Source of the DNA: Oceanibacterium hippocampi
Lineage (GTDB): Bacteria; Pseudomonadota; Alphaproteobacteria; Sneathiellales; Sneathiellaceae
NCBI RefSeq assembly: GCF_900172325.1
Contig: NZ_FWFR01000001.1
Location: 248,001-312,000, forward strand
DNA length: 64,000 nt
Reading direction: 5' to 3'
Shown here: positions 1-64,000 of the stretch, piece after piece
How positions within the stretch are numbered: the first letter of the stretch is position 1
How the letters are laid out: each line of letters opens with the position of its first letter
Position numbers and translations under genes: made by a program
The notes under the pieces: generated by a model
The model's input: only the letters and a program-made list of their open reading frames with translations
What the model was told of the DNA's origin: nothing
Databases searched by the model: none

Positions 1-252
1 AACCACGCCGTATCGGCTGATCCAGGCGGCGGTCAGGATCTCGGGAACGACGAAGAGATCGAGGATGCCGAACATGGCGTAGATCAGCATCCCGACGAAG
101 AGAGAGAGGCGGACCAGGAACATCGACTGGCGAATGTTTTGCGCCTCGAATCGCTCCTCAAGCTCGTGATCGTCGAACCGTAGCGTCCAGCGATTGATCG
201 GCGGCGACTCCCCCCGCTCGATGCTCGCCGATGTTGGCGGATCGATCAGCAT
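1..252 (-). CDS. N-terminal fragment of an integral membrane protein, possibly a membrane-anchored nucleotide cyclase
   Basis: This is the first 84 codons of a minus-strand gene that continues beyond the left edge. It starts with ATG at 252. The product begins with about 45 polar residues, then a hydrophobic stretch that reads as one or two membrane segments (near residues 47-72). The pattern of an acidic-aromatic region, an RQSMFLVR-like stretch and a YAMFGILDLFVVPE-like helix resembles the N-terminal membrane sensor of alphaproteobacterial adenylate/guanylate cyclases. That is an impression from sequence style only, because the catalytic part lies outside the window. I am sure of the reading frame and membrane nature but not of the function. 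Confidence 0.6.
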   Translation of the reverse strand, partial: MLIDPPTSASIERGESPPINRWTLRFDDHELEERFEAQNIRQSMFLVRLSLFVGMLIYAMFGILDLFVVPEILTAAWISRYGVV

Positions 253-390
253 TCAGCCTTTCGCACCCTCTCCGCACCCGATCGGGCGCCATTCTCCCGG
301 TGCCCTCGGTTTTCTGCGGAAATATTAGATTCAGACTGGTAAACAGGTGGTTAATTTTTGCTCTTGTTGCGTGTAACAGCGAGCCCCGCG

Positions 391-1149
391 ATGACCAATA
401 CTGCTGTAATGATTCATGGCGCGTTCTGCGGCGCCTGGTGTCTTGCGGATTTTGCGGGAAACTTCAACCGACGTGGCTGGCGCTGCATCGTTCCGGACCT
501 CCCCAAACACGGGGAAGGAACGGGAGAGGACGAGCTCGCCCGCCTGAGCCTGGCCGACTACCGACGCGCCATGATCGACCTCGTCGGCTCCCTCGACACA
601 CCGCCGGTCATCGTCGGTCATTCGATGGGCGGCCTGATCGCCCAGCAGGTCGCCGCCACGGTACCGGTCCGGGGGCTGGTGCTGCTCGCCCCCGCCTCCC
701 CCTGGGGCGTGGCGCCCACCTCCGAGCACGAGATTGCCGCCGCCAAGGGACTTCTCACGGCCGGCGCGTTCTGGGAACGGGGCTTGAGTCCGGTATTCGA
801 GATTGCCGCGGGCAATTCACTGGACCGGATCCCCGCGCATCGGCAACGGGAACTGTTTGATCGTTTCGGCCCGGAGTCCGGTCAGGCGCTTTTCGAGAGC
901 ATGTTGTGGCCACTCGATCTGGCGCGCGCCTCGGCACTTGACCCCGAGGCCGTCCGCTGCCCGACCCTATGGTTCGCCGGCGCGGACGACAAGGTCACGG
1001 CCGCCGCGACGATCCAGGCTTCTGCCGATCGTTACGAGCGCGACATACAGGTCAAAGTTCTGCCCGGGCACAGCCATTTCCTGATCGCGGAACCCGGATG
1101 GGAACGGATCGCCGACCAAGCCGAGAGATGGGCCGCGGCGCTGCCCTGA
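391..1149 (+). CDS. alpha/beta hydrolase
   Basis: The 252-residue product is a single-domain alpha/beta hydrolase, probably a cytoplasmic esterase or lactonase of unknown substrate. It has an oxyanion-type HG motif near residues 9-10, a nucleophile elbow GHSMGG with Ser78, an acid in GADD (199-200) and a catalytic His in GHSHF (227 or 229), all in family order. The ATG at 391 is chosen because the protein then begins directly with the first beta strand. The frame also opens at a TTG at 358, but that adds only an unstructured extension. No strong ribosome binding site is visible. It is convergent with the ferritin-like gene and separated from it by 15 bases. Confidence 0.85.
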   Translation: MTNTAVMIHGAFCGAWCLADFAGNFNRRGWRCIVPDLPKHGEGTGEDELARLSLADYRRAMIDLVGSLDTPPVIVGHSMGGLIAQQVAATVPVRGLVLLAPASPWGVAPTSEHEIAAAKGLLTAGAFWERGLSPVFEIAAGNSLDRIPAHRQRELFDRFGPESGQALFESMLWPLDLARASALDPEAVRCPTLWFAGADDKVTAAATIQASADRYERDIQVKVLPGHSHFLIAEPGWERIADQAERWAAALP

Positions 1150-1164
1150 TGCGGGCTGATCCGG

Positions 1165-1986
1165 TCAGGCTGCGATCCGGGCCTCGAGCCGCCGGTTCCG
1201 CCAGCAGACACCCTGCCAGACCAGCTTGGCAAGCAGCCGGCTGAGCCGCCCCTGCGGGGCGACGTCACAGGCCTTGAGGATCATGGCGACCGCGCGGGCG
1301 ACATGCCCGTAACGATAGACCCGGCCGGAATAGAGCATGTGCAGGCGGGAATTGCGCTCGCGGTCGTAGGCCGCGTCGGCGTCATTGGCGCTGTAATAGG
1401 CATAGGCGATCTCGTCGTCGCCGCTTTCGCGCACGCGAGTAAAGGCAACCCACAACCGCCTGGCCAGGTTCAGCGGCTCGCGTTCACGATAGCGCTTGTA
1501 GAACCGGTAGAAGAGTTGGTAGTGGCGGAATTCATCGCCTGCAATGCGGTGGCACAGATCCTTCAGAACCGGCTCGTCTGTGGCATCGCGAATGGCGCTG
1601 TAGAAGGACGAGGTCCCGCATTCGACGACACAGCGCGCGATCAGTTCGGCCGACCGGCTGCCCCGGACCGACGTCTCGCTGTCGAGCGCGATCCTGAAAC
1701 CGTCACGGAAACGGCGCAGACTGTCCTCGAAATTGAAGGATGGATCGGCAAGTTCGGCCCACCGGCCGAGCGCGCGGCCGTGCTGTTCCTCTTCCTCGCC
1801 CCAGTTTCGCGCCGCGTCACGAAACGCGACGTCGTCCCGGAAGACAGTGTCAAGATAGCGCACGTAATCGGACGAGTTGACCTCGACCAGGGCCGCTGCC
1901 TTGACGATCGACAGGACGTCATTGTCTATCTTGCCGGCATCGAACCGATCCCAGGGAATCGTCTCGAGTGTCCAGTGCTTATCCAT
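1165..1986 (-). CDS. ferritin-like diiron domain protein
   Basis: The 273-residue helical protein carries the complete ligand set of a diiron ferritin-like four-helix bundle. Glu35 lies in helix 1, ExxH is at 66-69, Glu122 is in VECGTSSFY, and a second ExxH is at 152-155 (DEFRHY). The family includes storage ferritins, rubrerythrins and diiron oxidases, and the substrate here is unknown. The C-terminal ~100 residues are basic and aromatic and may contact membrane or nucleic acid, which is inference. There is no signal peptide. The start ATG is preceded by an AT-rich TATAGTATACA run only 7-17 bases upstream, so the mRNA leader may be extremely short. The gene stands alone between the hydrolase and the atp operon. 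Confidence 0.8.
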   Translation of the reverse strand: MDKHWTLETIPWDRFDAGKIDNDVLSIVKAAALVEVNSSDYVRYLDTVFRDDVAFRDAARNWGEEEEQHGRALGRWAELADPSFNFEDSLRRFRDGFRIALDSETSVRGSRSAELIARCVVECGTSSFYSAIRDATDEPVLKDLCHRIAGDEFRHYQLFYRFYKRYREREPLNLARRLWVAFTRVRESGDDEIAYAYYSANDADAAYDRERNSRLHMLYSGRVYRYGHVARAVAMILKACDVAPQGRLSRLLAKLVWQGVCWRNRRLEARIAA

Positions 1987-2080
1987 AGCCTGTGTATACT
2001 ATAAAGAAAAACGGCACGCATCATCTGCCGCGACACCCGAACAGGGCAGCGCGGCCAGGCGGCCCGGCACCGGCAGCAAG

Positions 2081-2108
2081 AAAAGCCGGCCCCGCTCCGG
2101 GACCGGGG
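2081..2108 (-). terminator. probable rho-independent terminator of the atp operon
   Basis: Read on the minus strand directly after the atpC stop, CCCCG and CGGGG (2104-2108 and 2090-2094) form a stem around a 9-base loop. Five bases later there is a short T run at 2081-2084. The T tract is only four bases, so termination may be partial. Confidence 0.5.
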
Positions 2109-2116
2109 TGATTCGC

Positions 2117-2521
2117 CTAGTGAACGCGTGTTTCGTAGATGAGTTCCAGCACGTCGACGCGCTCCTGGGCCTTGCGGACCAGTTCGTCCTCGCTCATGTC
2201 GGCGGCGGCGGCCTTAGCCTCCTTGATAAGGTCGAGCATGCGGTTCTCGTCGAGCTCACTGGCCGGGAAGGCCCGCTCGGCAAGGATCACCAGGCGATCG
2301 GCGACCACCTGGGCGAAACCGCCATCAACGAAGATCTCGGTCTCGACCCGGTCACCGGAATAGACCTCGATCACACCCGGCCGCAGGGTGGAGATCAGCG
2401 GCGCATGGCTCGGAAGCACCGCGAAATCGCCTTCAACGCCGGGGACGACGACCATGTCGTAATCCCCGGAGAGAAGAATCCGTTCCGGCGAAACGAGTTC
2501 GAAGGTCAGCCTGTCGGCCAT
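2117..2521 (-). CDS. atpC: F1 ATP synthase epsilon subunit
   Basis: The 134-residue product is the epsilon subunit of the F1 central stalk, which couples rotation to catalysis and damps ATP hydrolysis. The N-terminal beta-sandwich is clear (residues 1-85, with the typical FELVSPER and GxFxVLPSHAPL-like segments). The C-terminal part is the short helical hairpin seen in alphaproteobacteria. It is the last gene of atpHAGDC and starts 27 bases after atpD ends. The F0 genes are not in the window, as is usual in alphaproteobacteria, where F0 and F1 genes form separate operons. Confidence 0.97.
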   Translation of the reverse strand: MADRLTFELVSPERILLSGDYDMVVVPGVEGDFAVLPSHAPLISTLRPGVIEVYSGDRVETEIFVDGGFAQVVADRLVILAERAFPASELDENRMLDLIKEAKAAAADMSEDELVRKAQERVDVLELIYETRVH

Positions 2522-2548
2522 TGCAAGCTCCTGTCAGACGGAATGGGC

Positions 2549-4000
<1,452 letters not shown>

Positions 4001-4024
4001 TTATGACGTTGCGTCCGACCCTGG

Positions 4025-4912
4025 CTAAACCGCCTCGGCGCCGGAAATAATCTCTGTCAGTTCCGTGGTGATCGCCGCCTGACGCTCGCGGTTGTACCGG
4101 AGGGTCAGCTTGTCGATCATATCGCCCGCGTTCCGGGTCGCATTGTCCATTGCCGTCATCCGGGCGCCCTGCTCGGATGCCGCATTCTCAAGCAACGCCT
4201 TGAAGACCTGTACCGACAGATTGCGCGGCAGCAGGTCCGCCAGAATCTCTTCCTCGTCCGGCTCGAACTCGAAGGCGGCACCGTCGAGCGCGGCTTCCAG
4301 CGATTCGCCGTTCTCCGGCAACTCGACCGGGATCAGCCGTTGCGGCGTCACCACCTGGGAAAGCACCGAATGGAAGGCATTGTAATAGATCGTGCAGACG
4401 TCGAATTCGCCGGCCTCGAACAGCTTCATGACGGTCATCGCGACTTCGTGCGCCTGCTCGAAGCCGATATTGCGGACGGAGCCGAAGTCGGTCCGCTCGA
4501 TCACCAGATTGCCATGGTTACGACGAACGACGTCATATCCCTTCTTGCCCACGCAGAAGATCTTGACCGTCTTTCCCTCGGCCTGAAGCGCGTCGACACG
4601 ACGCAACGCGGCCCGGACGATGGACGAGTTGAAGGCACCGCAAAGGCCGCGTTCGGCCGTCGCAATCACCAGCAGATGCGTCTGATCCCCGCCGGTACCG
4701 GCAAGCAGCCGGGGCGCGTCGTCACGCCCGACCATGCCGGCGCCGAGAGCGCCCATCATCTGCCCCATCATTTCGGCATAGGGCCGCCCGCGCTCCGCCG
4801 CTTCCTGGGCGCGGCGCAGCTTCGAGGCGGCGACCATCTTCATCGCCTTGGTGATCTTCTGCGTCGACTTGACGCTGTTGATCCGGACTTTGAGCGCCTT
4901 GAGATTGGCCAT
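4025..4912 (-). CDS. atpG: F1 ATP synthase gamma subunit
   Basis: The 295-residue product is the gamma subunit, the rotating shaft of F1. The N-terminal coiled-coil strand begins [20 protein letters not shown] and the C-terminal helix ends near [16 protein letters not shown], both hallmarks of gamma. It follows atpA with 38 bases between them and precedes atpD in the same operon. Length is normal (about 290 residues). Confidence 0.98.
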
Positions 4913-4950
4913 GGACTGGGCCTTCTATTCGAACTAGCGAGCCGGCGGAC

Positions 4951-6480
4951 TTAGCCGAAAGTACGGGCGAATTCACCGACGATCTTCTCGATCTTCTGAT
5001 CGAGTTCGTCGGAGAGTGCCTGCTTTTCCCGAATCTCGGCAAACACGTCTTCATGCTTGCTGTGCATCTCGTCGAGCAGGGCCGCTTCGAAACGGGTCAC
5101 CTCGCGGACGGCGATCTTGTCCAGATGGCCGCGAACGCCGGCAAAGATCGAGACGACCTGCTCTTCCATCGCCAGCGGCGAATACTGGTTCTGCTTCAGC
5201 AGCTCGGTCAGACGGGCGCCACGGGCCAGCAGCCGCTGGGTCGAGGCGTCCAGATCGGAGCCGAACTGGGCAAAGGCGGCCATCTCGCGATACTGCGCGA
5301 GCTCGAGCTTGATCTTGCCGGCAACCTGGCGCATTGCCTTGGTCTGCGCGGCGGAACCCACGCGGGAAACCGACAGGCCGACGTTAATGGCCGGGCGGAT
5401 GCCCTGGTAGAAAAGCTCGGTCTCGAGGAAGATCTGGCCGTCGGTGATCGAGATCACGTTGGTCGGGATATAGGCCGAAACGTCACCGGCCTGGGTCTCG
5501 ATGACCGGCAGCGCCGTCAGCGATCCGGAACCGCTTTCCTCGTTCATCTTCGCGGCCCGTTCGAGCAGGCGCGAATGCAGATAGAACACGTCGCCCGGAT
5601 AGGCCTCACGTCCCGGCGGGCGGCGAAGCAGCAGCGACAGCTGACGGTAGGACACGGCCTGCTTCGACAGATCGTCGTAGATGATGACCGCGTGCATACC
5701 GTTGTCGCGGAAGTACTCGCCCATCACGCAGCCGACGAACGGCGCCAGATACTGCAGCGGGGCCGGCTCGGAAGCGGTCGCCGCGACGACGATGGTATAA
5801 TCCATCGCGCCCTGATCCTGCAGCGTCTTCACGACCTGCGCGACCGTCGAGCGCTTCTGGCCGATGGCAACGTAAATGCAGTAGAGCTTCTTCGACTCGT
5901 CGTCGCCCGCGTTGATGCCCTTCTGGTTGATGATCGTGTCGATGGCGACGGCCGTCTTGCCGGTCTGCCGATCGCCGATGATCAGTTCGCGCTGGCCGCG
6001 CCCGATCGGCACCAGCGCGTCGAGCGCCTTCAGGCCGGTCTGCACCGGCTCGTGCACCGACTTGCGGGGAATGATGCCCGGCGCCTTGACGTCTGCCCGG
6101 CGACGCTCGGCGCCCTCGATCGGACCCTTGCCGTCGATCGGGTTGCCGAGACCGTCGACGACGCGGCCAAGCAGGCCCTTGCCGACCGGCGCATCGACGA
6201 TGGCGCCCGTGCGCTTGACGATGTCGCCTTCCTTGATGGCGCTGTCGTTGCCGAGAATGACGACGCCGACATTGTCGGTTTCGAGGTTGAGTGCCAGCCC
6301 TTTCACGCCGCCCGGAAACTCGACCATTTCACCGGCCTGGACCTTGTCGAGGCCGTAAACGCGAGCGATGCCGTCACCGACCGACAGCACCTGCCCGACT
6401 TCCGAGACTTCGGCCTCGGCGTCGAAATTGGCAATCTGCTGTTTCAGGATCTGGGAAATCTCTGCGGCGCGAATGTCCAT
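4951..6480 (-). CDS. atpA: F1 ATP synthase alpha subunit
   Basis: The 509-residue product is the non-catalytic nucleotide-binding alpha subunit. The P-loop GDRQTGKT is at residues 169-176, and the ADP-site segments ([19 protein letters not shown]-like region, [17 protein letters not shown]) are present. I start it at the ATG at 6480 (MDIRAAEI). That ATG overlaps the atpH stop by one base (TGATG), which suggests translational coupling. A GTG one codon upstream is possible but unnecessary. Confidence 0.98.
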
Positions 6481-7040
6481 CACGCAATCCCTTTCATCGC
6501 GTACTTGAGATTCTGGAGTTTCGTGCGGACGGATGCGTCCACCATGCGCGAGCCGACCTGAACGATCAGCCCGCCGATCAAACTTTCATCGACGCTCGCC
6601 TCGACATTGACGTCGCGGCCCATGGCCCCGGCGAGCTGCTTCTTCAGCGCCTCGAGCTGGGTCTTGGTAAGCGCCTTCGCCGAAGTCACCGACGCCGCGA
6701 TCTCGCCCCGGTGGGCGGCCAGCAGGCGGCGATAGCCTTCGATCATTTCGGAGAGGACGAAGAGGCGGCGGTTGCGCGCCACGACACCGATGAACTTGCG
6801 CACCGTGTCGCCGGTACCGAGCGCTTCCAGGACCGCCAGCATGGCCGCGGACTGGGCCTCTCGGCTGACCAGCGGGCTGCGCACCAGACGCCTGAGGTCC
6901 TCGCTCTCGGCGAGCGCGGCCTTGACGGTGGCGAGATCACCCGCAACGTCGTCCAACGCCTTCGCCTCGTTGGCGAGTTCAAATAATGCTGTCGCGTAGC
7001 GACCGGCAATGCCGCCCACGATTGACGATTCGGCCGTCAA
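6480..7040 (-). CDS. atpH: F1 ATP synthase delta subunit, TTG start
   Basis: The 186-residue product is the delta subunit, the peripheral-stalk connector on top of F1. The start is decided by the TTG at 7040. It lies 7 bases after a strong GGAGGT ribosome binding site, and the protein then begins [20 protein letters not shown], where the family starts. The open frame continues 56 codons upstream, but that stretch is not delta-like and contains the predicted promoter. The C-terminal [14 protein letters not shown] segment is diagnostic. It is first in the atp operon, and a rare start codon here may set its level relative to alpha and beta. Confidence 0.93.
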
Positions 7041-7150
7041 GTATCCGACCTCCAGACCCGGTAAGGAGAAAGCGCGTAGCGCTTTGGTTTCCCACACAAA
7101 ACCCTCCCGGCAAGGCACGTCTGAAGCGGCCTCGGCAGGAAGGCATCGGG

Positions 7151-7179
7151 GTTCTAGCACAGGCATCCCCGGTGCGCAA
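7151..7179 (-). promoter_or_regulatory. probable sigma-70-type promoter of the atp operon
   Basis: On the minus strand, TTGCGC (7179-7174) and TAGAAC (7156-7151) are separated by exactly 17 bases, a very common alphaproteobacterial housekeeping pattern. It lies about 110 bases upstream of the atpH TTG start, in the gap after priA. No transcript data are available. Confidence 0.6.
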
Positions 7180-7280
7180 CCGGACTCGGACGCGGTTTCG
7201 CGGGTCATTCGCGATGGCCGTTGAAGGGCCCGCCCGACGACGCTTCGGGGCAGCGAAATCCCGGCTTTCCAGGGCTCGCC

Positions 7281-9488
7281 TCACATGAAGGAATAGGGAT
7301 CGATATCGACCTGCAAGCGGACATTGGCCGGAACCTGCACGCGCGAAAGCCAGCGCCGCGTAACCGTCTGCACATTGACGTCGCGCCCGGCTCGCAGCAG
7401 CAGGCGAAAACGGTGCCGGCCACGCAGCAGCGCCAGTGGCGCAGGCGCCGGCCCGAAGACCTGGCAGCCCGCCTCCCGCGGCGCCTTGCGCGCAAGGTCG
7501 CGGGCGACCCCGCCGGCGGCCGCGCCCTCGCCCGCCGACACGATGATCGCCACCAGTCGGCTGAAGGGCGGCATGCCCGCCGCCTGGCGTCCTTCCATCT
7601 CGCTTTCGATGAAGCGGCCCGGATCGCCGGCGCCAAGGGCGGCGATGACCGGATGCTCGGGCATCCAGGTCTGCAGGATGACGCGGCCCGGCCGCTCGGC
7701 CCGGCCAGCCCGGCCGGCGACCTGGGATATGAGCTGGTAGGTCCGCTCCCCGGCGCGAAGATCGCCGCCTTTCAGGCCGAGATCGGCATCGACAACGCCG
7801 ACCAGGGTCAGGTACGGAAAATGGTGCCCCTTGGCCACGATCTGGGTGCCGATCAGGAGATCAATCTCGCGCCGCTCGACCGACGCCACCATCTCCGCAA
7901 CCGCTTTCGGGCCACGCAGCGTGTCACTGGCCATCATCGCCAGCCGCGCCTCCGGGAAGCGCGCCGCCGCTTCCTCGGCCAGCCGCTCGATGCCGGGGCC
8001 GCAGGCCTTGAAGCTCTCATCCGCCTCGCATTCAGGGCATTGCTTCGGGAGGCCGCCTGAAAAGCCGCAGTGATGGCATTGCAGGCGCCCGATCAGCCGG
8101 TGTTCGACCAGCCAGGCGGAACAGTTCGGGCATTCCAGGCGGTGGCCGCAGGCGCCGCAGAGGGTCAGCGGCGCATAACCGCGCCGGTTCAGGAACAGCA
8201 TTGCCTGTTCACCGGCGGCGAGCGTTTCCTCGAGCGCGGCGACCAGCGGCGGGCTCAGCCATTCCTGGCGCCCCGGCGGGGTCTTCCGCAGGTCGACCAG
8301 GGCAACGTCCGGCAACTCCGCGACACCGTGACGGCTCGGCATGTGGAGATGGCAATAGCGTCCGGATCGCGCGTTGGCGAGCGTCTCCAGCGCCGGCGTC
8401 GCGGTCGCCAGAACCGCCGGGCAGTCGTTGAGCCGGGCCCGCACGACCGCCATGTCGCGGGCATTGTAGGCGACGCCGTCCTCCTGCTTGTAGGCGGCGT
8501 CATGTTCCTCGTCGACGACGATCAGGCCGAGCGCCCGGAAGGGCAGGAACAGCGCCGAGCGGGCGCCGACCAGCACCCGGACGCGGCCGTCGGCGATGCC
8601 GCGCCAGACCCGGCGCCGTTCGCCGCGGGTCAGTTCCGAATGCCAGGCGGCGGGCGCCGCTCCGAATCGCGCCTCGAAGCGGTCGAGCCACTGCGCGGTG
8701 AGGGCGATCTCCGGCAACATCACCAGAACCTGGCGCCCGGCCTCCAGCGCCGCCGCGATCGCTTCGAAATAGACCTCGGTCTTGCCCGAGCCCGTGACCC
8801 CTTCGAGCAGCGTGACGGCAAACCTGCCGGCCTCGACCTGGCCGACCAGAGCACCAGCGGCGGCATCCTGCGCTTCCGAGAGCGTCGGTCCCGGGTGATC
8901 GCCGCGCGGCTCGGCGAACGGCGCTTCGGCGGCAAGCTGCACCGTCTCGAAACTGCCCGCCGATGCGAGGCCGTTAGCGACGCCCGCCCCGACGCCAGCC
9001 AGTTCCGCGATTTCCGAGGCGGTCCGCGCCAGTCCGTCGGCCATCAGTTCGAGCACGCGCGACCGGGGACCGGTCATCCGTTCGGGCGGCGGCCCGGCCA
9101 GCCGATAGGCCTTGCGGCCGGCTGCCGGCTCCAGCGCCTCGGGAACCGGGAAACACATGCGCAGCACCGCGCCGGGCGGGCTCAGCGTGTAGCCCGCGAC
9201 CCAGTCGACCAGCCGGCGCAGTTCGTCCCGCATCGGCGCACTGTCAATCCGGGCCGCGACCGGACGCAGCTTGGCCGACGCCACCTCGCCCGACGCCGGT
9301 CCCCAGACCACGCCCATGACCTCGCGCTTGCCGAGCGGCGCCATCACGATGTCGCCCGGAGCGAGATCGAGATCGTCCGGCACCAGATAGTCGTAGGCAC
9401 CGGCGAGCGGCAGCGGCAACAGCACGCTGACGCTGTCTCGCGACGCGGTGGACCGGGTTCCGGGATTATCGAAGGGCAGTTCGACCAT
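7281..9488 (-). CDS. priA: primosomal replication-restart helicase PriA
   Basis: The 735-residue product is the 3'-5' superfamily 2 helicase that reloads the replisome at collapsed forks. In order it shows an N-terminal 3'-DNA-binding domain (residues 15-110), a winged-helix-like region, the Walker A GVTGSGKT (230-237), the DEEH box (326-329), and a cysteine-rich zinc insertion with four CxxC pairs (about 445-490). Helicase motifs V and VI follow (GTQIVAKGHHFP, QVAGRAGRAERPG). Length is typical. It lies upstream of atpH on the same strand with a 240-base gap and its own short leader. It is an isolated housekeeping gene between AlaX and the atp operon. Confidence 0.97.
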   Translation of the reverse strand: MVELPFDNPGTRSTASRDSVSVLLPLPLAGAYDYLVPDDLDLAPGDIVMAPLGKREVMGVVWGPASGEVASAKLRPVAARIDSAPMRDELRRLVDWVAGYTLSPPGAVLRMCFPVPEALEPAAGRKAYRLAGPPPERMTGPRSRVLELMADGLARTASEIAELAGVGAGVANGLASAGSFETVQLAAEAPFAEPRGDHPGPTLSEAQDAAAGALVGQVEAGRFAVTLLEGVTGSGKTEVYFEAIAAALEAGRQVLVMLPEIALTAQWLDRFEARFGAAPAAWHSELTRGERRRVWRGIADGRVRVLVGARSALFLPFRALGLIVVDEEHDAAYKQEDGVAYNARDMAVVRARLNDCPAVLATATPALETLANARSGRYCHLHMPSRHGVAELPDVALVDLRKTPPGRQEWLSPPLVAALEETLAAGEQAMLFLNRRGYAPLTLCGACGHRLECPNCSAWLVEHRLIGRLQCHHCGFSGGLPKQCPECEADESFKACGPGIERLAEEAAARFPEARLAMMASDTLRGPKAVAEMVASVERREIDLLIGTQIVAKGHHFPYLTLVGVVDADLGLKGGDLRAGERTYQLISQVAGRAGRAERPGRVILQTWMPEHPVIAALGAGDPGRFIESEMEGRQAAGMPPFSRLVAIIVSAGEGAAAGGVARDLARKAPREAGCQVFGPAPAPLALLRGRHRFRLLLRAGRDVNVQTVTRRWLSRVQVPANVRLQVDIDPYSFM

Positions 9489-9547
9489 GCCCCCGTTTAG
9501 CGCGCCGGACCGGCCGTCCCAAGGATAAAGCGTGGACCGGAAAGCCT

Positions 9548-10192
9548 TCAGTCGTCAGCAAGGCGAATGACGATCCGTTCCTTGCCCTTGCCGATATTGT
9601 CGCGCTTGCAGGCGATCCGACCGACCTCGCCGGTCCGCTTCAGATGCGTGCCGCCACACGGCACGGCCGCGAATCCGGGGATGCGCCAGAAGCGGCGCTC
9701 GGCCGCCTCGTCGCTGAAGGCGCTCTCGATCGCAAGGTCGTCGGCGACGATCGCATTCGCCGCCTCCTCCAGTGCGGGCAGCGCCGGTCCGATCGACCGG
9801 TCGAGGCGGAAATCGATCCGCGCCTTCTCGGCGGCGATATGGGCGCCGATCTTCTCGATCGGGGCGAGGTCGCGATAGACCAGCTCGAGGACGATCTCGG
9901 CGGCGAAATGCAGGCGCATCAAGCGCCGCCGCCGCTCCCCGTCGATGGCGATGGTCACGTTCATGCCCGGGGCAAGGCCATGACCCTCGGCCAGGCTGTA
10001 GACGATTTCTCGGCCGACCTTCCGGGCCTCGCGGACCGCGACCCCGCCGATCGTGCCCCGGTCGCTCTCCTGCCCGCCCGATTCGGCATAGAAGATGGTC
10101 CGGTCGAGCGTGACGTCCGCGCCGTCGACCAGAACGACGCGGGCCGTCGCTTCGGTGAGATAGGGATCGATCCAGAAAAGCTTTTCCGTCAT
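9548..10192 (-). CDS. AlaX-like alanyl-tRNA editing protein
   Basis: The 214-residue product is a stand-alone editing domain related to the C-terminal part of alanyl-tRNA synthetase. The family hydrolyses Ser or Gly mischarged on tRNA-Ala. The glycine-rich AESGGQESDRG motif is at 37-47 and the second zinc motif CGGTH at 179-183. The first zinc motif, usually HxxxH, reads HFAAE at 95-99, so the second His is Glu. The ATG at 10192 is chosen because it begins the domain. The longer open frame upstream is unrelated shadow sequence of the next gene. It sits between priA and a small membrane protein gene. The family is clear, and activity with the changed ligand is untested. Confidence 0.88.
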   Translation of the reverse strand: MTEKLFWIDPYLTEATARVVLVDGADVTLDRTIFYAESGGQESDRGTIGGVAVREARKVGREIVYSLAEGHGLAPGMNVTIAIDGERRRRLMRLHFAAEIVLELVYRDLAPIEKIGAHIAAEKARIDFRLDRSIGPALPALEEAANAIVADDLAIESAFSDEAAERRFWRIPGFAAVPCGGTHLKRTGEVGRIACKRDNIGKGKERIVIRLADD

Positions 10193-10271
10193 GACAGTTC
10201 GCAGGCTCGCCGCTGCCGCATCCCGGCCGCGCCTCACTTTATCTCGCGCCGCCGGGGCGGCAAGCGGCGAA

Positions 10272-10706
10272 TCAGGTGCGGCCGCTCGCGGGAAGCTGGC
10301 CAAGCCCGCGTGTCTGCAGGACCGCGTAGACAAGAACAGCAAGTGCGACCGCGACAACGGCGATGGCGCCCAGGCCCGTAAATTGCTCCCCGGCCAGGAC
10401 GAGTAGCAGGACGCTGCCGGCGACCCAGCCGAAATCGGCGGCGATGATCGCCTTGATGGCGGCGCGCCAGTGCAGCTTGCGGCGCGCGACATAGAGGACA
10501 TCGGCGGCGAACAGCAGCAGCCCGACGCCGACAATCCGCAGCCACCCGGCGGCATCGAGACCGAGCAGCGTGAACGGGGCGGCGAAAAAGAGCGATGCGA
10601 GCGTCCCGGCGAAAGTCACCAGGGCAAGACCGCAGAGCGCCGACGACAGGGCGTTGACGGCAAGGACAGCGGCAAGCGGTGAAGTGGATTTCGATCCGAC
10701 GGACAT
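10272..10706 (-). CDS. small four-helix integral membrane protein of unknown function
   Basis: The 144-residue product has four predicted membrane segments (roughly residues 12-34, 42-66, 78-98 and 105-128) with short polar loops containing RRKLHWR. I do not recognise a characterised family. It resembles small SPW-type or DUF-class inner-membrane proteins found next to unrelated genes. The ATG at 10706 is chosen because a GGAGG ribosome binding site ends five bases before it. The frame remains open 21 codons further upstream without support. It is divergent from the transaldolase gene. Confidence 0.75.
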   Translation of the reverse strand: MSVGSKSTSPLAAVLAVNALSSALCGLALVTFAGTLASLFFAAPFTLLGLDAAGWLRIVGVGLLLFAADVLYVARRKLHWRAAIKAIIAADFGWVAGSVLLLVLAGEQFTGLGAIAVVAVALAVLVYAVLQTRGLGQLPASGRT

Positions 10707-10817
10707 CTGTGCCTCCGGTTGCTGGTGTATGATGAGCGGATGTTCGACCCTGCCGACGGCCGTCGACAATTACCCGCCAGGTAGGGGAAACTGGCCGGTG
10801 AGGCCGGGGTTAACTCC

Positions 10818-10846
10818 TTGCCCGCTCAGCCCCTTGCGTTTATTGA
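10818..10846 (+). promoter_or_regulatory. candidate promoter of the fsa-DUF484-xerC operon
   Basis: TTGCCC (10818-10823) and TATTGA (10841-10846) have 17-base spacing and would give a leader of about 25 bases before the ATG at 10878. The -10 element matches the consensus at only three positions. Confidence 0.4.
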
Positions 10847-10877
10847 GAGGCGCGACGCAGCAGTACGGAAAGCCGCC

Positions 10878-11546
10878 ATGAAGTTCTTCGTCGATACCGC
10901 CGATGTAGCCGAGATTCGCGAGCTGGCGGATGCCGGTCTCGTCGATGGCGTGACCACCAACCCCTCGCTGGTTGCCAAGAGCGGCCGCGACTTCTTCGAG
11001 GTCGTGCAGGAGATCTGCGGCATCGTCGAGGGTCCGGTCAGCGCGGAAGTAACCGCGACGGACGCGGACACGATGCTGAAGGAGGGCCGGAAGCTCGCCG
11101 AACTGGCCGACAATATCGCCGTCAAGGTGCCGCTCACCCGGGACGGGCTGAAGGTCTGCAAGGCGCTCAGCGAAGCCGGCACGATGGTCAACGTGACGCT
11201 ATGCTTCTCGCCGGCCCAGGCGCTGCTCGCCGCCAAGGCGGGCGCCACCTTCATCTCGCCCTTCGTCGGCCGGCTGGACGATATCGGCCAGGACGGCATG
11301 GGCCTGATCGGCGAGATTATCGAGATCTACGACAACTACCCCGAACTCACCACCGAGGTGCTGGTCGCCTCGATTCGCCATCCGGGCCACATCATCGAGG
11401 CGGCCAAGCTCGGCGCCGATGTCTGCACGGTGCCGCCGGCGGTGATCTGGAAGCTGTTCGACCACCCGCTCACCGACAAGGGCCTCGCGGCCTTCCTTGC
11501 CGACTGGGAAAAGACCGGCCAGTCGATCCTGGAGCGGAAGCCGTGA
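10878..11546 (+). CDS. fsa: transaldolase / fructose-6-phosphate aldolase family protein
   Basis: The 222-residue product belongs to the small transaldolase subfamily (TalC/FSA). These enzymes form a Schiff base and transfer or cleave dihydroxyacetone units in sugar-phosphate metabolism. Asp6 (FVDTAD), the VTTNPSL motif (25-31) and the catalytic Lys83 in NIAVKVPLT are present. Members of this size are often annotated as probable transaldolase, and sequence alone does not separate true transaldolase from fructose-6-phosphate aldolase. Its TGA overlaps the GTG start of the DUF484 gene by 4 bases (GTGA), so the two are translationally coupled. Confidence 0.92.
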
Positions 11547-12271
11547 AGCAGGGCGACCGCCCCGCCGACGACCCCGACGGTGACACCCCGCGCGAGCTCG
11601 CGCCGGAAGAGGTCGCCGACTGGCTGACCCGCCATCCGAACTTCCTGGTCGAGAATCCGGATCTGCTCGCGATCCTGACGCCGCCGGAGCATCGCCGGGG
11701 CGAGGCGGTTCTCGACATGCAGCGTTTCATGCTGGAGAAGCTGCGTAGCGAGCTCGACATCATGCGCTCGACCCAGGGCGAGCTGATCGCCACGACGCGC
11801 TCGAACATGTCGAGCCAGACCCAGATCCATGCCGCCGTGCTTGGCCTGCTGTCGGCCGGCGATCTCGAGCACCTGATCCACACCATGACCCAGGACTTCA
11901 CGGAGATCCTGGATGTCGATGCGGTTTCGCTTTGCGTCGAGACCAATTCGCGATCGCCGCTGGCCACCGTCGACGGGGTCACCCGCCTGCCGCGCGGCAC
12001 GATCGAGGACCTGATGGGCGAGGACCGACGCATCCTGCTCCGCGACAACACCGGGCCGGACCGGATGCTGTTCGGACCGGCCGCCGATCTCGTCCGCTCG
12101 GACGCGCTGGTCCGTCTGGTCCTGCCGAACCGGGCCGGCGAGGGCATGATCGCGATCGGCAGCCGGACGCCGGCCCGCTTCCATCCCGGACAGGGCTCGG
12201 AGTTACTGGCCTTCCTCGCCCGGGTCGTCGAGGATTCGATCAGATTGTGGCTGGAACGAAACGAGGACTAG
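11543..12271 (+). CDS. DUF484 family protein (GAF-like)
   Basis: The 242-residue product matches the DUF484 family. An N-terminal helical segment contains the [16 protein letters not shown] signature (about residues 27-42). A coiled-coil-like helix ([20 protein letters not shown]) follows, and then a GAF-like sensor domain (about 90-235). The family has no proven biochemical role but lies beside xerC in many proteobacteria, as here, which suggests a link to chromosome-dimer resolution or cell division. The GTG start is set by its 4-base overlap with the transaldolase gene. The C-terminus overlaps the probable xerC start. Confidence 0.88.
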
Positions 12272-13197
12272 GCCTCGCGGCCGCCCCGGATCTCGCCGCG
12301 GCGGTGCGCGCCTGGCAGGACTGGATCGCCGACGAACGGGCGCTCAGCGCCAACACGATCGAAGCCTACAGCCGCGACTTCCGGCGGTTTCTCACCTTCC
12401 TCACCGATCACCTGGGAAACGAACCCGACATCGCGGCGCTCGCCGCCCTCCGGCCGGGCGATTTCCGCGCCTTCCTGGCGCGCTGCCGGTCGGAGGGGCT
12501 GGAGGCACGCGGCCGGGCCCGGGCGCTCTCGGCACTGAAAAGCTTCTTCCGCCGGCAGGCCCGCCTCGGAATACTGAACAACCCGGCCCTCGATGCGGTC
12601 GGCGCGCCGCGTCTCCCCGTCTCGCTGCCGCGCGCGCTGGCGCCCGAGGCGGCCCGCGCGACACTTGCCAGCGCCAGCGAACTGGCGCCGCAGAACTGGG
12701 TCGGCCTGCGCAATATCGCGATCCTCACCCTGCTATACGGCGCCGGGCTGCGAATCGGCGAGGCGCTCGCGCTGGATCGCCGGCGGGCGCCTTTCGGCGG
12801 CACGCTGATTGTCCGCGGCAAGGGTGACAAGGAACGCATGGTCCCGATCCTGCCGATCATCGAGGAAGCGGTCGCCGCCTATCTCGCCGCCTGTCCGTTC
12901 GCCCTCGGACCGGAGGATCCGCTCTTCGTCGGCGTCCGCGGCAAGCGGCTGAACGCCCGGATCGTGCAGGGGTTGATGGTCGAGTTGCGTGGCCTGCTCG
13001 GCCTGCCGCCCGGGGCCACGCCGCACGCGCTCCGCCATTCCTTCGCGACCCATCTTCTGGCGGGCGGCGCCGATCTGCGCAGCATCCAGGAATTGCTCGG
13101 CCATGCCTCGCTGTCGACCACGCAGCGCTATACCGATGTCGACGAGGCGGCCTTGCTCCGGGCCTATGACTCGGCGCATCCGCGCGCCCGGAACTAG
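12247..13197 (+). CDS. xerC: tyrosine recombinase XerC
   Basis: The 316-residue product is a tyrosine recombinase of the XerC/XerD type, which resolves chromosome dimers at dif. An N-terminal SAM-like core-binding domain (about residues 17-115) precedes the catalytic domain. The catalytic set is complete: Arg169 (GAGLRIGEAL), Lys192 (GKGDKERMVP), His260 and Arg263 (HALRHSFATHLL), His286 (LLGHASLSTTQ) and nucleophile Tyr295 (RYT). I use the GTG at 12247, inside the end of DUF484, because no later start precedes the conserved domain. No good ribosome binding site is visible, so the exact start is uncertain. Linkage to DUF484 supports XerC over XerD. Confidence 0.92.
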   Translation: MAGTKRGLGLAAAPDLAAAVRAWQDWIADERALSANTIEAYSRDFRRFLTFLTDHLGNEPDIAALAALRPGDFRAFLARCRSEGLEARGRARALSALKSFFRRQARLGILNNPALDAVGAPRLPVSLPRALAPEAARATLASASELAPQNWVGLRNIAILTLLYGAGLRIGEALALDRRRAPFGGTLIVRGKGDKERMVPILPIIEEAVAAYLAACPFALGPEDPLFVGVRGKRLNARIVQGLMVELRGLLGLPPGATPHALRHSFATHLLAGGADLRSIQELLGHASLSTTQRYTDVDEAALLRAYDSAHPRARN

Positions 13198-14393
13198 TCG
13201 TCGGCGCGACGCCCCAGAAGCCAGAGGACGAGCGGCCCGAGGGCGACGCCGAGCGCCAGGGTCGCGAAGCAGAGTCCCCAGCCGAGCGTGCTCTGCTTGC
13301 CGCCGCCCAGGTCCAGCATGACGCCGGAGATCAGCGGTCCGATCATCGCGAAGCCGAAGCCGATGAACGAATGCATCGCCATGGTGACGCCCTGTTCGCC
13401 CTTGCGCGCAGCGACCACGGCGCCGGCAGTCAGCGTCGCCGATTCACCGGTGACGAAGATCCCGTAGATCGTCGCAATGGTGGCGACCAGCAGGAAGGGC
13501 AGTCCGGCCGCGAAGCCGAAGACCGGCGCCAGCAAGGCCGAGCCCAGCATGATCCCGATCGCGACCCGTCGTCGGCCGTACTTGCGCGCCAGCTCGTTGC
13601 CGAGAATGCTCGCCGGCAGGCCCAGCATGACGACGAAGGTGGCCAGCGCGGTGACATCGAGCCAGCCGGGCGCCGCCGCCAGGCTCGCGGCGAAGGCCAG
13701 ATAGGCGACCAGCCAGGCGCGGTAGCTCATCAGCTCGAAGCAATGCGCCGCGTAGGCGAGGATGAAGCTCATCGCCGGCCGGTTGGAAAGTACCGGCCGG
13801 GCATCCAGCACCTGGCGCAGCGGACGGCGCGGCGGCGCCGGTCGCGGCTTCAGGCAGAATGCCATGATCAGGAAGGCAAGTGGCGGCCCCGCGGCGGCGG
13901 CAAGGGCACCGACCTGCCAGCCGCCCATGGCTTCGAAGCTGCCGGTCAGCCAGAACGAGGCGCCGGTGCCGATCGAGAAGCTGGCGGTATAGAAGGCGAC
14001 CGCCCGCGTACGGCTCGCTTCGGGCAGACGGTCGGTCAGGGCGCGAAGCCCGGTCATATAGGTTCCGGCGAGGCCGACACCGGAGACGAAGCGCCAGAAG
14101 GAGGCGCTCCAGAAGCCCTCGGCATGCCAGGCGAATCCGAGCGCGCCCGCGGTCGCGATCACCGCCCCGATCATGAAGATCCGGCGCGCATCGATCCGGT
14201 CGGTGAGGCTGACCAGTACCGGGACGGCAGCCATGTAGCCGCCGTAATAGAGGCCGTTGACCCAGCCGGCCTCGCTGCCGGTCAGATGCCAGAGATCGAA
14301 GAACGTCGGCAGCATCGCCGAGAAGGTCGCAAAGCCCGCAAGCGAGGCGACGAGCGCGGCCGCGACCGCGCCGATCATCACGCTGGCATTCAT
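13194..14393 (-). CDS. MFS transporter
   Basis: The 399-residue product is a major facilitator superfamily permease with about twelve membrane helices in two halves. The loop after helix 2 reads LTDRIDARR, equivalent to the conserved GxxxDRxGRR signature, and the second half has a matching NELARKYGRRR loop. The substrate cannot be told from sequence. It overlaps the convergent xerC by 4 bases and lies 56 bases downstream of lpdA on the same strand. It could therefore be the last gene of the mdh-suc-lpd transcript and might carry a dicarboxylate or related acid, which is inference. Confidence 0.85.
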   Translation of the reverse strand: MNASVMIGAVAAALVASLAGFATFSAMLPTFFDLWHLTGSEAGWVNGLYYGGYMAAVPVLVSLTDRIDARRIFMIGAVIATAGALGFAWHAEGFWSASFWRFVSGVGLAGTYMTGLRALTDRLPEASRTRAVAFYTASFSIGTGASFWLTGSFEAMGGWQVGALAAAAGPPLAFLIMAFCLKPRPAPPRRPLRQVLDARPVLSNRPAMSFILAYAAHCFELMSYRAWLVAYLAFAASLAAAPGWLDVTALATFVVMLGLPASILGNELARKYGRRRVAIGIMLGSALLAPVFGFAAGLPFLLVATIATIYGIFVTGESATLTAGAVVAARKGEQGVTMAMHSFIGFGFAMIGPLISGVMLDLGGGKQSTLGWGLCFATLALGVALGPLVLWLLGRRADD

Positions 14394-14449
14394 GCCCGTC
14401 GGCGCCCGTTCGTCACCGTTTCAGACCGCCGAGAGTGCCGACGGTCGGG

Positions 14450-15853
14450 TCACATCTGCCGCGACAGCTTGTCGACGTTGAGCGCCGCCTCGCGGACCGC
14501 CTCGTTGAGGGTCGGATGGGCGTGGCAGGTGCGCGCGATATCCTCGGCCGAAGCACCGAACTCCATGGCGAGAACCGCCTCGTGGATCATGTTGCCGGCT
14601 TCCGGGCCAATGATATGGACGCCCAGGACCCGGTCGGTGCGGGCATCGGCGAGGACCTTCACCATCCCCTCGGTATCGCCGTTCGCGCGCGCCCGGCTGT
14701 TGGCGCTGAACGGGAACTTGCCGACCTTGTAGTCTGTCCCGGCTTCCTTGAGCTGTTCTTCCGTCTTGCCGACGGTGGCGCATTCCGGCCAGGTGTAGAC
14801 GACGCCCGGAATGACGTCGTAGTTCATGTGCGGCTTCTGTCCGGACAGCATCTCGGCCAGCACGACGCCCTCTTCCTCGGCCTTGTGGGCAAGCATCGGC
14901 CCGTCGATCACGTCGCCGATCGCGTAAACGCCCTCGGCGCTGGTCCGATAATGGTCGTCGACCTTGACCCGACCGCGATCGGTCAGGGCGATGCCGGCAG
15001 TCTCGAGCCCGAGACCTTCGACATAGGGCCGGCGGCCGATCGAGACGAGCACCACGTCCGCCTTCAGCGTCTCCGCCTCGCCGCCCTTGGCAGGCTCCAG
15101 GGTCAGCGTGACGCCGGCCCGCGCTGACTTGGCGGCGGTGACCTTCTTGCCGAGCCGGAACTCGATCCCCTGCTTCTTCAGGATGCGCTGCATCGTCTTG
15201 GCGATCTCGGCATCCATGCCCGGCAGGATGCGATCGAGGAATTCCACCACCGTGACCTTGGCGCCAAGCCGGCGCCACACGGTCCCCAGCTCGAGCCCGA
15301 TATAGCCGGCGCCGATGACGACCAGTTCCTTCGGCACCTTCGGCAGCGCGAGGCCTCCGGTCGAGGAGACGATCTTCTTTTCGTCGATCTCGACACCGGG
15401 GAGCGGCATCACCTCGGAACCGGTCGAGAGCACGATATGCTTCGCCTTCAGGGTGCCGGCGTCCGGCCCCTCGATCTTGATCCGGCCGCCGCCGAGCAGC
15501 GTCCCCCTCCCCTTGATGTAGCTGACCTTGTTCTTCTTGAAGAGGAATTCGATGCCCTGGGTTAGGCCGTCGACGACCTTGTCCTTCCGCGCCAGCATCG
15601 TCTTCAGGTCGAGCTTCAGCCCGCTGACCGCGACGCCGTGCTCGGCCAGCGCATGCTCGGCCTCGGCATATTTCTCGGACGACTGCAGCAAGGCCTTGGA
15701 AGGGATGCACCCGACATTCAGGCAGGTCCCGCCGAGCGCTCCGCGCATTTCCACGCAGGCCGTCTTCAGGCCGAGCTGGCCGGCGCGGATGGCGCCGGTA
15801 TAGCCTCCGGGACCGCCGCCGATGAAGACGACGTCGAATTCTTGATCGCTCAT
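14450..15853 (-). CDS. lpdA: dihydrolipoyl dehydrogenase (E3)
   Basis: The 467-residue flavoprotein reoxidises dihydrolipoamide in 2-oxo acid dehydrogenase complexes, passing electrons to NAD. The FAD-binding GGGPGG is at 12-17, the redox-active disulfide is Cys44/Cys49 in [13 protein letters not shown], the NAD-binding GAGYIGLE lies mid-protein, and the catalytic HAHPTLNE lies near the C-terminus. It follows sucB with 28 bases between them, so this copy probably serves the 2-oxoglutarate dehydrogenase complex. Confidence 0.98.
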
Positions 15854-15881
15854 GGGTCAGTTCCCTTCAGGCGGCGCGCGT

Positions 15882-17135
15882 CTAGAGATCGAGCAGCAGG
15901 CGCCGCGGATCCTCGAGATTTTCCTTGATGCGGACAAGCGTGGTCACCGCTTCCCGGCCATCCACGATGCGATGGTCGTAGGAGAGCGCCAGATACATCA
16001 TCGGGCGCACGACCACCTGGCCGTCGACGACCATCGGCCTCTGCTGCACCTTGTGCATGCCGAGAATGGCCGATTGCGGCGGATTGAGAATCGGCGTCGA
16101 GAGCAGCGAGCCGTAAACCCCGCCGTTGGAGATCGTGAAGGTCCCGCCCTGCAGGTCGTCAAGGCCGAGCTTCCCGTCACGGGCCTTCTTGCCGAGGGCG
16201 CCGATGGTCTGCTCGATCTCGGCGAAGCCGAGCTTGTCGGCATCGCGGAGCACCGGCACCACCAGGCCCGACGGGGTGCCGACGGCGACGCCGATATTGT
16301 AGTAGTTCTTGTAGACGATCTCGTCGCCCTCGATCTCCGCATTGACCGCCGGCAGCTCCTTCAGCGCCGCGATCGAGGCCTTGACGAAGAACGACATGAA
16401 GCCGAGACGAACACCGTGCTTCTTCTCGAAGCTCTCGCGGTATTCGTTGCGCACCTCCATCATCGAGGTCATGTCGACCTCGTTGAAGGTGGTCAGCATG
16501 GCAGCGGTGTTCTGGGCTTCCTTCAGCCGCTCGGCGATCCGCTGACGGAGCCGGCTCATCCGCACGCGCTCCTCCCGATCGGCATCGGGGCGCGGGCCGG
16601 CCGGCTTGGCCGGGGCCTTCGCCGCCGGCGCCGGAGCGGCGGACGGGGCCGGCTTCTCCATATGGGCGATGACATCGCCCTTGGTGACCCGGCCGTCCTT
16701 GCCCGTTCCTTCGATCGCCGCGGCGTCCAGCCCCTTCTCGGCGATCAGCTTCGCTGCCGCGGGCATCACGGCGGCGCCGTCGGCCGGTGCCGTCGGTGCC
16801 TCGCTCGCGGCCTTCGGCGCATCCTGGCTCGCCGCCTTCGCCGCCGGTGAGGATTCCTTCGCCTTTGCGGTCCGGGCGGCGGCCGGGGCGGCCTTGCCGC
16901 TCTTGTCGATCGAGCCGATCAGCGCGCCGACCTCGACCGTCTCGCCCTCCGCGGCGACGATCTCGGTCAGCGTGCCTGCCTCGGCCGCATTCACCTCGAC
17001 AGTGACCTTGTCGGTCTCCAGCTCGACCAGCGGCTCGTCACGGGCGACGGCCTCGCCGACCTTCTTAAACCATTGTCCGATTGTCGCCTCGGTCACCGAT
17101 TCGCCGAGCGTCGGGACACGGATTTCGACGGTCAT
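15882..17135 (-). CDS. sucB: dihydrolipoyllysine succinyltransferase, E2 of 2-oxoglutarate dehydrogenase
   Basis: The 417-residue product is the E2 core. It has one N-terminal lipoyl domain with the lipoylated Lys43 in ETDKV, then an Ala/Pro-rich linker (about 80-120). The E1/E3-binding domain follows (about 122-160, [16 protein letters not shown]). The catalytic domain ends with the HxxxDG active-site motif at 388-393 (HRIVDG). It is one base downstream of sucA and upstream of lpdA, so the whole complex is encoded together. The sequence fits the succinyl-specific branch, and location makes this nearly certain. Confidence 0.98.
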
Positions 17136-17136
17136 G

Positions 17137-20031
17137 TCAGTTCTTCCCCTTCGGCCCCTCGAGGGCTTCGCTAATCAGTGCGTTCTGTTCCGCATTGTGC
17201 TGTTTCAGGAGGCCGGTCGCGGTCGAGGCGGAAGCGGCCCGTCCGGCATAGCGAGCGCGCTTGACATGCTTCATGCCGACATTGGCGAAGACCTGCTCGA
17301 GTTCCGGTTCGACGAAGAACCAGGCGCCCATGTTCTTCGGCTCCTCCTGGCACCAGACGACATCCTTGACGTGCTTCAGTTCCTCTAGCTCCTGCGCGAG
17401 CGCCTCGTGCGGGAACGGGTAGAGCTGCTCCAGGCGGAGGAAATAGACGTCGTCGAGACCCTTGGCATCGCGCGCCTCGCGCAGGTCGTAGTAGACCTTT
17501 CCGGAGCAGAGCACGAGCTTCTTCACGCCCTTCAGGCTGGTCGGGCGGTCGTTGTCGAAGAGCACCCGATGGAAGGACGAACCGGGGCCCATCTCCTCCA
17601 GCGTCGAGACACACATCTTGTGGCGAAGCAGCGACTTCGGCGCCATCACGACCAGCGGCTTGCGGAAGCGGCGGTGGATCTGTCGGCGCAGCGCATGGAA
17701 ATAGTTCGCCGGCGTGGTGATGTTGCAGACCTGCATGTTGTCCTCGGCGCAGAGCTGCAGGAAGCGCTCGAGCCGGGCCGACGAATGTTCCGGTCCGTTG
17801 CCCTCGTAGCCGTGCGGGAGCAGCATCACGAGACCCGACATGCGAAGCCACTTGGCCTCACCGCTCGCCAGGAACTGGTCGATGATGACCTGGGCGCCGT
17901 TCGCGAAATCGCCGAACTGCGCCTCCCAGATCACGAGCGCCTTCGGATCGGCGAGGCTGTAACCATATTCGAACCCGAGCACCGCGGCCTCGGAGAGCAT
18001 CGAATCGATGACCTCGAAATTGGCCTGCTCACCGCCGAGATTACTGAGCGGGATGAAGCGATCCTCGGTCTCCTGGTCGACCAGTACCGCGTGCCGCTGC
18101 GAGAAGGTCCCGCGCCCGGAATCTTGGCCCGACAGACGTACCGGGTAGCCTTCCTTCAGGATGGTCGCGAAGGCGAGTGCCTCGCCGGTCGCCCAGTCGA
18201 TCCCCTCGCCGGCCTCGATGGTCTTCAGCTTGTTGCGGAGAATGCGGCTGAGTGTCCGGTGCAGGTTGAAATTCTCCGGCACCTTGCAGAGTGCCTGGCC
18301 AAGCTCTCGCAACGTGTCGACAGAGACCGCCGTCTTGCCCCGGCGCGGCCCGGTTTCCGCACGCTCGAAGTCCGACCAGCGGCCGTCGAACCAGTCCGCT
18401 TTGTTCGGCTTGTAGCTGTTGCCGGCCTCGAACTGCTCTTCGAGGAAGGTCTGGAACTCGGCCGTCCAGCGCTCGGGATCGTCCGGCTGGATGACACCTT
18501 CGTCGATCAGCTTCTTCGCGTAGATCTCGCAGGTCGTCGGATGTTCGGCGATCCTCCGGTACATCAGCGGCTGCGTGAACATCGGCTCGTCACCTTCGTT
18601 GTGACCGTGCCGGCGATAGCAGAACATGTCGATCACGACGTCCGACTGGAATTCCTGGCGGAACTCGACGGCGATCTTGGCGACATGGCAGACCGCTTCC
18701 GGATCGTCGCCGTTGACGTGCAGGATCGGCGCCTGGACCATCTTCGCAACGTCCGACGGATACGGCGAGGAGCGCGAGTATTTCGGCGCCGTCGTGAAGC
18801 CGATCTGGTTGTTGACGATGAAATGGATCGTGCCCGAGGTCCGGTAGCCCTTGAGCTGGGACAGCCCGAAGCATTCCGCGACCATGCCCTGACCGGCGAA
18901 CGCCGCGTCGCCATGGATCAGCAGCGGCACCACCATATGCCCGACATGCTGGCCGATCAGCGCCTGCTTGGCGCGGACCTTGCCGATCACGACCGGGTTG
19001 ACCGCTTCCAGGTGGGACGGGTTGGCGGTCAGCGAGAGATGGACATTGTTGCCGTCGAAGCTGCGGTCCGAGGAGGCGCCGAGGTGATACTTCACGTCGC
19101 CCGAACCCTCGACATCCTCCGGATGCGCGGGATTGCCCTGGAATTCCGAGAAGACCGCACGGAACGGCTTCGCCATGACGTTGGTCAGCACGTTGAGCCG
19201 GCCGCGGTGCGGCATGCCGAGCACGATCTCGCTGACGCCGAGCTGGCCGGCCCGCTTGATGATCCCCTCGAGCGCCGGGATCAGCGCTTCGCCGCCGTCG
19301 AGGCCGAAGCGCTTGGCGCCGGTGTACTTGACGCCCATGAAATGCTCGAGGCCTTCGGACTCGATGATCTTGCGGAGGATCGCGACCTTGCCTTCCGGCG
19401 TGAACTTGACCTCCTTGTCGGCACCCTCGATGCGTTCCTGGATCCAGGCCTTCTGTTCCGGATGCTGGATATGCATGAACTCGACGCCGATATTGCCGGC
19501 ATAAGTTTGCCGGACGATCTCGACGATCTGGCGCATGGTCGCGGTTTCGAGGCCGAGGACATAGTCGATATAGATCTCGCGATCCATATCGGCTTCCTCG
19601 AAGCCGTAGGTCTTGGGGTCGAGTTCGGGATGATCGACGCCGACCTCGATCCCGAGCGGGTCGAGATTGGCCATCAGATGGCCGCGCACCCGGTAGGAGC
19701 GGATCAGCATCAGCGCCCGCAGCGTGTCGATCGCCGCGGCCCGGGCATTCTGGACCGGAACCCCCTTCTTCTCGGCGCGGATGGCGGCCTTCATCGCCGC
19801 CTCGCCGAGAATGCCCTGCTCGTCGTCCAGCCCGACACCGTTACGGGGCGCCCAGGGGGCACCCCGCAATTCGCGTTCAACGGTGATCGCCTCGTCGCCG
19901 AGTTGCTGGAAGAACTGCCGCCAACTCGGATCGACCGAGGCCGGATCCTTCAGAAAACGGCCGTGCAGTTCTTCGATGAAGCCGCTGTTGGCACCATACA
20001 GAAACGAGGTCACGTTGGATTCCCTGGTCAT
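17137..20031 (-). CDS. sucA: 2-oxoglutarate dehydrogenase E1 component
   Basis: The 964-residue thiamine-diphosphate enzyme decarboxylates 2-oxoglutarate and passes the succinyl group to E2. The N-terminal segment [15 protein letters not shown] is the family's E2-contact region. The [19 protein letters not shown] and NNQIGFTT motifs, the ThDP/Mg motif beginning GDDPEAV and [16 protein letters not shown] follow in order. The ATG at 20031 gives standard length, and an in-frame GTG six codons later is also possible. It is preceded by sucD with a 67-base gap that holds a small hairpin. Confidence 0.98.
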
Positions 20032-20098
20032 GCCGGTGTCGCGGCGGCTCTACGCCGCCCGCCTCTTGAATGCCCCATGCTATGGCATTACGGGGCGA

Positions 20099-20974
20099 TC
20101 AACGTTGCAAAACCCTTACCAGCGTCGAACCAAGCGCGGACGGGGAATCGGCAACCTCGATTCCCGCACTGCGCATTGCCTCCATCTTGTCTTCGGCACC
20201 GCCCTTGCCACCGGAGATGATCGCCCCGGCATGGCCCATGCGACGCCCTGGAGGGGCGGTGACGCCGGCGATGAAGCCGACGACGGGTTTCTTGATCTTC
20301 GACTGCTTGATGAACTCGGCCGCCTCTTCTTCCGCGCTGCCGCCGATTTCACCGATCATGATGATCGATTCGGTTTCATCGTCGCCCAGGAACAGTTCCA
20401 GGCAGTCGATGAAATTGGTGCCGTTCAGCGGATCGCCGCCGATCCCGATGCAGGTCGTCTGACCGAGCCCGGCCGCCGTCGTCTGGGCGACCGCCTCGTA
20501 GGTCAGGGTGCCCGACCGCGAGACGATGCCGACCGTGCCGCGGCGATGGATATGGCCCGGCATGATGCCGATCTTGCATTCGTCGGGGGTGATCACGCCC
20601 GGGCAGTTCGGACCGATCAGCCGGGTGCTGGAACCGCTGAGCTTGCGCTTGACCCGCATCATGTCGAGCACCGGAATGCCTTCGGTGATGCAGACCGCGA
20701 GCTCGATCCCCGCATCCTCGGCCTCGAGGATCGCGTCGGCCGCGAATGGCGGCGGGACGTAGATCACGCTCGCCGTCGCGCCGGTCTTCTCGACCGCCTC
20801 CGCGACCGTATCGAAGACCGGCAGATCGAGATGGGTGGTTCCGCCCTTGCCCGGCGTCACGCCGCCGACCATGCGGGTCCCGTAGGCGATCGCCTGTTCG
20901 GAATGAAAGGTGCCCTGGGCGCCGGTGAAGCCCTGACAAATCACTTTGGTCTGGGCGTTGACGAGAACGGCCAT
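20099..20974 (-). CDS. sucD: succinyl-CoA synthetase alpha subunit
   Basis: The 291-residue alpha subunit binds CoA and carries the phosphohistidine of succinyl-CoA synthetase, which makes ATP or GTP from succinyl-CoA. The N-terminal CoA-binding Rossmann domain has [23 protein letters not shown] lies mid-protein, and the active-site His is in [11 protein letters not shown] near residue 246. Its ATG overlaps the sucC TGA by one base (TGATG). A long frame reaching back through sucC is an artefact of an open out-of-frame stretch. Confidence 0.98.
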
Positions 20975-22149
20975 CAGGCGGCCTCCTTGACGGCTTTGAC
21001 GACTTTTTCCGCGGCGCTGCCAAGATCGTCCGCGGACAGGATTGGAAGGCCCGATTCGGCCATGATCTTCTTGCCGAGCGCCACGTTGGTGCCTTCGAGG
21101 CGAACGACGAGCGGCACCGAGAGCTTCACTTCGCGGGCCGCGGCGACGACGCCTTCGGCAATCACGTCGCAGCGCATGATGCCGCCGAAGATATTCACCA
21201 GGATGCCCTCGACGTTGGGATCCGAGAGAATGATCTTGAAGGCTTCCGTCACCTTCTCCTTGGTCGCCCCGCCGCCGACATCGAGGAAGTTGGCCGGCGC
21301 GCCGCCGTTCAGCTTGATGATGTCCATCGTCGCCATGGCGAGACCGGCGCCGTTGACCATGCAGCCGATATTGCCGTCGAGCTTGATGTAGTTGAGATCG
21401 AACTCGGCCGCCCGGCGCTCTGCCGGATCCTCTTCGTCGGGATCGCGCAGTTCCTGCAGATCCTTGTGCCGGTACAGCGCGTTGTCGTCGAAATTCATCT
21501 TGGCATCGAGCGCGATGACCTCGCCGGCGCCGGTGACGACCAGCGGGTTGATTTCCACCAGGCTCGCGTCGGTATCGGTGAAGGCCCTGTAGAGCGCCAG
21601 GATGAACTTCACCGCGGCACCGACCTGCTTGCCCTCGAGGCCGAGGCCGAGGCCGAAGGCGATGCGACGGGCGTGGAACGGCTGAATGCCGATCGCCGGG
21701 TCGATCCGCACCTTGATGATCTTCTCCGGCGTCTTCGCCGCGACTTCCTCGATCTCCATCCCGCCTTCGGTGGAGGCCATGATGGTCACGCCGCCGAAAT
21801 CGCGGTCGACGACCGCGCCGAGATAAAGCTCGCGGGCGATGTCGGAGCCTTCCTCCACATAGATCCGGTTCACCTTGCGACCCTGCGGGCCGGTCTGGTG
21901 GGTTACCAGGTTCATGCCGAGAATGGCCTTGGCCGCCGCCATCGCGTCGTCCGCCGACTTGGTGACCTTGACGCCGCCGCCCTTGCCGCGCCCGCCGGCA
22001 TGGATCTGCGCCTTGACGACCCAGACCGGTCCGGCGAGGCCGTCGACGACCTTGCGTGCTTCCTCGAGTGAATAGGCAACGCCGCCCTTGGGTACGGGTA
22101 CGCCGTATTTTGCTAGCAGGGCTTTCGCCTGATGTTCGTGAATATTCAT
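20974..22149 (-). CDS. sucC: succinyl-CoA synthetase beta subunit
   Basis: The 391-residue beta subunit has an N-terminal ATP-grasp domain (beginning [20 protein letters not shown], with [12 protein letters not shown] near residues 50-60). A C-terminal domain carries the [14 protein letters not shown] motif that contacts succinate. It is translationally coupled to sucD and lies 166 bases downstream of mdh. Length is normal. Confidence 0.98.
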
Positions 22150-22279
22150 CTGTGTCCGGTCGTTGCAGGGAGGACGTGGCGTCGATGCTGCCGGCTCCCG
22201 AACCGAGCGTCCCGTGCGACGCCGCTCCGAATGTCGGCGGCACCTGGCGTGCCGCCTCCGACTTATAGCATCAGGGAAA

Positions 22280-22307
22280 CGGCACGCAACCGCCTAGCCG
22301 CGTGCCG
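22280..22307 (-). terminator. stem-loop between mdh and sucC, possible partial terminator
   Basis: On the minus strand, CGGCACGC and GCGTGCCG form a perfect 8-bp stem with a 12-base loop just after the mdh stop, followed by GTTTCCC. The T run is weak. It may attenuate rather than stop transcription into sucC, or stabilise the mdh mRNA end. Confidence 0.4.
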
Positions 22308-22315
22308 CGCCGCGA

Positions 22316-23404
<1,089 letters not shown>

Positions 23405-23424
23405 TTAGCGATTTCGCGAAAATC

Positions 23425-23438
23425 TGACCGATTGGTCA
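23425..23438. promoter_or_regulatory. operator-like inverted repeat TGACC-N4-GGTCA
   Basis: The half-sites TGACC and GGTCA form a perfect inverted repeat around GATT, about 150 bases upstream of both mmsA and mdh. The layout resembles operators of TetR-family repressors that control acyl-CoA and branched-chain degradation genes. No such regulator gene is in the window. Confidence 0.4.
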
Positions 23439-23588
23439 AAGAATTCGCTAGCGTTCGGTGCGGATGCTTGCACTCGCCGGCTTCGGCGCGCTAAGTACCG
23501 CAGCAACGGGCGACGATGGCGACACCTGAAGCCCGGCGAGACGGGCCGCGCCACCTGCGCGGGAGGAAACCTGAAGGAGTAGGCCAGA

Positions 23589-25082
23589 ATGAACGAAATC
23601 CACCACTTCATCGGCGGCAAGAAGGTGACCGGCAAGTCCGGCCGCTTCGGTCCGGTTTACAACCCTTCGACCGGCGAGCAGTCGTCCAAGGTCGCCCTCG
23701 CGAGCGCCGCCGAGACGGCTGCTGCGATCGCCGATTCCGAGGCCGCCTTCCGCGGTTGGGCAGCGACGCCGGCGATCACGCGGGCCCGCGTGATGTTCAA
23801 GTTCAAGGCGCTTTGCGAAGCGAATATCGAAGAACTCGCGACGATGGTCGCGAACGAACATGGCAAGGTGCTCTCCGACGCGCGCGGCTCGGTGATCCGC
23901 GGCCTCGAGGTCGTCGAGTTCGCCTGCGGCATCCCGCATCTCCTGAAGGGCGAGTTCTCGGACAATGTCTCCGCCGGCATCGACATGTATTCGATGCGCA
24001 AGCCGCTCGGCGTCTGTGCCGGCATCACCCCGTTCAACTTCCCGGCCATGGTGCCGATGTGGATGTTCGCGGTCTCGATCGCCTGCGGCAACACCTTCGT
24101 CCTGAAGCCGTCGGAGAAGGATCCGTCGCTTGCCATCCGCATGGCCGAGCTGATGCTCGAGGCGGGCGCGCCGGCCGGTGTGCTCAACGTCGTCAACGGC
24201 GACAAGGAAGCAGTCGACGTCCTGCTCTCCGACCCGCTCGTCAAGGCGGTCAGCTTCGTCGGCTCCACGCCGATCGCGCGCTATGTCTATGCGACCGCGG
24301 CTGCCAACGGCAAGCGCGTCCAGGCCATGGGCGGCGCCAAGAACCACATGATCGTGATGCCGGACGCCGATCTCGACAAGGCCGTCGACGCGCTGATGGG
24401 CGCCGGCTACGGCTCGGCCGGCGAACGCTGCATGGCGGTATCCGTCGCGGTCGCCGTCGGCGGCGTCGGTGACGAGCTGGTTGAACGCCTCAAGCCGCGC
24501 ATCGAGAGCCTCAAGGTCGGCCCGTCGCTGTCCGCCGATTCCGACATGGGCCCGCTGGTCACCCGCGAGCATATGGAGAAGGTCCGCGGCTATATCGATC
24601 TCGGCGTCAAGGAAGGCGCGAAGCTCGCAGTCGATGGTCGCGATCTCCGCCTGCAGGGCTACGAGAACGGCTTCTTCCTCGGCGGCAGCCTGTTCGACGA
24701 GGTCAAGACGGACATGCGGATCTACAAGGAAGAGATCTTCGGGCCGGTGCTCTCGGTCGTTCGCTCGAACAGCTTCGACGAGGCGCTCGCCATGGCGACC
24801 GACCACGAGTTCGGCAACGGCGTCGCGATCTTCACCCGTGACGGCGATGCGGCCCGAGCCTTCGCCGACAATGTCGAGGTCGGGATGGTCGGCGTCAACG
24901 TGCCGATCCCGGTTCCGCTCGCCTTCCACTCCTTCGGCGGCTGGAAAGCCTCCGCCTTCGGCGATCACAACCAGCATGGCCCGGACGGCGTGCGCTTCTA
25001 TACCAAGCTGAAGACCGTCACCTCGCGCTGGCCCACGGGCATCCGCGCCGGCGCGGAATTCATCATGCCGACGCACAAGTAA
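23589..25082 (+). CDS. mmsA: CoA-acylating methylmalonate-semialdehyde dehydrogenase
   Basis: The 497-residue product is an aldehyde-dehydrogenase superfamily enzyme. It converts methylmalonate semialdehyde to propionyl-CoA and malonate semialdehyde to acetyl-CoA in valine, thymine and inositol breakdown. The beginning HHFIGGKKVTGKSGRFGPVYNP, the ITPFNFPAMVPMWMF segment (146-160) and the catalytic Cys281 in AGERCMAVS are typical of MmsA. The usual general-base Glu of other aldehyde dehydrogenases is absent, as expected for the CoA-acylating branch. A strong AGGAG site precedes the ATG. It is a single-gene unit ended by a strong terminator. No mmsB is adjacent. Confidence 0.96.
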   Translation: MNEIHHFIGGKKVTGKSGRFGPVYNPSTGEQSSKVALASAAETAAAIADSEAAFRGWAATPAITRARVMFKFKALCEANIEELATMVANEHGKVLSDARGSVIRGLEVVEFACGIPHLLKGEFSDNVSAGIDMYSMRKPLGVCAGITPFNFPAMVPMWMFAVSIACGNTFVLKPSEKDPSLAIRMAELMLEAGAPAGVLNVVNGDKEAVDVLLSDPLVKAVSFVGSTPIARYVYATAAANGKRVQAMGGAKNHMIVMPDADLDKAVDALMGAGYGSAGERCMAVSVAVAVGGVGDELVERLKPRIESLKVGPSLSADSDMGPLVTREHMEKVRGYIDLGVKEGAKLAVDGRDLRLQGYENGFFLGGSLFDEVKTDMRIYKEEIFGPVLSVVRSNSFDEALAMATDHEFGNGVAIFTRDGDAARAFADNVEVGMVGVNVPIPVPLAFHSFGGWKASAFGDHNQHGPDGVRFYTKLKTVTSRWPTGIRAGAEFIMPTHK

Positions 25083-25110
25083 GCCGCCGGCTGACGTTGA
25101 GGCAGATGCA

Positions 25111-25143
25111 GGGTGGCGCCTCCGGAGGGCGCCACCCTTTTTT
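25111..25143 (+). terminator. strong rho-independent terminator of mmsA
   Basis: GGGTGGCGCC (25111-25120) pairs perfectly with GGCGCCACCC (25128-25137) around a 7-base loop and is followed by six T residues (25138-25143). It lies 29 bases after the mmsA stop and ends before the zapE leader. Confidence 0.92.
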
Positions 25144-25172
25144 GTGAGCCGGACCGGATCGCCAGGACCAAC

Positions 25173-26336
25173 ATGAACGACGCATCCGCAGAACAGGCCG
25201 CCGCCGAGGGACCTCTGGCCGCCTACCGGGCGCTCCGGCGGGCCGGCGAGCTGGCCCACGACCCGGTGCAGGAACTGGCCGTCGAGAAGCTGCAGACCCT
25301 GCACAAGCGGCTAGTCGGCTACGATCCGACCTTCAAGCCGCACTGGACCGATTTCTTCCGCGGGCGCGGCAACCCGAACGACCGGGCGTCGCCGCCGCAG
25401 GGCCTCTACATGTTCGGCGGCGTCGGGCGCGGCAAGTCGATGCTGATGGACCTGTTCTACCGGACCGCGCCGGTCGAGAAGAAGCGGCGTGTGCATTTCC
25501 ACGCCTTCATGCAGGAGATCCACGCCACAATTCACCGCTGGCGCCAGGCCCGGGACGAACGCGCCTCGGACCCGATGCCACCGCTGGCCGAGGGGATTGC
25601 CGCCGGGGCCTGGCTGCTCTGCTTCGACGAGATGCAGGTAACGGACGTCGCTGACGCGATGCTGCTCGGCCGCTTATTCCAGTATCTGTTCAACCATGGC
25701 GTCGTGGTTGTCTTCACCTCCAACCGGCCGCCTGACGACCTCTACAAAGGTGGCCTGAACCGGGAGCTGTTCCTGCCGTTCATCGCCATGATCAAGGAAG
25801 AGCTTGACGTCCTTCACCTCGACGGTGGCACCGACTACCGGCTCGAACGGCTGAGCCACGGGCGGGTCTATTTCCAGCCGCTTGGCGAGGAGGCCGACCG
25901 GTCACTCGAAGAGGTCTTCAACGGCCTGATCGAGGGCGCCGAGCTCGTCTCCGAGGAACTGACTGTGCAGGGCCGGACGATCGTGACGCCCCTTACCGCC
26001 CGCCATGTCGCGCGCTTCCGCTTCGAGGAATTGTGCGCGAGGCCGCTCGGCGCCGCCGACTATCTGGCGCTCGCCGAACGCTATCACTCGATCGTTCTCA
26101 CCGGCATTCCCAAGCTCGGGCCGGAGAAGCGGAACGAGGCCAAGCGCTTCGTGACCCTGATCGACGTGCTCTACGAGAACCGTGTCAACCTGATCGCGAG
26201 CGCCGACGCGCCGCCCGCGGCTCTCTACCCCGAAGGCGATGGCAGCTTCGAATTCGGCCGCACCGCCTCGCGGCTGATGGAGATGCAGTCGGAGGATTAC
26301 CTGATCGCCCCGCACGGCGGCCAGAACGGCGGCTGA
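25173..26336 (+). CDS. zapE: cell division ATPase ZapE / AFG1 family
   Basis: The 387-residue AAA-type ATPase matches the ZapE/AFG1 family, which in E. coli acts on the FtsZ ring and in mitochondria on misassembled respiratory subunits. The Walker A GGVGRGKS is at 82-89, and the Walker B segment CFDEMQVTDVADA begins near residue 151. The DYRLERLS and FxFxELC-like elements near the C-terminal side are conserved. The ATG at 25173 has AGGA six bases upstream and avoids reading into the mmsA terminator, which the longer open frame would include. It is convergent with the PaiB-like gene nine bases away. Confidence 0.93.
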   Translation: MNDASAEQAAAEGPLAAYRALRRAGELAHDPVQELAVEKLQTLHKRLVGYDPTFKPHWTDFFRGRGNPNDRASPPQGLYMFGGVGRGKSMLMDLFYRTAPVEKKRRVHFHAFMQEIHATIHRWRQARDERASDPMPPLAEGIAAGAWLLCFDEMQVTDVADAMLLGRLFQYLFNHGVVVVFTSNRPPDDLYKGGLNRELFLPFIAMIKEELDVLHLDGGTDYRLERLSHGRVYFQPLGEEADRSLEEVFNGLIEGAELVSEELTVQGRTIVTPLTARHVARFRFEELCARPLGAADYLALAERYHSIVLTGIPKLGPEKRNEAKRFVTLIDVLYENRVNLIASADAPPAALYPEGDGSFEFGRTASRLMEMQSEDYLIAPHGGQNGG

Positions 26337-26345
26337 GGCCGGATC

Positions 26346-26972
26346 CTATGCTCCATCCCGTCGCATCCAGGCGGCGGTGTCTCGTTCCGCCTCGATGTCG
26401 CTTTCGGCGAGCGCGGCGGCGACCCGCGCCTGATCCTCGGCCGACTTGTTCTGGCTGAGCTTGGCCTTGCCCTCCAGCCGCTCGACGGGCAGCGCGAAGG
26501 CCGTGATGCCGCGCATCATGCCCTCGTTGAAGCGATCGGAATTCCGCGCCATCGACCAGGCCTCCGACCCCTCGCCCTCGTAAGTCGCGACCAGCAGGTC
26601 CTGTTGCGCATGCACGGTGTCCGCGTCCGCAACGGGGGCGAGCTGGCCATGGGCATGGACGGCGAGGTAATTCCAGGTCGGCACCGACTCCTTCGCCGCA
26701 TACCAGCGCGGCGAGACATAGGCATGCGGGCCGCTGATGATGACGAGTGCCCGGGCGCCGGCGGCAATTGCCGTGCTGTGCGGATTGCCACGCGCAACAT
26801 GGCCGTAGAATGTGCCCTCGGCGCCGGCCGCGGCGTCATAGAGCAGCGGCAGATGGGTGGCAAGCGGCGTGCCATCGGCCTCGGTCGTGATCAGAAGGCC
26901 GAAGCCGTGCGCCGGCAGCAGCCGGCTGAGCAGCGCCCTGCCGTCCGCGGCGAAATGCGGCGGGATATACAT
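26346..26972 (-). CDS. PaiB-like FMN-binding protein
   Basis: The 208-residue product matches the FMN-binding negative transcriptional regulator family (PaiB) and has a split-barrel flavin fold. Diagnostic segments are MYIPPHFA at the start, PLLYD, GHVARGNPH (57-65), HAYVSPRWY and PTWNYLAVHAHG in the middle, and the late MMRGITAF motif. PaiB was linked to sporulation control in Bacillus, and the role of proteobacterial members is unknown. Its GAGG ribosome binding site lies right after the T tract of the sdh terminator. It may therefore be reached by readthrough from sdh or have a promoter inside that region. Confidence 0.88.
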   Translation of the reverse strand: MYIPPHFAADGRALLSRLLPAHGFGLLITTEADGTPLATHLPLLYDAAAGAEGTFYGHVARGNPHSTAIAAGARALVIISGPHAYVSPRWYAAKESVPTWNYLAVHAHGQLAPVADADTVHAQQDLLVATYEGEGSEAWSMARNSDRFNEGMMRGITAFALPVERLEGKAKLSQNKSAEDQARVAAALAESDIEAERDTAAWMRRDGA

Positions 26973-26986
26973 CGTGCGTCCTCGTC

Positions 26987-27021
26987 AAAAAAAAGAGGCC
27001 GCCTCGATATCTGGCGGCCTC
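26987..27021 (-). terminator. strong rho-independent terminator of the sdh operon
   Basis: On the minus strand GAGGCCGCC (27021-27013) pairs perfectly with GGCGGCCTC (27003-26995) over a 9-base loop and is followed by eight T residues (26994-26987). It lies 25 bases after the sdhB stop and 14 bases before the PaiB-like start. Confidence 0.95.
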
Positions 27022-27046
27022 CTGATGCAGCAATTCCGGGCCTTGA

Positions 27047-27826
27047 TCAGCCCTGTCGTTCCACCATCATCTTCTTGATCTCGGCGATGGCCTTCGCCGG
27101 GTTCAGGCCCTTCGGGCAGGTTTTCGTGCAATTCATGATCGTGTGGCAGCGATAGAGCCGGAACGGATCCTCGAGCGCGTCGAGCCGTTCGCCGGTTGCC
27201 TCGTCGCGGCTGTCGATCAGCCAGCGATAGGCCTGCAGCAGGATGGCGGGCCCGAGGAACCGATCGGAGTTCCACCAGTAACTCGGGCATGAGGTCGAGC
27301 AGCAGGCGCAGAGGATGCATTCGTAGAGGCCGTCGATCTTCGCGCGGTCCTCCCGGCTCTGCAGCCGCTCCTGGTCCGGCGGCGCCGGGGTCTCCGTCTG
27401 CATCCACGGCTGGATGGAGGCATATTGCGCGTAGAAGTTGGTGAGGTCGGGGACCAGATCCTTGACCACCGGCTGATGCGGCAGCGGATAGATCTTCACG
27501 TCGCCCTTGACCTCGTCGATCCCCTTCGTGCAGGCGAGCGTGTTGGTCCCGTCGATATTCATCGCGCAGGAACCGCAGATCCCCTCCCGGCAGGAGCGCC
27601 GGAAGGTCAGGGTCGGGTCGACCTCGTTCTTGATCTTGATGAGCGCGTCGAGAACCATCGGGCCGCATTCGTCGAGATCGATCTCGTAGCTGTCGACGCG
27701 CGGATTGGCGCCCGAATCCGGGTCCCAGCGATAGACCCGGAAGGTCCGTGAGTTCTTTGCGCCCTCGGCCTTGAAGCTCTTGCCCTCGGTAACCTTGGAA
27801 TTACTGGGCAGGGTGAATTCAGCCAT
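27047..27826 (-). CDS. sdhB: succinate dehydrogenase iron-sulfur subunit
   Basis: The 259-residue subunit carries electrons from the flavin to ubiquinone. The [2Fe-2S] ligands lie in [16 protein letters not shown] plus a later Cys (LAC). The [4Fe-4S] ligands are in [16 protein letters not shown], and the [3Fe-4S] ligands are in [17 protein letters not shown] near the C-terminus. A GGAGG site eight bases upstream supports the ATG. It is last in sdhCDAB and ends before the strong terminator. Confidence 0.98.
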
Positions 27827-27842
27827 TTTCTTTGCCTCCGCC

Positions 27843-29633
27843 TCAGTAAACCCGCGCCTTCGGCGGGAAATATTGGACCTCGTCGCTCATGGTGTAGTCG
27901 TGCACCGGCCGGTACTCGATCTTCACCTTCCCCGCGTCGTCGATGTAGATGAGCGAGTGCTTCATCCAGTTCTCGTCGTCGCGGTCCGGGAAGTCCTCGC
28001 GGGCATGCGCGCCGCGGCTTTCCTTCCGGTTCTCGGCGGCATGCATCGACACCACCGCCTGGCGGATCATGTTGTCGAGTTCGAGCGATTCGACGAGGTC
28101 GGAGTTCCACACCATCGAGCGATCGCTGACCTTGATCGACGGCATCTCCTCCCAGACCTTGCCGATCAGGTCCTTGCCCTCCTCCAGCGTCTCGCCGGTG
28201 CGGAAGACGGCGCAGTTGTTCTGCATCGTCTGCTGCATGTGGTCACGGATCTCGGCCGTGGGCAGGTCGCCGTCAGCGTGGCGCAAGCGGTCGAAGCGAT
28301 CGAGCGCCTGATCGAGCGCCGAGGCCGGCAGGTCCTTGTGCGGCGCGCCGGGGCGCATGAGTTCGGCCCCGCGGTTGGCCGCGGCCCGGCCGAAGACCAC
28401 GAGGTCGATCAGCGAGTTGGAACCGAGCCGGTTGGCGCCGTGAACCGAGACGCAGGCCGCCTCGCCCACCGCCATCAGGCCCGGAACGACGGCGTCGGTA
28501 TCGCCGTCGCGCGGGGCAATGACCTCGCCGTGATAGTTGGTCGGGATGCCGCCCATGTTGTAATGCACCGTCGGCAGCACCGGGATCGGCTGCTTGGTGA
28601 CGTCGACGCCGGCGAAGATCTTCGCCGATTCCGAGATGCCGGGCAGCCGCTCATGCAGGATCGCCGGATCCAGATGGTCGAGATGCAGGTAGATATGGTC
28701 CTTCTTCGGACCGACGCCCCGGCCTTCGCGGATCTCCAGGGTCATCGCCCGGCTGACCACGTCGCGGCTTGCCAGGTCCTTGGCGCTCGGCGCGTAACGC
28801 TCCATGAAGCGCTCGCCCTCGCTGTTCAGGAGATAACCGCCCTCGCCGCGCGAACCCTCGGTGATCAGGCAGCCCGAGCCGTAGATGCCGGTCGGATGGA
28901 ACTGGGTGAATTCCATGTCCTGGAGTGGCAGTCCGGCGCGCAGCACCATGCCGCCGCCGTCGCCGGTACAGGTGTGCGCCGAGGTGCAGGAGAAGAAGCA
29001 GCGGCCGTAGCCACCCGTGGCGAGCACGACCATGTGACTGCGGAACAGATGGAGCGATCCGTCGTCGAGGCACCAGGCGAGCACGCCGCGGCAGGCCCCC
29101 TCGTCATCCATGATGAGGTCGAGGGCGATATACTCGATATAGAAGGTCGATTCGTGCTTCAGCGACTGGCCGTACAGCGTGTGCAGCATGGCGTGACCGG
29201 TGCGGTCCGCCGCCGCGCAGGTGCGCTGCGCCTGGCCCTCGCCGAAATTGGTCGTCATGCCGCCGAAGGCGCGCTGGTAGATCTTGCCTTCCGGCGTGCG
29301 GCTGAAGGGGACGCCGAAATGCTCGAGCTCGAGCACCGCGGCCGGCGCCTCGCGGCACATGTACTCGATCGCATCCTGGTCGCCGAGCCAGTCCGACCCC
29401 TTGACGGTGTCGTACATGTGCCAGCGCCAGTTGTCCTCGCCCATGTTGCCGAGCGAGGCCGAGATGCCGCCCTGGGCGGCGACGGTGTGGCTTCGCGTCG
29501 GGAAGACCTTCGTCACGCAGGCCGTCTTGAGGCCGGCCTGGGCCATGCCCATGGTCGCGCGAAGGCCGGCGCCGCCGGCGCCGACGACCACGACGTCGTA
29601 CTTGTGCTCATGAATCGGATAGCTTGCGGGCAT
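27843..29633 (-). CDS. sdhA: succinate dehydrogenase flavoprotein subunit
   Basis: The 596-residue catalytic subunit oxidises succinate to fumarate using covalently bound FAD. The dinucleotide motif [11 protein letters not shown] lies near residues 13-23. The FAD-attachment His is in [17 protein letters not shown] (about 45-60), and the catalytic [21 protein letters not shown] stretch follows mid-protein. I start at the ATG at 29633 ([13 protein letters not shown]), seven bases after GGAGGAT. The frame extends 13 codons upstream into sdhD without support. It precedes sdhB. Confidence 0.98.
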
Positions 29634-29638
29634 CGTTC

Positions 29639-30019
29639 TTATCCTCCGAAACCGAGCTTCAGCACCGCCCACATCGAGGCGACGCCGACAATGACAACGG
29701 CAAATTTCACAAGGGTCAGCATGACCAGCTTGGCCGCCTCACCGTGGACGTAATCCTCGATCACGACCTGCAGGCCGAGGAGGAGATGGTAGAACAGGAC
29801 CGCGACCAGGACCGCCGCGACGATCGTCGCGAACGGCGACGCCATGATCGAACGCGCCGCGTCATAGTCAGCGCCGGTCAGCGCGATCACCAGTCCGGCA
29901 AAGACGAGAACCAGCGGGATCAGCGCCACCGCGGTCAGTCGCTGATGCCACCAGTGATGGGTGCCCTCTTTCGCCGAACCGAGGCGACGGACCTTCTTCA
30001 GGGGTGCTACGAGGCTCAT
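29639..30019 (-). CDS. sdhD: succinate dehydrogenase membrane anchor subunit D
   Basis: The 126-residue protein has three predicted membrane helices and the SdhD signature [13 protein letters not shown] (about 21-33). The [17 protein letters not shown] segment contains the conserved heme/quinone-region residues. With SdhC it anchors SDH and forms the ubiquinone site. It follows sdhC by 3 bases. Confidence 0.96.
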
Positions 30020-30022
30020 GTC

Positions 30023-30412
30023 TCAGCTCCCGACCGTGTAGGCGAGGCCGAAGGCAATCACCGTGAGTGCCACAGAGCAGATCAGGACCGCCATGCCCGA
30101 TTTCGCCGCCGTCTCGAGCTCGAAGCCGCGCCCGGTGTCCCAGACCAGATGCCGGATCCCGTTGCAGAGATGATAGAAAAGCGCCCAGGTGAAGCCGAGC
30201 AGCACGAGTTGTCCGAACCACGAGCCCAGGAAGCCAGCCGCCGTGGCGTAGCTTTCAGGGCCCGTCGCCAGGGCAATCAACCACCAGGCCAGCAACAGGG
30301 TGCCGATGCCGAGGACAACCCCGGTCATGCGGTGAAGGATCGACAGGACGCTTGTGATCTGCGGCCTGTAGATCTGCAAATGTGGAGAGAGCGGTCGCTC
30401 GACGTTTGCCAT
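30023..30412 (-). CDS. sdhC: succinate dehydrogenase cytochrome b556 subunit
   Basis: The 129-residue protein has three membrane helices. It begins with PLSPHLQIYRPQITSVLSILHR, the conserved quinone-site region, and includes FYHLCNGIRHLVWDTG with the heme b ligand His. It is the first gene of sdhCDAB. Confidence 0.97.
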   Translation of the reverse strand: MANVERPLSPHLQIYRPQITSVLSILHRMTGVVLGIGTLLLAWWLIALATGPESYATAAGFLGSWFGQLVLLGFTWALFYHLCNGIRHLVWDTGRGFELETAAKSGMAVLICSVALTVIAFGLAYTVGS

Positions 30413-30464
30413 TACGGCGCCTTTCTGCCAAGGGCACGAGGTCTTCTATTGGTTCGGTCGGATC

Positions 30465-30493
30465 AGGATGCATCCGGGTACGGTCAGCGTCAA
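30465..30493 (-). promoter_or_regulatory. candidate sdh promoter
   Basis: On the minus strand TTGACG (30493-30488) is a good -35 element, and CATCCT (30470-30465) lies 17 bases further, about 53 bases before sdhC. The -10 element is poor. Confidence 0.3.
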
Positions 30494-30529
30494 TGCCGGC
30501 CCCAACGGGACTGAGCTGAGGATTCGCAC

Positions 30530-31588
30530 TTATCGTTGAACACGCGGCATCATAACCCAGTAATCCAGTTCAAGCACTATTTCAGCACGCCGCTTGCCGT
30601 CAGCGTCCCGGTCGGGGTAGTCGGTGCAGGCGTGATTCTTGGCGGCGCATGTGCGGATTCGGAGATATCCGGCCTTCGGTCCGGCCTCGGCCTTGTCGAG
30701 AATCTCCGACCAGGCATAGATCGTGTCGCCCGCGAAGGTCGGCGACGTATGGCTGCCGCCATTGATCGCGACGACAAAGCAGCCGTTGCCGAGCCCGTTG
30801 AAACTGAGGGCGCGCGCCAGGCTGATGATGTGCCCGCCGTAGATCAGCCGTCGTCCGAAGCGGCCCTTGCCCTCGACATGCTGATTGAAATGGACCCGCG
30901 ACGTGTTCTGGTAGAGACGGGTGGCGAGCATGTGCTCCGCCTCCTCGATCGTCATGCCGTCGACATGGTCGATCCTCTCGCCCACGGAGTAGTCGTCGAA
31001 CAGATGCGGCGAACCTGCCAGCAGGGTGTCGTATCCGTCCGGTTCGAAACCCGCCGGCATGACCAGTTCGGACGGGTCGAGCGCCGCCTTCAGGGTCGGC
31101 ACGACGGGCGCCGGCGCCGGCGTCGCCTCGTCCCGTTTCCTCACCATCACCCAGCGGACATAGTCGAGCACCGCTTCGCCGGTCTCGTCGCGACCGATGG
31201 AGCGGACATAGACGACACCGGTCTTGCCGTTCGAATTCTCCTTCAGGCCGATCACTTCGGACCGCGTCGACAGGGTCGCGCCCGGGTAGACGGGTTTCAG
31301 GAACCGGCATTCCGCGTAGCCGAGATTGGCGACGGCGTTCAGCGAGACGTCGGGTACGGTCTTGCCGAACACGACATGGAAGACCAGCAGATCGTCGAGC
31401 GGCGTGTCCGGCAACCCGGTGGCGCGAGCAAAACTCGCGGCCGAGGTCAGCGGGAAGCGACTGCCGTAAAGCGCGGTATAGAGCGCCGCATCGCCGGTCG
31501 TGACGGTCCGGGGCGTGGCATGGACCAGCTCCTGGCCAAGCCGGAAATCCTCGAAGAAGTTGCCGGAGCTCGTTTTCGATCCGCTCAC
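30530..31588 (-). CDS. mch: mesaconyl-CoA hydratase (beta-methylmalyl-CoA dehydratase)
   Basis: The 352-residue product closely matches Mch/MeaC, a double hot-dog (MaoC-type) enzyme. It interconverts mesaconyl-C1-CoA and (2R,3S)-beta-methylmalyl-CoA in the ethylmalonyl-CoA pathway. The NFFEDFRLGQ start, VTTGDAALYTALYGSRFPL, LDDLLVFHVVFGKTVPDVSLNAVANLGYAE and YPGATLSTRSEV segments mark the first half. HFNQHVEGKGRFGRRLIYGGHIISLARALSFNGL-type sequence marks the second. It starts with GTG one base after the upstream lyase gene stops, so the two are coupled. A role in the methylaspartate cycle or glutamate-type routes is an alternative, and other pathway genes (ccr, ecm) are not in the window. Confidence 0.88.
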   Translation of the reverse strand: MSGSKTSSGNFFEDFRLGQELVHATPRTVTTGDAALYTALYGSRFPLTSAASFARATGLPDTPLDDLLVFHVVFGKTVPDVSLNAVANLGYAECRFLKPVYPGATLSTRSEVIGLKENSNGKTGVVYVRSIGRDETGEAVLDYVRWVMVRKRDEATPAPAPVVPTLKAALDPSELVMPAGFEPDGYDTLLAGSPHLFDDYSVGERIDHVDGMTIEEAEHMLATRLYQNTSRVHFNQHVEGKGRFGRRLIYGGHIISLARALSFNGLGNGCFVVAINGGSHTSPTFAGDTIYAWSEILDKAEAGPKAGYLRIRTCAAKNHACTDYPDRDADGKRRAEIVLELDYWVMMPRVQR

Positions 31589-31589
31589 G

Positions 31590-32474
31590 TCAGGCCGCTC
31601 CCGATTCCAGGGCCTCGATCGCCGCCGCCATCTCGACGATGCGGCGGGCGTTCTCCACGTGCAGGTTCTCGACCAGCCGGCCGTTGACGACGACGACCGC
31701 CTTGCCGGCCGCGTCGGCGGCCGCGAAGGCGGTAATGATCTCCTTCGATTCCGCGATCTCGGCCGCGGTCGGGCCGAAGATCTCGTTCGCGCCCGCGACC
31801 TGGGACGGGTGGATCAGCGTCTTGCCGTCGAAGCCAAGTTCGAGGCCCTGGCGGCAGCTCTCGGCGAAACCCTCGCCGTTGGCGAGATCGAGATACACGC
31901 CGTCGAGAATGGCGAGGTCATGCGCCCGCGCGGCGAGCAGGCAGAGGCCGAGCGAGGTCAGCATCGGCAGCCGGGCCTGGGTATGGCGGGCGTGCAGATC
32001 CTTGGTGAGGTCGGAGGTGCCCATCACCAGGCACCCGAGCCGGGGCGTCGAGCCGGCGATCTCGGCGGCCTGCAGAATGCCGCGCGGGGTTTCCATCATG
32101 CACCAGATGGCGGTCGTGGCGGCCGCGCCATGGGCATCCATCAGGGCCTCGGCGGCCCGCACCTGCTGCCCGCTCTCGACCTTCGGCAACAGGATCGCAT
32201 CGGCGCCGGCACCTGCCGCGGCGACAAGATCGTCCCGTCCCCAGGGCGTCTCCAGGCCGTTGACGCGTATGATCAGCTCACGGCCGCCATAGCCGCCCGA
32301 CCTGACGTTGTCACAGACGATGCCGCGCGCCTCCGCCTTGGCGTCCGGCGCGACCGCGTCCTCCAGATCGAGAATGAGGGCGTCGGCCGGCAATGACTTG
32401 GCCTTCTCCTGCGCGCGCGCATTGGATCCCGGCATGTACAGTACGCTACGGCGCGGGCGCGCAGTCTGACGCAT
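31590..32474 (-). CDS. HpcH/HpaI (CitE-like) family malyl-CoA lyase or thioesterase
   Basis: The 294-residue TIM-barrel protein belongs to the CitE/HpcH family. RSVLYMPGSNARAQEKA starts it, LILDLEDAVAPDAK carries acidic Mg ligands near residues 35-42, and METPRGIL and GTSDLTKDL follow. DGKTLIHPSQV lies near the C-terminus. It is closer in style to Mcl2-type (S)-malyl-CoA thioesterases than to the longer Mcl1 malyl-CoA/methylmalyl-CoA lyases, but I cannot settle this by eye. Direct coupling to mch argues that it acts on beta-methylmalyl-CoA or malyl-CoA, releasing glyoxylate and an acyl-CoA, or malate. A GGAG site eight bases upstream supports the ATG. Confidence 0.85.
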   Translation of the reverse strand: MRQTARPRRSVLYMPGSNARAQEKAKSLPADALILDLEDAVAPDAKAEARGIVCDNVRSGGYGGRELIIRVNGLETPWGRDDLVAAAGAGADAILLPKVESGQQVRAAEALMDAHGAAATTAIWCMMETPRGILQAAEIAGSTPRLGCLVMGTSDLTKDLHARHTQARLPMLTSLGLCLLAARAHDLAILDGVYLDLANGEGFAESCRQGLELGFDGKTLIHPSQVAGANEIFGPTAAEIAESKEIITAFAAADAAGKAVVVVNGRLVENLHVENARRIVEMAAAIEALESGAA

Positions 32475-32495
32475 CTGATTCTCTCCAGTTATAGT
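32466..32495 (+). promoter_or_regulatory. probable pdxY promoter
   Basis: CTGACG (32466-32471) and TATAGT (32490-32495) have 18-base spacing. The -10 matches consensus at five of six positions. The -35 overlaps the start of the divergent lyase gene, so the two genes likely share regulatory space. Confidence 0.5.
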
Positions 32496-32587
32496 GTTGT
32501 TTCGGAACGATCTTTTCCGTCGCTGGGGAGATTACATCCGGGCTAACCTCTGTGGCAAGCTCGGGCGCCGCAGCAAGGGAGAGAACC

Positions 32588-33439
32588 GTGGCGAACGTCC
32601 TATCCATCCAGTCCCAGGTCGTCTGGGGTCACGTCGGGAACTCGGCCGCCGCCTTCGCGCTGCAGCGCCTCGGGCACGAGGTCTGGCAGATCCCGACGGT
32701 GCTGCTGTCCCATCATCCGGGCCACGGCAATCCGGCCGGGCAGGCTTTCGACGCTGGCCTGATCGACCGGATGGTCGACAGCATCGCCGCCCAGGGCGTG
32801 CTCGCGGCCAGCGCCGGGATCATCTCCGGTTATGCCGCTACGGTCGCGAACGCTGAGGCGATCGGTCGCGCGGCGGCGCTGGCGCGGGCTGCCAACCCGT
32901 CGACGATATGGCTTTGCGATCCGGTCTTCGGCGACTTCGACACCGGGATCTATGTCGAGGCCGGACTGCCCGACTTCTACTGGAATCACCTGATGGCCGG
33001 GGCCGATATCGCGACGCCGAACCAGTTCGAGCTTGGCAGGATGACCGGGATTCACATCGACAGCCTGACGACGGCGCTACGTGCGATCGAATCGATCCGG
33101 GCGAAGGGACCGGCCGCTGTGGTCGCGACCTCGGTGCTGCTGCCGGAACTCGGCGAGGAGCGGATCGGCACGCTCGCGATCAACCGGGACGGCGCCTGGC
33201 TGGTCACGACACCGCGTCTCGACGCGCCGCAGAAGGGCACCGGCGACGTCTTCGCGGCACTGCTTCTCGGGCATCTGCTAAACGGACGGGAGATGGGGGA
33301 CGCTCTCGCCGCCGCGGTCGGCAGCGTCTATCGCCTGCTCGGCGCGAGCGTTGCAGCGAACAGCCCGGAAATGCTACTAGTCGAGGCTCAGGCGGCGCTC
33401 GCCGAGCCGGCGTCGGTGACCCTTCGCCGGCTCGGCTGA
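32588..33439 (+). CDS. pdxY: pyridoxal kinase
   Basis: The 283-residue ribokinase-fold enzyme phosphorylates pyridoxal, salvaging vitamin B6. It begins NVLSIQSQVVWGHVGNSAAAF, the family signature for the pyridoxal pocket. It has the VLLSHHPGHG segment, WLCDPVFGD for Mg/ATP, and the anion-hole GTGDVFAALLLG with the catalytic Asp near residue 221. I use the GTG at 32588, six bases after GGGAGA, because the preceding codons are not family-like. It converges on asd with four bases between stops and no space for a terminator. Confidence 0.94.
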   Translation: MANVLSIQSQVVWGHVGNSAAAFALQRLGHEVWQIPTVLLSHHPGHGNPAGQAFDAGLIDRMVDSIAAQGVLAASAGIISGYAATVANAEAIGRAAALARAANPSTIWLCDPVFGDFDTGIYVEAGLPDFYWNHLMAGADIATPNQFELGRMTGIHIDSLTTALRAIESIRAKGPAAVVATSVLLPELGEERIGTLAINRDGAWLVTTPRLDAPQKGTGDVFAALLLGHLLNGREMGDALAAAVGSVYRLLGASVAANSPEMLLVEAQAALAEPASVTLRRLG

Positions 33440-33443
33440 GTCG

Positions 33444-34466
33444 TCAGGCCGCCTTCTTCAGGAAGCGGCGGCCAACCAGCTCGGCGATCTGAACCGCGTT
33501 CAGTGCCGCGCCCTTGCGCAGGTTGTCCGAGACCACCCAGATATTCAGGCCGTTCTCGATCGTCGGATCCTCGCGGATCCGGCTGACGAAGGTGGCGAAC
33601 TCGCCGACACAGTCGACCGGCGTGATGTAGCCGCCATCCTCTCGCTTGTCATAGACCATGACGCCCGGCGCCTCGCGCAGGATCTCGCGCGCCTCGTCGG
33701 CGGAAATCGGGTTCTCGAACTCGATGTTCACCGCTTCGGCATGCCCGACGAAGGTCGGCACGCGGACGCAGGTCGATGTCAGCCTGATCTTGCGGTCGAG
33801 GATCTTCTTGGTCTCGGCCACCATCTTCCATTCCTCCTTCGTCGAGCCGTCATCCATGAAGACGTCGATATGGGGAATGACGTTGAAGGCGATCTGCTTG
33901 CTGAAGATCTCCGGCGTCGGCGGATCGTTGACGAATACGCCCTTGGTCTGGTTGAACAGCTCATCCATCGCCGCATGCCCCGCGCCCGAGGTCGACTGAT
34001 AGGTCGAGACCACGACACGGCGGATCGTCGCATGATCGTGCAGCGGCTTCAGGGCAACGACGAGTTGCGCCGTCGAGCAGTTCGGGTTGGCGATGATGTT
34101 CCGCCGCGTATAGCCGGCCGCCGCGTCCGGATTGCATTCCGGCACGATCAACGGCACGTCCTCGTGCATGCGGAAATACGAGGCATTGTCGATCACCAGG
34201 CAGCCCTGCGCGGCGGCCTTCGGCGCGAACACCTTCGAGACCTCGCTTCCGGCCGAGAACAGCGCGAAATCGAAACCGGTGAAATCGAAGGTCTCCAGCG
34301 CCTTCGCTTTGAGCACGGTATCGCCATACTGGACGTCTTTGCCGACCGAACGGTTCGACGCGAGTGCCACCACCTCGGTAGTGGGGAATTCGCGCTCGGC
34401 AAGAATATTCAGCATCTCTCGGCCCACGTTACCCGTGGCGCCGACAACGGCGACGCGATAGCCCAT
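33444..34466 (-). CDS. asd: aspartate-semialdehyde dehydrogenase
   Basis: The 340-residue enzyme reduces aspartyl phosphate to aspartate semialdehyde, the branch point to lysine/diaminopimelate, methionine and threonine. The NADP-binding GATGNVGREML is at 9-19 and the nucleophile Cys130 is in NPNCSTAQL. The STYQSTSGAG segment and a C-terminal catalytic region with the expected His and Arg complete the family pattern. It lies 56 bases after leuB and appears to close the long ffh-to-asd minus-strand run. Confidence 0.98.
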   Translation of the reverse strand: MGYRVAVVGATGNVGREMLNILAEREFPTTEVVALASNRSVGKDVQYGDTVLKAKALETFDFTGFDFALFSAGSEVSKVFAPKAAAQGCLVIDNASYFRMHEDVPLIVPECNPDAAAGYTRRNIIANPNCSTAQLVVALKPLHDHATIRRVVVSTYQSTSGAGHAAMDELFNQTKGVFVNDPPTPEIFSKQIAFNVIPHIDVFMDDGSTKEEWKMVAETKKILDRKIRLTSTCVRVPTFVGHAEAVNIEFENPISADEAREILREAPGVMVYDKREDGGYITPVDCVGEFATFVSRIREDPTIENGLNIWVVSDNLRKGAALNAVQIAELVGRRFLKKAA

Positions 34467-34522
34467 TTTCTTCTTCCCTATGCGCCGGGCGACGCCCAGC
34501 GCGACGCCCTTCTGGTGCTTCT

Positions 34523-35635
34523 TCAGGCGGCCTGTTTGTCCAGTTCACGGACAATGGCGTCGCCCATGGTCGAGGTCGACACCTTGGCCTTGCCGGTCGA
34601 CATGATATCGGCGGTCCTGAGGCCCCCGGCAAGGACCTGCTGGACCGCGGTCTCGATCATCGTGGCGTCATCGGCAAGGTCGAAGGAATAACGCAGCGCC
34701 ATCGCGAACGAGAGCAGCGTCGCGATCGGGTTCGCCAGTTCCTTGCCCGCGATATCCGGGGCCGATCCGTGCACCGGCTCGTAGAGCGCATGGCGACGCC
34801 CGGTCGCGTCGGCATCACCGAGCGAGGCGGACGGCAGCATGCCGAGAGAGCCGGTCAGCATCGCCGCCTCGTCCGACAGGATATCGCCGAACAGGTTGTC
34901 GGTGACGATGACATCGAACTGCTTCGGCGCGCGGACGAGCTGCATGGCGGCATTGTCGGCATACATGTGCTCGAGCCCGACGTCGGCATATTCCGCGTCG
35001 TGCAGCTTCTGCACTTCCTCCCGCCACAGCACGCCAGATTCCATGACGTTCGCCTTCTCGCAGGACGTCACCCGGTTGCCCCGCTTGCGCGCCAGCTCGA
35101 AGGCAACGCGCGCGACACGGTGGATCTCGGAGGTCGTGTAGACCTGCGTGTTGACGCCCCGGCGCTCGCCGTTGCCGAGATCCTCGATCCCGCGCGGCTC
35201 GCCGAAATAGACGCCGCCGGTGAGTTCACGGACGATCATGATGTCGAGTCCCTCGACGATCTCCGGCTTCAGCGACGAAGCCTCGACGAGCGCGCTGAAA
35301 CAGATCGCCGGGCGCAGGTTGGCGAACAGGCCGAGTTCCTTGCGGAGCCGGAGAAGACCGCGCTCCGGCTTGACCGAGAAATCGAGATTGTCCCACTTCG
35401 GGCCGCCGACGGCGCCGAGCAGGACGGCATCGGCTGCCTGGGCCTTCTCCATCGTCGCATCGGCCAGCGGCACGCCGTGGGCGTCGATCGCCGAACCGCC
35501 GACGAGGTCCTCTTGCAGCGCGAAGCTCACATGCCGCCGATGGTCCATCCATTCGACGACGCGATAAACCTCGCGCATGACTTCCGGGCCGATCCCGTCA
35601 CCCGGCAGAACCAAGAGGCTCCTGTTCGATGCCAT
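34523..35635 (-). CDS. leuB: 3-isopropylmalate dehydrogenase
   Basis: The 370-residue NAD-dependent enzyme performs the third leucine-specific step, oxidising and decarboxylating 3-isopropylmalate. [12 protein letters not shown] (residues 8-19), the [10 protein letters not shown] substrate loop, [28 protein letters not shown] and the late [16 protein letters not shown] are diagnostic. The ATG at 35635 is used, with a TTG six codons upstream rejected. It is in order leuC-leuD-leuB, 33 bases after leuD. Confidence 0.98.
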
Positions 35636-35668
35636 GTTGTCAACGTCCCCCAATACTCGATTACGAAC

Positions 35669-36280
35669 TCAACGAAACAGCCAGGGCTGCGCCGCCTGCT
35701 GCTCCGCCTCGTAGCGGTCGATCTGCCCGGAACGCTGCAGCGACAGGCCGATGTCGTCCAGACCGTTCATCAGGCAATGCTTGCGGAACGGGTCGATCTC
35801 GAAATGGATCGTGCCGCCGTCCGGGCCGCTGATCGTCTGGCTTTCCAGGTCGACCGTTACGCGCGCATTGGCGCCGCGCTCCGCATCGTCCATCAGCAAG
35901 TCGACCTGCTCCTTCGGCAACCGGATCGGCAGAATGCCGTTCTTGAAGCAGTTGTTGTAGAAGATGTCGGCGAACGACGTCGCGATGACGCAGCGGATGC
36001 CGAAATCGAGCAGCGCCCAGGGGGCATGCTCGCGGCTCGAACCGCAGCCGAAATTGTCGCCGGCGACGAGAATCTGGGCGTTCCGGTAGGCCGGCTTGTT
36101 GAGCACGAAATCGTCGATCTCCGCGCCTTCGGTCGTATAGCGCAGCTCCTCGAAGAGATGCTTGCCCAGACCGGTCCGCTTGATCGTCTTCAGGAACTGC
36201 TTCGGGATGATCATATCGGTGTCGATATTGACCATCGGCAGCGGCGCGGCGATGCCGTCCAGCCTGGTGAATTTTTCCAT
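35669..36280 (-). CDS. leuD: 3-isopropylmalate dehydratase small subunit
   Basis: The 203-residue swivel-domain subunit works with LeuC to isomerise 2- to 3-isopropylmalate. The [13 protein letters not shown] segment (18-30) and the [15 protein letters not shown] motif (76-90) are typical of the aconitase swivel domain. The frame extends 71 codons upstream into leuC, but those codons are not family sequence. It lies 14 bases after leuC. Confidence 0.98.
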
Positions 36281-36294
36281 CGCGCGTTCCCCCG

Positions 36295-37701
<1,407 letters not shown>

Positions 37702-37767
37702 GCTCGCCTTCCCCTGTTCCAGATACGCCGGCGCGGGTCGTCGGTCGGCGCTCGCGCGCCGCCGATA

Positions 37768-38160
37768 TCAGGCCGAGGCCGCGTCCTTCGTCCGCGCGCG
37801 GTCGTCGCGCTTCTCGGTGATGCGGGCCTTCTTGCCGCGCAGTTCACGGAGATAGTAGAGCTTGGCCCGGCGGACGACGCCGCGACGCACGACCTCGATC
37901 GAATCGATGCGCGGCGAATAGAGCGGGAAAACGCGCTCCACACCCTCACCGTAGGAAATCTTCCGCACCGTGAAGGAGGCATTGATGCTGCCGCCCGAAC
38001 GCGCGATGCAGACGCCCTCGAAGGCCTGCACACGCTCGCGGGTGCCCTCGACGACCTTGACGTTCACGCGCAGCGTGTCGCCCGGCCCGAATACCGGCAC
38101 CGGCCGTGCCGCGACGAGCTTCTCGATCTGCTCGCGCTCGATCTCCTGGATCACATTCAT
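37768..38160 (-). CDS. rplS: 50S ribosomal protein L19
   Basis: The 130-residue protein sits at the 30S-50S interface. [31 protein letters not shown] and the [25 protein letters not shown] stretch identify it. About 15 C-terminal residues ([12 protein letters not shown]) extend past the usual end. The ATG at 38160 is supported by an AAGGTGA site. It lies 4 bases after trmD, the classic rpsP-rimM-trmD-rplS order. Confidence 0.97.
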
Positions 38161-38164
38161 GCTG

Positions 38165-38926
38165 TCACCTTTGCCCTTGCTTGCGCGCGACATGGCGCGA
38201 CCAGAGGTCGGCCCGCCGAGCGCGTGTCACTGTCTCAGCCTGTTCCTGCCGCCACGAACGGATCTGCCCGTGATGGCCCGATAAAAGAACCGGCGGCACC
38301 TCGCGGTCCCGCCAAACCTGCGGACGGGTGAATTGCGGATACTCCAGCAAACCCGTCTCGAAACTCTCTTCCCGCGTCGAGTCCGCGTTGCCCGCCACGC
38401 CGGGCAACAGACGGACCACCGCCTCGATCAACGCCATCGCCGCCACTTCGCCGCCGGCAAGCACGAAGTCCCCGAGGCTGACCTCCTCAAGCGCATAGGC
38501 GTCGATCACCCGCTGGTCGATGCCCTCGAAACGGCCGCACAACAGCACAACCCCCTCCGCCGCCGCAAGCTCGTGCATGAAAGCCTGATCCATCAGGCGT
38601 CCACGCGGGCTCAGACAAAGGGCGCGGTACCGCGCGTTACCTGCCCCGGCGGCCTCGAGCGCGTCGGCAACGATGTCGGGACGCATGACCATGCCGGGAC
38701 CGCCGCCAAAAGGCGTATCGTCCACGGAGCGGTGTTTATCGCGCGCAAAATCGCGAATGTCCACTGTTTCAAGCGAGACCATTCCGCGATCGAGCGCCCG
38801 CCCGACGATGCTGAGGCCGAGCGGCCCGGGGAAGGCTTCCGGAAAAATCGTCACGACCCGTGCCGACCACCGCAATTCCTCCGCCGCGGCCGCCGCCTCG
38901 TCCCGATCCTGAACGAGCGCGCTCAC
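38165..38926 (-). CDS. trmD: tRNA (guanine37-N1)-methyltransferase
   Basis: The 253-residue SPOUT-fold enzyme methylates G37 of tRNAs reading CNN codons, preventing frameshifts. [38 protein letters not shown], the knot segment [12 protein letters not shown] and [11 protein letters not shown] are diagnostic. The start is the GTG at 38926, which overlaps the rimM TGA as GTGA. The preceding ~38 codons of open frame are rimM read out of frame. The N-terminal ~20 residues before the domain are slightly longer than usual. Confidence 0.95.
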
Positions 38927-39501
38927 GCTTCCGGCTCCGTCTCGCCGGCCGCTGCCTCGCCGTCTCCGGCTTCCGGCAGCAGGCCGTCGAGCGGCCGGAA
39001 GGCGATCCGGCCGGCCCCGATATCGACCGTCGGCACGCAATCCCGCGTGAACGGAACGAGGATCGTCGCACCACCACCGGACGGGGCGATCTCGAGGATG
39101 TCGCCGGCGCCGAAATCATGCACCGCGCGAACCTGTCCCCAGGTCTCGCCGTCGTCGTCGCCGTCCCCGAGACGCACGGCCTCGAGGCCGATCAGGTCCT
39201 CGCGGTAGAAGGCTTCCGGTTCGTCGATCGCCGGCAGCTTGCTGCGCGCCACCATCAACTGCCGACCCTTCAGCGCCTCGGCGGCGTTGCGGTCGCCGAC
39301 CCCGTCGATCCGCACCACCACGTTCCCCTTGGCATTGCCGACGACGCGCAGCCGGTACTCCCGGCCCGCCTCGTCACGCAACGGGCCGTAAGCCGCGACA
39401 TCCTCGGGCACCTCGGTGAAGCTCTTCAGCTTCACCTCGCCGCGGATGCCACGTGCTCCGGTCACGATGGCCAACGGGATCATGGGGTCGTCGTCCGGCA
39501 T
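38923..39501 (-). CDS. rimM: ribosome maturation factor RimM
   Basis: The 192-residue factor assists 30S head assembly and binds S19. An N-terminal RimM beta-barrel ([14 protein letters not shown], residues 16-29) and a C-terminal PRC-barrel ([11 protein letters not shown] onward) are present. The tail after residue 170 is acidic ([14 protein letters not shown]) and is an extension. An ATG six codons later is an alternative start. It is coupled to trmD and 17 bases after rpsP. Confidence 0.94.
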
Positions 39502-39518
39502 GGGGTGTCAGCGGCGGC

Positions 39519-39935
39519 TCAGGCCTCCGCCGGCGCCTCTTCGGCCGGGGCTTCTTCCGCCGGGGCGGCCGCCGCTTCGGCAGCCGCCGCAGCCTTGGCC
39601 TCGGCCGCTTCCTGTTGCTCCTTCAGACGCTCCTGGGCCTTCGCCTTCGGCTTCGCCTTCTCCGGGTTGTTGAAGGTCGGCGTGGCGATCAGCCCGGCCT
39701 TGCCGAGGAACGCGGCGACCCGGTCGGTCGGCTGCGCGCCGTGGCCGAGCCAGTACTTGACGCGCTCCTCGTCGAACTGGACTCGGGTCTCGTCGGACTT
39801 GTCCAGCATCGGGTCGTAGCGGCCGATGCTCTCCAGATAGCGGCCGTCGCGCGGGCTGCGCGAATCGGCGACGACGATACGATAATAGGGGCGCTTCTTA
39901 GCACCCATGCGGGTGAGGCGGATCTTCAGGGCCAT
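39519..39935 (-). CDS. rpsP: 30S ribosomal protein S16 with an Ala/Glu-rich tail
   Basis: The 138-residue protein has the normal S16 core (residues 1-88, [21 protein letters not shown] and [16 protein letters not shown]). About 45 additional residues follow, very rich in Ala, Glu, Lys and Pro and ending in a short repeat of APAEE. Similar low-complexity tails occur in other alphaproteobacterial S16 proteins, and their role is unknown. It lies between ffh and rimM. Confidence 0.95.
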
Positions 39936-39984
39936 GTCTTTGTGTCCTTCTTCGTTGAACTGGATCGGGGGCCGCGGGCGGCCG

Positions 39985-41337
39985 TTACATCTTCGGCAAG
40001 AGACCCGACAGGCCGGCGCGCATGACGCCCTTCTTGCCGAGCTTCTTCACCTTCTTCATCATCGTTGCCATCTGCTTGTGCTGCTTCAGCAGGCGGTTCA
40101 CGTCCTGGACCGTGGTCCCGGACCCGGCCGCGATGCGGCGCTTGCGCGACGCGGCGATTATCTCGGGCCGGCGCCGTTCCTTCGCCGTCATCGACTGGAT
40201 CATCGCCTCCTGGCGAACCAGGATACGCTCGTCGACATTGGCGGCCGCCATCTGCTTCTTCATCTTGCCGACCCCGGGCAGCATGCCCATGAGCCCCTCG
40301 ATCCCGCCCATCTTGCGCATCTGGCGGAGCTGCTGGGCGAGGTCGTTGAGATCGAAGTGACCCTTCTCGAACTGCTCGGCGAGGCGCTCGGCCTCCTCCT
40401 GCTCGATCGATTCGGCGGCCTTCTCGACCAGGCTGACGACATCGCCCATGCCGAGGATACGGTTGGCGATCCGGTCCGGGTGAAAGGCTTCCAGCGCATC
40501 GAGCTTCTCGCCGGTACCGAGCAGCTTGATCGGGCAACCGGTAATGGCGCGCATCGACAGCGCGGCGCCGCCGCGTCCGTCGCCGTCCATGCGGGTCAGC
40601 ACGATGCCGGTGACGCCGGCCCGCGACTTGAACTGTTCGGCGACGTTGACCGCGTCCTGGCCGGTCAGCGCGTCGGCGACCAGCAGCACCTCGGCCGGCT
40701 GGGTCGCGGCATGCACGGCGGCGACCTCGGCCATCAGCGCCTCGTCGACATGCAGCCGGCCGGCGGTGTCGAGCATCACCACGTCGAAGCCCTGGAGGCG
40801 CGCCGCCTGCAGCGCCCGCTTGGCGATATCGACCGGCATCTGGCCGGCGATGATCGGCAGGGTCGCGATCCCCGCCTGCTCGCCGAGAATCTTCAACTGT
40901 TCTTGGGCGGCCGGTCGACGGGTGTCGAGCGAGGCCATCAGGACCTTCTTCTTCTCCCGGTCGGTCAGCCGCTTGGCGATCTTCGCGGTCGAGGTCGTCT
41001 TGCCCGAGCCCTGCAGGCCGACCATCATGATCGGCACCGGCGGCACGGCGGCGAGCGACAGCCCGGCGCTTTCCCCGCCCAGCATCTCGACCAGCTGGTC
41101 GTTGACGATCTTGATGACCATCTGGCCCGGCGTGACCGAGCGCAGCACCTCGGCGCCAACGGCGCGGGTCCGGACCTTGGCGACGAAGCTCTTGACGACG
41201 GGCAGCGCGACATCGGCCTCGAGCAGGGCCACGCGCACTTCGCGCAGCGCCTCGTCGACATCGCCCTCGCCGAGCGCGCCCCGTTTGGTCAGCCGCTCGA
41301 AGACCTCGCCGAGCCGTCCGCTCAATCGCTCGAACAT
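39985..41337 (-). CDS. ffh: signal recognition particle protein Ffh
   Basis: The 450-residue GTPase recognises signal sequences of nascent membrane proteins and delivers them to FtsY. It has the N domain (1-85), the G domain with P-loop GLQGSGKTT (107-115), [10 protein letters not shown] and a [13 protein letters not shown] motif, and the Met-rich M domain (from about 295). In the M domain, the [20 protein letters not shown] helix binds 4.5S RNA. I use the ATG at 41337 because AGAGG lies seven bases upstream and the N domain starts there. It is first in the ffh-rpsP-rimM-trmD-rplS run. Its leader carries two strong hairpins. Confidence 0.97.
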
Positions 41338-41374
41338 CGCCATCCCTCTGTCCCGCCGGTTTCCTGCCGACCCG

Positions 41375-41442
41375 ATCGCCCTGTCCGGGGACAAGGCGAT
41401 ACAAACGCAAAATCGCCAGTGCGCGAAACTCGCGGACTGGCG
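41375..41442 (-). promoter_or_regulatory. two strong tandem hairpins in the ffh leader
   Basis: On the minus strand the first hairpin (41442-41414) pairs CGCCAGT with ACTGGCG. It continues inward, after one mismatch, with CGCG/CGCG around a 5-base loop. Thirteen T-rich bases follow. The second hairpin (41400-41375) is a nearly continuous 11-bp stem starting ATCGCC/GGCGAT over a very small loop. The ffh ATG is 37 bases beyond. They could be an attenuator, a protein-binding leader or an mRNA stability element. Confidence 0.55.
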
Positions 41443-41488
41443 TACGCCGCTGGCGCGGCGGTCCCGTCATAGCCATTGATGGGCAGCG

Positions 41489-41519
41489 CTATAAGCCACA
41501 GGTTGGCAGGCTCCGTCAA
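41489..41519 (-). promoter_or_regulatory. probable ffh promoter
   Basis: On the minus strand TTGACG (41519-41514) and TTATAG (41494-41489) are separated by 19 bases, placing a start site near 41482. The transcript would begin about 40 bases before the tandem hairpins. Spacing is slightly long. Confidence 0.45.
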
Positions 41520-41540
41520 GTCACGGCCGCGCGGCGGCGC

Positions 41541-41569
41541 TGGACCGGGAGACGGAGAACGCCTATATC
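41541..41569 (+). promoter_or_regulatory. probable dapF promoter, positioned for a leaderless transcript
   Basis: TGGACC (41541-41546) and TATATC (41564-41569) have 17-base spacing. The predicted start, seven bases after the -10, is 41576, one base before the dapF ATG. Confidence 0.5.
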
Positions 41570-41576
41570 GGCGCAC

Positions 41577-42443
41577 ATGAACGGACGCGCCTTTCGAAAG
41601 ATGCACGGCCTCGGCAACGATTTCGTCGTGCTCGATGCGCGGCGGGAGCCCATCACGCTCCCGCCGGCGACGGCGCGCGCCATCGCCGACCGGCATCGCG
41701 GGATCGGTTTCGACCAGCTTCTGATCATCGAACCGTCCGACCGGGCCGACGCCTTCATGCGCACCCTCAACGCCGACGGCAGCGAATCGGGCGCCTGCGG
41801 CAACGGCACGCGCTGCGTCGGACGGCTGCTGATCGAGGAGACCGGCAGGGACCGGGTGACCATCGAGACTCGCGCCGGCCTGCTGTCGGTCGCCCGCCTG
41901 CCCGACGGGCGCTTCGCCGCCCGCATGGGCCGGCCCCGGCTCGACTGGCGCGACATCCCGCTCGCCCGGGAAATGGACACGCTCCATCTCCAGCTCGCCG
42001 TCGAGGCGGCGGACGGCACCCGGCTTGCCGATCCGGCGGGCGTCAACATGGGCAATCCGCACGCGATCTTCTTCGTCGAGGACGCCGAGGCGATCCCGCT
42101 CGCCGAACTCGGTCCCCGTCTCGAACATGACCCGCTGTTTCCCGAGCGCGCCAATATCGGCATCGTCAGCCCGCTCGGCGCGAACCGGGTCCGCTACCGG
42201 GTCTGGGAGCGCGGCGTCGGCATCACGCTCGCCTGCGGCTCCGGCGCCTGCGCGGCCCTGGTCGCCTCGGCCCGGCGCGGCGTGACCGGGCGCCATGCCG
42301 AACTCGTCGTTGACGGCGGCCTGCTGGAAGTCCGCTGGCGCGAGGAAGACGACGATGTCGAGCTGATCGGCCCGGCGACACTCGCCTACGAAGGCCGTCT
42401 CGGCACCGAGATGCTGCCCGACACGCTTTCGGGAGCGGCCTGA
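41577..42443 (+). CDS. dapF: diaminopimelate epimerase
   Basis: The 288-residue cofactor-independent epimerase converts LL- to meso-diaminopimelate for peptidoglycan and lysine. The two catalytic cysteines are Cys74 (SGACGNGTRC) and Cys220 (LACGSGACAAL), each in its conserved motif. There is no ribosome binding site at a usable distance, and a promoter-like pair places transcription start next to the ATG. Its TGA overlaps the mtaB ATG as TGATG. It leads the dapF-mtaB-ftsY-yciB-DUF3445 run. Confidence 0.97.
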   Translation: MNGRAFRKMHGLGNDFVVLDARREPITLPPATARAIADRHRGIGFDQLLIIEPSDRADAFMRTLNADGSESGACGNGTRCVGRLLIEETGRDRVTIETRAGLLSVARLPDGRFAARMGRPRLDWRDIPLAREMDTLHLQLAVEAADGTRLADPAGVNMGNPHAIFFVEDAEAIPLAELGPRLEHDPLFPERANIGIVSPLGANRVRYRVWERGVGITLACGSGACAALVASARRGVTGRHAELVVDGGLLEVRWREEDDDVELIGPATLAYEGRLGTEMLPDTLSGAA

Positions 42444-43687
42444 TGGCGGCCCCGGAACTCGTCACCTTCGGCTGCCGGCTGAACGCCTATGAATCGGAAG
42501 TCATGCGCGAGCTGGCGACCGAGGCCGGTCTCGACAACACGGTAATCGTCAATACCTGCGCCGTTACGGCCGAGGCCGAACGACAGGCCCGGCAGGCGAT
42601 CCGCAAGCTGCGTCGCGAACGTCCCGACGCCCGGATCATCGTCACCGGCTGCGCCGCCCAGACGGCACCGGCGAAATTCGCCGCGATGCCGGAAATCGAC
42701 CAGATCCTCGGCAATGCCGAGAAGCTGGAGCGGGCCTCCTACACCGAGCACGCGGACAGCCGCATCCTGGTCAACGACATCATGTCGGTGAGCGACACGG
42801 CCGGCCACCTGATCGAGGGCTTCGAAGGCCGCGCCCGCGCCTTCCTGCAGATCCAGAACGGCTGCGACCATCGCTGCACCTTCTGCATCATCCCCTATGG
42901 CCGCGGCAACAGCCGCTCGGTGGCACTGCCTGAAATCGTCGCCCAAGCACGCAAGCTCGCAGAGGCCGGCTATCAGGAAATCGTTCTGACCGGCGTCGAC
43001 ATCACCGCCTATGGGGCCGACCTGCCCGGCGCCCCGACGCTCGGCCAGATGACCCGGCGGCTGCTCGCCCAGGTGCCGGCGATCCGGCGTCTCCGGCTTT
43101 CCTCGCTCGACCCGGTCGAGATGGACGAGGATCTCTGGCGCCTGATCGGCGACGAGGAACGGCTGATGCCGCATCTCCACATGAGCCTGCAGGCCGGCGA
43201 CGACATGGTGCTGAAGCGCATGAAGCGGCGGCATTCCCGCGACGACGCCATCGGGTTCTGCGACCGGGCCCGGGCGCTCAGGCCGGATATCGCCTTCGGC
43301 GCCGACCTGATCGCCGGCTTTCCGACCGAAACCGACGAGATGGCGGCGAACACCCTCGCGCTCGTCGGGGAACTTGGCCTCGTGCACCTGCATGTCTTTC
43401 CCTATTCGGCCCGCGAAGGCACTCCCGCCGCGCGCATGCCGCAGGTCCCGATGCCGGTCCGCAAGGCCCGCGCCGCGGCGCTGCGCGAGGCCGGCGCCCG
43501 CAACCTGGCAGCCTGGCTCGGACGCCAGGTCGGGACTGCGACGGAGTTGCTGATGGAAACCGACCGGCAGGGTCGGACCCCGCATTATGCGAGCGTGAAC
43601 CTCGACGAGCCGGCGCTGCCCGGGACCCTCGTCGCGGCCGAGATCGTCGACCATGACGGCACGGAACTGAAAGCGAGGTGGCGCTGA
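42443..43687 (+). CDS. mtaB: tRNA t6A37 methylthiotransferase MtaB
   Basis: The 414-residue radical-SAM enzyme adds a methylthio group to t6A at position 37 of ANN-decoding tRNAs. The N-terminal cluster ligands are Cys11 (FGCRLNAYESE), Cys39 (VNTCAVT) and Cys70 (VTGCAAQ). The SAM cluster is Cys141/145/148 (CDHRCTFC). A C-terminal TRAM-like segment completes it. The NAYESE form of the first motif fits MtaB rather than MiaB or RimO. It is coupled to genes on both sides by TGATG overlaps. Confidence 0.94.
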   Translation: MAAPELVTFGCRLNAYESEVMRELATEAGLDNTVIVNTCAVTAEAERQARQAIRKLRRERPDARIIVTGCAAQTAPAKFAAMPEIDQILGNAEKLERASYTEHADSRILVNDIMSVSDTAGHLIEGFEGRARAFLQIQNGCDHRCTFCIIPYGRGNSRSVALPEIVAQARKLAEAGYQEIVLTGVDITAYGADLPGAPTLGQMTRRLLAQVPAIRRLRLSSLDPVEMDEDLWRLIGDEERLMPHLHMSLQAGDDMVLKRMKRRHSRDDAIGFCDRARALRPDIAFGADLIAGFPTETDEMAANTLALVGELGLVHLHVFPYSAREGTPAARMPQVPMPVRKARAAALREAGARNLAAWLGRQVGTATELLMETDRQGRTPHYASVNLDEPALPGTLVAAEIVDHDGTELKARWR

Positions 43688-44634
43688 TGGCCGCGGCCGA
43701 GGAAAAGGCACGAAAAGGTTGGTTCGGGCGCCTGAAGGACGGACTGAAACGCTCCTCCAGCGCGCTGACCGAGGGCATCGGCGCGATCTTTACCAAGCGC
43801 AAGCTCGACAGCGCGATGCTGGAAGAGCTCGAGGATCTGCTGATCAGCGCCGATCTCGGCGTCTCGACCTCGGCCAAGGTGACCGCCGCCTTCGCCAGGG
43901 GCCGCTTCGACAAGGAGATCTCGCCCGAAGACGTGCGTGCCGCGCTCGCCGACGAGATTGCCGCGATCCTCGAGCCGGTGGCGGTCCCGTTCACGCCCGA
44001 CCCCACGAAGAAGCCCTTCGTCGTCCTCGTGGTCGGCGTCAATGGCGGCGGCAAGACGACCACGATCGGGAAGCTGTCCGCGCAGTTCCGCGCCGCCGGC
44101 AAGAAGGTGACGCTGGCCGCCGGCGACACCTTCCGCGCCGCGGCGATCGAGCAATTGCAGATCTGGGGCGAGCGGACCGGCGCCCAGGTCATCGCGCGCC
44201 AGGTCGGCGCCGATTCCGCCGGGCTCGCCTTCGACGCCGTCAAGGCGGCGGAAGCGAACGGCAGCGACATCGTAATGATCGACACCGCCGGCCGGCTGCA
44301 GAACAAGGCAACGCTGATGGCCGAGCTGCAGAAGATCTGCCGGGTGCTGCGCAAGGTCGACGATGCCGCGCCGCATGCTGTGCTGCTGGTCCTCGACGCC
44401 ACGACCGGCCAGAACGCGATCGGCCAGGTCGAGGTCTTCACCGAGACCTGCGACGTTACCGGCCTGGTTATGACCAAGCTCGACGGCACCGCGCGCGGCG
44501 GCGTGCTGGTCGCGATCGCCGACCGTTTCGGCATGCCGGTTCATGCGATCGGCGTCGGCGAGTCGGCGGAAGACCTTCAGTCCTTCGAGGCGCGAGACTT
44601 CGCGCGCGCCTTGGTCGGCTTCGATTCCCGCTGA
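43687..44634 (+). CDS. ftsY: signal recognition particle receptor FtsY
   Basis: The 315-residue SRP receptor GTPase docks Ffh-ribosome complexes at the membrane. It lacks the long acidic A domain of the E. coli protein and starts with a short basic-amphipathic segment (GWFGRLKDGLKRS) that probably contacts membrane lipid. The N domain is followed by P-loop GVNGGGKTT (117-125), DTAGRLQNKATLM and TKLDGTARGGVL. I start at the ATG at 43687 (TGATG overlap with mtaB) rather than the GTG three codons upstream. Its partner ffh lies only 2.3 kb away on the other strand. Confidence 0.97.
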   Translation: MAAAEEKARKGWFGRLKDGLKRSSSALTEGIGAIFTKRKLDSAMLEELEDLLISADLGVSTSAKVTAAFARGRFDKEISPEDVRAALADEIAAILEPVAVPFTPDPTKKPFVVLVVGVNGGGKTTTIGKLSAQFRAAGKKVTLAAGDTFRAAAIEQLQIWGERTGAQVIARQVGADSAGLAFDAVKAAEANGSDIVMIDTAGRLQNKATLMAELQKICRVLRKVDDAAPHAVLLVLDATTGQNAIGQVEVFTETCDVTGLVMTKLDGTARGGVLVAIADRFGMPVHAIGVGESAEDLQSFEARDFARALVGFDSR

Positions 44635-44706
44635 GTTTCCCGCGAATCGGCGGCCATCGTGGTCGTCAGGGTTGGCGTGGGGGGCTGCCTCGCCTATCTT
44701 TCGGCG

Positions 44707-45267
44707 ATGAACGAGATACGCAAGCCATTGATCAAGATGGCGATCGAGATCGGCCCGCTGGTCGTCTTCTTCATCGCCAATGCGAAAGTCGGGATCTTCT
44801 ACGCGACCGGGACCTTCATGGTCGCAATCGTGATCTCCCTGGCTGCCTCCTACGCGATGGAACGCAAGCTGCCGACGGTGCCGCTGGTCACCGCGGTCTT
44901 CGTCCTCGTCATGGGCGGCCTCACCCTCTACCTGCATGACGAGCTGTTCATCAAGCTCAAGCCGACCGTGGTGAACGGCCTGTTCGCAGCGATCCTGTTC
45001 GGTGGTCTCGCCTTCGGCAAATCGCTGCTGCGGCCGGTCTTCGGCCAGGTACTGTTCCTGACCGACCGCGGCTGGATGTTGCTGACTCTGCGCTGGGCGC
45101 TGTTCTTCGTCCTGCTGGCGATCGTGAACGAGATCGTATGGCGCAATTTCTCGACCGACACCTGGGTCAGCTTCAAGGTATTCGGCATCATGCCCCTGAC
45201 CCTCGTCTTCAGCATGGCGCAACTGCCGCTCCTGAACCGCTACCGGCCGGCAGAGGAAGCCAGCTAG
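44707..45267 (+). CDS. yciB: YciB/IspZ family inner membrane septation protein
   Basis: The 186-residue protein has five or six predicted membrane helices. It carries the family pattern [16 protein letters not shown] near the start, [39 protein letters not shown] in the middle, and [23 protein letters not shown] near the end. Family members are needed for normal septation and envelope integrity in some bacteria. The ATG at 44707 starts the first conserved segment, and 16 upstream codons of open frame are ignored. The gap of 72 bases after ftsY may contain its own signals. Confidence 0.93.
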
Positions 45268-45271
45268 GGCG

Positions 45272-46159
45272 ATGGCGCCACCCTATTTTCCGGTCGGCTC
45301 CGGGGCCTATCGCATGACGATGGGCCTTCATACCCTGCCGCCCGAGGACTGGATCGAGATCGACGACGACCTCGGCCGCGACCTGGCCGAGAAGGCCCGG
45401 CTGGACGCCCGCGACCAAGACGCGGTATTCGCCGAAACGGCCGGTTCCGCGGCCGCGCAGCGGGAAGTGCTGGAGATGCTGTTCCGGCATCTGCCGGCGC
45501 GCTTCCCCGAAATCTATCTCCTCGAGGGCGAGCAGCTGGTCAACCGGCTGACCGGCGCGGCGACAGGGTTGGGCGCCCACCCCGCGCTGCTCGCAGCCGG
45601 CCATCTGGTCCAGGAGGATCTCTGCCTGATGGAGGAACGGGACGGCGCCTTCCTGCTCACCGCCGCGTCGCTGTCCTTTCCGACCCGCTGGACACTTCGC
45701 GAGAAGATCGGCCGCAGCTTCGACGCCATCCACGAGCCGGTGCCCGGCTTCAACGGCGTCTTTTCGGGCCCGAGTGCCGCCGTCATGGGACGCCTTGCGC
45801 CGGAGCGTTCCGTCTGGCGGCTCAACTGGACGCTGCTCGACGACCCTGCCCTTCATCTTCCGGAAGGGCACGGCGGCGACGCGCTCAATCCGGCGATCAC
45901 CCCTGACAATGCCGGCGACAAGCTGATCTTCCGGGTCGAACGCCAGACCCTGCGCCGGCTGCCCGAAAGCCGGGCGATCCTGTTCACCATCCGAATTCAC
46001 CGGACGCCCTTGCGGGCGTTTTCGGACCGCCCCGATCAGGCGGCCGCGCTCGCCAGTGCGCTCCGCACGATGCCGGAAGACCTTGCCCGCTACAAATCGC
46101 TGCCGGGTATTCGCGACGCGGCGCTGGCCTGGCTCGACCGGGTCTCGGCCGCGGCCTGA
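45272..46159 (+). CDS. DUF3445 / heme-dependent oxidative N-demethylase family protein
   Basis: The 295-residue product matches the DUF3445 (HODM alpha-subunit-like) family. Its named member uses heme and a PAS-like fold in oxidative N-demethylation of dimethylamine. Recognisable stretches are MGLHTLPPEDWIEIDDDL near the start, LVQEDLCLME, SFPTRWTLREKIGRSFDAIHEPVPGF and LTLRIHRTPL-like RIHRTPLRAF. It lies 4 bases after yciB and ends the operon. Most family members have no known substrate, and no dimethylamine genes are nearby. The true role is open. Confidence 0.85.
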   Translation: MAPPYFPVGSGAYRMTMGLHTLPPEDWIEIDDDLGRDLAEKARLDARDQDAVFAETAGSAAAQREVLEMLFRHLPARFPEIYLLEGEQLVNRLTGAATGLGAHPALLAAGHLVQEDLCLMEERDGAFLLTAASLSFPTRWTLREKIGRSFDAIHEPVPGFNGVFSGPSAAVMGRLAPERSVWRLNWTLLDDPALHLPEGHGGDALNPAITPDNAGDKLIFRVERQTLRRLPESRAILFTIRIHRTPLRAFSDRPDQAAALASALRTMPEDLARYKSLPGIRDAALAWLDRVSAAA

Positions 46160-46172
46160 GCGGCGAGACGGT

Positions 46173-46730
46173 TCAGAGGCCGTCGCGCCGCAGATCGCCC
46201 AGTTCGCCGGCCGGATTGCCGAAGGGCTGGAAGCCGGTCTTGCCGGCAACCAGCTGGTGCTGTTCGAGCGCCCATCTGACAGACGGAAAGGCGAGTTCAT
46301 CCCAGGGGATCTCGGCCCAGCGGAAGAGCGCCACCTCGACCGATTCGGGGCCCGAACTGACATCGGGAGAGCGCAGCCGGGCCTTGTAAATGAGCTGTAC
46401 CTGGCTGATCCGGGGGATGCTGTAGACGGCAAGCAGGGCCTCGATCTCGATGTCGGCGCGGGCCTCTTCCTGCGCCTCGCGGCGGGCCGCGTCCTCGGTC
46501 GTTTCCCGCTCTTCCATGTAGCCGGCAGGAAGCGTCCAGAAGCCGGAGCGCGGTTCTATCGCCCGCCGGCACAGCAGGAAGCGATCCTGCCACACGGCGA
46601 CGGAACCGACGACGATCTTGGGATTGACGTAATGCACCCAGCCGCAATCGCGGCAGACATGACGTTGCCTGTCATCGCCCTTGGGAACGCGCTTGTCGAA
46701 GCCGAAATCGGCCGGGTTGATGGATGCCAT
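46173..46730 (-). CDS. NUDIX hydrolase with N-terminal zinc ribbon
   Basis: The 185-residue product has a CxxC half of a zinc ribbon (Cys26, Cys29 in HVCRDCGWVHYVNPK) followed by a Nudix domain. The Nudix box spans 70-92 and keeps the catalytic REAQEEA core but has Ala-Arg where the consensus has Gly before the final hydrophobic residue. NPKIVVGSVA resembles NADH pyrophosphatase, though the second CxxC is missing, so a diphosphate of another type is likely. It is convergent with DUF3445 and upstream of, but not coupled to, the ccm operon's end. Confidence 0.88.
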   Translation of the reverse strand: MASINPADFGFDKRVPKGDDRQRHVCRDCGWVHYVNPKIVVGSVAVWQDRFLLCRRAIEPRSGFWTLPAGYMEERETTEDAARREAQEEARADIEIEALLAVYSIPRISQVQLIYKARLRSPDVSSGPESVEVALFRWAEIPWDELAFPSVRWALEQHQLVAGKTGFQPFGNPAGELGDLRRDGL

Positions 46731-46784
46731 GAACGCTACAGTGGCGCGGCCGGGCCGGCTTGTCCATATGCTCCGCGTACCGGA

Positions 46785-48488
46785 TCAGAGCCGGGCGCGA
46801 ACATCCTCCAGAACCTTCTCGACGGTCGCCCGCTGCGCCGCCCCTTCCGGCATCAGCCCGAGCAGACGCTCGAGGCCGGCGACGGCATCGGCATAACGTC
46901 CGGCCGAGGTATCGGAGAGCGCGACATACCAGAGCGCCTCCGGGTTGTTCGGATCGCGCGCCAGGACCTTGCGATAGAGCGCCGCTGCCTCGCCCGGCAT
47001 CGGCCCATCCGCCGATGCCTTGTCGATGATCGCCCGGGCCCGGGACAGCATGTCCTCGACCGCAGGATCGCTGCCCGAGGGTGCGGGCGCGGCAGCCGGT
47101 GCGCCGCCCGACAATGCGGCGAGGCGCTGTTCCGCCTCGGCCGCCTTCGTCTCGTCGCCAAGCACGCGATAGGCGCGGGCAAGGCGGGCAAGACCGTCAG
47201 CCGTCGGCGCCTCTGCCATCCTGTCGGCGAGCCGGCCGACCATGCCCTGGATCATCGCCTGGCGATCCTCCGGCGTCATATCGGCGGCGGCGGCCATGTC
47301 CTGCTGGGTCGGCCCCGGTATGGGCGTGGCGGCCGGAGAGGGGGCGGAGACCGGCGCCGACGTGCCGCCGCCAAGCGCGGCAAGCCGCTGCTCCGCCTCG
47401 ACCGCCTTCGCCTCGTCGCCAAGCACGCGATACGCCCGGGCAAGGCGGGCGAGCCCGTCTGCGGTCGGCGCTTCGTCCATCCGCTCGGCGAGCCGGCCGA
47501 CCATGCCACGGATCATTTCGGCGCGATCCTCCGGCGTCATGTCGGCGGCAGCGGCCATGTCCTGTTGCGTCGGCCCTGGCAGGGCAGGCGCGGGCGCGGC
47601 AGCAGTCCGCACGTCGTCAGGCAGGGCTTCGCCGAGCTCGGCGGCAACCGCCGAAAGACGCCTGCGCAGGGTGTCGAGCCAGGGCGCATCGGCCGGGCTG
47701 TCGCGGTAGAAGGCGAGCCAGTCCGTGTAGGCGCCGGCAAGATCGCCGCCCTGGGCGCGGGCGAGCGCGAGATAATAGCGCGGGCCCGGATGATCCGGCA
47801 GCAGGGCGCGGACCTGCCGGAAGTGACGCTCGGCCTCGGGCGTCACCTGGCCCTCGCCACCGAAAACCAGCGATTCGGCGAGCGCCATGTGGAGTGCGCC
47901 ATCGTCCTGCCGGATATCCAGCGCATGGCGATAGGCCATGGCGGCATCGCTGAAACGACGCAGTTGGAAATAGGTCTGGCCGAGCAGGATCCAGCCCTCG
48001 AAATCGTCCGGTTCCTTTTCCAGTCGCTCGGCGAGGCGGGACGCCATGTCGCGCAGGTTGCCGACTTCCGCCTCGTCCGCACTGCCGCCGGATTCGGCGA
48101 TCAGGTTGCGCTCGGCAAGCGGCCGGTCGGGCAGGCCCGGATTGCCGAGCCGGGCATAGATCAGCATCGCCGCGGCCGGCACCAGCACCGCGATCAGGGC
48201 GGCGCTCACGACCGCGCCGCGGCCGCCGCCGGAGGCCCCCTGCGATCCCTTGTCCTTCTCGTCGGCGGTGCGCAGCATGCGGCGCTCGATCTCGACGCGG
48301 GCCGCCGCTTCCTCGGCCTCGGTCAGCGCACCGCGGGCCCGTTCCTCGGCCAGGTTGTCGAGCTGGTTGCGATAGACGTTCAGGCCGAAGGTGCTTCTGC
48401 TTGCTGCCCTCTCGCCGGCACGAAGCAGGGGCAACAGCAGGAAGGCCAACGCAAGCAGCGTCAAGCCGGCGAAAATGATCCAGAGCAT
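46785..48488 (-). CDS. ccmI: cytochrome c maturation protein CcmI
   Basis: The 567-residue product is the apocytochrome-holding part of the heme ligation complex. Two membrane helices flank a cytoplasmic LRAGERAASRSTFGLNVYRNQLDNL region (helices near 1-20 and 100-120). A periplasmic TPR-rich domain follows (about 150-290 and the C-terminus). Residues about 304-475 hold an 87-residue unit repeated in tandem. The ATG at 48488 has AAAGGTTGA upstream, and the longer frame is ccmH read out of phase. It is last in ccmABCDEFGHI, 16 bases after ccmH. Confidence 0.94.
   Translation of the reverse strand: MLWIIFAGLTLLALAFLLLPLLRAGERAASRSTFGLNVYRNQLDNLAEERARGALTEAEEAAARVEIERRMLRTADEKDKGSQGASGGGRGAVVSAALIAVLVPAAAMLIYARLGNPGLPDRPLAERNLIAESGGSADEAEVGNLRDMASRLAERLEKEPDDFEGWILLGQTYFQLRRFSDAAMAYRHALDIRQDDGALHMALAESLVFGGEGQVTPEAERHFRQVRALLPDHPGPRYYLALARAQGGDLAGAYTDWLAFYRDSPADAPWLDTLRRRLSAVAAELGEALPDDVRTAAAPAPALPGPTQQDMAAAADMTPEDRAEMIRGMVGRLAERMDEAPTADGLARLARAYRVLGDEAKAVEAEQRLAALGGGTSAPVSAPSPAATPIPGPTQQDMAAAADMTPEDRQAMIQGMVGRLADRMAEAPTADGLARLARAYRVLGDETKAAEAEQRLAALSGGAPAAAPAPSGSDPAVEDMLSRARAIIDKASADGPMPGEAAALYRKVLARDPNNPEALWYVALSDTSAGRYADAVAGLERLLGLMPEGAAQRATVEKVLEDVRARL
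47108..47581 (-). repeat. tandem 261-base duplication inside ccmI
   Basis: Two copies of a unit begin GPTQQDMAAAADMTPEDR and end with EAEQRLAAL plus a Gly/Ala/Pro linker. The period is exactly 87 codons, and the copies are roughly 85% identical by eye at the DNA level. The second copy ends near 47108. Each unit contains a DGLARLARAYRVLGDE helix pair that resembles a TPR. Confidence 0.88.
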
Positions 48489-48504
48489 CGTCAACCTTTC
48501 GCCG

Positions 48505-49005
48505 TCATTCGCCTGCCCGACCGCCATCCTGCTCCGCGAGCAGGCGATCGAGCTTTTCCGTTTCCTCGCCCGACAGCGGCGTCGGAGCCGCTGCCGCAGT
48601 ATACCGGACCCGCGCGCGGCGGAGGAAGATCCAGACACCGACAGCGCCTAGGATCAGGAGGATGAACGGTCCGATCCAGAGCAGGTAGGTGCCGAGCTTG
48701 AAGGGTGGGTTGAGCAGGACCCAATCGCCGTAGCGGGCGACCACATAATCGCGCACCTGCTCGTCGCTGTCGCCTGCCGCGATCCGTTCGCGGACCAGGA
48801 TGCGAAGGTCGCGGGCCAGTCCGGCGTTGGAATCGGCGATCGACTGGTTCTGGCAGACGAGGCAGCGCAGTTCGCGATGCAGTTCGTGCGCCCGCGCCTC
48901 GAGGGCCGGGTCGGCAAGCGGCTCGTCCGCGCCGAAACCCCAGGCGGTCGTGGCGATCCCAAGCACGACGAAAAGCGCGGCGAGAAAGGCGAACGGGCGT
49001 CTCAT
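48505..49005 (-). CDS. ccmH: cytochrome c maturation protein CcmH
   Basis: The 166-residue product is the thiol-oxidoreductase-like protein that keeps apocytochrome cysteines reduced. A signal/anchor segment (1-23), the redox LRCLVCQNQSI motif with Cys48 and Cys51, and a C-terminal membrane helix (about 108-130) give the standard alphaproteobacterial short CcmH. The ATG at 49005 overlaps the ccmG stop as ATGA. The longer frame extending into ccmG is out-of-phase sequence. Confidence 0.95.
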   Translation of the reverse strand: MRRPFAFLAALFVVLGIATTAWGFGADEPLADPALEARAHELHRELRCLVCQNQSIADSNAGLARDLRILVRERIAAGDSDEQVRDYVVARYGDWVLLNPPFKLGTYLLWIGPFILLILGAVGVWIFLRRARVRYTAAAAPTPLSGEETEKLDRLLAEQDGGRAGE

Positions 49006-49610
49006 TTCTGGTATTTCCGGACCCAGGGCATGATCTGCTGCTCCAGGGAGCGCGGCGTCAGCGGGCCGATCACCTTGTCCAGGATCTGTCCGTCGGGACT
49101 CACGACGAAGGTCTCGGGCACGCCGTAGACACCGAGATCGATGCCGGTTCGCCCGCTCTGGTCCATGCCGATCCGCGTGTAGGGATTGCCCATCCGGTCC
49201 AGCCAGTTCCGCGCCGCCTGCGGCGGATCCTTGTAGTCGAGACCGTGCAGGGTCACGGTACCCGACCGGGCGATCTGCATCAGCAGGTCGTGTTCCGCCC
49301 GGCAGGCGACGCACCATGAGGCAAATACGTTGACCAGGGTAATCTCGCCCTTGAGGTCGGCGCTCGCCAGTCCCAGCGGATGGCCCGGTACCGGCGGCAG
49401 GTCGAACTCCGGCATGGGCTTGTCGATCAGCGCCGAGGGGATCTCCTTCGGATCGAGATAGAACAGTCCGTAGCCCATCACGACCGTCAGCACGACGAAG
49501 ATCGCAACTGGCAGGAAATATCGGGCGCCACCGCGTCGCGCCGGAGCGGGGGCGGCATCGATCGCTGCCTCGCTTCCGGGCACGGTCGGTTCGTCGGGCG
49601 TCGACGTCAT
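49002..49610 (-). CDS. ccmG: thiol:disulfide interchange protein CcmG/DsbE
   Basis: The 202-residue membrane-anchored thioredoxin-fold protein supplies reductant for heme attachment. One helix (about 31-52) precedes the periplasmic domain. The active site is Cys100-Val-Ala-Cys103 within ASWCVACRAEH, and the GVPETF cis-proline loop lies near residue 158. Most CcmG proteins have Pro before the second cysteine (CVPC), so Ala here may shift the redox potential. The ATG at 49610 has GGAG seven bases upstream. Confidence 0.95.
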   Translation of the reverse strand: MTSTPDEPTVPGSEAAIDAAPAPARRGGARYFLPVAIFVVLTVVMGYGLFYLDPKEIPSALIDKPMPEFDLPPVPGHPLGLASADLKGEITLVNVFASWCVACRAEHDLLMQIARSGTVTLHGLDYKDPPQAARNWLDRMGNPYTRIGMDQSGRTGIDLGVYGVPETFVVSPDGQILDKVIGPLTPRSLEQQIMPWVRKYQK

Positions 49611-49620
49611 CACGATACTC

Positions 49621-51603
49621 CTATTCAGCCGGGACGGCGCCGGCAACCGCCTGCCGCTGGCGCGGTGCGCCGATCCGCAGACGACGGTCGCTGAGCGAGA
49701 CGAATCCGCCCAGCATCATCACCAGTGCACCGAACCAGATCCACGAGACGAGCGGCTTGTAATAGATCCGCGTGGCATAGCCACCCCTCCCGTCCGGCTC
49801 GCCGATCACGACGTAAAGGTCGGCGAATGCGGTCGGCCGGATCGCCGCTTCGGTCGTCTGCATCGGCGGGTTCGAGAAGGTCCGTGTTTCGGCCTTCATG
49901 CGGGCGACCAGCCTGCTGTCCTTGCGGACGATGAAATCGCCCTCGATCGTGTCGTAGTTCGGACCCCGTGCCGAACGCGCACCGTCGAAGGTGAAGCTGT
50001 AGCCACCCAGTTCGACGCTTTCGCCCGGCCGCATGACGGTCAGGCTCTCGCTCTGCCAGGTCTCCGAAGCGGTGATCCCGAGAATGATGAAGGCCATTCC
50101 CAGATGGGCGATGGTCATGCCGTAGGCGGCGCGCGGTTGTAGCCGGGCACGCCGCCAGCTGTCGCGGAACGGCACCCGGAACAGACGGAGCCGTTCCGCG
50201 AGTTCGACCAGCACGCCGACGGCGAGCCAGGCGAACAGCGCCATCCCGAGGAGCGCGAGGACCGGCCCGTCGGCAAGCAGCCACCAGGCGATCCCGGCGA
50301 TCACAGCCGCGGCGACGAGGGCCGCCTTGAGACGGGCGAGCGCCGCCCCGGCATCGGCCCGCTTCCAGGTCAGCAGCGGACCGACCGCCATCAACAGGAT
50401 CAGCGGCGTCATCAGCGGAATGAAGGTGGCGTTGAAATAGGGCGGGCCGACCGAGACCTTCTCGCCACTCAGGGCATCGAGAAAGAGCGGATAGAGGGTG
50501 CCGAGCAGCACCGTCGCCGCCGCCGTCGTGAGCAACAGGTTGTTCAGCACCAGGCCGCCCTCGCGGCTTATCGGCGCGAACAGCCCGCCGGCCTGCATGG
50601 TCGGCGCACGGAAGGCATAGAGGGCCAGCGCCCCGCCGGTCACCAGGAACAGGAAGATCAGCACGAAGATGCCGCGCGAGGGATCGGTGGCGAAGGCATG
50701 GACCGAGTTCAGCACCCCCGACCGCACCAGGAAGGTGCCGAGCAGGCTGAACGAGAAGGCGATGATCGCGAGCAGGATGGTCCAGCTCTTCAAGGCATCG
50801 CGCTTTTCCACCACGATCGCGGAATGGAGCAGCGCGGTGGCGACCAGCCACGGCATGAAGGAGGCGTTCTCGACCGGATCCCAGAACCACCAGCCGCCCC
50901 AGCCGAGTTCGTAATAGGCCCACCAGGAGCCAAGCGCGATTCCGCCGGTGAGAAAGCACCAGGCGACCAGCGTCCAGGGCCGCACCCAGCGCGCCCAGGC
51001 CGGGTCGATGCGGCCCTCGATCAGCGCCGCGATGGCGAACGAGAACGAGACCGACAGCCCGACATAGCCGAGGTAAAGGAAAGGCGGATGGAACGCGAGG
51101 CCGGGATCCTGAAGCAACGGATTGAGGCCCTGGCCGTCGAGCGGCGGCGGGTCGAGGCGGCCGAACGGGTTCGACGTGAACAGGATGAAAAGCAGGAAGC
51201 CGACGCCGATCAGGCCCTGGATCGCCAGGACCCGCGCCCTGAGATCCGGCGGCAGGTTGCGGCCGAACAGCGCCACCATCGCACCGAACAGCGCCAGGAT
51301 CAGGATCCAGAGCAGCAGCGAGCCCTCGTGATTGCCCCAGACGCCGGAGATCTTGTAGAGCAGCGGCTTGGCGCTGTGCGAATTCTCGGCGACGTTGACG
51401 ATCGAGAAGTCGCTCGTCAGGTATCCCACGGTGAGACAAGAGAAGGCGATCGCGACGAACACGAACTGCGCGCCGGCGGCCGGCGCGGCCAGCGCGACCC
51501 AGGGCTGATGGCCGCGTTGCGCGCCGATCAGCGGCAGGATCCCCTGCACGAGGGCGATGACAAGCGCGAGCACGAGCGCGAAATGTCCTGTTTCGGCGAT
51601 CAT
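49621..51603 (-). CDS. ccmF: heme lyase subunit CcmF
   Basis: The 660-residue polytopic membrane protein transfers heme from CcmE to apocytochrome c. It has some 14-15 membrane helices, the tryptophan-rich GWGGWWFWDPVENASFMPWL motif (WWD domain), flanking conserved His residues and a large periplasmic loop near the C-terminus. The ATG at 51603 (MIAETGHFAL) forms an ATGA overlap with the ccmE stop. It precedes ccmG by 10 bases. Confidence 0.97.
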   Translation of the reverse strand: MIAETGHFALVLALVIALVQGILPLIGAQRGHQPWVALAAPAAGAQFVFVAIAFSCLTVGYLTSDFSIVNVAENSHSAKPLLYKISGVWGNHEGSLLLWILILALFGAMVALFGRNLPPDLRARVLAIQGLIGVGFLLFILFTSNPFGRLDPPPLDGQGLNPLLQDPGLAFHPPFLYLGYVGLSVSFSFAIAALIEGRIDPAWARWVRPWTLVAWCFLTGGIALGSWWAYYELGWGGWWFWDPVENASFMPWLVATALLHSAIVVEKRDALKSWTILLAIIAFSFSLLGTFLVRSGVLNSVHAFATDPSRGIFVLIFLFLVTGGALALYAFRAPTMQAGGLFAPISREGGLVLNNLLLTTAAATVLLGTLYPLFLDALSGEKVSVGPPYFNATFIPLMTPLILLMAVGPLLTWKRADAGAALARLKAALVAAAVIAGIAWWLLADGPVLALLGMALFAWLAVGVLVELAERLRLFRVPFRDSWRRARLQPRAAYGMTIAHLGMAFIILGITASETWQSESLTVMRPGESVELGGYSFTFDGARSARGPNYDTIEGDFIVRKDSRLVARMKAETRTFSNPPMQTTEAAIRPTAFADLYVVIGEPDGRGGYATRIYYKPLVSWIWFGALVMMLGGFVSLSDRRLRIGAPRQRQAVAGAVPAE

Positions 51604-52037
51604 TGCGTCCCTCCCTGCCATTGCCCGGTCTTCTTCAATGCCTCGGCGACCTCCGGCGGCATGTAATTCTCGTCATGCTTCGCCAGCACGTTCGAGGCGA
51701 CGAAGACACCGGCACCGTCGAGCTTTCCTTCCGCCACCACGCCCTGCCCTTCGCGGAACAGGTCGGGCAGCATGCCGGTGTAGGTGACCGGCACCGATTC
51801 GGCGAGATCGGTGACGCGGAAGGTCGTGACCACGCCGTCCCGCACGACGCTGCCTTCCTCGACCAGGCCGCCGAGACGGAAACGCCGGTCCTCATCGACG
51901 CCCTTCTCTTGCAGATCCGAGGGGCTGTAGAAGAAGACGAGATTGTCCTCGAACGTGGTCAGCACGATTCCGGCGGCGACGAACAGCGCCGCGACACTGC
52001 CGATCACCAGGTAGAGACGCTTACGCTTGCGAGTCAC
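51600..52037 (-). CDS. ccmE: heme chaperone CcmE
   Basis: The 145-residue periplasmic chaperone binds heme covalently through His121 in LAKHDENYMP, with Tyr125 as ligand. One N-terminal anchor helix (8-27) precedes an OB-fold. I choose the GTG at 52037 because GGAGG lies six bases upstream and the protein then begins MTRKRKRLYL as in relatives. An ATG eight codons earlier is also in frame but lacks a site. The start lies 17 bases inside the end of ccmD. Confidence 0.95.
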   Translation of the reverse strand: MTRKRKRLYLVIGSVAALFVAAGIVLTTFEDNLVFFYSPSDLQEKGVDEDRRFRLGGLVEEGSVVRDGVVTTFRVTDLAESVPVTYTGMLPDLFREGQGVVAEGKLDGAGVFVASNVLAKHDENYMPPEVAEALKKTGQWQGGTQ

Positions 52038-52233
52038 GTGCTTCCTCCGTGCCACCGCCACTCCGGCGACGCCGTCGCGGACCGTGATCCGCCTCGAGTT
52101 GTTCGAGCAATCGCTCGTCGCGCCGAAGGCGCGCCCTGCTTTGCAGCAGCAGCGTCACGAGCACCGCCGCCGTGATCGCGAAAGCCGGCCAGACATATGC
52201 CGCATAGCCGCCCATATGGAAGAATTCCGCCAT
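52021..52233 (-). CDS. ccmD: heme exporter accessory protein CcmD
   Basis: The 70-residue protein has one membrane helix (about 8-27, YAAYVWPAFAITAAVLVTLLL) and a charged cytoplasmic tail. It stabilises the CcmABC-heme-CcmE complex. The MGGYAAYVWPAFAIT start is the family signature. The tail is longer and more Arg-rich than usual. It lies 126 bases after ccmC, the only sizeable gap in the first half of the operon, and overlaps ccmE. Confidence 0.92.
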   Translation of the reverse strand: MAEFFHMGGYAAYVWPAFAITAAVLVTLLLQSRARLRRDERLLEQLEADHGPRRRRRSGGGTEEARDSQA

Positions 52234-52359
52234 TTTCTCCCCGGTTCGGGCCGGATCGCCCGTCACTCGTCCGGCAGCCCGCCACTCTAGAGGCAGCCGC
52301 CATGACCGGTCCATAACAACTCGCCCGACCTCACGGCAGGTTGACCACGGTCACTCCCC

Positions 52360-53088
52360 TCAGTCGCGCGCCACCGCGAGACGCAGACGCCGCACCTTCA
52401 TGCCGATGATCTCGGATCGGACCCGCATCATCAGCACGGTCAGGAAATAACCCTTGAAGGCGAGCGCCATGACCAGCAACGGAATCAGGATCGAACTGTG
52501 GATCTTCGGCCCCGACATCGTCGCGACGCTGGCCGGCTGGTGCAGCGTGTTCCACCAATCGACCGAGAACTTGATGATCGGCAGGTTCACCGATCCGACC
52601 AGCGCCAGGATTGCCGCCGCTCGGGCCGCCCGGGTCGGATCGTCATAAGCCTCCCAGATTGCCATGTAGCCGAGATAGAGGAAGAACAGGATCAGCATGC
52701 TGGTGAGCCGCGCGTCCCAGACCCACCAAGTGCCCCACATCGGCTCGCCCCACAGCGATCCGGTGGCCAGCGCGATGAAGGTGAAGCAGGCCCCGATCGG
52801 GGCGCACGACTTGGCCGTCAGGTCGGCGACCGGGTGGCGCCAGATCAGCGACATCGCCGAACAGACCGCCATCACCGCGTAGACGAACAGCGCCATCCAG
52901 GCTGCGGGCACATGGACGAACATGATGCGAACCGTATCACCCTGCTGGTAGTCGGGTGGTGCGACGAAAAGTCCCAGATAGAGCCCGACCACGGTGAGCA
53001 GCGCCGTCACGCCCGCGACCCACGGGAACAGCAGTTCCACGATCCGCAAGAATCGCGTCGGATTGGCGAAACGATGCATGACCGACAT
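52360..53088 (-). CDS. ccmC: heme exporter protein CcmC
   Basis: The 242-residue, six-helix membrane protein presents heme to CcmE. The WWD motif is WGTWWVWDARLTSMLIL, and the flanking conserved His residues are in FVHVPAAWM and TLHQP. It begins MHRFANPTRFLRI three residues after the ATG used, so a start at that Met is equally plausible. It lies 34 bases after ccmB. Confidence 0.96.
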   Translation of the reverse strand: MSVMHRFANPTRFLRIVELLFPWVAGVTALLTVVGLYLGLFVAPPDYQQGDTVRIMFVHVPAAWMALFVYAVMAVCSAMSLIWRHPVADLTAKSCAPIGACFTFIALATGSLWGEPMWGTWWVWDARLTSMLILFFLYLGYMAIWEAYDDPTRAARAAAILALVGSVNLPIIKFSVDWWNTLHQPASVATMSGPKIHSSILIPLLVMALAFKGYFLTVLMMRVRSEIIGMKVRRLRLAVARD

Positions 53089-53122
53089 TCGTCCTGGCTC
53101 CCTGTCCGTGAGTCCGATCCGA

Positions 53123-53788
53123 CTATTCCAGCGCCAGCCGGAGCGCCGCCGCAGACGCCCAGGGCGTCAGCACCGTGGCGCCGATCAACAGGCCGCCCAA
53201 TACCGCCAGATGCGGCGCGACGACGAAGCCGCCGATCGCCGCCTCGACCGCCGCCACCCCGAATATCAGGATAGGTATATAGAGTGGTAGGACCAGCAGC
53301 GAAAGAAGAACGCCGCCACGGCGCACGCCGACGGTCAACGCGGCGCCGATCGCGCCGATCAGCGACAGCGCCGGTGTACCGAGCAGCATCGCCGCGATCA
53401 GCGCGACAAAACCGTTCACCGGCAGGTTCAGCAGCACTGCCAGCAGCGGCGCGGTCACCAGCAGCGGCAATCCGGTGGTCAGCCAGTGGGCGAGAGCCTT
53501 GGCCAGCACCACCAGTTCGAGCGGCGTTGGACCGAGCGCGATCAACTCGAGCGAGCCATCCTCGTAGTCGGCCTGGAAGATCCGGTCGAGCGATATCAGG
53601 CTGGCCAGCATGGCCGCCACCCAGATCACGCCGGCCGCGATCCGGGACAGCAGCTCGAGTTCGGGACCGACGCCGAGCGGGAAGAGCGTCACGGTGATGA
53701 CGAAAAATCCCAGCGTCATGCCCACGGTGCCGCCCTGGCGGATGGCGAGCCTGAGATCCCGGACGAGGAGAGCGAGCAGCGCTCTCAT
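53123..53788 (-). CDS. ccmB: heme exporter protein CcmB
   Basis: The 221-residue permease of the CcmAB ABC transporter has six predicted helices and the motifs RDLRLAIRQGG, QADYEDGSLELIALGPTPLELVVLAK and LPLYIPILIFG. It helps release heme-loaded CcmE rather than simply exporting heme. The ATG overlaps the ccmA stop as ATGA. The longer frame is ccmA out of phase. Confidence 0.96.
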   Translation of the reverse strand: MRALLALLVRDLRLAIRQGGTVGMTLGFFVITVTLFPLGVGPELELLSRIAAGVIWVAAMLASLISLDRIFQADYEDGSLELIALGPTPLELVVLAKALAHWLTTGLPLLVTAPLLAVLLNLPVNGFVALIAAMLLGTPALSLIGAIGAALTVGVRRGGVLLSLLVLPLYIPILIFGVAAVEAAIGGFVVAPHLAVLGGLLIGATVLTPWASAAALRLALE

Positions 53789-54414
53789 ACGGCCAGCCGG
53801 TAGGGTTCGAGGGCAAGCCGCCGCGCCCCGGCAAGACCGAGATCCAGATGGGTGGCGATCATTGCCATGCCGCCATGCGCGGCATGATCGCGAACGACCT
53901 CGGCGAGCATGGCAGAGGCCACGGTGTCCAGCGACGTCGTCGGCTCGTCGAGCAGCCAGAGCCGCGCCGGCGTCGCCAGCAGCCGGGCCAGGTTGACCCG
54001 GCGACGCTGCCCGGCCGACAGGAAGCGCGCCGGAACGGTCGCCAGATCGCGCAGATCCATTCGTTCGAGCGCCTTGTCGACGCCGCCGGCGCTGACCCGG
54101 ACTCCATTGACCCGGGCCCAGAAGCGCAGATTCTCGGCCACCGTGAGAACCGGCTTCAGGGCGTCCTGGTGGCCGACATACTGGAGCCGGCCGTGATGCT
54201 CGTCCCAGTCTTCGTCGGCCGGCCGGCCGTCCCACAGGAGACGCCCGCCGGCGGCCTTGAGCAGGCCGCTGCAGATCCTGAGCAGGCTCGACTTGCCGGC
54301 GCCGTTCCGGCCCTCCAGCAGCAGGATCTCGCCGTCGCCGACGCGAAAATCGAGGCCAGCGAAGACCGGCCGCTCACCGCGGACACAGACGAGTTCCTCG
54401 CCCTCGAAAATCAT
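53785..54414 (-). CDS. ccmA: heme exporter ATP-binding protein CcmA
   Basis: The 209-residue ABC ATPase powers release of holo-CcmE from CcmC. The Walker A EGRNGAGKSS is at 34-43, the signature is LSAGQRRRVNLARLL, and the Walker B is WLLDEPTTSLD. It is first in the ccm operon. The 115 bases between it and the PaaK-like gene hold a GC hairpin and an ACCGACCGGT palindromic core but no clear promoter. Confidence 0.97.
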   Translation of the reverse strand: MIFEGEELVCVRGERPVFAGLDFRVGDGEILLLEGRNGAGKSSLLRICSGLLKAAGGRLLWDGRPADEDWDEHHGRLQYVGHQDALKPVLTVAENLRFWARVNGVRVSAGGVDKALERMDLRDLATVPARFLSAGQRRRVNLARLLATPARLWLLDEPTTSLDTVASAMLAEVVRDHAAHGGMAMIATHLDLGLAGARRLALEPYRLAV

Positions 54415-54529
54415 TCTGACGCGCCCTGTACCGTCTCGACTGGATGAAGGCAGTGGCCGCCCGGACGGGCGCGGCCCGACGTCGACCGGTCGGTCGGCCG
54501 CCCTGCTTCATCGGTTGTGGCATTAGGGC

Positions 54530-55777
54530 CTACTCGTAGGTGCGGACGTCGTCAATCACCTTGCCATCGTTGGGCAGGGTGCCGGGGGCAACGAACTCGA
54601 CACCGCCGCGCAGCTTGCACGACGCCTGCAGGGTCTCCGTGACGGCCGCGCGGAGCGCGTCACCGCCGTCGCCCGCAACCTCGCAACGCAGTGTCATCCG
54701 GTCGACATTGTCGACGCTGTCGACGACCAGACGGACGCGAACGAGCGCCTCGTGACGCTTCCGCACCTGCTCGACCTGGCCCGGGTGGACGAACATCCCC
54801 TTGACCTTCGTGGTCTGGTCGGCGCGACCCATCCAGCCCTTGATCCGCCGGTTCGTGCGTCCGCAGGGGCTGGTTCCGCCAAGTACCGCCGACATGTCGC
54901 CGGTGGCGAAGCGGATCAGCGGGTAGACCGGGTTGAAGGTCGTGACCACGATTTCCCCGACCTCGCCGTCCTCGACCGGATCGCCGGTACCCGGGCGGAC
55001 GATCTCGAGAACGATTCCCTCATCGACGACCATCCCTTCGAGGGCCGGTGTCTCGTAGGCGATCAGGCCGAGATCGGCGGTCCCGTAGCTTTGGATCGGG
55101 CCGACGCCGAGCGCCTTCAACTCGGCGCGCAGGCTGGGCGGCAGCGCCTCGCCACCGACCGAGGCCGCGCGAAGGCACGAAAGATCGATGCCGGTGTCGC
55201 GGCCCTTTTCCAGCAGGATCTTGAGGAACGAGGGCGTCCCGACATAAGCGGCGGGCCGAAGTTCGGCCATCGCCTGGAGCTGCATCTCGGTATTGCCGGT
55301 ACCGGCCGGGAAGACCGTGCAGCCGATCGCCGCGGCGCCTGCCTCCATCATCATGCCGGCAGGCGTCATGTGATAGGAGAAGGTGTTGTGAACGAGGTCG
55401 CCGGCGCGGCAGCCCGCTGCGTAAAGCGCCCGGCCCATGCGCCAGAAATCGCCGGTCCGCGCACCCGGCTCGTAAATCGGGCCGGGCGACATGAAGATCT
55501 GCTCGATCTGCGAGAGCGGCGCGCCGTTCAGCCCGCCGAGAGGACGGGCCGCGGCCTGGTGCGCCTTGAGATCGGACTTCCGCGTCACCGGCAGGCGGGC
55601 GAGCGCCGCGCGGCTGATCACCTCGGCCGGCGCGACATCCTTCAACAGGTCGGCGAAGTAGGCCGAGTTCGCCTTCGCATGGCCGATCGCCGCGGCAAGC
55701 GCCGCCATCTGCTCGGCCTCGCGCTGTTCCGGATCGCGGATCTCTAGCTCGTCGAAATAGGCGCCTGCGCCAGTCAC
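54530..55777 (-). CDS. PaaK-like adenylate-forming protein with an altered P-loop
   Basis: The 415-residue product has the overall plan of phenylacetate-CoA ligase. The N-terminal LPVTRKSDLKAHQ segment, a YVGTPSFLKILLEK region, QSYGTADLGLIAYE (A5-like), IRFATGDMSAVL (A7) and the hinge GRADQTTKVKGMFVHP all appear in order. Where PaaK has the Ser/Thr/Gly-rich ATP loop, this protein reads SPGPIYEPG (97-105). Related proteins with that sequence occur beside Liv transporters elsewhere, from memory. It may activate an unusual acid or have lost ligase activity. It is last in the fadD-like/liv operon, 45 bases after livF. Confidence 0.82.
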   Translation of the reverse strand: MTGAGAYFDELEIRDPEQREAEQMAALAAAIGHAKANSAYFADLLKDVAPAEVISRAALARLPVTRKSDLKAHQAAARPLGGLNGAPLSQIEQIFMSPGPIYEPGARTGDFWRMGRALYAAGCRAGDLVHNTFSYHMTPAGMMMEAGAAAIGCTVFPAGTGNTEMQLQAMAELRPAAYVGTPSFLKILLEKGRDTGIDLSCLRAASVGGEALPPSLRAELKALGVGPIQSYGTADLGLIAYETPALEGMVVDEGIVLEIVRPGTGDPVEDGEVGEIVVTTFNPVYPLIRFATGDMSAVLGGTSPCGRTNRRIKGWMGRADQTTKVKGMFVHPGQVEQVRKRHEALVRVRLVVDSVDNVDRMTLRCEVAGDGGDALRAAVTETLQASCKLRGGVEFVAPGTLPNDGKVIDDVRTYE

Positions 55778-55822
55778 GATCGTCCCCCGGGGTTGCGAAA
55801 TGTCGATCTGCGGCCGGCCGGA

Positions 55823-56647
55823 TCAGCCAAGCCAGCGCTTGCGCCGGCGATAGGAACGCACGTCGCGGAAATTCTTGCGGCCCTTGTCCGACATGCCGAG
55901 GTAGAATTCCTTGACGTCCTCGTTCTGCCGCAGGCTCTCGGCGCTACCGTCCATCACGACGCGGCCATTCTCGAGAATATAGCCATAGTCGGCATAGCGC
56001 AGGGCCACGTTGGTGTTCTGCTCGGCCAGGAGGATCGAGACACCCTCGTCGACGTTGATCTTCTTGACGATCTCGAAGATCTGCTCGACGAGCTGCGGCG
56101 CCAGCCCCATCGAAGGCTCGTCCAGCAGGATCAGCCGGGGCCGGCTCATCAGCGCCCGCCCGATCGCCGTCATCTGCTGTTCGCCGCCCGAGGTATAGCC
56201 GGCCTGGCTGGTGCGCCGTTCCTTGAGGCGCGGAAAATAGGAATAGACCATCTCGAGATCGCGGGCGATCGCCTTGGCCCCGTCGCGCCGCGTGTAGGCA
56301 CCCGTCAGCAGGTTCTCCTCGACCGTGAGATGCTCGAAGCAATGGCGCCCCTCCATCACCTGGATGACGCCGCGCTGAACCAGGTCGTTCGGCGTTTCCT
56401 CTGCCAGGATTTCGCCATGGAAGGCGATCGTCCCCTTGGTCACCTCGCCCCGTTCGGCCCGGAGCAGGTGCGAGATCGCCTTGAGGGTGGTTGTCTTGCC
56501 GGCCCCGTTGGCGCCGAGAAGGGCGACCACGCCCCCCTCGGGCACCTCCAGGGAGACCCCCTTGAGCACCAGTATGACGTGGTTGTAGACCACCTCGATA
56601 TTGCTGACCGCGACGATTGCGGCCGGTTGTTCGCTGCCCAAGGTCAT
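55823..56647 (-). CDS. livF: branched-chain-type ABC transporter ATP-binding protein LivF
   Basis: The product is the LivF-type ATPase. The Walker A GANGAGKTT is at 45-53, TSGGEQQMTAIGRAL is the signature, and LILLDEPSMGL is the Walker B. The C-terminus extends about 30 residues beyond E. coli LivF with a basic KNFRDVRSYRRRKRWLG tail. I use the ATG at 56647, where homology begins, although its AAGGAG site is only one base away. An in-frame ATG at 56707 overlapping livK is an alternative. Its substrate depends on the binding protein. Confidence 0.92.
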   Translation of the reverse strand: MTLGSEQPAAIVAVSNIEVVYNHVILVLKGVSLEVPEGGVVALLGANGAGKTTTLKAISHLLRAERGEVTKGTIAFHGEILAEETPNDLVQRGVIQVMEGRHCFEHLTVEENLLTGAYTRRDGAKAIARDLEMVYSYFPRLKERRTSQAGYTSGGEQQMTAIGRALMSRPRLILLDEPSMGLAPQLVEQIFEIVKKINVDEGVSILLAEQNTNVALRYADYGYILENGRVVMDGSAESLRQNEDVKEFYLGMSDKGRKNFRDVRSYRRRKRWLG

Positions 56648-56693
56648 ACTCCTTGCGGGCGACGCCACGACGGGCGCCGCCCGTACGACGGTC

Positions 56694-57986
56694 CTACTTG
56701 CATTCACGCGGGGTGATGTTGTTCTCCTTGGCGTAAGCCATGGAATCCTCGACGATCAGCTCGTCGACGACCTCGCGGTCGGCGCCGATGAAATCGCTGA
56801 CGATCTTCCAGGACTTGGCCTTGGCGTCCCACTGCTGGATCAGGCCGAGGCCCGGTCCGCCATGGTTGGCACATGTGACTTTGACCGGAACGGTGAAGCC
56901 CGGCAGGCCCAGTTCATTGAGGCGCGCCTCGTCGACATTCAGCGCCTCGTAGCCGTCCCGCATCATCGGCGGCGTCAGATCCTTGGTGCCGTGGATCTTC
57001 ATCGCCGTGCGCGCCGCCTCCGCCGCCCACATGGCGGCGGCCATGCCGCGGTTGTAGAGCACCGTGCCGGCGTTGGAGCCGTCGCCCGCAGCCTTGCCGG
57101 CGTCATAGACATACTTCTGCAGGTCGGAATAGATCGGGAAGTCGTTGCCGACGCTGTGGAAGTTGATCGACTTGTAACCGTCGGCGACATCGCCTGCGGG
57201 AAGTACGTCGGTCTCCGCGCCCGACCACCAGCCGCCGATGAAGTGATCCATCGGGTAGCGGATGGACGCGGCCTCCTTGATGGCGACCTGGTTCATGACG
57301 CCCCAGCCCCACATGATGACATAGTCGGGCTTCTCGCGACGGACCTGCAACCAGGTTGCCTTCTGTTCCTGACCGGGATGGTCGACCGGCAGCAGCATCA
57401 GCGAGTAGCCGTGCTTTTCGGCCAGCTTCTCCAGTGTCCGGATCGGCTCCTTGCCGTAGGCGGAATTGTGATAGACGAGGGCGACCTTCTTGCCCTTCAG
57501 GCTCCCGCCTTCCTGCTCCATTGCGTACTTGATGATGATCGAGGCCGCATCCCAGTAGGTGCCCGGGAAGTTGAAGACATTCGGGAACACCGTGCCGTTG
57601 GCGGCGGAGGTCCGGCCGTAGCCCATGGAGTGGATCGGGATGCCGTCAGCCGTCGCCTTGGGGATCAGCTGGTAGGTGATGCCGGTCGAGAGCGGCTGGT
57701 AGGCCAGCGAGCCTTCGCCCTTCGTGCTCTCGTAGCATTCCACGCCCTGCTGCGTGTTGTAAGCGGTCTCGCACTCGATGTTTTTGACTTTCACGCCTTC
57801 GATGCCGCCATCCCGCTCGTTGAGCAGGGTCCAGTAATCGGCATAGCCGTCGGCGAAGGGGATACCGTTCGGCGCGTATGGGCCGGTCCGGTAGCTCAGT
57901 GATGGCATCGTCAGGTCCGCCAGGGCGGGAACCGCCCCGAGCGCGACCGTAGCTGCCAGCGCCGCTACGAATACCTTCATCTTCAT
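56694..57986 (-). CDS. livK: periplasmic substrate-binding protein of a Liv-type ABC transporter
   Basis: The 430-residue product has a Sec signal peptide (MKMKVFVAALAATVALGAVPALA) and a two-lobed periplasmic-binding fold of the Peripla_BP_6 type. LSYRTGPYAPNGIPFADGYADYWTLLNERDGGIEGVK shows the family's start, and the lobe-2 segment around DYVIMWGWGVMNQVAIKEA follows. It is about 60 residues longer than E. coli LivK and probably binds a hydrophobic or aromatic acid, not necessarily an amino acid. The ATG at 57986 has GGAG seven bases upstream. It lies between livM and livF. Confidence 0.9.
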   Translation of the reverse strand: MKMKVFVAALAATVALGAVPALADLTMPSLSYRTGPYAPNGIPFADGYADYWTLLNERDGGIEGVKVKNIECETAYNTQQGVECYESTKGEGSLAYQPLSTGITYQLIPKATADGIPIHSMGYGRTSAANGTVFPNVFNFPGTYWDAASIIIKYAMEQEGGSLKGKKVALVYHNSAYGKEPIRTLEKLAEKHGYSLMLLPVDHPGQEQKATWLQVRREKPDYVIMWGWGVMNQVAIKEAASIRYPMDHFIGGWWSGAETDVLPAGDVADGYKSINFHSVGNDFPIYSDLQKYVYDAGKAAGDGSNAGTVLYNRGMAAAMWAAEAARTAMKIHGTKDLTPPMMRDGYEALNVDEARLNELGLPGFTVPVKVTCANHGGPGLGLIQQWDAKAKSWKIVSDFIGADREVVDELIVEDSMAYAKENNITPRECK

Positions 57987-58052
57987 GCGTCTTCTCCCTT
58001 TTTGCTTCAATTTGCGCCGTTGGAACGGCGTTCTGCTACAGGGCCCGGCCCT

Positions 58053-59129
58053 TCAATGCGGGAACGGCCAGAGCCGCATCTTTTCCTTGGCAATCGACCA
58101 GAGCCGGGCGAGGCCATGCGGCTCGACGATCAGGAAAAAGATGATCAGGCTGCCGACGAGGGTGATCTCCACATGCTTCGCCAACACCGGCAGGACATCG
58201 AACCCGCCAACCATGATGTTCTTCAGGACGATCGGCAGCAACACCATGAAGGCGGCGCCGAGGAACGAACCCAGCATCGAGCCGAGCCCGCCGATGATCA
58301 CCATGAAGAGGACCAGGAACGACTGGTTGATGCCGAAGGCCTCGGTCGGCTCCGCGGCGCCGAACCAGACCGTGAAATAGAGCGCGCCGGCGATCCCGAT
58401 ATAGAAGGAGGAAACCGCGAATGCCGACAGCTTGGTCCGCATCGGCGGCACGCCGATGATCTCGGCGGCGATATCCATGTCGCGGATCGACATCCAGCTT
58501 CGCCCGATACGGCCGCGGATCAGATTCTTCGCGACGAGAGCGAGCACGGTGACGAAGGCCAGGCAGAACAGGTAGGTCGCGGCGGGCGTCGCCTCAGGCC
58601 CGGTCACGGCAAAGCCGAAGATCGACCGTTCCGGCGCGGTGATCTGCCCGGTTGCCGAATAATTGTAGAACCACGGCACCTTGTTGAAGAGCCAGACCAG
58701 GAAGAACTGTGCGGCGAGCGTCGCAACCGCAAGGTAGAAGCCCTTGATGCGCAGGCTCGGCAAGCCGAAGAACATGCCCACCGCGGCGGTGACGCCGCCG
58801 GACAGCAGGATGACGATGACGATGTTGAGCTCTGGGAAGGCCGTCATCAGCTTGTAGGAGGCATAGGCGCCAACCGCCATGAAACCGCCCGTGCCGAGGC
58901 TGAGCAGGCCGCAATAGCCGGTCAGGATGTTGAGCCCGATCGCCGCCAGCGAGAAGACCAGGAAGGGCAGCACGATCGACTTTTCCCAGTAGTCGTCGAT
59001 GATGAACGGGATGACCAGGAAGGCGACGGCGAGCATGCCCCAGAACAGCCAGCGGTCCTGGATGATCGGGAAGGTCTGCTGATCGTCACGGTAGGAAACT
59101 TTGAAATCGCCGGTTTCACGATACAACAT
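58053..59129 (-). CDS. livM: Liv-type ABC transporter permease LivM
   Basis: The 358-residue permease has about ten membrane helices. The family motif GLNILTGYCGLLSLGTGGFMAVGAYASY lies near residues 64-91, and the cytoplasmic EAA-like loop IRDMDIAAEIIGVPPMRTKLSAF contacts the ATPases. About 25 polar residues precede the first helix. It follows livH by 12 bases. Confidence 0.95.
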   Translation of the reverse strand: MLYRETGDFKVSYRDDQQTFPIIQDRWLFWGMLAVAFLVIPFIIDDYWEKSIVLPFLVFSLAAIGLNILTGYCGLLSLGTGGFMAVGAYASYKLMTAFPELNIVIVILLSGGVTAAVGMFFGLPSLRIKGFYLAVATLAAQFFLVWLFNKVPWFYNYSATGQITAPERSIFGFAVTGPEATPAATYLFCLAFVTVLALVAKNLIRGRIGRSWMSIRDMDIAAEIIGVPPMRTKLSAFAVSSFYIGIAGALYFTVWFGAAEPTEAFGINQSFLVLFMVIIGGLGSMLGSFLGAAFMVLLPIVLKNIMVGGFDVLPVLAKHVEITLVGSLIIFFLIVEPHGLARLWSIAKEKMRLWPFPH

Positions 59130-59141
59130 TGTCGTCGCCCC

Positions 59142-60092
59142 CTACACGCGCTCGATGATGCGCTCGCCGAACAGGCCTTGCGGGCGGACCAGCAGGAAGG
59201 CCAGGGCAAGCACGTAGGCGAACCAGTTCTCGATCGCGCCGCCGATGTACGGACCGGCGTAGAGTTCTGCCAGCTTCTCGCCGACGCCGATGATCAGGCC
59301 GCCGAGGATGGCGCCCGGTATCGAGGTGAAGCCGCCGAGAATGAGCACTGGGAGCGCCTTCAGCGCGATCAGCGAAAGCGAGAACTGGACCCCCGACTTG
59401 GCGCCCCACATGGTGCCGGCGACCAGCGCGACGAAGCCGGCGATCGACCAGACGATGATCCAGATGGTGCGCAGCGAGATGCCGACCGAGAGCGCGGCCT
59501 GGTGGTCGTCGGCGACGGCGCGGAGCGCGCGGCCGATCCGGGTATACTGGGAGAACAGCGAGAGGGCGATGACCAGCACGGTGGCGACAACGGCCGCGGC
59601 GATCTCCAGCTTGTCGACATAGATGTCGAAGCGGTCGAACATCCAGTCGAGCGCCCCTTCCGGCAGTCCGACCGAGAGCGGCTTCACGTCGGAGCCCCAC
59701 ATCAGGTCGCCCATGCCCTCGAGGACATAGGCAAGGCCGATCGTCGCCATGAACAGGATGATCGGTTCCTGGTTGACGAGATAGCGCAGCACGAAGCGTT
59801 CGATCACGAAGGCGAGCCCGATCATCACCAGGATCGTGATGGGCACGGCGATCCAGATCGGGACGACGGGCATCCAGTCGTTGGGCAGCCCGAGGGTGTG
59901 CAGGAGTTCGGAGAAAGGCGTGTTGCCGAGCATCAGGCTGGCAAGCGTCAGTGCCGCGAACAGGCAGAGCACGCCCTGCGCGAAGTTGAAGATCTGCGAT
60001 GCCTTGAAGATCAGCACGAAGCCGAGCGCCACGAGCGAATACATCACGCCCGCGAGCAGGCCGGAGAGGATCGTTTCGATGAGGTACGACAC
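59142..60092 (-). CDS. livH: Liv-type ABC transporter permease LivH
   Basis: The 316-residue permease begins ETILSGLLAGVMYSLVALGFVLIFKASQIFNFAQG, the LivH signature, and has about eight membrane helices. The loop RAVADDHQAALSVGISLRTIW is the ATPase-contact motif. It lies 11 bases after livG. Confidence 0.96.
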   Translation of the reverse strand: MSYLIETILSGLLAGVMYSLVALGFVLIFKASQIFNFAQGVLCLFAALTLASLMLGNTPFSELLHTLGLPNDWMPVVPIWIAVPITILVMIGLAFVIERFVLRYLVNQEPIILFMATIGLAYVLEGMGDLMWGSDVKPLSVGLPEGALDWMFDRFDIYVDKLEIAAAVVATVLVIALSLFSQYTRIGRALRAVADDHQAALSVGISLRTIWIIVWSIAGFVALVAGTMWGAKSGVQFSLSLIALKALPVLILGGFTSIPGAILGGLIIGVGEKLAELYAGPYIGGAIENWFAYVLALAFLLVRPQGLFGERIIERV

Positions 60093-60103
60093 AGCCCTGC
60101 CCC

Positions 60104-60925
60104 CTACTCGTGCGCCACGCCGAGATAGGCGTCGATGACGGTCTGGTCGTTGCGCACGACATCCGGCGTACCGTCGCCGATCTTGCGCCCGTAATCGAGA
60201 ACCACCACCCGGTCCGAAATGTCCATGACGACGCCCATGTCATGTTCGATCAGGGCGATCGTCGCGCCGAACTCGTCGTTCACGTCGAGGATGAAGCGGC
60301 ACATGTCCTCCTTCTCCTCGATATTCATCCCGGCCATCGGCTCGTCGAGCAGCAGCAGCTTTGGCTCGGCGGCGAGCGCCCGGCCAAGCTCGACCCGCTT
60401 CTGCAGGCCATACGGCAGCCGCCCGACCGGGGTCTTGCGGATGTGCTGGATCTCCAGGAAGTCGATGATCCGCTCCACCACCTCGCGATGCTCGACCTCC
60501 TCGCGTTCCGCCGGGCCGCGCCAGATCGCCTGCCAGAACATGTTGCGATGCATCTTCGTGAGCCGCCCGGTCATGATGTTGTCGAGCGTGGTCATGCCGC
60601 GGAAGAGCGCGATGTTCTGGAAGGTCCTGGCGATGCCGTGCCGGGCGATCTCGTGCGGCTTCATGGCCTTGCGCTTCTCGCCGCGGAACCAGATCTCGCC
60701 TTCCTGCGGATGATAGAAGCCGTTGATCACGTTCAGCATCGACGACTTGCCCGCACCGTTCGGCCCGATGATGGCGCGGACTTCGCCTTCGAGGATATCG
60801 AAGGAAATGTCCTCGATCGCGGTCACCCCGCCGAAGCGAAGGGTGATGTTGCGGACCTCCATGAGAACGTCACGCTGCGGCACGGTCTCCGGTTCCATCG
60901 TCACTTTCGCGGGTTGCGCGCTCAT
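60104..60925 (-). CDS. livG: Liv-type ABC transporter ATP-binding protein LivG
   Basis: The 273-residue ATPase has the Walker A GPNGAGKSS at 54-62, a signature region GLQKRVELGRAL (LPYGLQKRVE in place of the usual LSGGQ), and the Walker B LLLLDEPMAGMN. The signature variant is common in LivG proteins of transporters paired with acyl-CoA ligases. It starts 4 bases after the acyl-CoA synthetase gene. Confidence 0.94.
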   Translation of the reverse strand: MSAQPAKVTMEPETVPQRDVLMEVRNITLRFGGVTAIEDISFDILEGEVRAIIGPNGAGKSSMLNVINGFYHPQEGEIWFRGEKRKAMKPHEIARHGIARTFQNIALFRGMTTLDNIMTGRLTKMHRNMFWQAIWRGPAEREEVEHREVVERIIDFLEIQHIRKTPVGRLPYGLQKRVELGRALAAEPKLLLLDEPMAGMNIEEKEDMCRFILDVNDEFGATIALIEHDMGVVMDISDRVVVLDYGRKIGDGTPDVVRNDQTVIDAYLGVAHE

Positions 60926-60929
60926 GCCG

Positions 60930-62912
60930 TCACGACGCCATGCGGAGCGGCTCGGCCGCCGATTGCGGCGGGAAGGTCTCGGCCTCCTCGATACGCAGAT
61001 CCGCGTTCATCATCGTCTCCCGACCATCCTCGTAGGTGATGCGGACCTCGATCGCCGCATGATCCGCGTCCGAATAGAGCCCCTCGATGAGGCTGCCGTA
61101 ACGTTCCGCGATGACCCGGCGGCGAACCTTGCGGGTCCGCGTGAGCTCGCCGTCATCGGCATCGAGTTCCTTGTGAAGCAGCAGGAAACGATGGATCTGC
61201 GAGCCGGCCAGTTCGCTGTCGATGGCGAGGCCCCTGTTCACTTCCTCGATGTTCGACCGGATCAGCGCGTAGATTTCCGGCTTCGCCGCGAGCTCGGCAT
61301 AGCTGGCGTAGTTGAGATCGTTCCGCTCCGCCCAGTTACCGACCGCTTCCATGTCGATGTTGATGAACGCGGTGACCATGTCGCGGCCCGAGCCGTGACA
61401 GACTGCCTCGCGGATGAACGGGTAGAACTTGAGCTTGTTCTCGAGATATTGCGGCGCGAACAACGTGCCGTCGTTGAGCTTGCCGACGTCCTTGGCGCGG
61501 TCGATGACCTTGAGATGGCCCTCGTCGGTCATGATCCCCGCGTCGCCGGTATGCAGCCAGCCGTCCGCGCCGAGCGTCTCCGCCGTCGCTTCGTCGTTCT
61601 TGAAGTAACCGGCGAACAGGCCGGGGCTCTTGACCAGAACCTCGCCGCTCGCCTCGTCGATGCGGACCTCGCACCCCGGCGCCGCCGGGCCGACCGTGTC
61701 CGGGCGAACGTCGCCGTCCTTCTGGATGCAGACATAGGCGGCGGATTCGGTCTGGCCGTAGAGCTGCTTCAGGTTGATGCCGAGCGAGCGATAGAAGCGG
61801 AAGGTCTCCGGCCCCATCGGCGCGCCGGCGGTATAGGCGACGCGGATCCGCGAAAAGCCGAGCGTGTTCTTCAGCGGGCCGTAGATCAGCAGCTTGCCCA
61901 GACCGTAGTTCAGGCGATCGAACAGGCCGACCGGCAGGCCCTCGAGAAGCGGCGTGCCGACTTTCTTCGCGACGTCCATATAGTAGTGGAACAGCCGCCG
62001 CTTGATGGCGCTCGCATCCTCGATGCGGATCATCATGTGGGTCAGGATATTCTCGAAGATCGACGGCGGCGCGAAGAAGTAGGTCGGCCCGATCTCCTTC
62101 AGGTCGGTCATCACCGTGTCGGCGCTTTCCGGGCAATTCACCGTGTAGCCGGCGGTGTAGGCCTGGACGAAGGAGAACAGGTGATCGCCGACCCAGGCCA
62201 TGGGCAGATAGGAGAGGATGTCCTCACGCTCGGTCAGGCCCTCGAAACCGACCGAGGCGCGGCCGACCTCGATCAGGCTGCCGCATTTCAGCACCACGCC
62301 CTTCGGACGACCGGTCGTGCCGGAGGTATAGGCGATCACCGCGATGTCGTCGCCGCTGCCCTTCGCGACCTCGCCCGGGTAAAAGTCCGGATGCGCCTTG
62401 TCATGGGCCCGGCCGCGTTCCTGCAGGTCGCGGAACTTGTGAAGGAATTCCTGTTCGTAATGACGCATGCCGCGGTCGTCCTCGTAGACGATCTGGCGGA
62501 GCGACGGCACGGACTCGCGGACATCGAGCAGCTTGTCGGTCTGCTCCTGGTCCTCGACGATGGCGCAAACGACCTCGGCATGATCGAGAACGAAGCGGAC
62601 TTCCTCGGCGATGCCGTCCTGATAGATCGGCACCGGCACAGCGCCGATCGCCTGGATTGCCGTGAATGACCAGTAGAGATGCGGCCGGTTGCTGCCGACG
62701 ATCGCCACCTTGTCACCACGCCTGATGCCGATGTCTGCAAGTCCGCACGCCAGATTGCGGACATTGTCCGCCACTTCGGCCCAGGTCCAGCATTGCCAGA
62801 TGCCGAATTCCTTCTCACGGTACGCGGGCCGGGATCCGAACGTCCCGGCGTTATGCAACAACAGCTTGGCGAAGGTGTCTTGGCGACGCAGGGAGTCCTG
62901 AACGTTGCTCAT
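60930..62912 (-). CDS. long-chain-type acyl-CoA synthetase
   Basis: The 660-residue AMP-forming enzyme activates a carboxylic acid to its CoA thioester. The P-loop YTSGTTGRPKG is at 195-205, YGQTESAAYVCIQ is the A5 motif, WLHTGDAGIMTDEGHLKVIDRAKD is A7-A8, and a C-terminal domain follows. Its length matches long-chain acyl-CoA synthetases, but linkage to a Liv-type importer suggests an imported aromatic or branched acid. I start at the ATG at 62912 (MSNVQDSLRR). The AAGGAA site is about 12 bases away, so a start upstream is possible. It heads the operon. Confidence 0.9.
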   Translation of the reverse strand: MSNVQDSLRRQDTFAKLLLHNAGTFGSRPAYREKEFGIWQCWTWAEVADNVRNLACGLADIGIRRGDKVAIVGSNRPHLYWSFTAIQAIGAVPVPIYQDGIAEEVRFVLDHAEVVCAIVEDQEQTDKLLDVRESVPSLRQIVYEDDRGMRHYEQEFLHKFRDLQERGRAHDKAHPDFYPGEVAKGSGDDIAVIAYTSGTTGRPKGVVLKCGSLIEVGRASVGFEGLTEREDILSYLPMAWVGDHLFSFVQAYTAGYTVNCPESADTVMTDLKEIGPTYFFAPPSIFENILTHMMIRIEDASAIKRRLFHYYMDVAKKVGTPLLEGLPVGLFDRLNYGLGKLLIYGPLKNTLGFSRIRVAYTAGAPMGPETFRFYRSLGINLKQLYGQTESAAYVCIQKDGDVRPDTVGPAAPGCEVRIDEASGEVLVKSPGLFAGYFKNDEATAETLGADGWLHTGDAGIMTDEGHLKVIDRAKDVGKLNDGTLFAPQYLENKLKFYPFIREAVCHGSGRDMVTAFINIDMEAVGNWAERNDLNYASYAELAAKPEIYALIRSNIEEVNRGLAIDSELAGSQIHRFLLLHKELDADDGELTRTRKVRRRVIAERYGSLIEGLYSDADHAAIEVRITYEDGRETMMNADLRIEEAETFPPQSAAEPLRMAS

Positions 62913-63079
62913 AGACGCGAGATTCCTTCCCTCGAACGTCCGCAGCATTCCACGCGCGCCACCAGGACACGCAAGACCTGCTGCGACCAAACGCACTGAA
63001 TGTTCTGTGGTTGCGGAACCCTGATGCAACCTCCCTAAGTACCGTCATCGTTACTTTTTTATGGGTGACGGCTCGTTTT

Positions 63080-63109
63080 GCGATAGTCGAACCATACTAT
63101 GACCGTCAA
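63080..63109 (-). promoter_or_regulatory. candidate promoter of the acyl-CoA synthetase/liv operon
   Basis: On the minus strand TTGACG (63109-63104) and TATCGC (63085-63080) are 18 bases apart, and an ATAGT...ACTAT inverted repeat sits between and over the -10. A regulator could bind there. Confidence 0.35.
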
Positions 63110-63419
63110 GGAAATAATACCGGATGCATCAGCAGCCAATGGCCGTTCATCGATCCGCCCGCGGCCGCCCCGGTTGCCGTCGCGACACCCCGGTCCCCGT
63201 TGCCTTCGGCGCCCCCCGCACGGGGTCCCTGAAGATGGCGATTCCAGGGCCAAACCGCGGCACAACCTGCGCCGATCGGTCGCGGCCATAATACGCGCCG
63301 GGCCTGCGCCGCCACACCTGCACGGACGGCCGATCGGCAGTGTCTTTGACCTCGAATGCTCCAGGGCGACTGTCGCGACGGGCACGGTTTTTTGCCGGGA
63401 AACGGACTTTTCGAGTTCC

Positions 63420-63448
63420 TTGGCCGGTTGTTTCGCAGATACGATAAG
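63420..63448 (+). promoter_or_regulatory. candidate acnA promoter
   Basis: TTGGCC (63420-63425) and GATAAG (63443-63448) have 17-base spacing. Transcription would start near 63455, giving a leader of about 160 bases before acnA. Confidence 0.4.
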
Positions 63449-63617
63449 ATCGTTGTTCGAAATCGTCGCAGGCTGGTGGGGGCCGGCGCATTCTGGAATT
63501 CCCGGTGCGCATCTGTTATGCCAGCGATCGCATCGCCGTAACCCCGCAATACGCTCGCCCGGGCGGCCTCAATCCTGCGGCGCCGGGGAACGCCACATGT
63601 CACAATCGGAGGAAGAA

Positions 63618-64000
63618 TTGAGCACCGTTGGCCAGGACAGCCTGAAAACGCGCCGCACGATCGAGGTCGACGGCACCGCCTATGACTATTTCAGCATTCC
63701 GGCGGCAGGCGAGGCCGGCTACGGCGACTTCGCCCGACTGCCCTTCTCGATGAAGGTGCTGCTCGAGAATCTGCTCCGCTTCGAGGACGGCCGCAGCGTC
63801 ACGATGGACGACATCAAGGCGGTCGGCGGCTGGTTGAAGGAACGACGCTCGCCGCGCGAGATCGCCTATCGGCCCTGCCGCGTGCTCATGCAGGATTTCA
63901 CCGGCGTGCCGGCCGTCGTCGACCTCGCCGCGATGCGCGCCGCGATGGCCGCCCTCGGTGGCGACCCGAAGAAGATCAACCCGCTCAACCAGTGTGACCT
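63618..64000 (+). CDS. acnA: aconitate hydratase AcnA, N-terminal part
   Basis: The first 127 codons of aconitase A continue past the right edge. Residues read STVGQDSLKTRRTIEVDG, then FSIPAA, RLPFSMKVLLENLLRFEDG, PCRVLMQDFTGVPAVVDLAAMR and INPLNQCDL, all hallmarks of AcnA/IRP-type aconitases. The TTG at 63618 is chosen because GGAGG ends five bases before it. An in-frame ATG at 63597 would add seven residues and places that same GGAGG inside the coding region. The enzyme isomerises citrate to isocitrate and completes the TCA theme of the window. Confidence 0.95.
   Translation, partial: MSTVGQDSLKTRRTIEVDGTAYDYFSIPAAGEAGYGDFARLPFSMKVLLENLLRFEDGRSVTMDDIKAVGGWLKERRSPREIAYRPCRVLMQDFTGVPAVVDLAAMRAAMAALGGDPKKINPLNQCD

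Follow-up and report, generated by a model that had tools for sequence, protein, structure and literature searches.

What does a PaaK-like protein of the ANL superfamily do once the loop that normally orders the phosphates of ATP has been replaced, and what is it doing in one operon with an ordinary ligase? The window analysed here, a whole stretch of 64 000 nucleotides from Oceanibacterium hippocampi, raises this question with a minus-strand gene (54530..55777, GTG start at 55777) for a protein of 415 residues in which the place of the A3 phosphate loop is taken by SPGPIYEPG. An earlier note, which gave no strand, had put this segment at residues 97-105, and the minus-strand open reading frame confirms it (55463..55489, with the codons running from 55489 down to 55463). 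We call the protein and its relatives SPGP proteins.

Family assignment

The Pfam AMP-binding model (PF00501) scores the SPGP protein at 52.1 bits, above its cut-off of 29.9, which places it in the ANL superfamily; the AMP-binding_C_2 model falls slightly below the Pfam cut-off. The two PaaK equivalog models give 140.4 bits (TIGR02155) and 157.4 bits (NF041878) against cut-offs of 646.3 and 700, so that the protein lies outside both. By sequence the closest solved structures are BT_0428, PaaK2 and PaaK1. We rejected a housekeeping phenylacetate ligase as the identity of the SPGP protein, since the same genome already has an ordinary PaaK-like paralogue (L082) with the loop SSGTTGQAT. Judged from its sequence, the protein is a member of a widespread, uncharacterised PaaK-like ANL branch of single origin. 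A literature search for published work on this operon or on PaaK proteins with a degenerate P-loop returned nothing on the SPGP family, and as far as could be searched this large subfamily is undescribed.

Conservation and spread of the loop

Scanning one genome per species, we collected the 80 best loci, at 57-68% identity. Because these were chosen by overall similarity and by peptide patterns outside the loop, they are a fair test of its conservation, a check that the earlier note had proposed. Ser97, Pro98 and Gly99 are identical in 81/81 sequences (the 80 homologues and the window protein), and Pro100 in 80 of them; residue 101 is I, L or M, residue 102 is Y, F or H, and residue 103 is always acidic, E or D. 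SPG is thus invariant, far beyond what chance would give, and the SPGP loop is family-wide, with the signature SPGP[IL][YF][ED]P, which rules out a sequencing error or a local mutation as its origin. A larger set of 159 signature rows, which includes repeats and three rows in which residue 100 is A or S, was selected by SPG and so gives no test of SPG itself; residue 103 is D or E in all but one of these. Across the homologues each of Ser97, Pro98, Gly99 and Pro100 is encoded by all four synonymous codons, and since the codons vary silently it is the residues that selection maintains.

Whole-genome searches gave strong matches in 20 of the 200 genomes sampled across the phylum Pseudomonadota and in 51 of the 190 sampled across the window's class. 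A match was counted as strong above about 400 bits; other PaaK-like proteins score under about 225 bits and are clearly separated.

What the loop lost and kept

PaaK1 binds the ATP phosphates through backbone amides of its P-loop together with Ser94, Thr96 and Thr97 (PMC8388817). In sequence register these three residues correspond to Pro98, Pro100 and Ile101 of the SPGP protein, a register that was counted by hand and assumes a constant five-residue tag offset in the 2Y27 chain. The 22 canonical relatives show S at the first of these columns and T/S at the other two. The two prolines leave the loop with two backbone NHs fewer, and the loop segment falls short of that of the canonical relatives by about five residues. 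The A3 consensus (S/T)(S/T/G)G(S/T)TGxPK is not matched by SPGPIYEPG, which retains no more of it than Ser, Gly and Pro. An AlphaFold model of the SPGP protein (pLDDT 92.6) predicts strands at 93-97 and 101-105 linked by a three-residue turn; in the model of the canonical paralogue L082 (pLDDT 87.8) the strands, at 93-97 and 105-109, are linked by seven residues. The register and the predicted tight turn together support the earlier claim that the protein lacks the loop which normally orders the phosphates.

In 4-chlorobenzoate ligase the loop positions most sensitive to mutation are Thr161, Gly163 and Pro168. Ser97 aligns with the first and Gly99 with the second, both kept in SPGP proteins, and Pro104, aligned with the third, is usually kept. 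Because Ser97 and Gly99 stand at sensitive positions, part of the loop function may survive.

Other ANL motifs

The earlier note held that A5, A7 and the hinge remain. That stands for A7 (TGD, T292 G293 D294, 54896..54904, minus strand), which fits (S/T)GD, and for the A8 hinge (GRADQTTKVKG, residues 317-327, 54797..54829, minus strand), which fits Rx(D/K)x6G as R318-x-D320-x6-G327; both vary little or not at all across the main group of SPGP proteins. It needs amending for A5 (YGTAD, residues 231-235, 55073..55087, minus strand), which fits the consensus aromatic-(G/W)-x-(A/T)-E at every position save the last, where Glu is replaced by Asp. Among 65 non-redundant members the motif is Y[G/A]TAD, with Asp in 55 and Glu in 10, and the same replacement occurs in 3/22 relatives with a normal A3, for example L083. 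A second lesion in A5, Ser/Thr to Ala, was considered and dropped, as the published aryl-CoA-ligase consensus permits A or T there. Main-group members show almost no variation, or none, at TGD, GRADQ, K324, H136, D404 and D410.

The A10 region, on which the earlier note is silent, is altered as well: in NDGK (residues 403-406, 54560..54571, minus strand) the spacing is that of PNDGK, Px2GK as against Px4GK. Which residue stands for the catalytic lysine depends on the alignment. Both phmmer and hhalign (profile alignment) put K406 on it; MAFFT, and a count backwards from the last strand (residues 408-410 here and 430-432 in L082), put Asp404 there. On the first alignment the A10 lysine has shifted and has been lost more than once; on the second its place has gone to Asp404. 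K406 is present in 54/65 non-redundant main-group members, is absent in 17/159 signature rows, and changes state seven times on the tree. A10 lysine mutants of other enzymes lose adenylation while the second half-reaction is little affected (PMC11255334).

One family (f13: L097, L101, L105 and L106) couples the replacement of K406 by I or L with that of N403 by K or R (PKDG[IL]V, PRDGLV), as if the positive charge had shifted three residues upstream.

As read from the alignments, the features concerned with adenylation (A3, A10) appear altered or drifting, and those of the AMP/ribose site (A5, A7) and of the hinge (A8) appear frozen in the main group. It is this pattern that leads us to the explanation preferred below.

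Phylogeny and a divergent sister group

A tree of 68 non-redundant SPGP and 22 canonical rows was built with the loop and A10 columns taken out. In a first tree a single row on a very long branch (L202) upset monophyly; in a second, which left out L202 and six other unstable rows, a single branch splits the SPGP rows from the canonical PaaK rows with SH-aLRT support of 98. On this sequence tree the sampled SPGP proteins are one clade apart from canonical PaaK.

Three divergent members (L107, L124 and L125) form a sister group that keeps SPGP[IV]FEP, YHLVP, TADLG and TGD but has GRVG for GRAD, E for G327 and no A10 lysine. An operon of the same kind as that of the window is present at L107.

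The long-branched L202 (G480:C58:56000-58200) lies in a frame of 1368 codons; it is a PaaK-like domain that has diverged very far and has KQILASVSGARIAVG at the loop position. It shares its contig with an SPGP gene and is possibly a fused, degenerate relative of the SPGP proteins.

Operon and gene neighbourhood

The SPGP gene is the last of seven minus-strand genes separated by short gaps, in the order FadD, LivG, LivH, LivM, LivK, LivF, SPGP. The first encodes a FadD-like acyl-CoA ligase with canonical A3, A5, A7 and A10 (60930..62912, start inferred); it is the neighbouring ligase of the earlier note and lies five transporter genes from the SPGP gene. Between them are genes for a LivG-like ABC transporter ATPase (60104..60925), LivH-like (59142..60092) and LivM-like (58053..59129) permeases, a LivK-like substrate-binding protein (56694..58010, named from its place in the operon and from annotated homologues) and a LivF-like ABC transporter ATPase (55823..56707); the start codons of the last two are not fixed. 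Among the 59 loci that could be tested, with at least 7.9 kb present upstream of the SPGP gene, 54 have FadD, LivG, LivH, LivM and LivF on the same strand, three have part of the set and two have none. The A3 of the operon FadD starts with TSGTT in every variant listed, and its A5, A7 and A10 are canonical (59 sequences).

Some SPGP copies have no adjacent FadD (L010, L012). Copies of this kind would be weak proof of independence from the operon, since L012 has a LivG-FadD-LivHMKF set on its own contig, about 26 kb upstream. The copies L012, L124 and L125, all without adjacent FadD, lie in beta-oxidation-like clusters, and in the catabolic clusters of L012 and L125 SPGP is the only ANL-type gene seen.

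Downstream genes vary among loci. In 18 of them, for example L025, L041, L050 and L058, a CaiB/BaiF-like CoA-transferase gene lies directly downstream of SPGP or close by (named by sequence likeness; downstream genes were called with a codon-usage score). The divergent copies L124 and L125, carried by Roseobacter plasmids, have CaiB/BaiF genes nearby too. In the window a cytochrome c maturation (ccm) gene set, also named by sequence likeness, lies directly downstream (49002-54414, minus strand), and genes of this set follow SPGP in 13 other loci, including near relatives of the window. In L003, a Sneathiella MAG, the liv-FadD genes are gone and SPGP still stands ahead of ccmA.

On an Azospirillum brasilense plasmid (L117) and a Peteryoungia plasmid (L120) the operon is followed by genes for isovaleryl-CoA dehydrogenase, acyl-CoA carboxylase and HMG-CoA lyase, which hints at leucine/isovalerate and so at branched-chain acids as substrate. 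On a Roseovarius plasmid (L121:844-3894), the operon is closely preceded by genes for a B12 (cobalamin-dependent) acyl-CoA mutase and by meaB, and the skeleton rearrangement of a branched acid, such as pivalyl/isovaleryl-CoA, is conceivable there. The neighbours of SPGP point to carboxylic-acid catabolism, possibly of branched-chain acids, and fix no one substrate.

Comparison with known systems

Foldseek and VIA-align matched the SPGP model over its whole length to PaaK1/2, BT_0428 and 2-hydroxyisobutyryl-CoA ligase (HCL), tied at Z 35-36. The whole-chain rmsd to these folds is 10-13 Å, which suggests that the small domain of the model is placed differently from that of the matched structures.

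PaaK1/PaaK2 (PDB 2Y27, 2Y4N, 2Y4O) and BT_0428 (4R1L) resemble the SPGP protein over the full fold at about 28% identity and share with it the A7 Asp, the A8 Arg/Asp/Gly, and TPS and GGTExQ-like segments; they differ in having an SSGTTGKP loop, an A5 Glu and an A10 GKAxR where the SPGP protein has its SPGP turn, Asp and NDGK. HCL (PDB 6HDX, 6HE0, 6HE2) is a PaaK-type two-domain ligase that matches the whole length (Z about 36) at about 24% identity. It has been crystallised with its acyl-AMP and CoA and is a working ligase, and its loop, by sequence alignment, is of the GTSGTTGRP type (as in the HCL-like relative L140), unlike that of SPGP.

The operon FadD, FadD11-like by its best NCBIfam match, shares superfamily and operon with SPGP but belongs to a separate ANL branch and has canonical motifs. 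A precedent for an atypical ANL protein is EhpF. This protein of phenazine antibiotic biosynthesis (PDB 3HGU, 3HGV, 3L2K) matches the N-terminal domain of SPGP with Z about 20; it differs in its phenazine context, in an identity of 16%, and in that the large domain alone aligns.

Function of the SPGP proteins

Our preferred explanation, held at somewhat less than an even chance, is that the SPGP subfamily is impaired in ATP-dependent adenylation and handles AMP, acyl-adenylate or acyl-CoA beside the real ligase of the operon. In this branch the apparatus of the first half-reaction, which consumes ATP, would be lost or changed; the AMP/ribose site would be kept, as would, among main-group members, the hinge used in the second half-reaction. 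In the operon that the SPGP gene closes, and which would serve acid uptake and activation, the LivKHMGF transporter would import a carboxylic acid and the canonical FadD would activate it with ATP; the SPGP protein would bind AMP, acyl-adenylate and/or acyl-CoA and may act as a thioester-side enzyme, in acyl-AMP/CoA exchange or acyl transfer.

We read adenylation as reduced because Pro, Pro and Ile replace the phosphate-binding Ser/Thr of PaaK1 in an invariant loop, because this loop is about five residues shorter, with a modelled turn of three residues as against seven, and because the A10 lysine drifts or is replaced by Asp404, and mutants of this lysine elsewhere lose adenylation but little of the second half-reaction (PMC11255334). 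The second half-reaction is favoured because A7 and A8 are invariant in the main group, and a partnership with a ligase because the operon pairs SPGP with a FadD of canonical motifs. We infer from these features the weak or absent adenylation, the ligand and the cooperation with FadD. Counted against the preferred explanation are the retention of Ser97, Gly99 and usually Pro104, the presence of K406 in most main-group members, and the copies without an adjacent FadD.

The retained features could instead belong to an active ATP-dependent acyl- or aryl-CoA ligase of PaaK type, only a little less probable than the preferred explanation, that uses an unusual proline turn as its phosphate loop and holds ATP at the Ser97/Gly99 region and Mg2+ at Asp235 and perhaps Glu103, with Lys406 as the A10 lysine. 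Such an enzyme would account for the intact A7 and A8, for an A5 change that is conservative and found in relatives with a normal A3 (L083), for NDGK in most members with K406 on the A10 lysine by hhalign, and for the clusters of L012 and L125, with SPGP as their only ANL-type gene. It fits poorly with a loop that lost all three phosphate-binding side chains, two backbone NHs and five residues, with the several lineages that have no A10 lysine, with a sister group that lost the A8 Asp and Gly too and yet retains SPGP, and with an operon that already has a canonical FadD.

It is unlikely that the SPGP protein is a pseudo-ligase with no catalytic activity, a scaffold or regulator that responds to nucleotides or acyl-CoA and adjusts uptake by binding FadD or the LivF/LivG ATPases: the fixed operon order, with LivF adjoining SPGP and FadD in the same operon, and a sister group that keeps SPGP and the AMP-site motifs without A8 and A10 speak for it, but TGD, GRADQ, K324, H136, D404 and D410 are conserved in the main group beyond the needs of a pure scaffold, and L010 and L012 have no adjacent FadD, though L012 has its distant FadD-liv set.

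Returning to impaired adenylation as the preferred explanation, we regard the earlier reading, that the protein has lost normal ATP handling, as plausible; that it acts only on acyl-adenylate or acyl-CoA, or that it regulates the ligase of the operon, are each possible; the evidence speaks neither for a different phosphate donor mode nor against it. The chance is nearly even that the whole clade gave up ATP-dependent adenylation and became an enzyme or sensor that binds nucleotides or acyl-CoA and is partnered by a canonical ligase in an acid-uptake operon.

Current genome annotations label SPGP genes as "AMP-binding protein" or "phenylacetate--CoA ligase family protein", and if ATP-dependent adenylation is impaired many such labels in Pseudomonadota would be misleading. 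If the preferred explanation is true, the loop signature would mark a defined 'second-half-only' or regulatory ANL family, and the operon would offer a naturally occurring pair of ANL proteins, one intact and one loop-less, and a clean system for asking what the ANL fold does without its P-loop.
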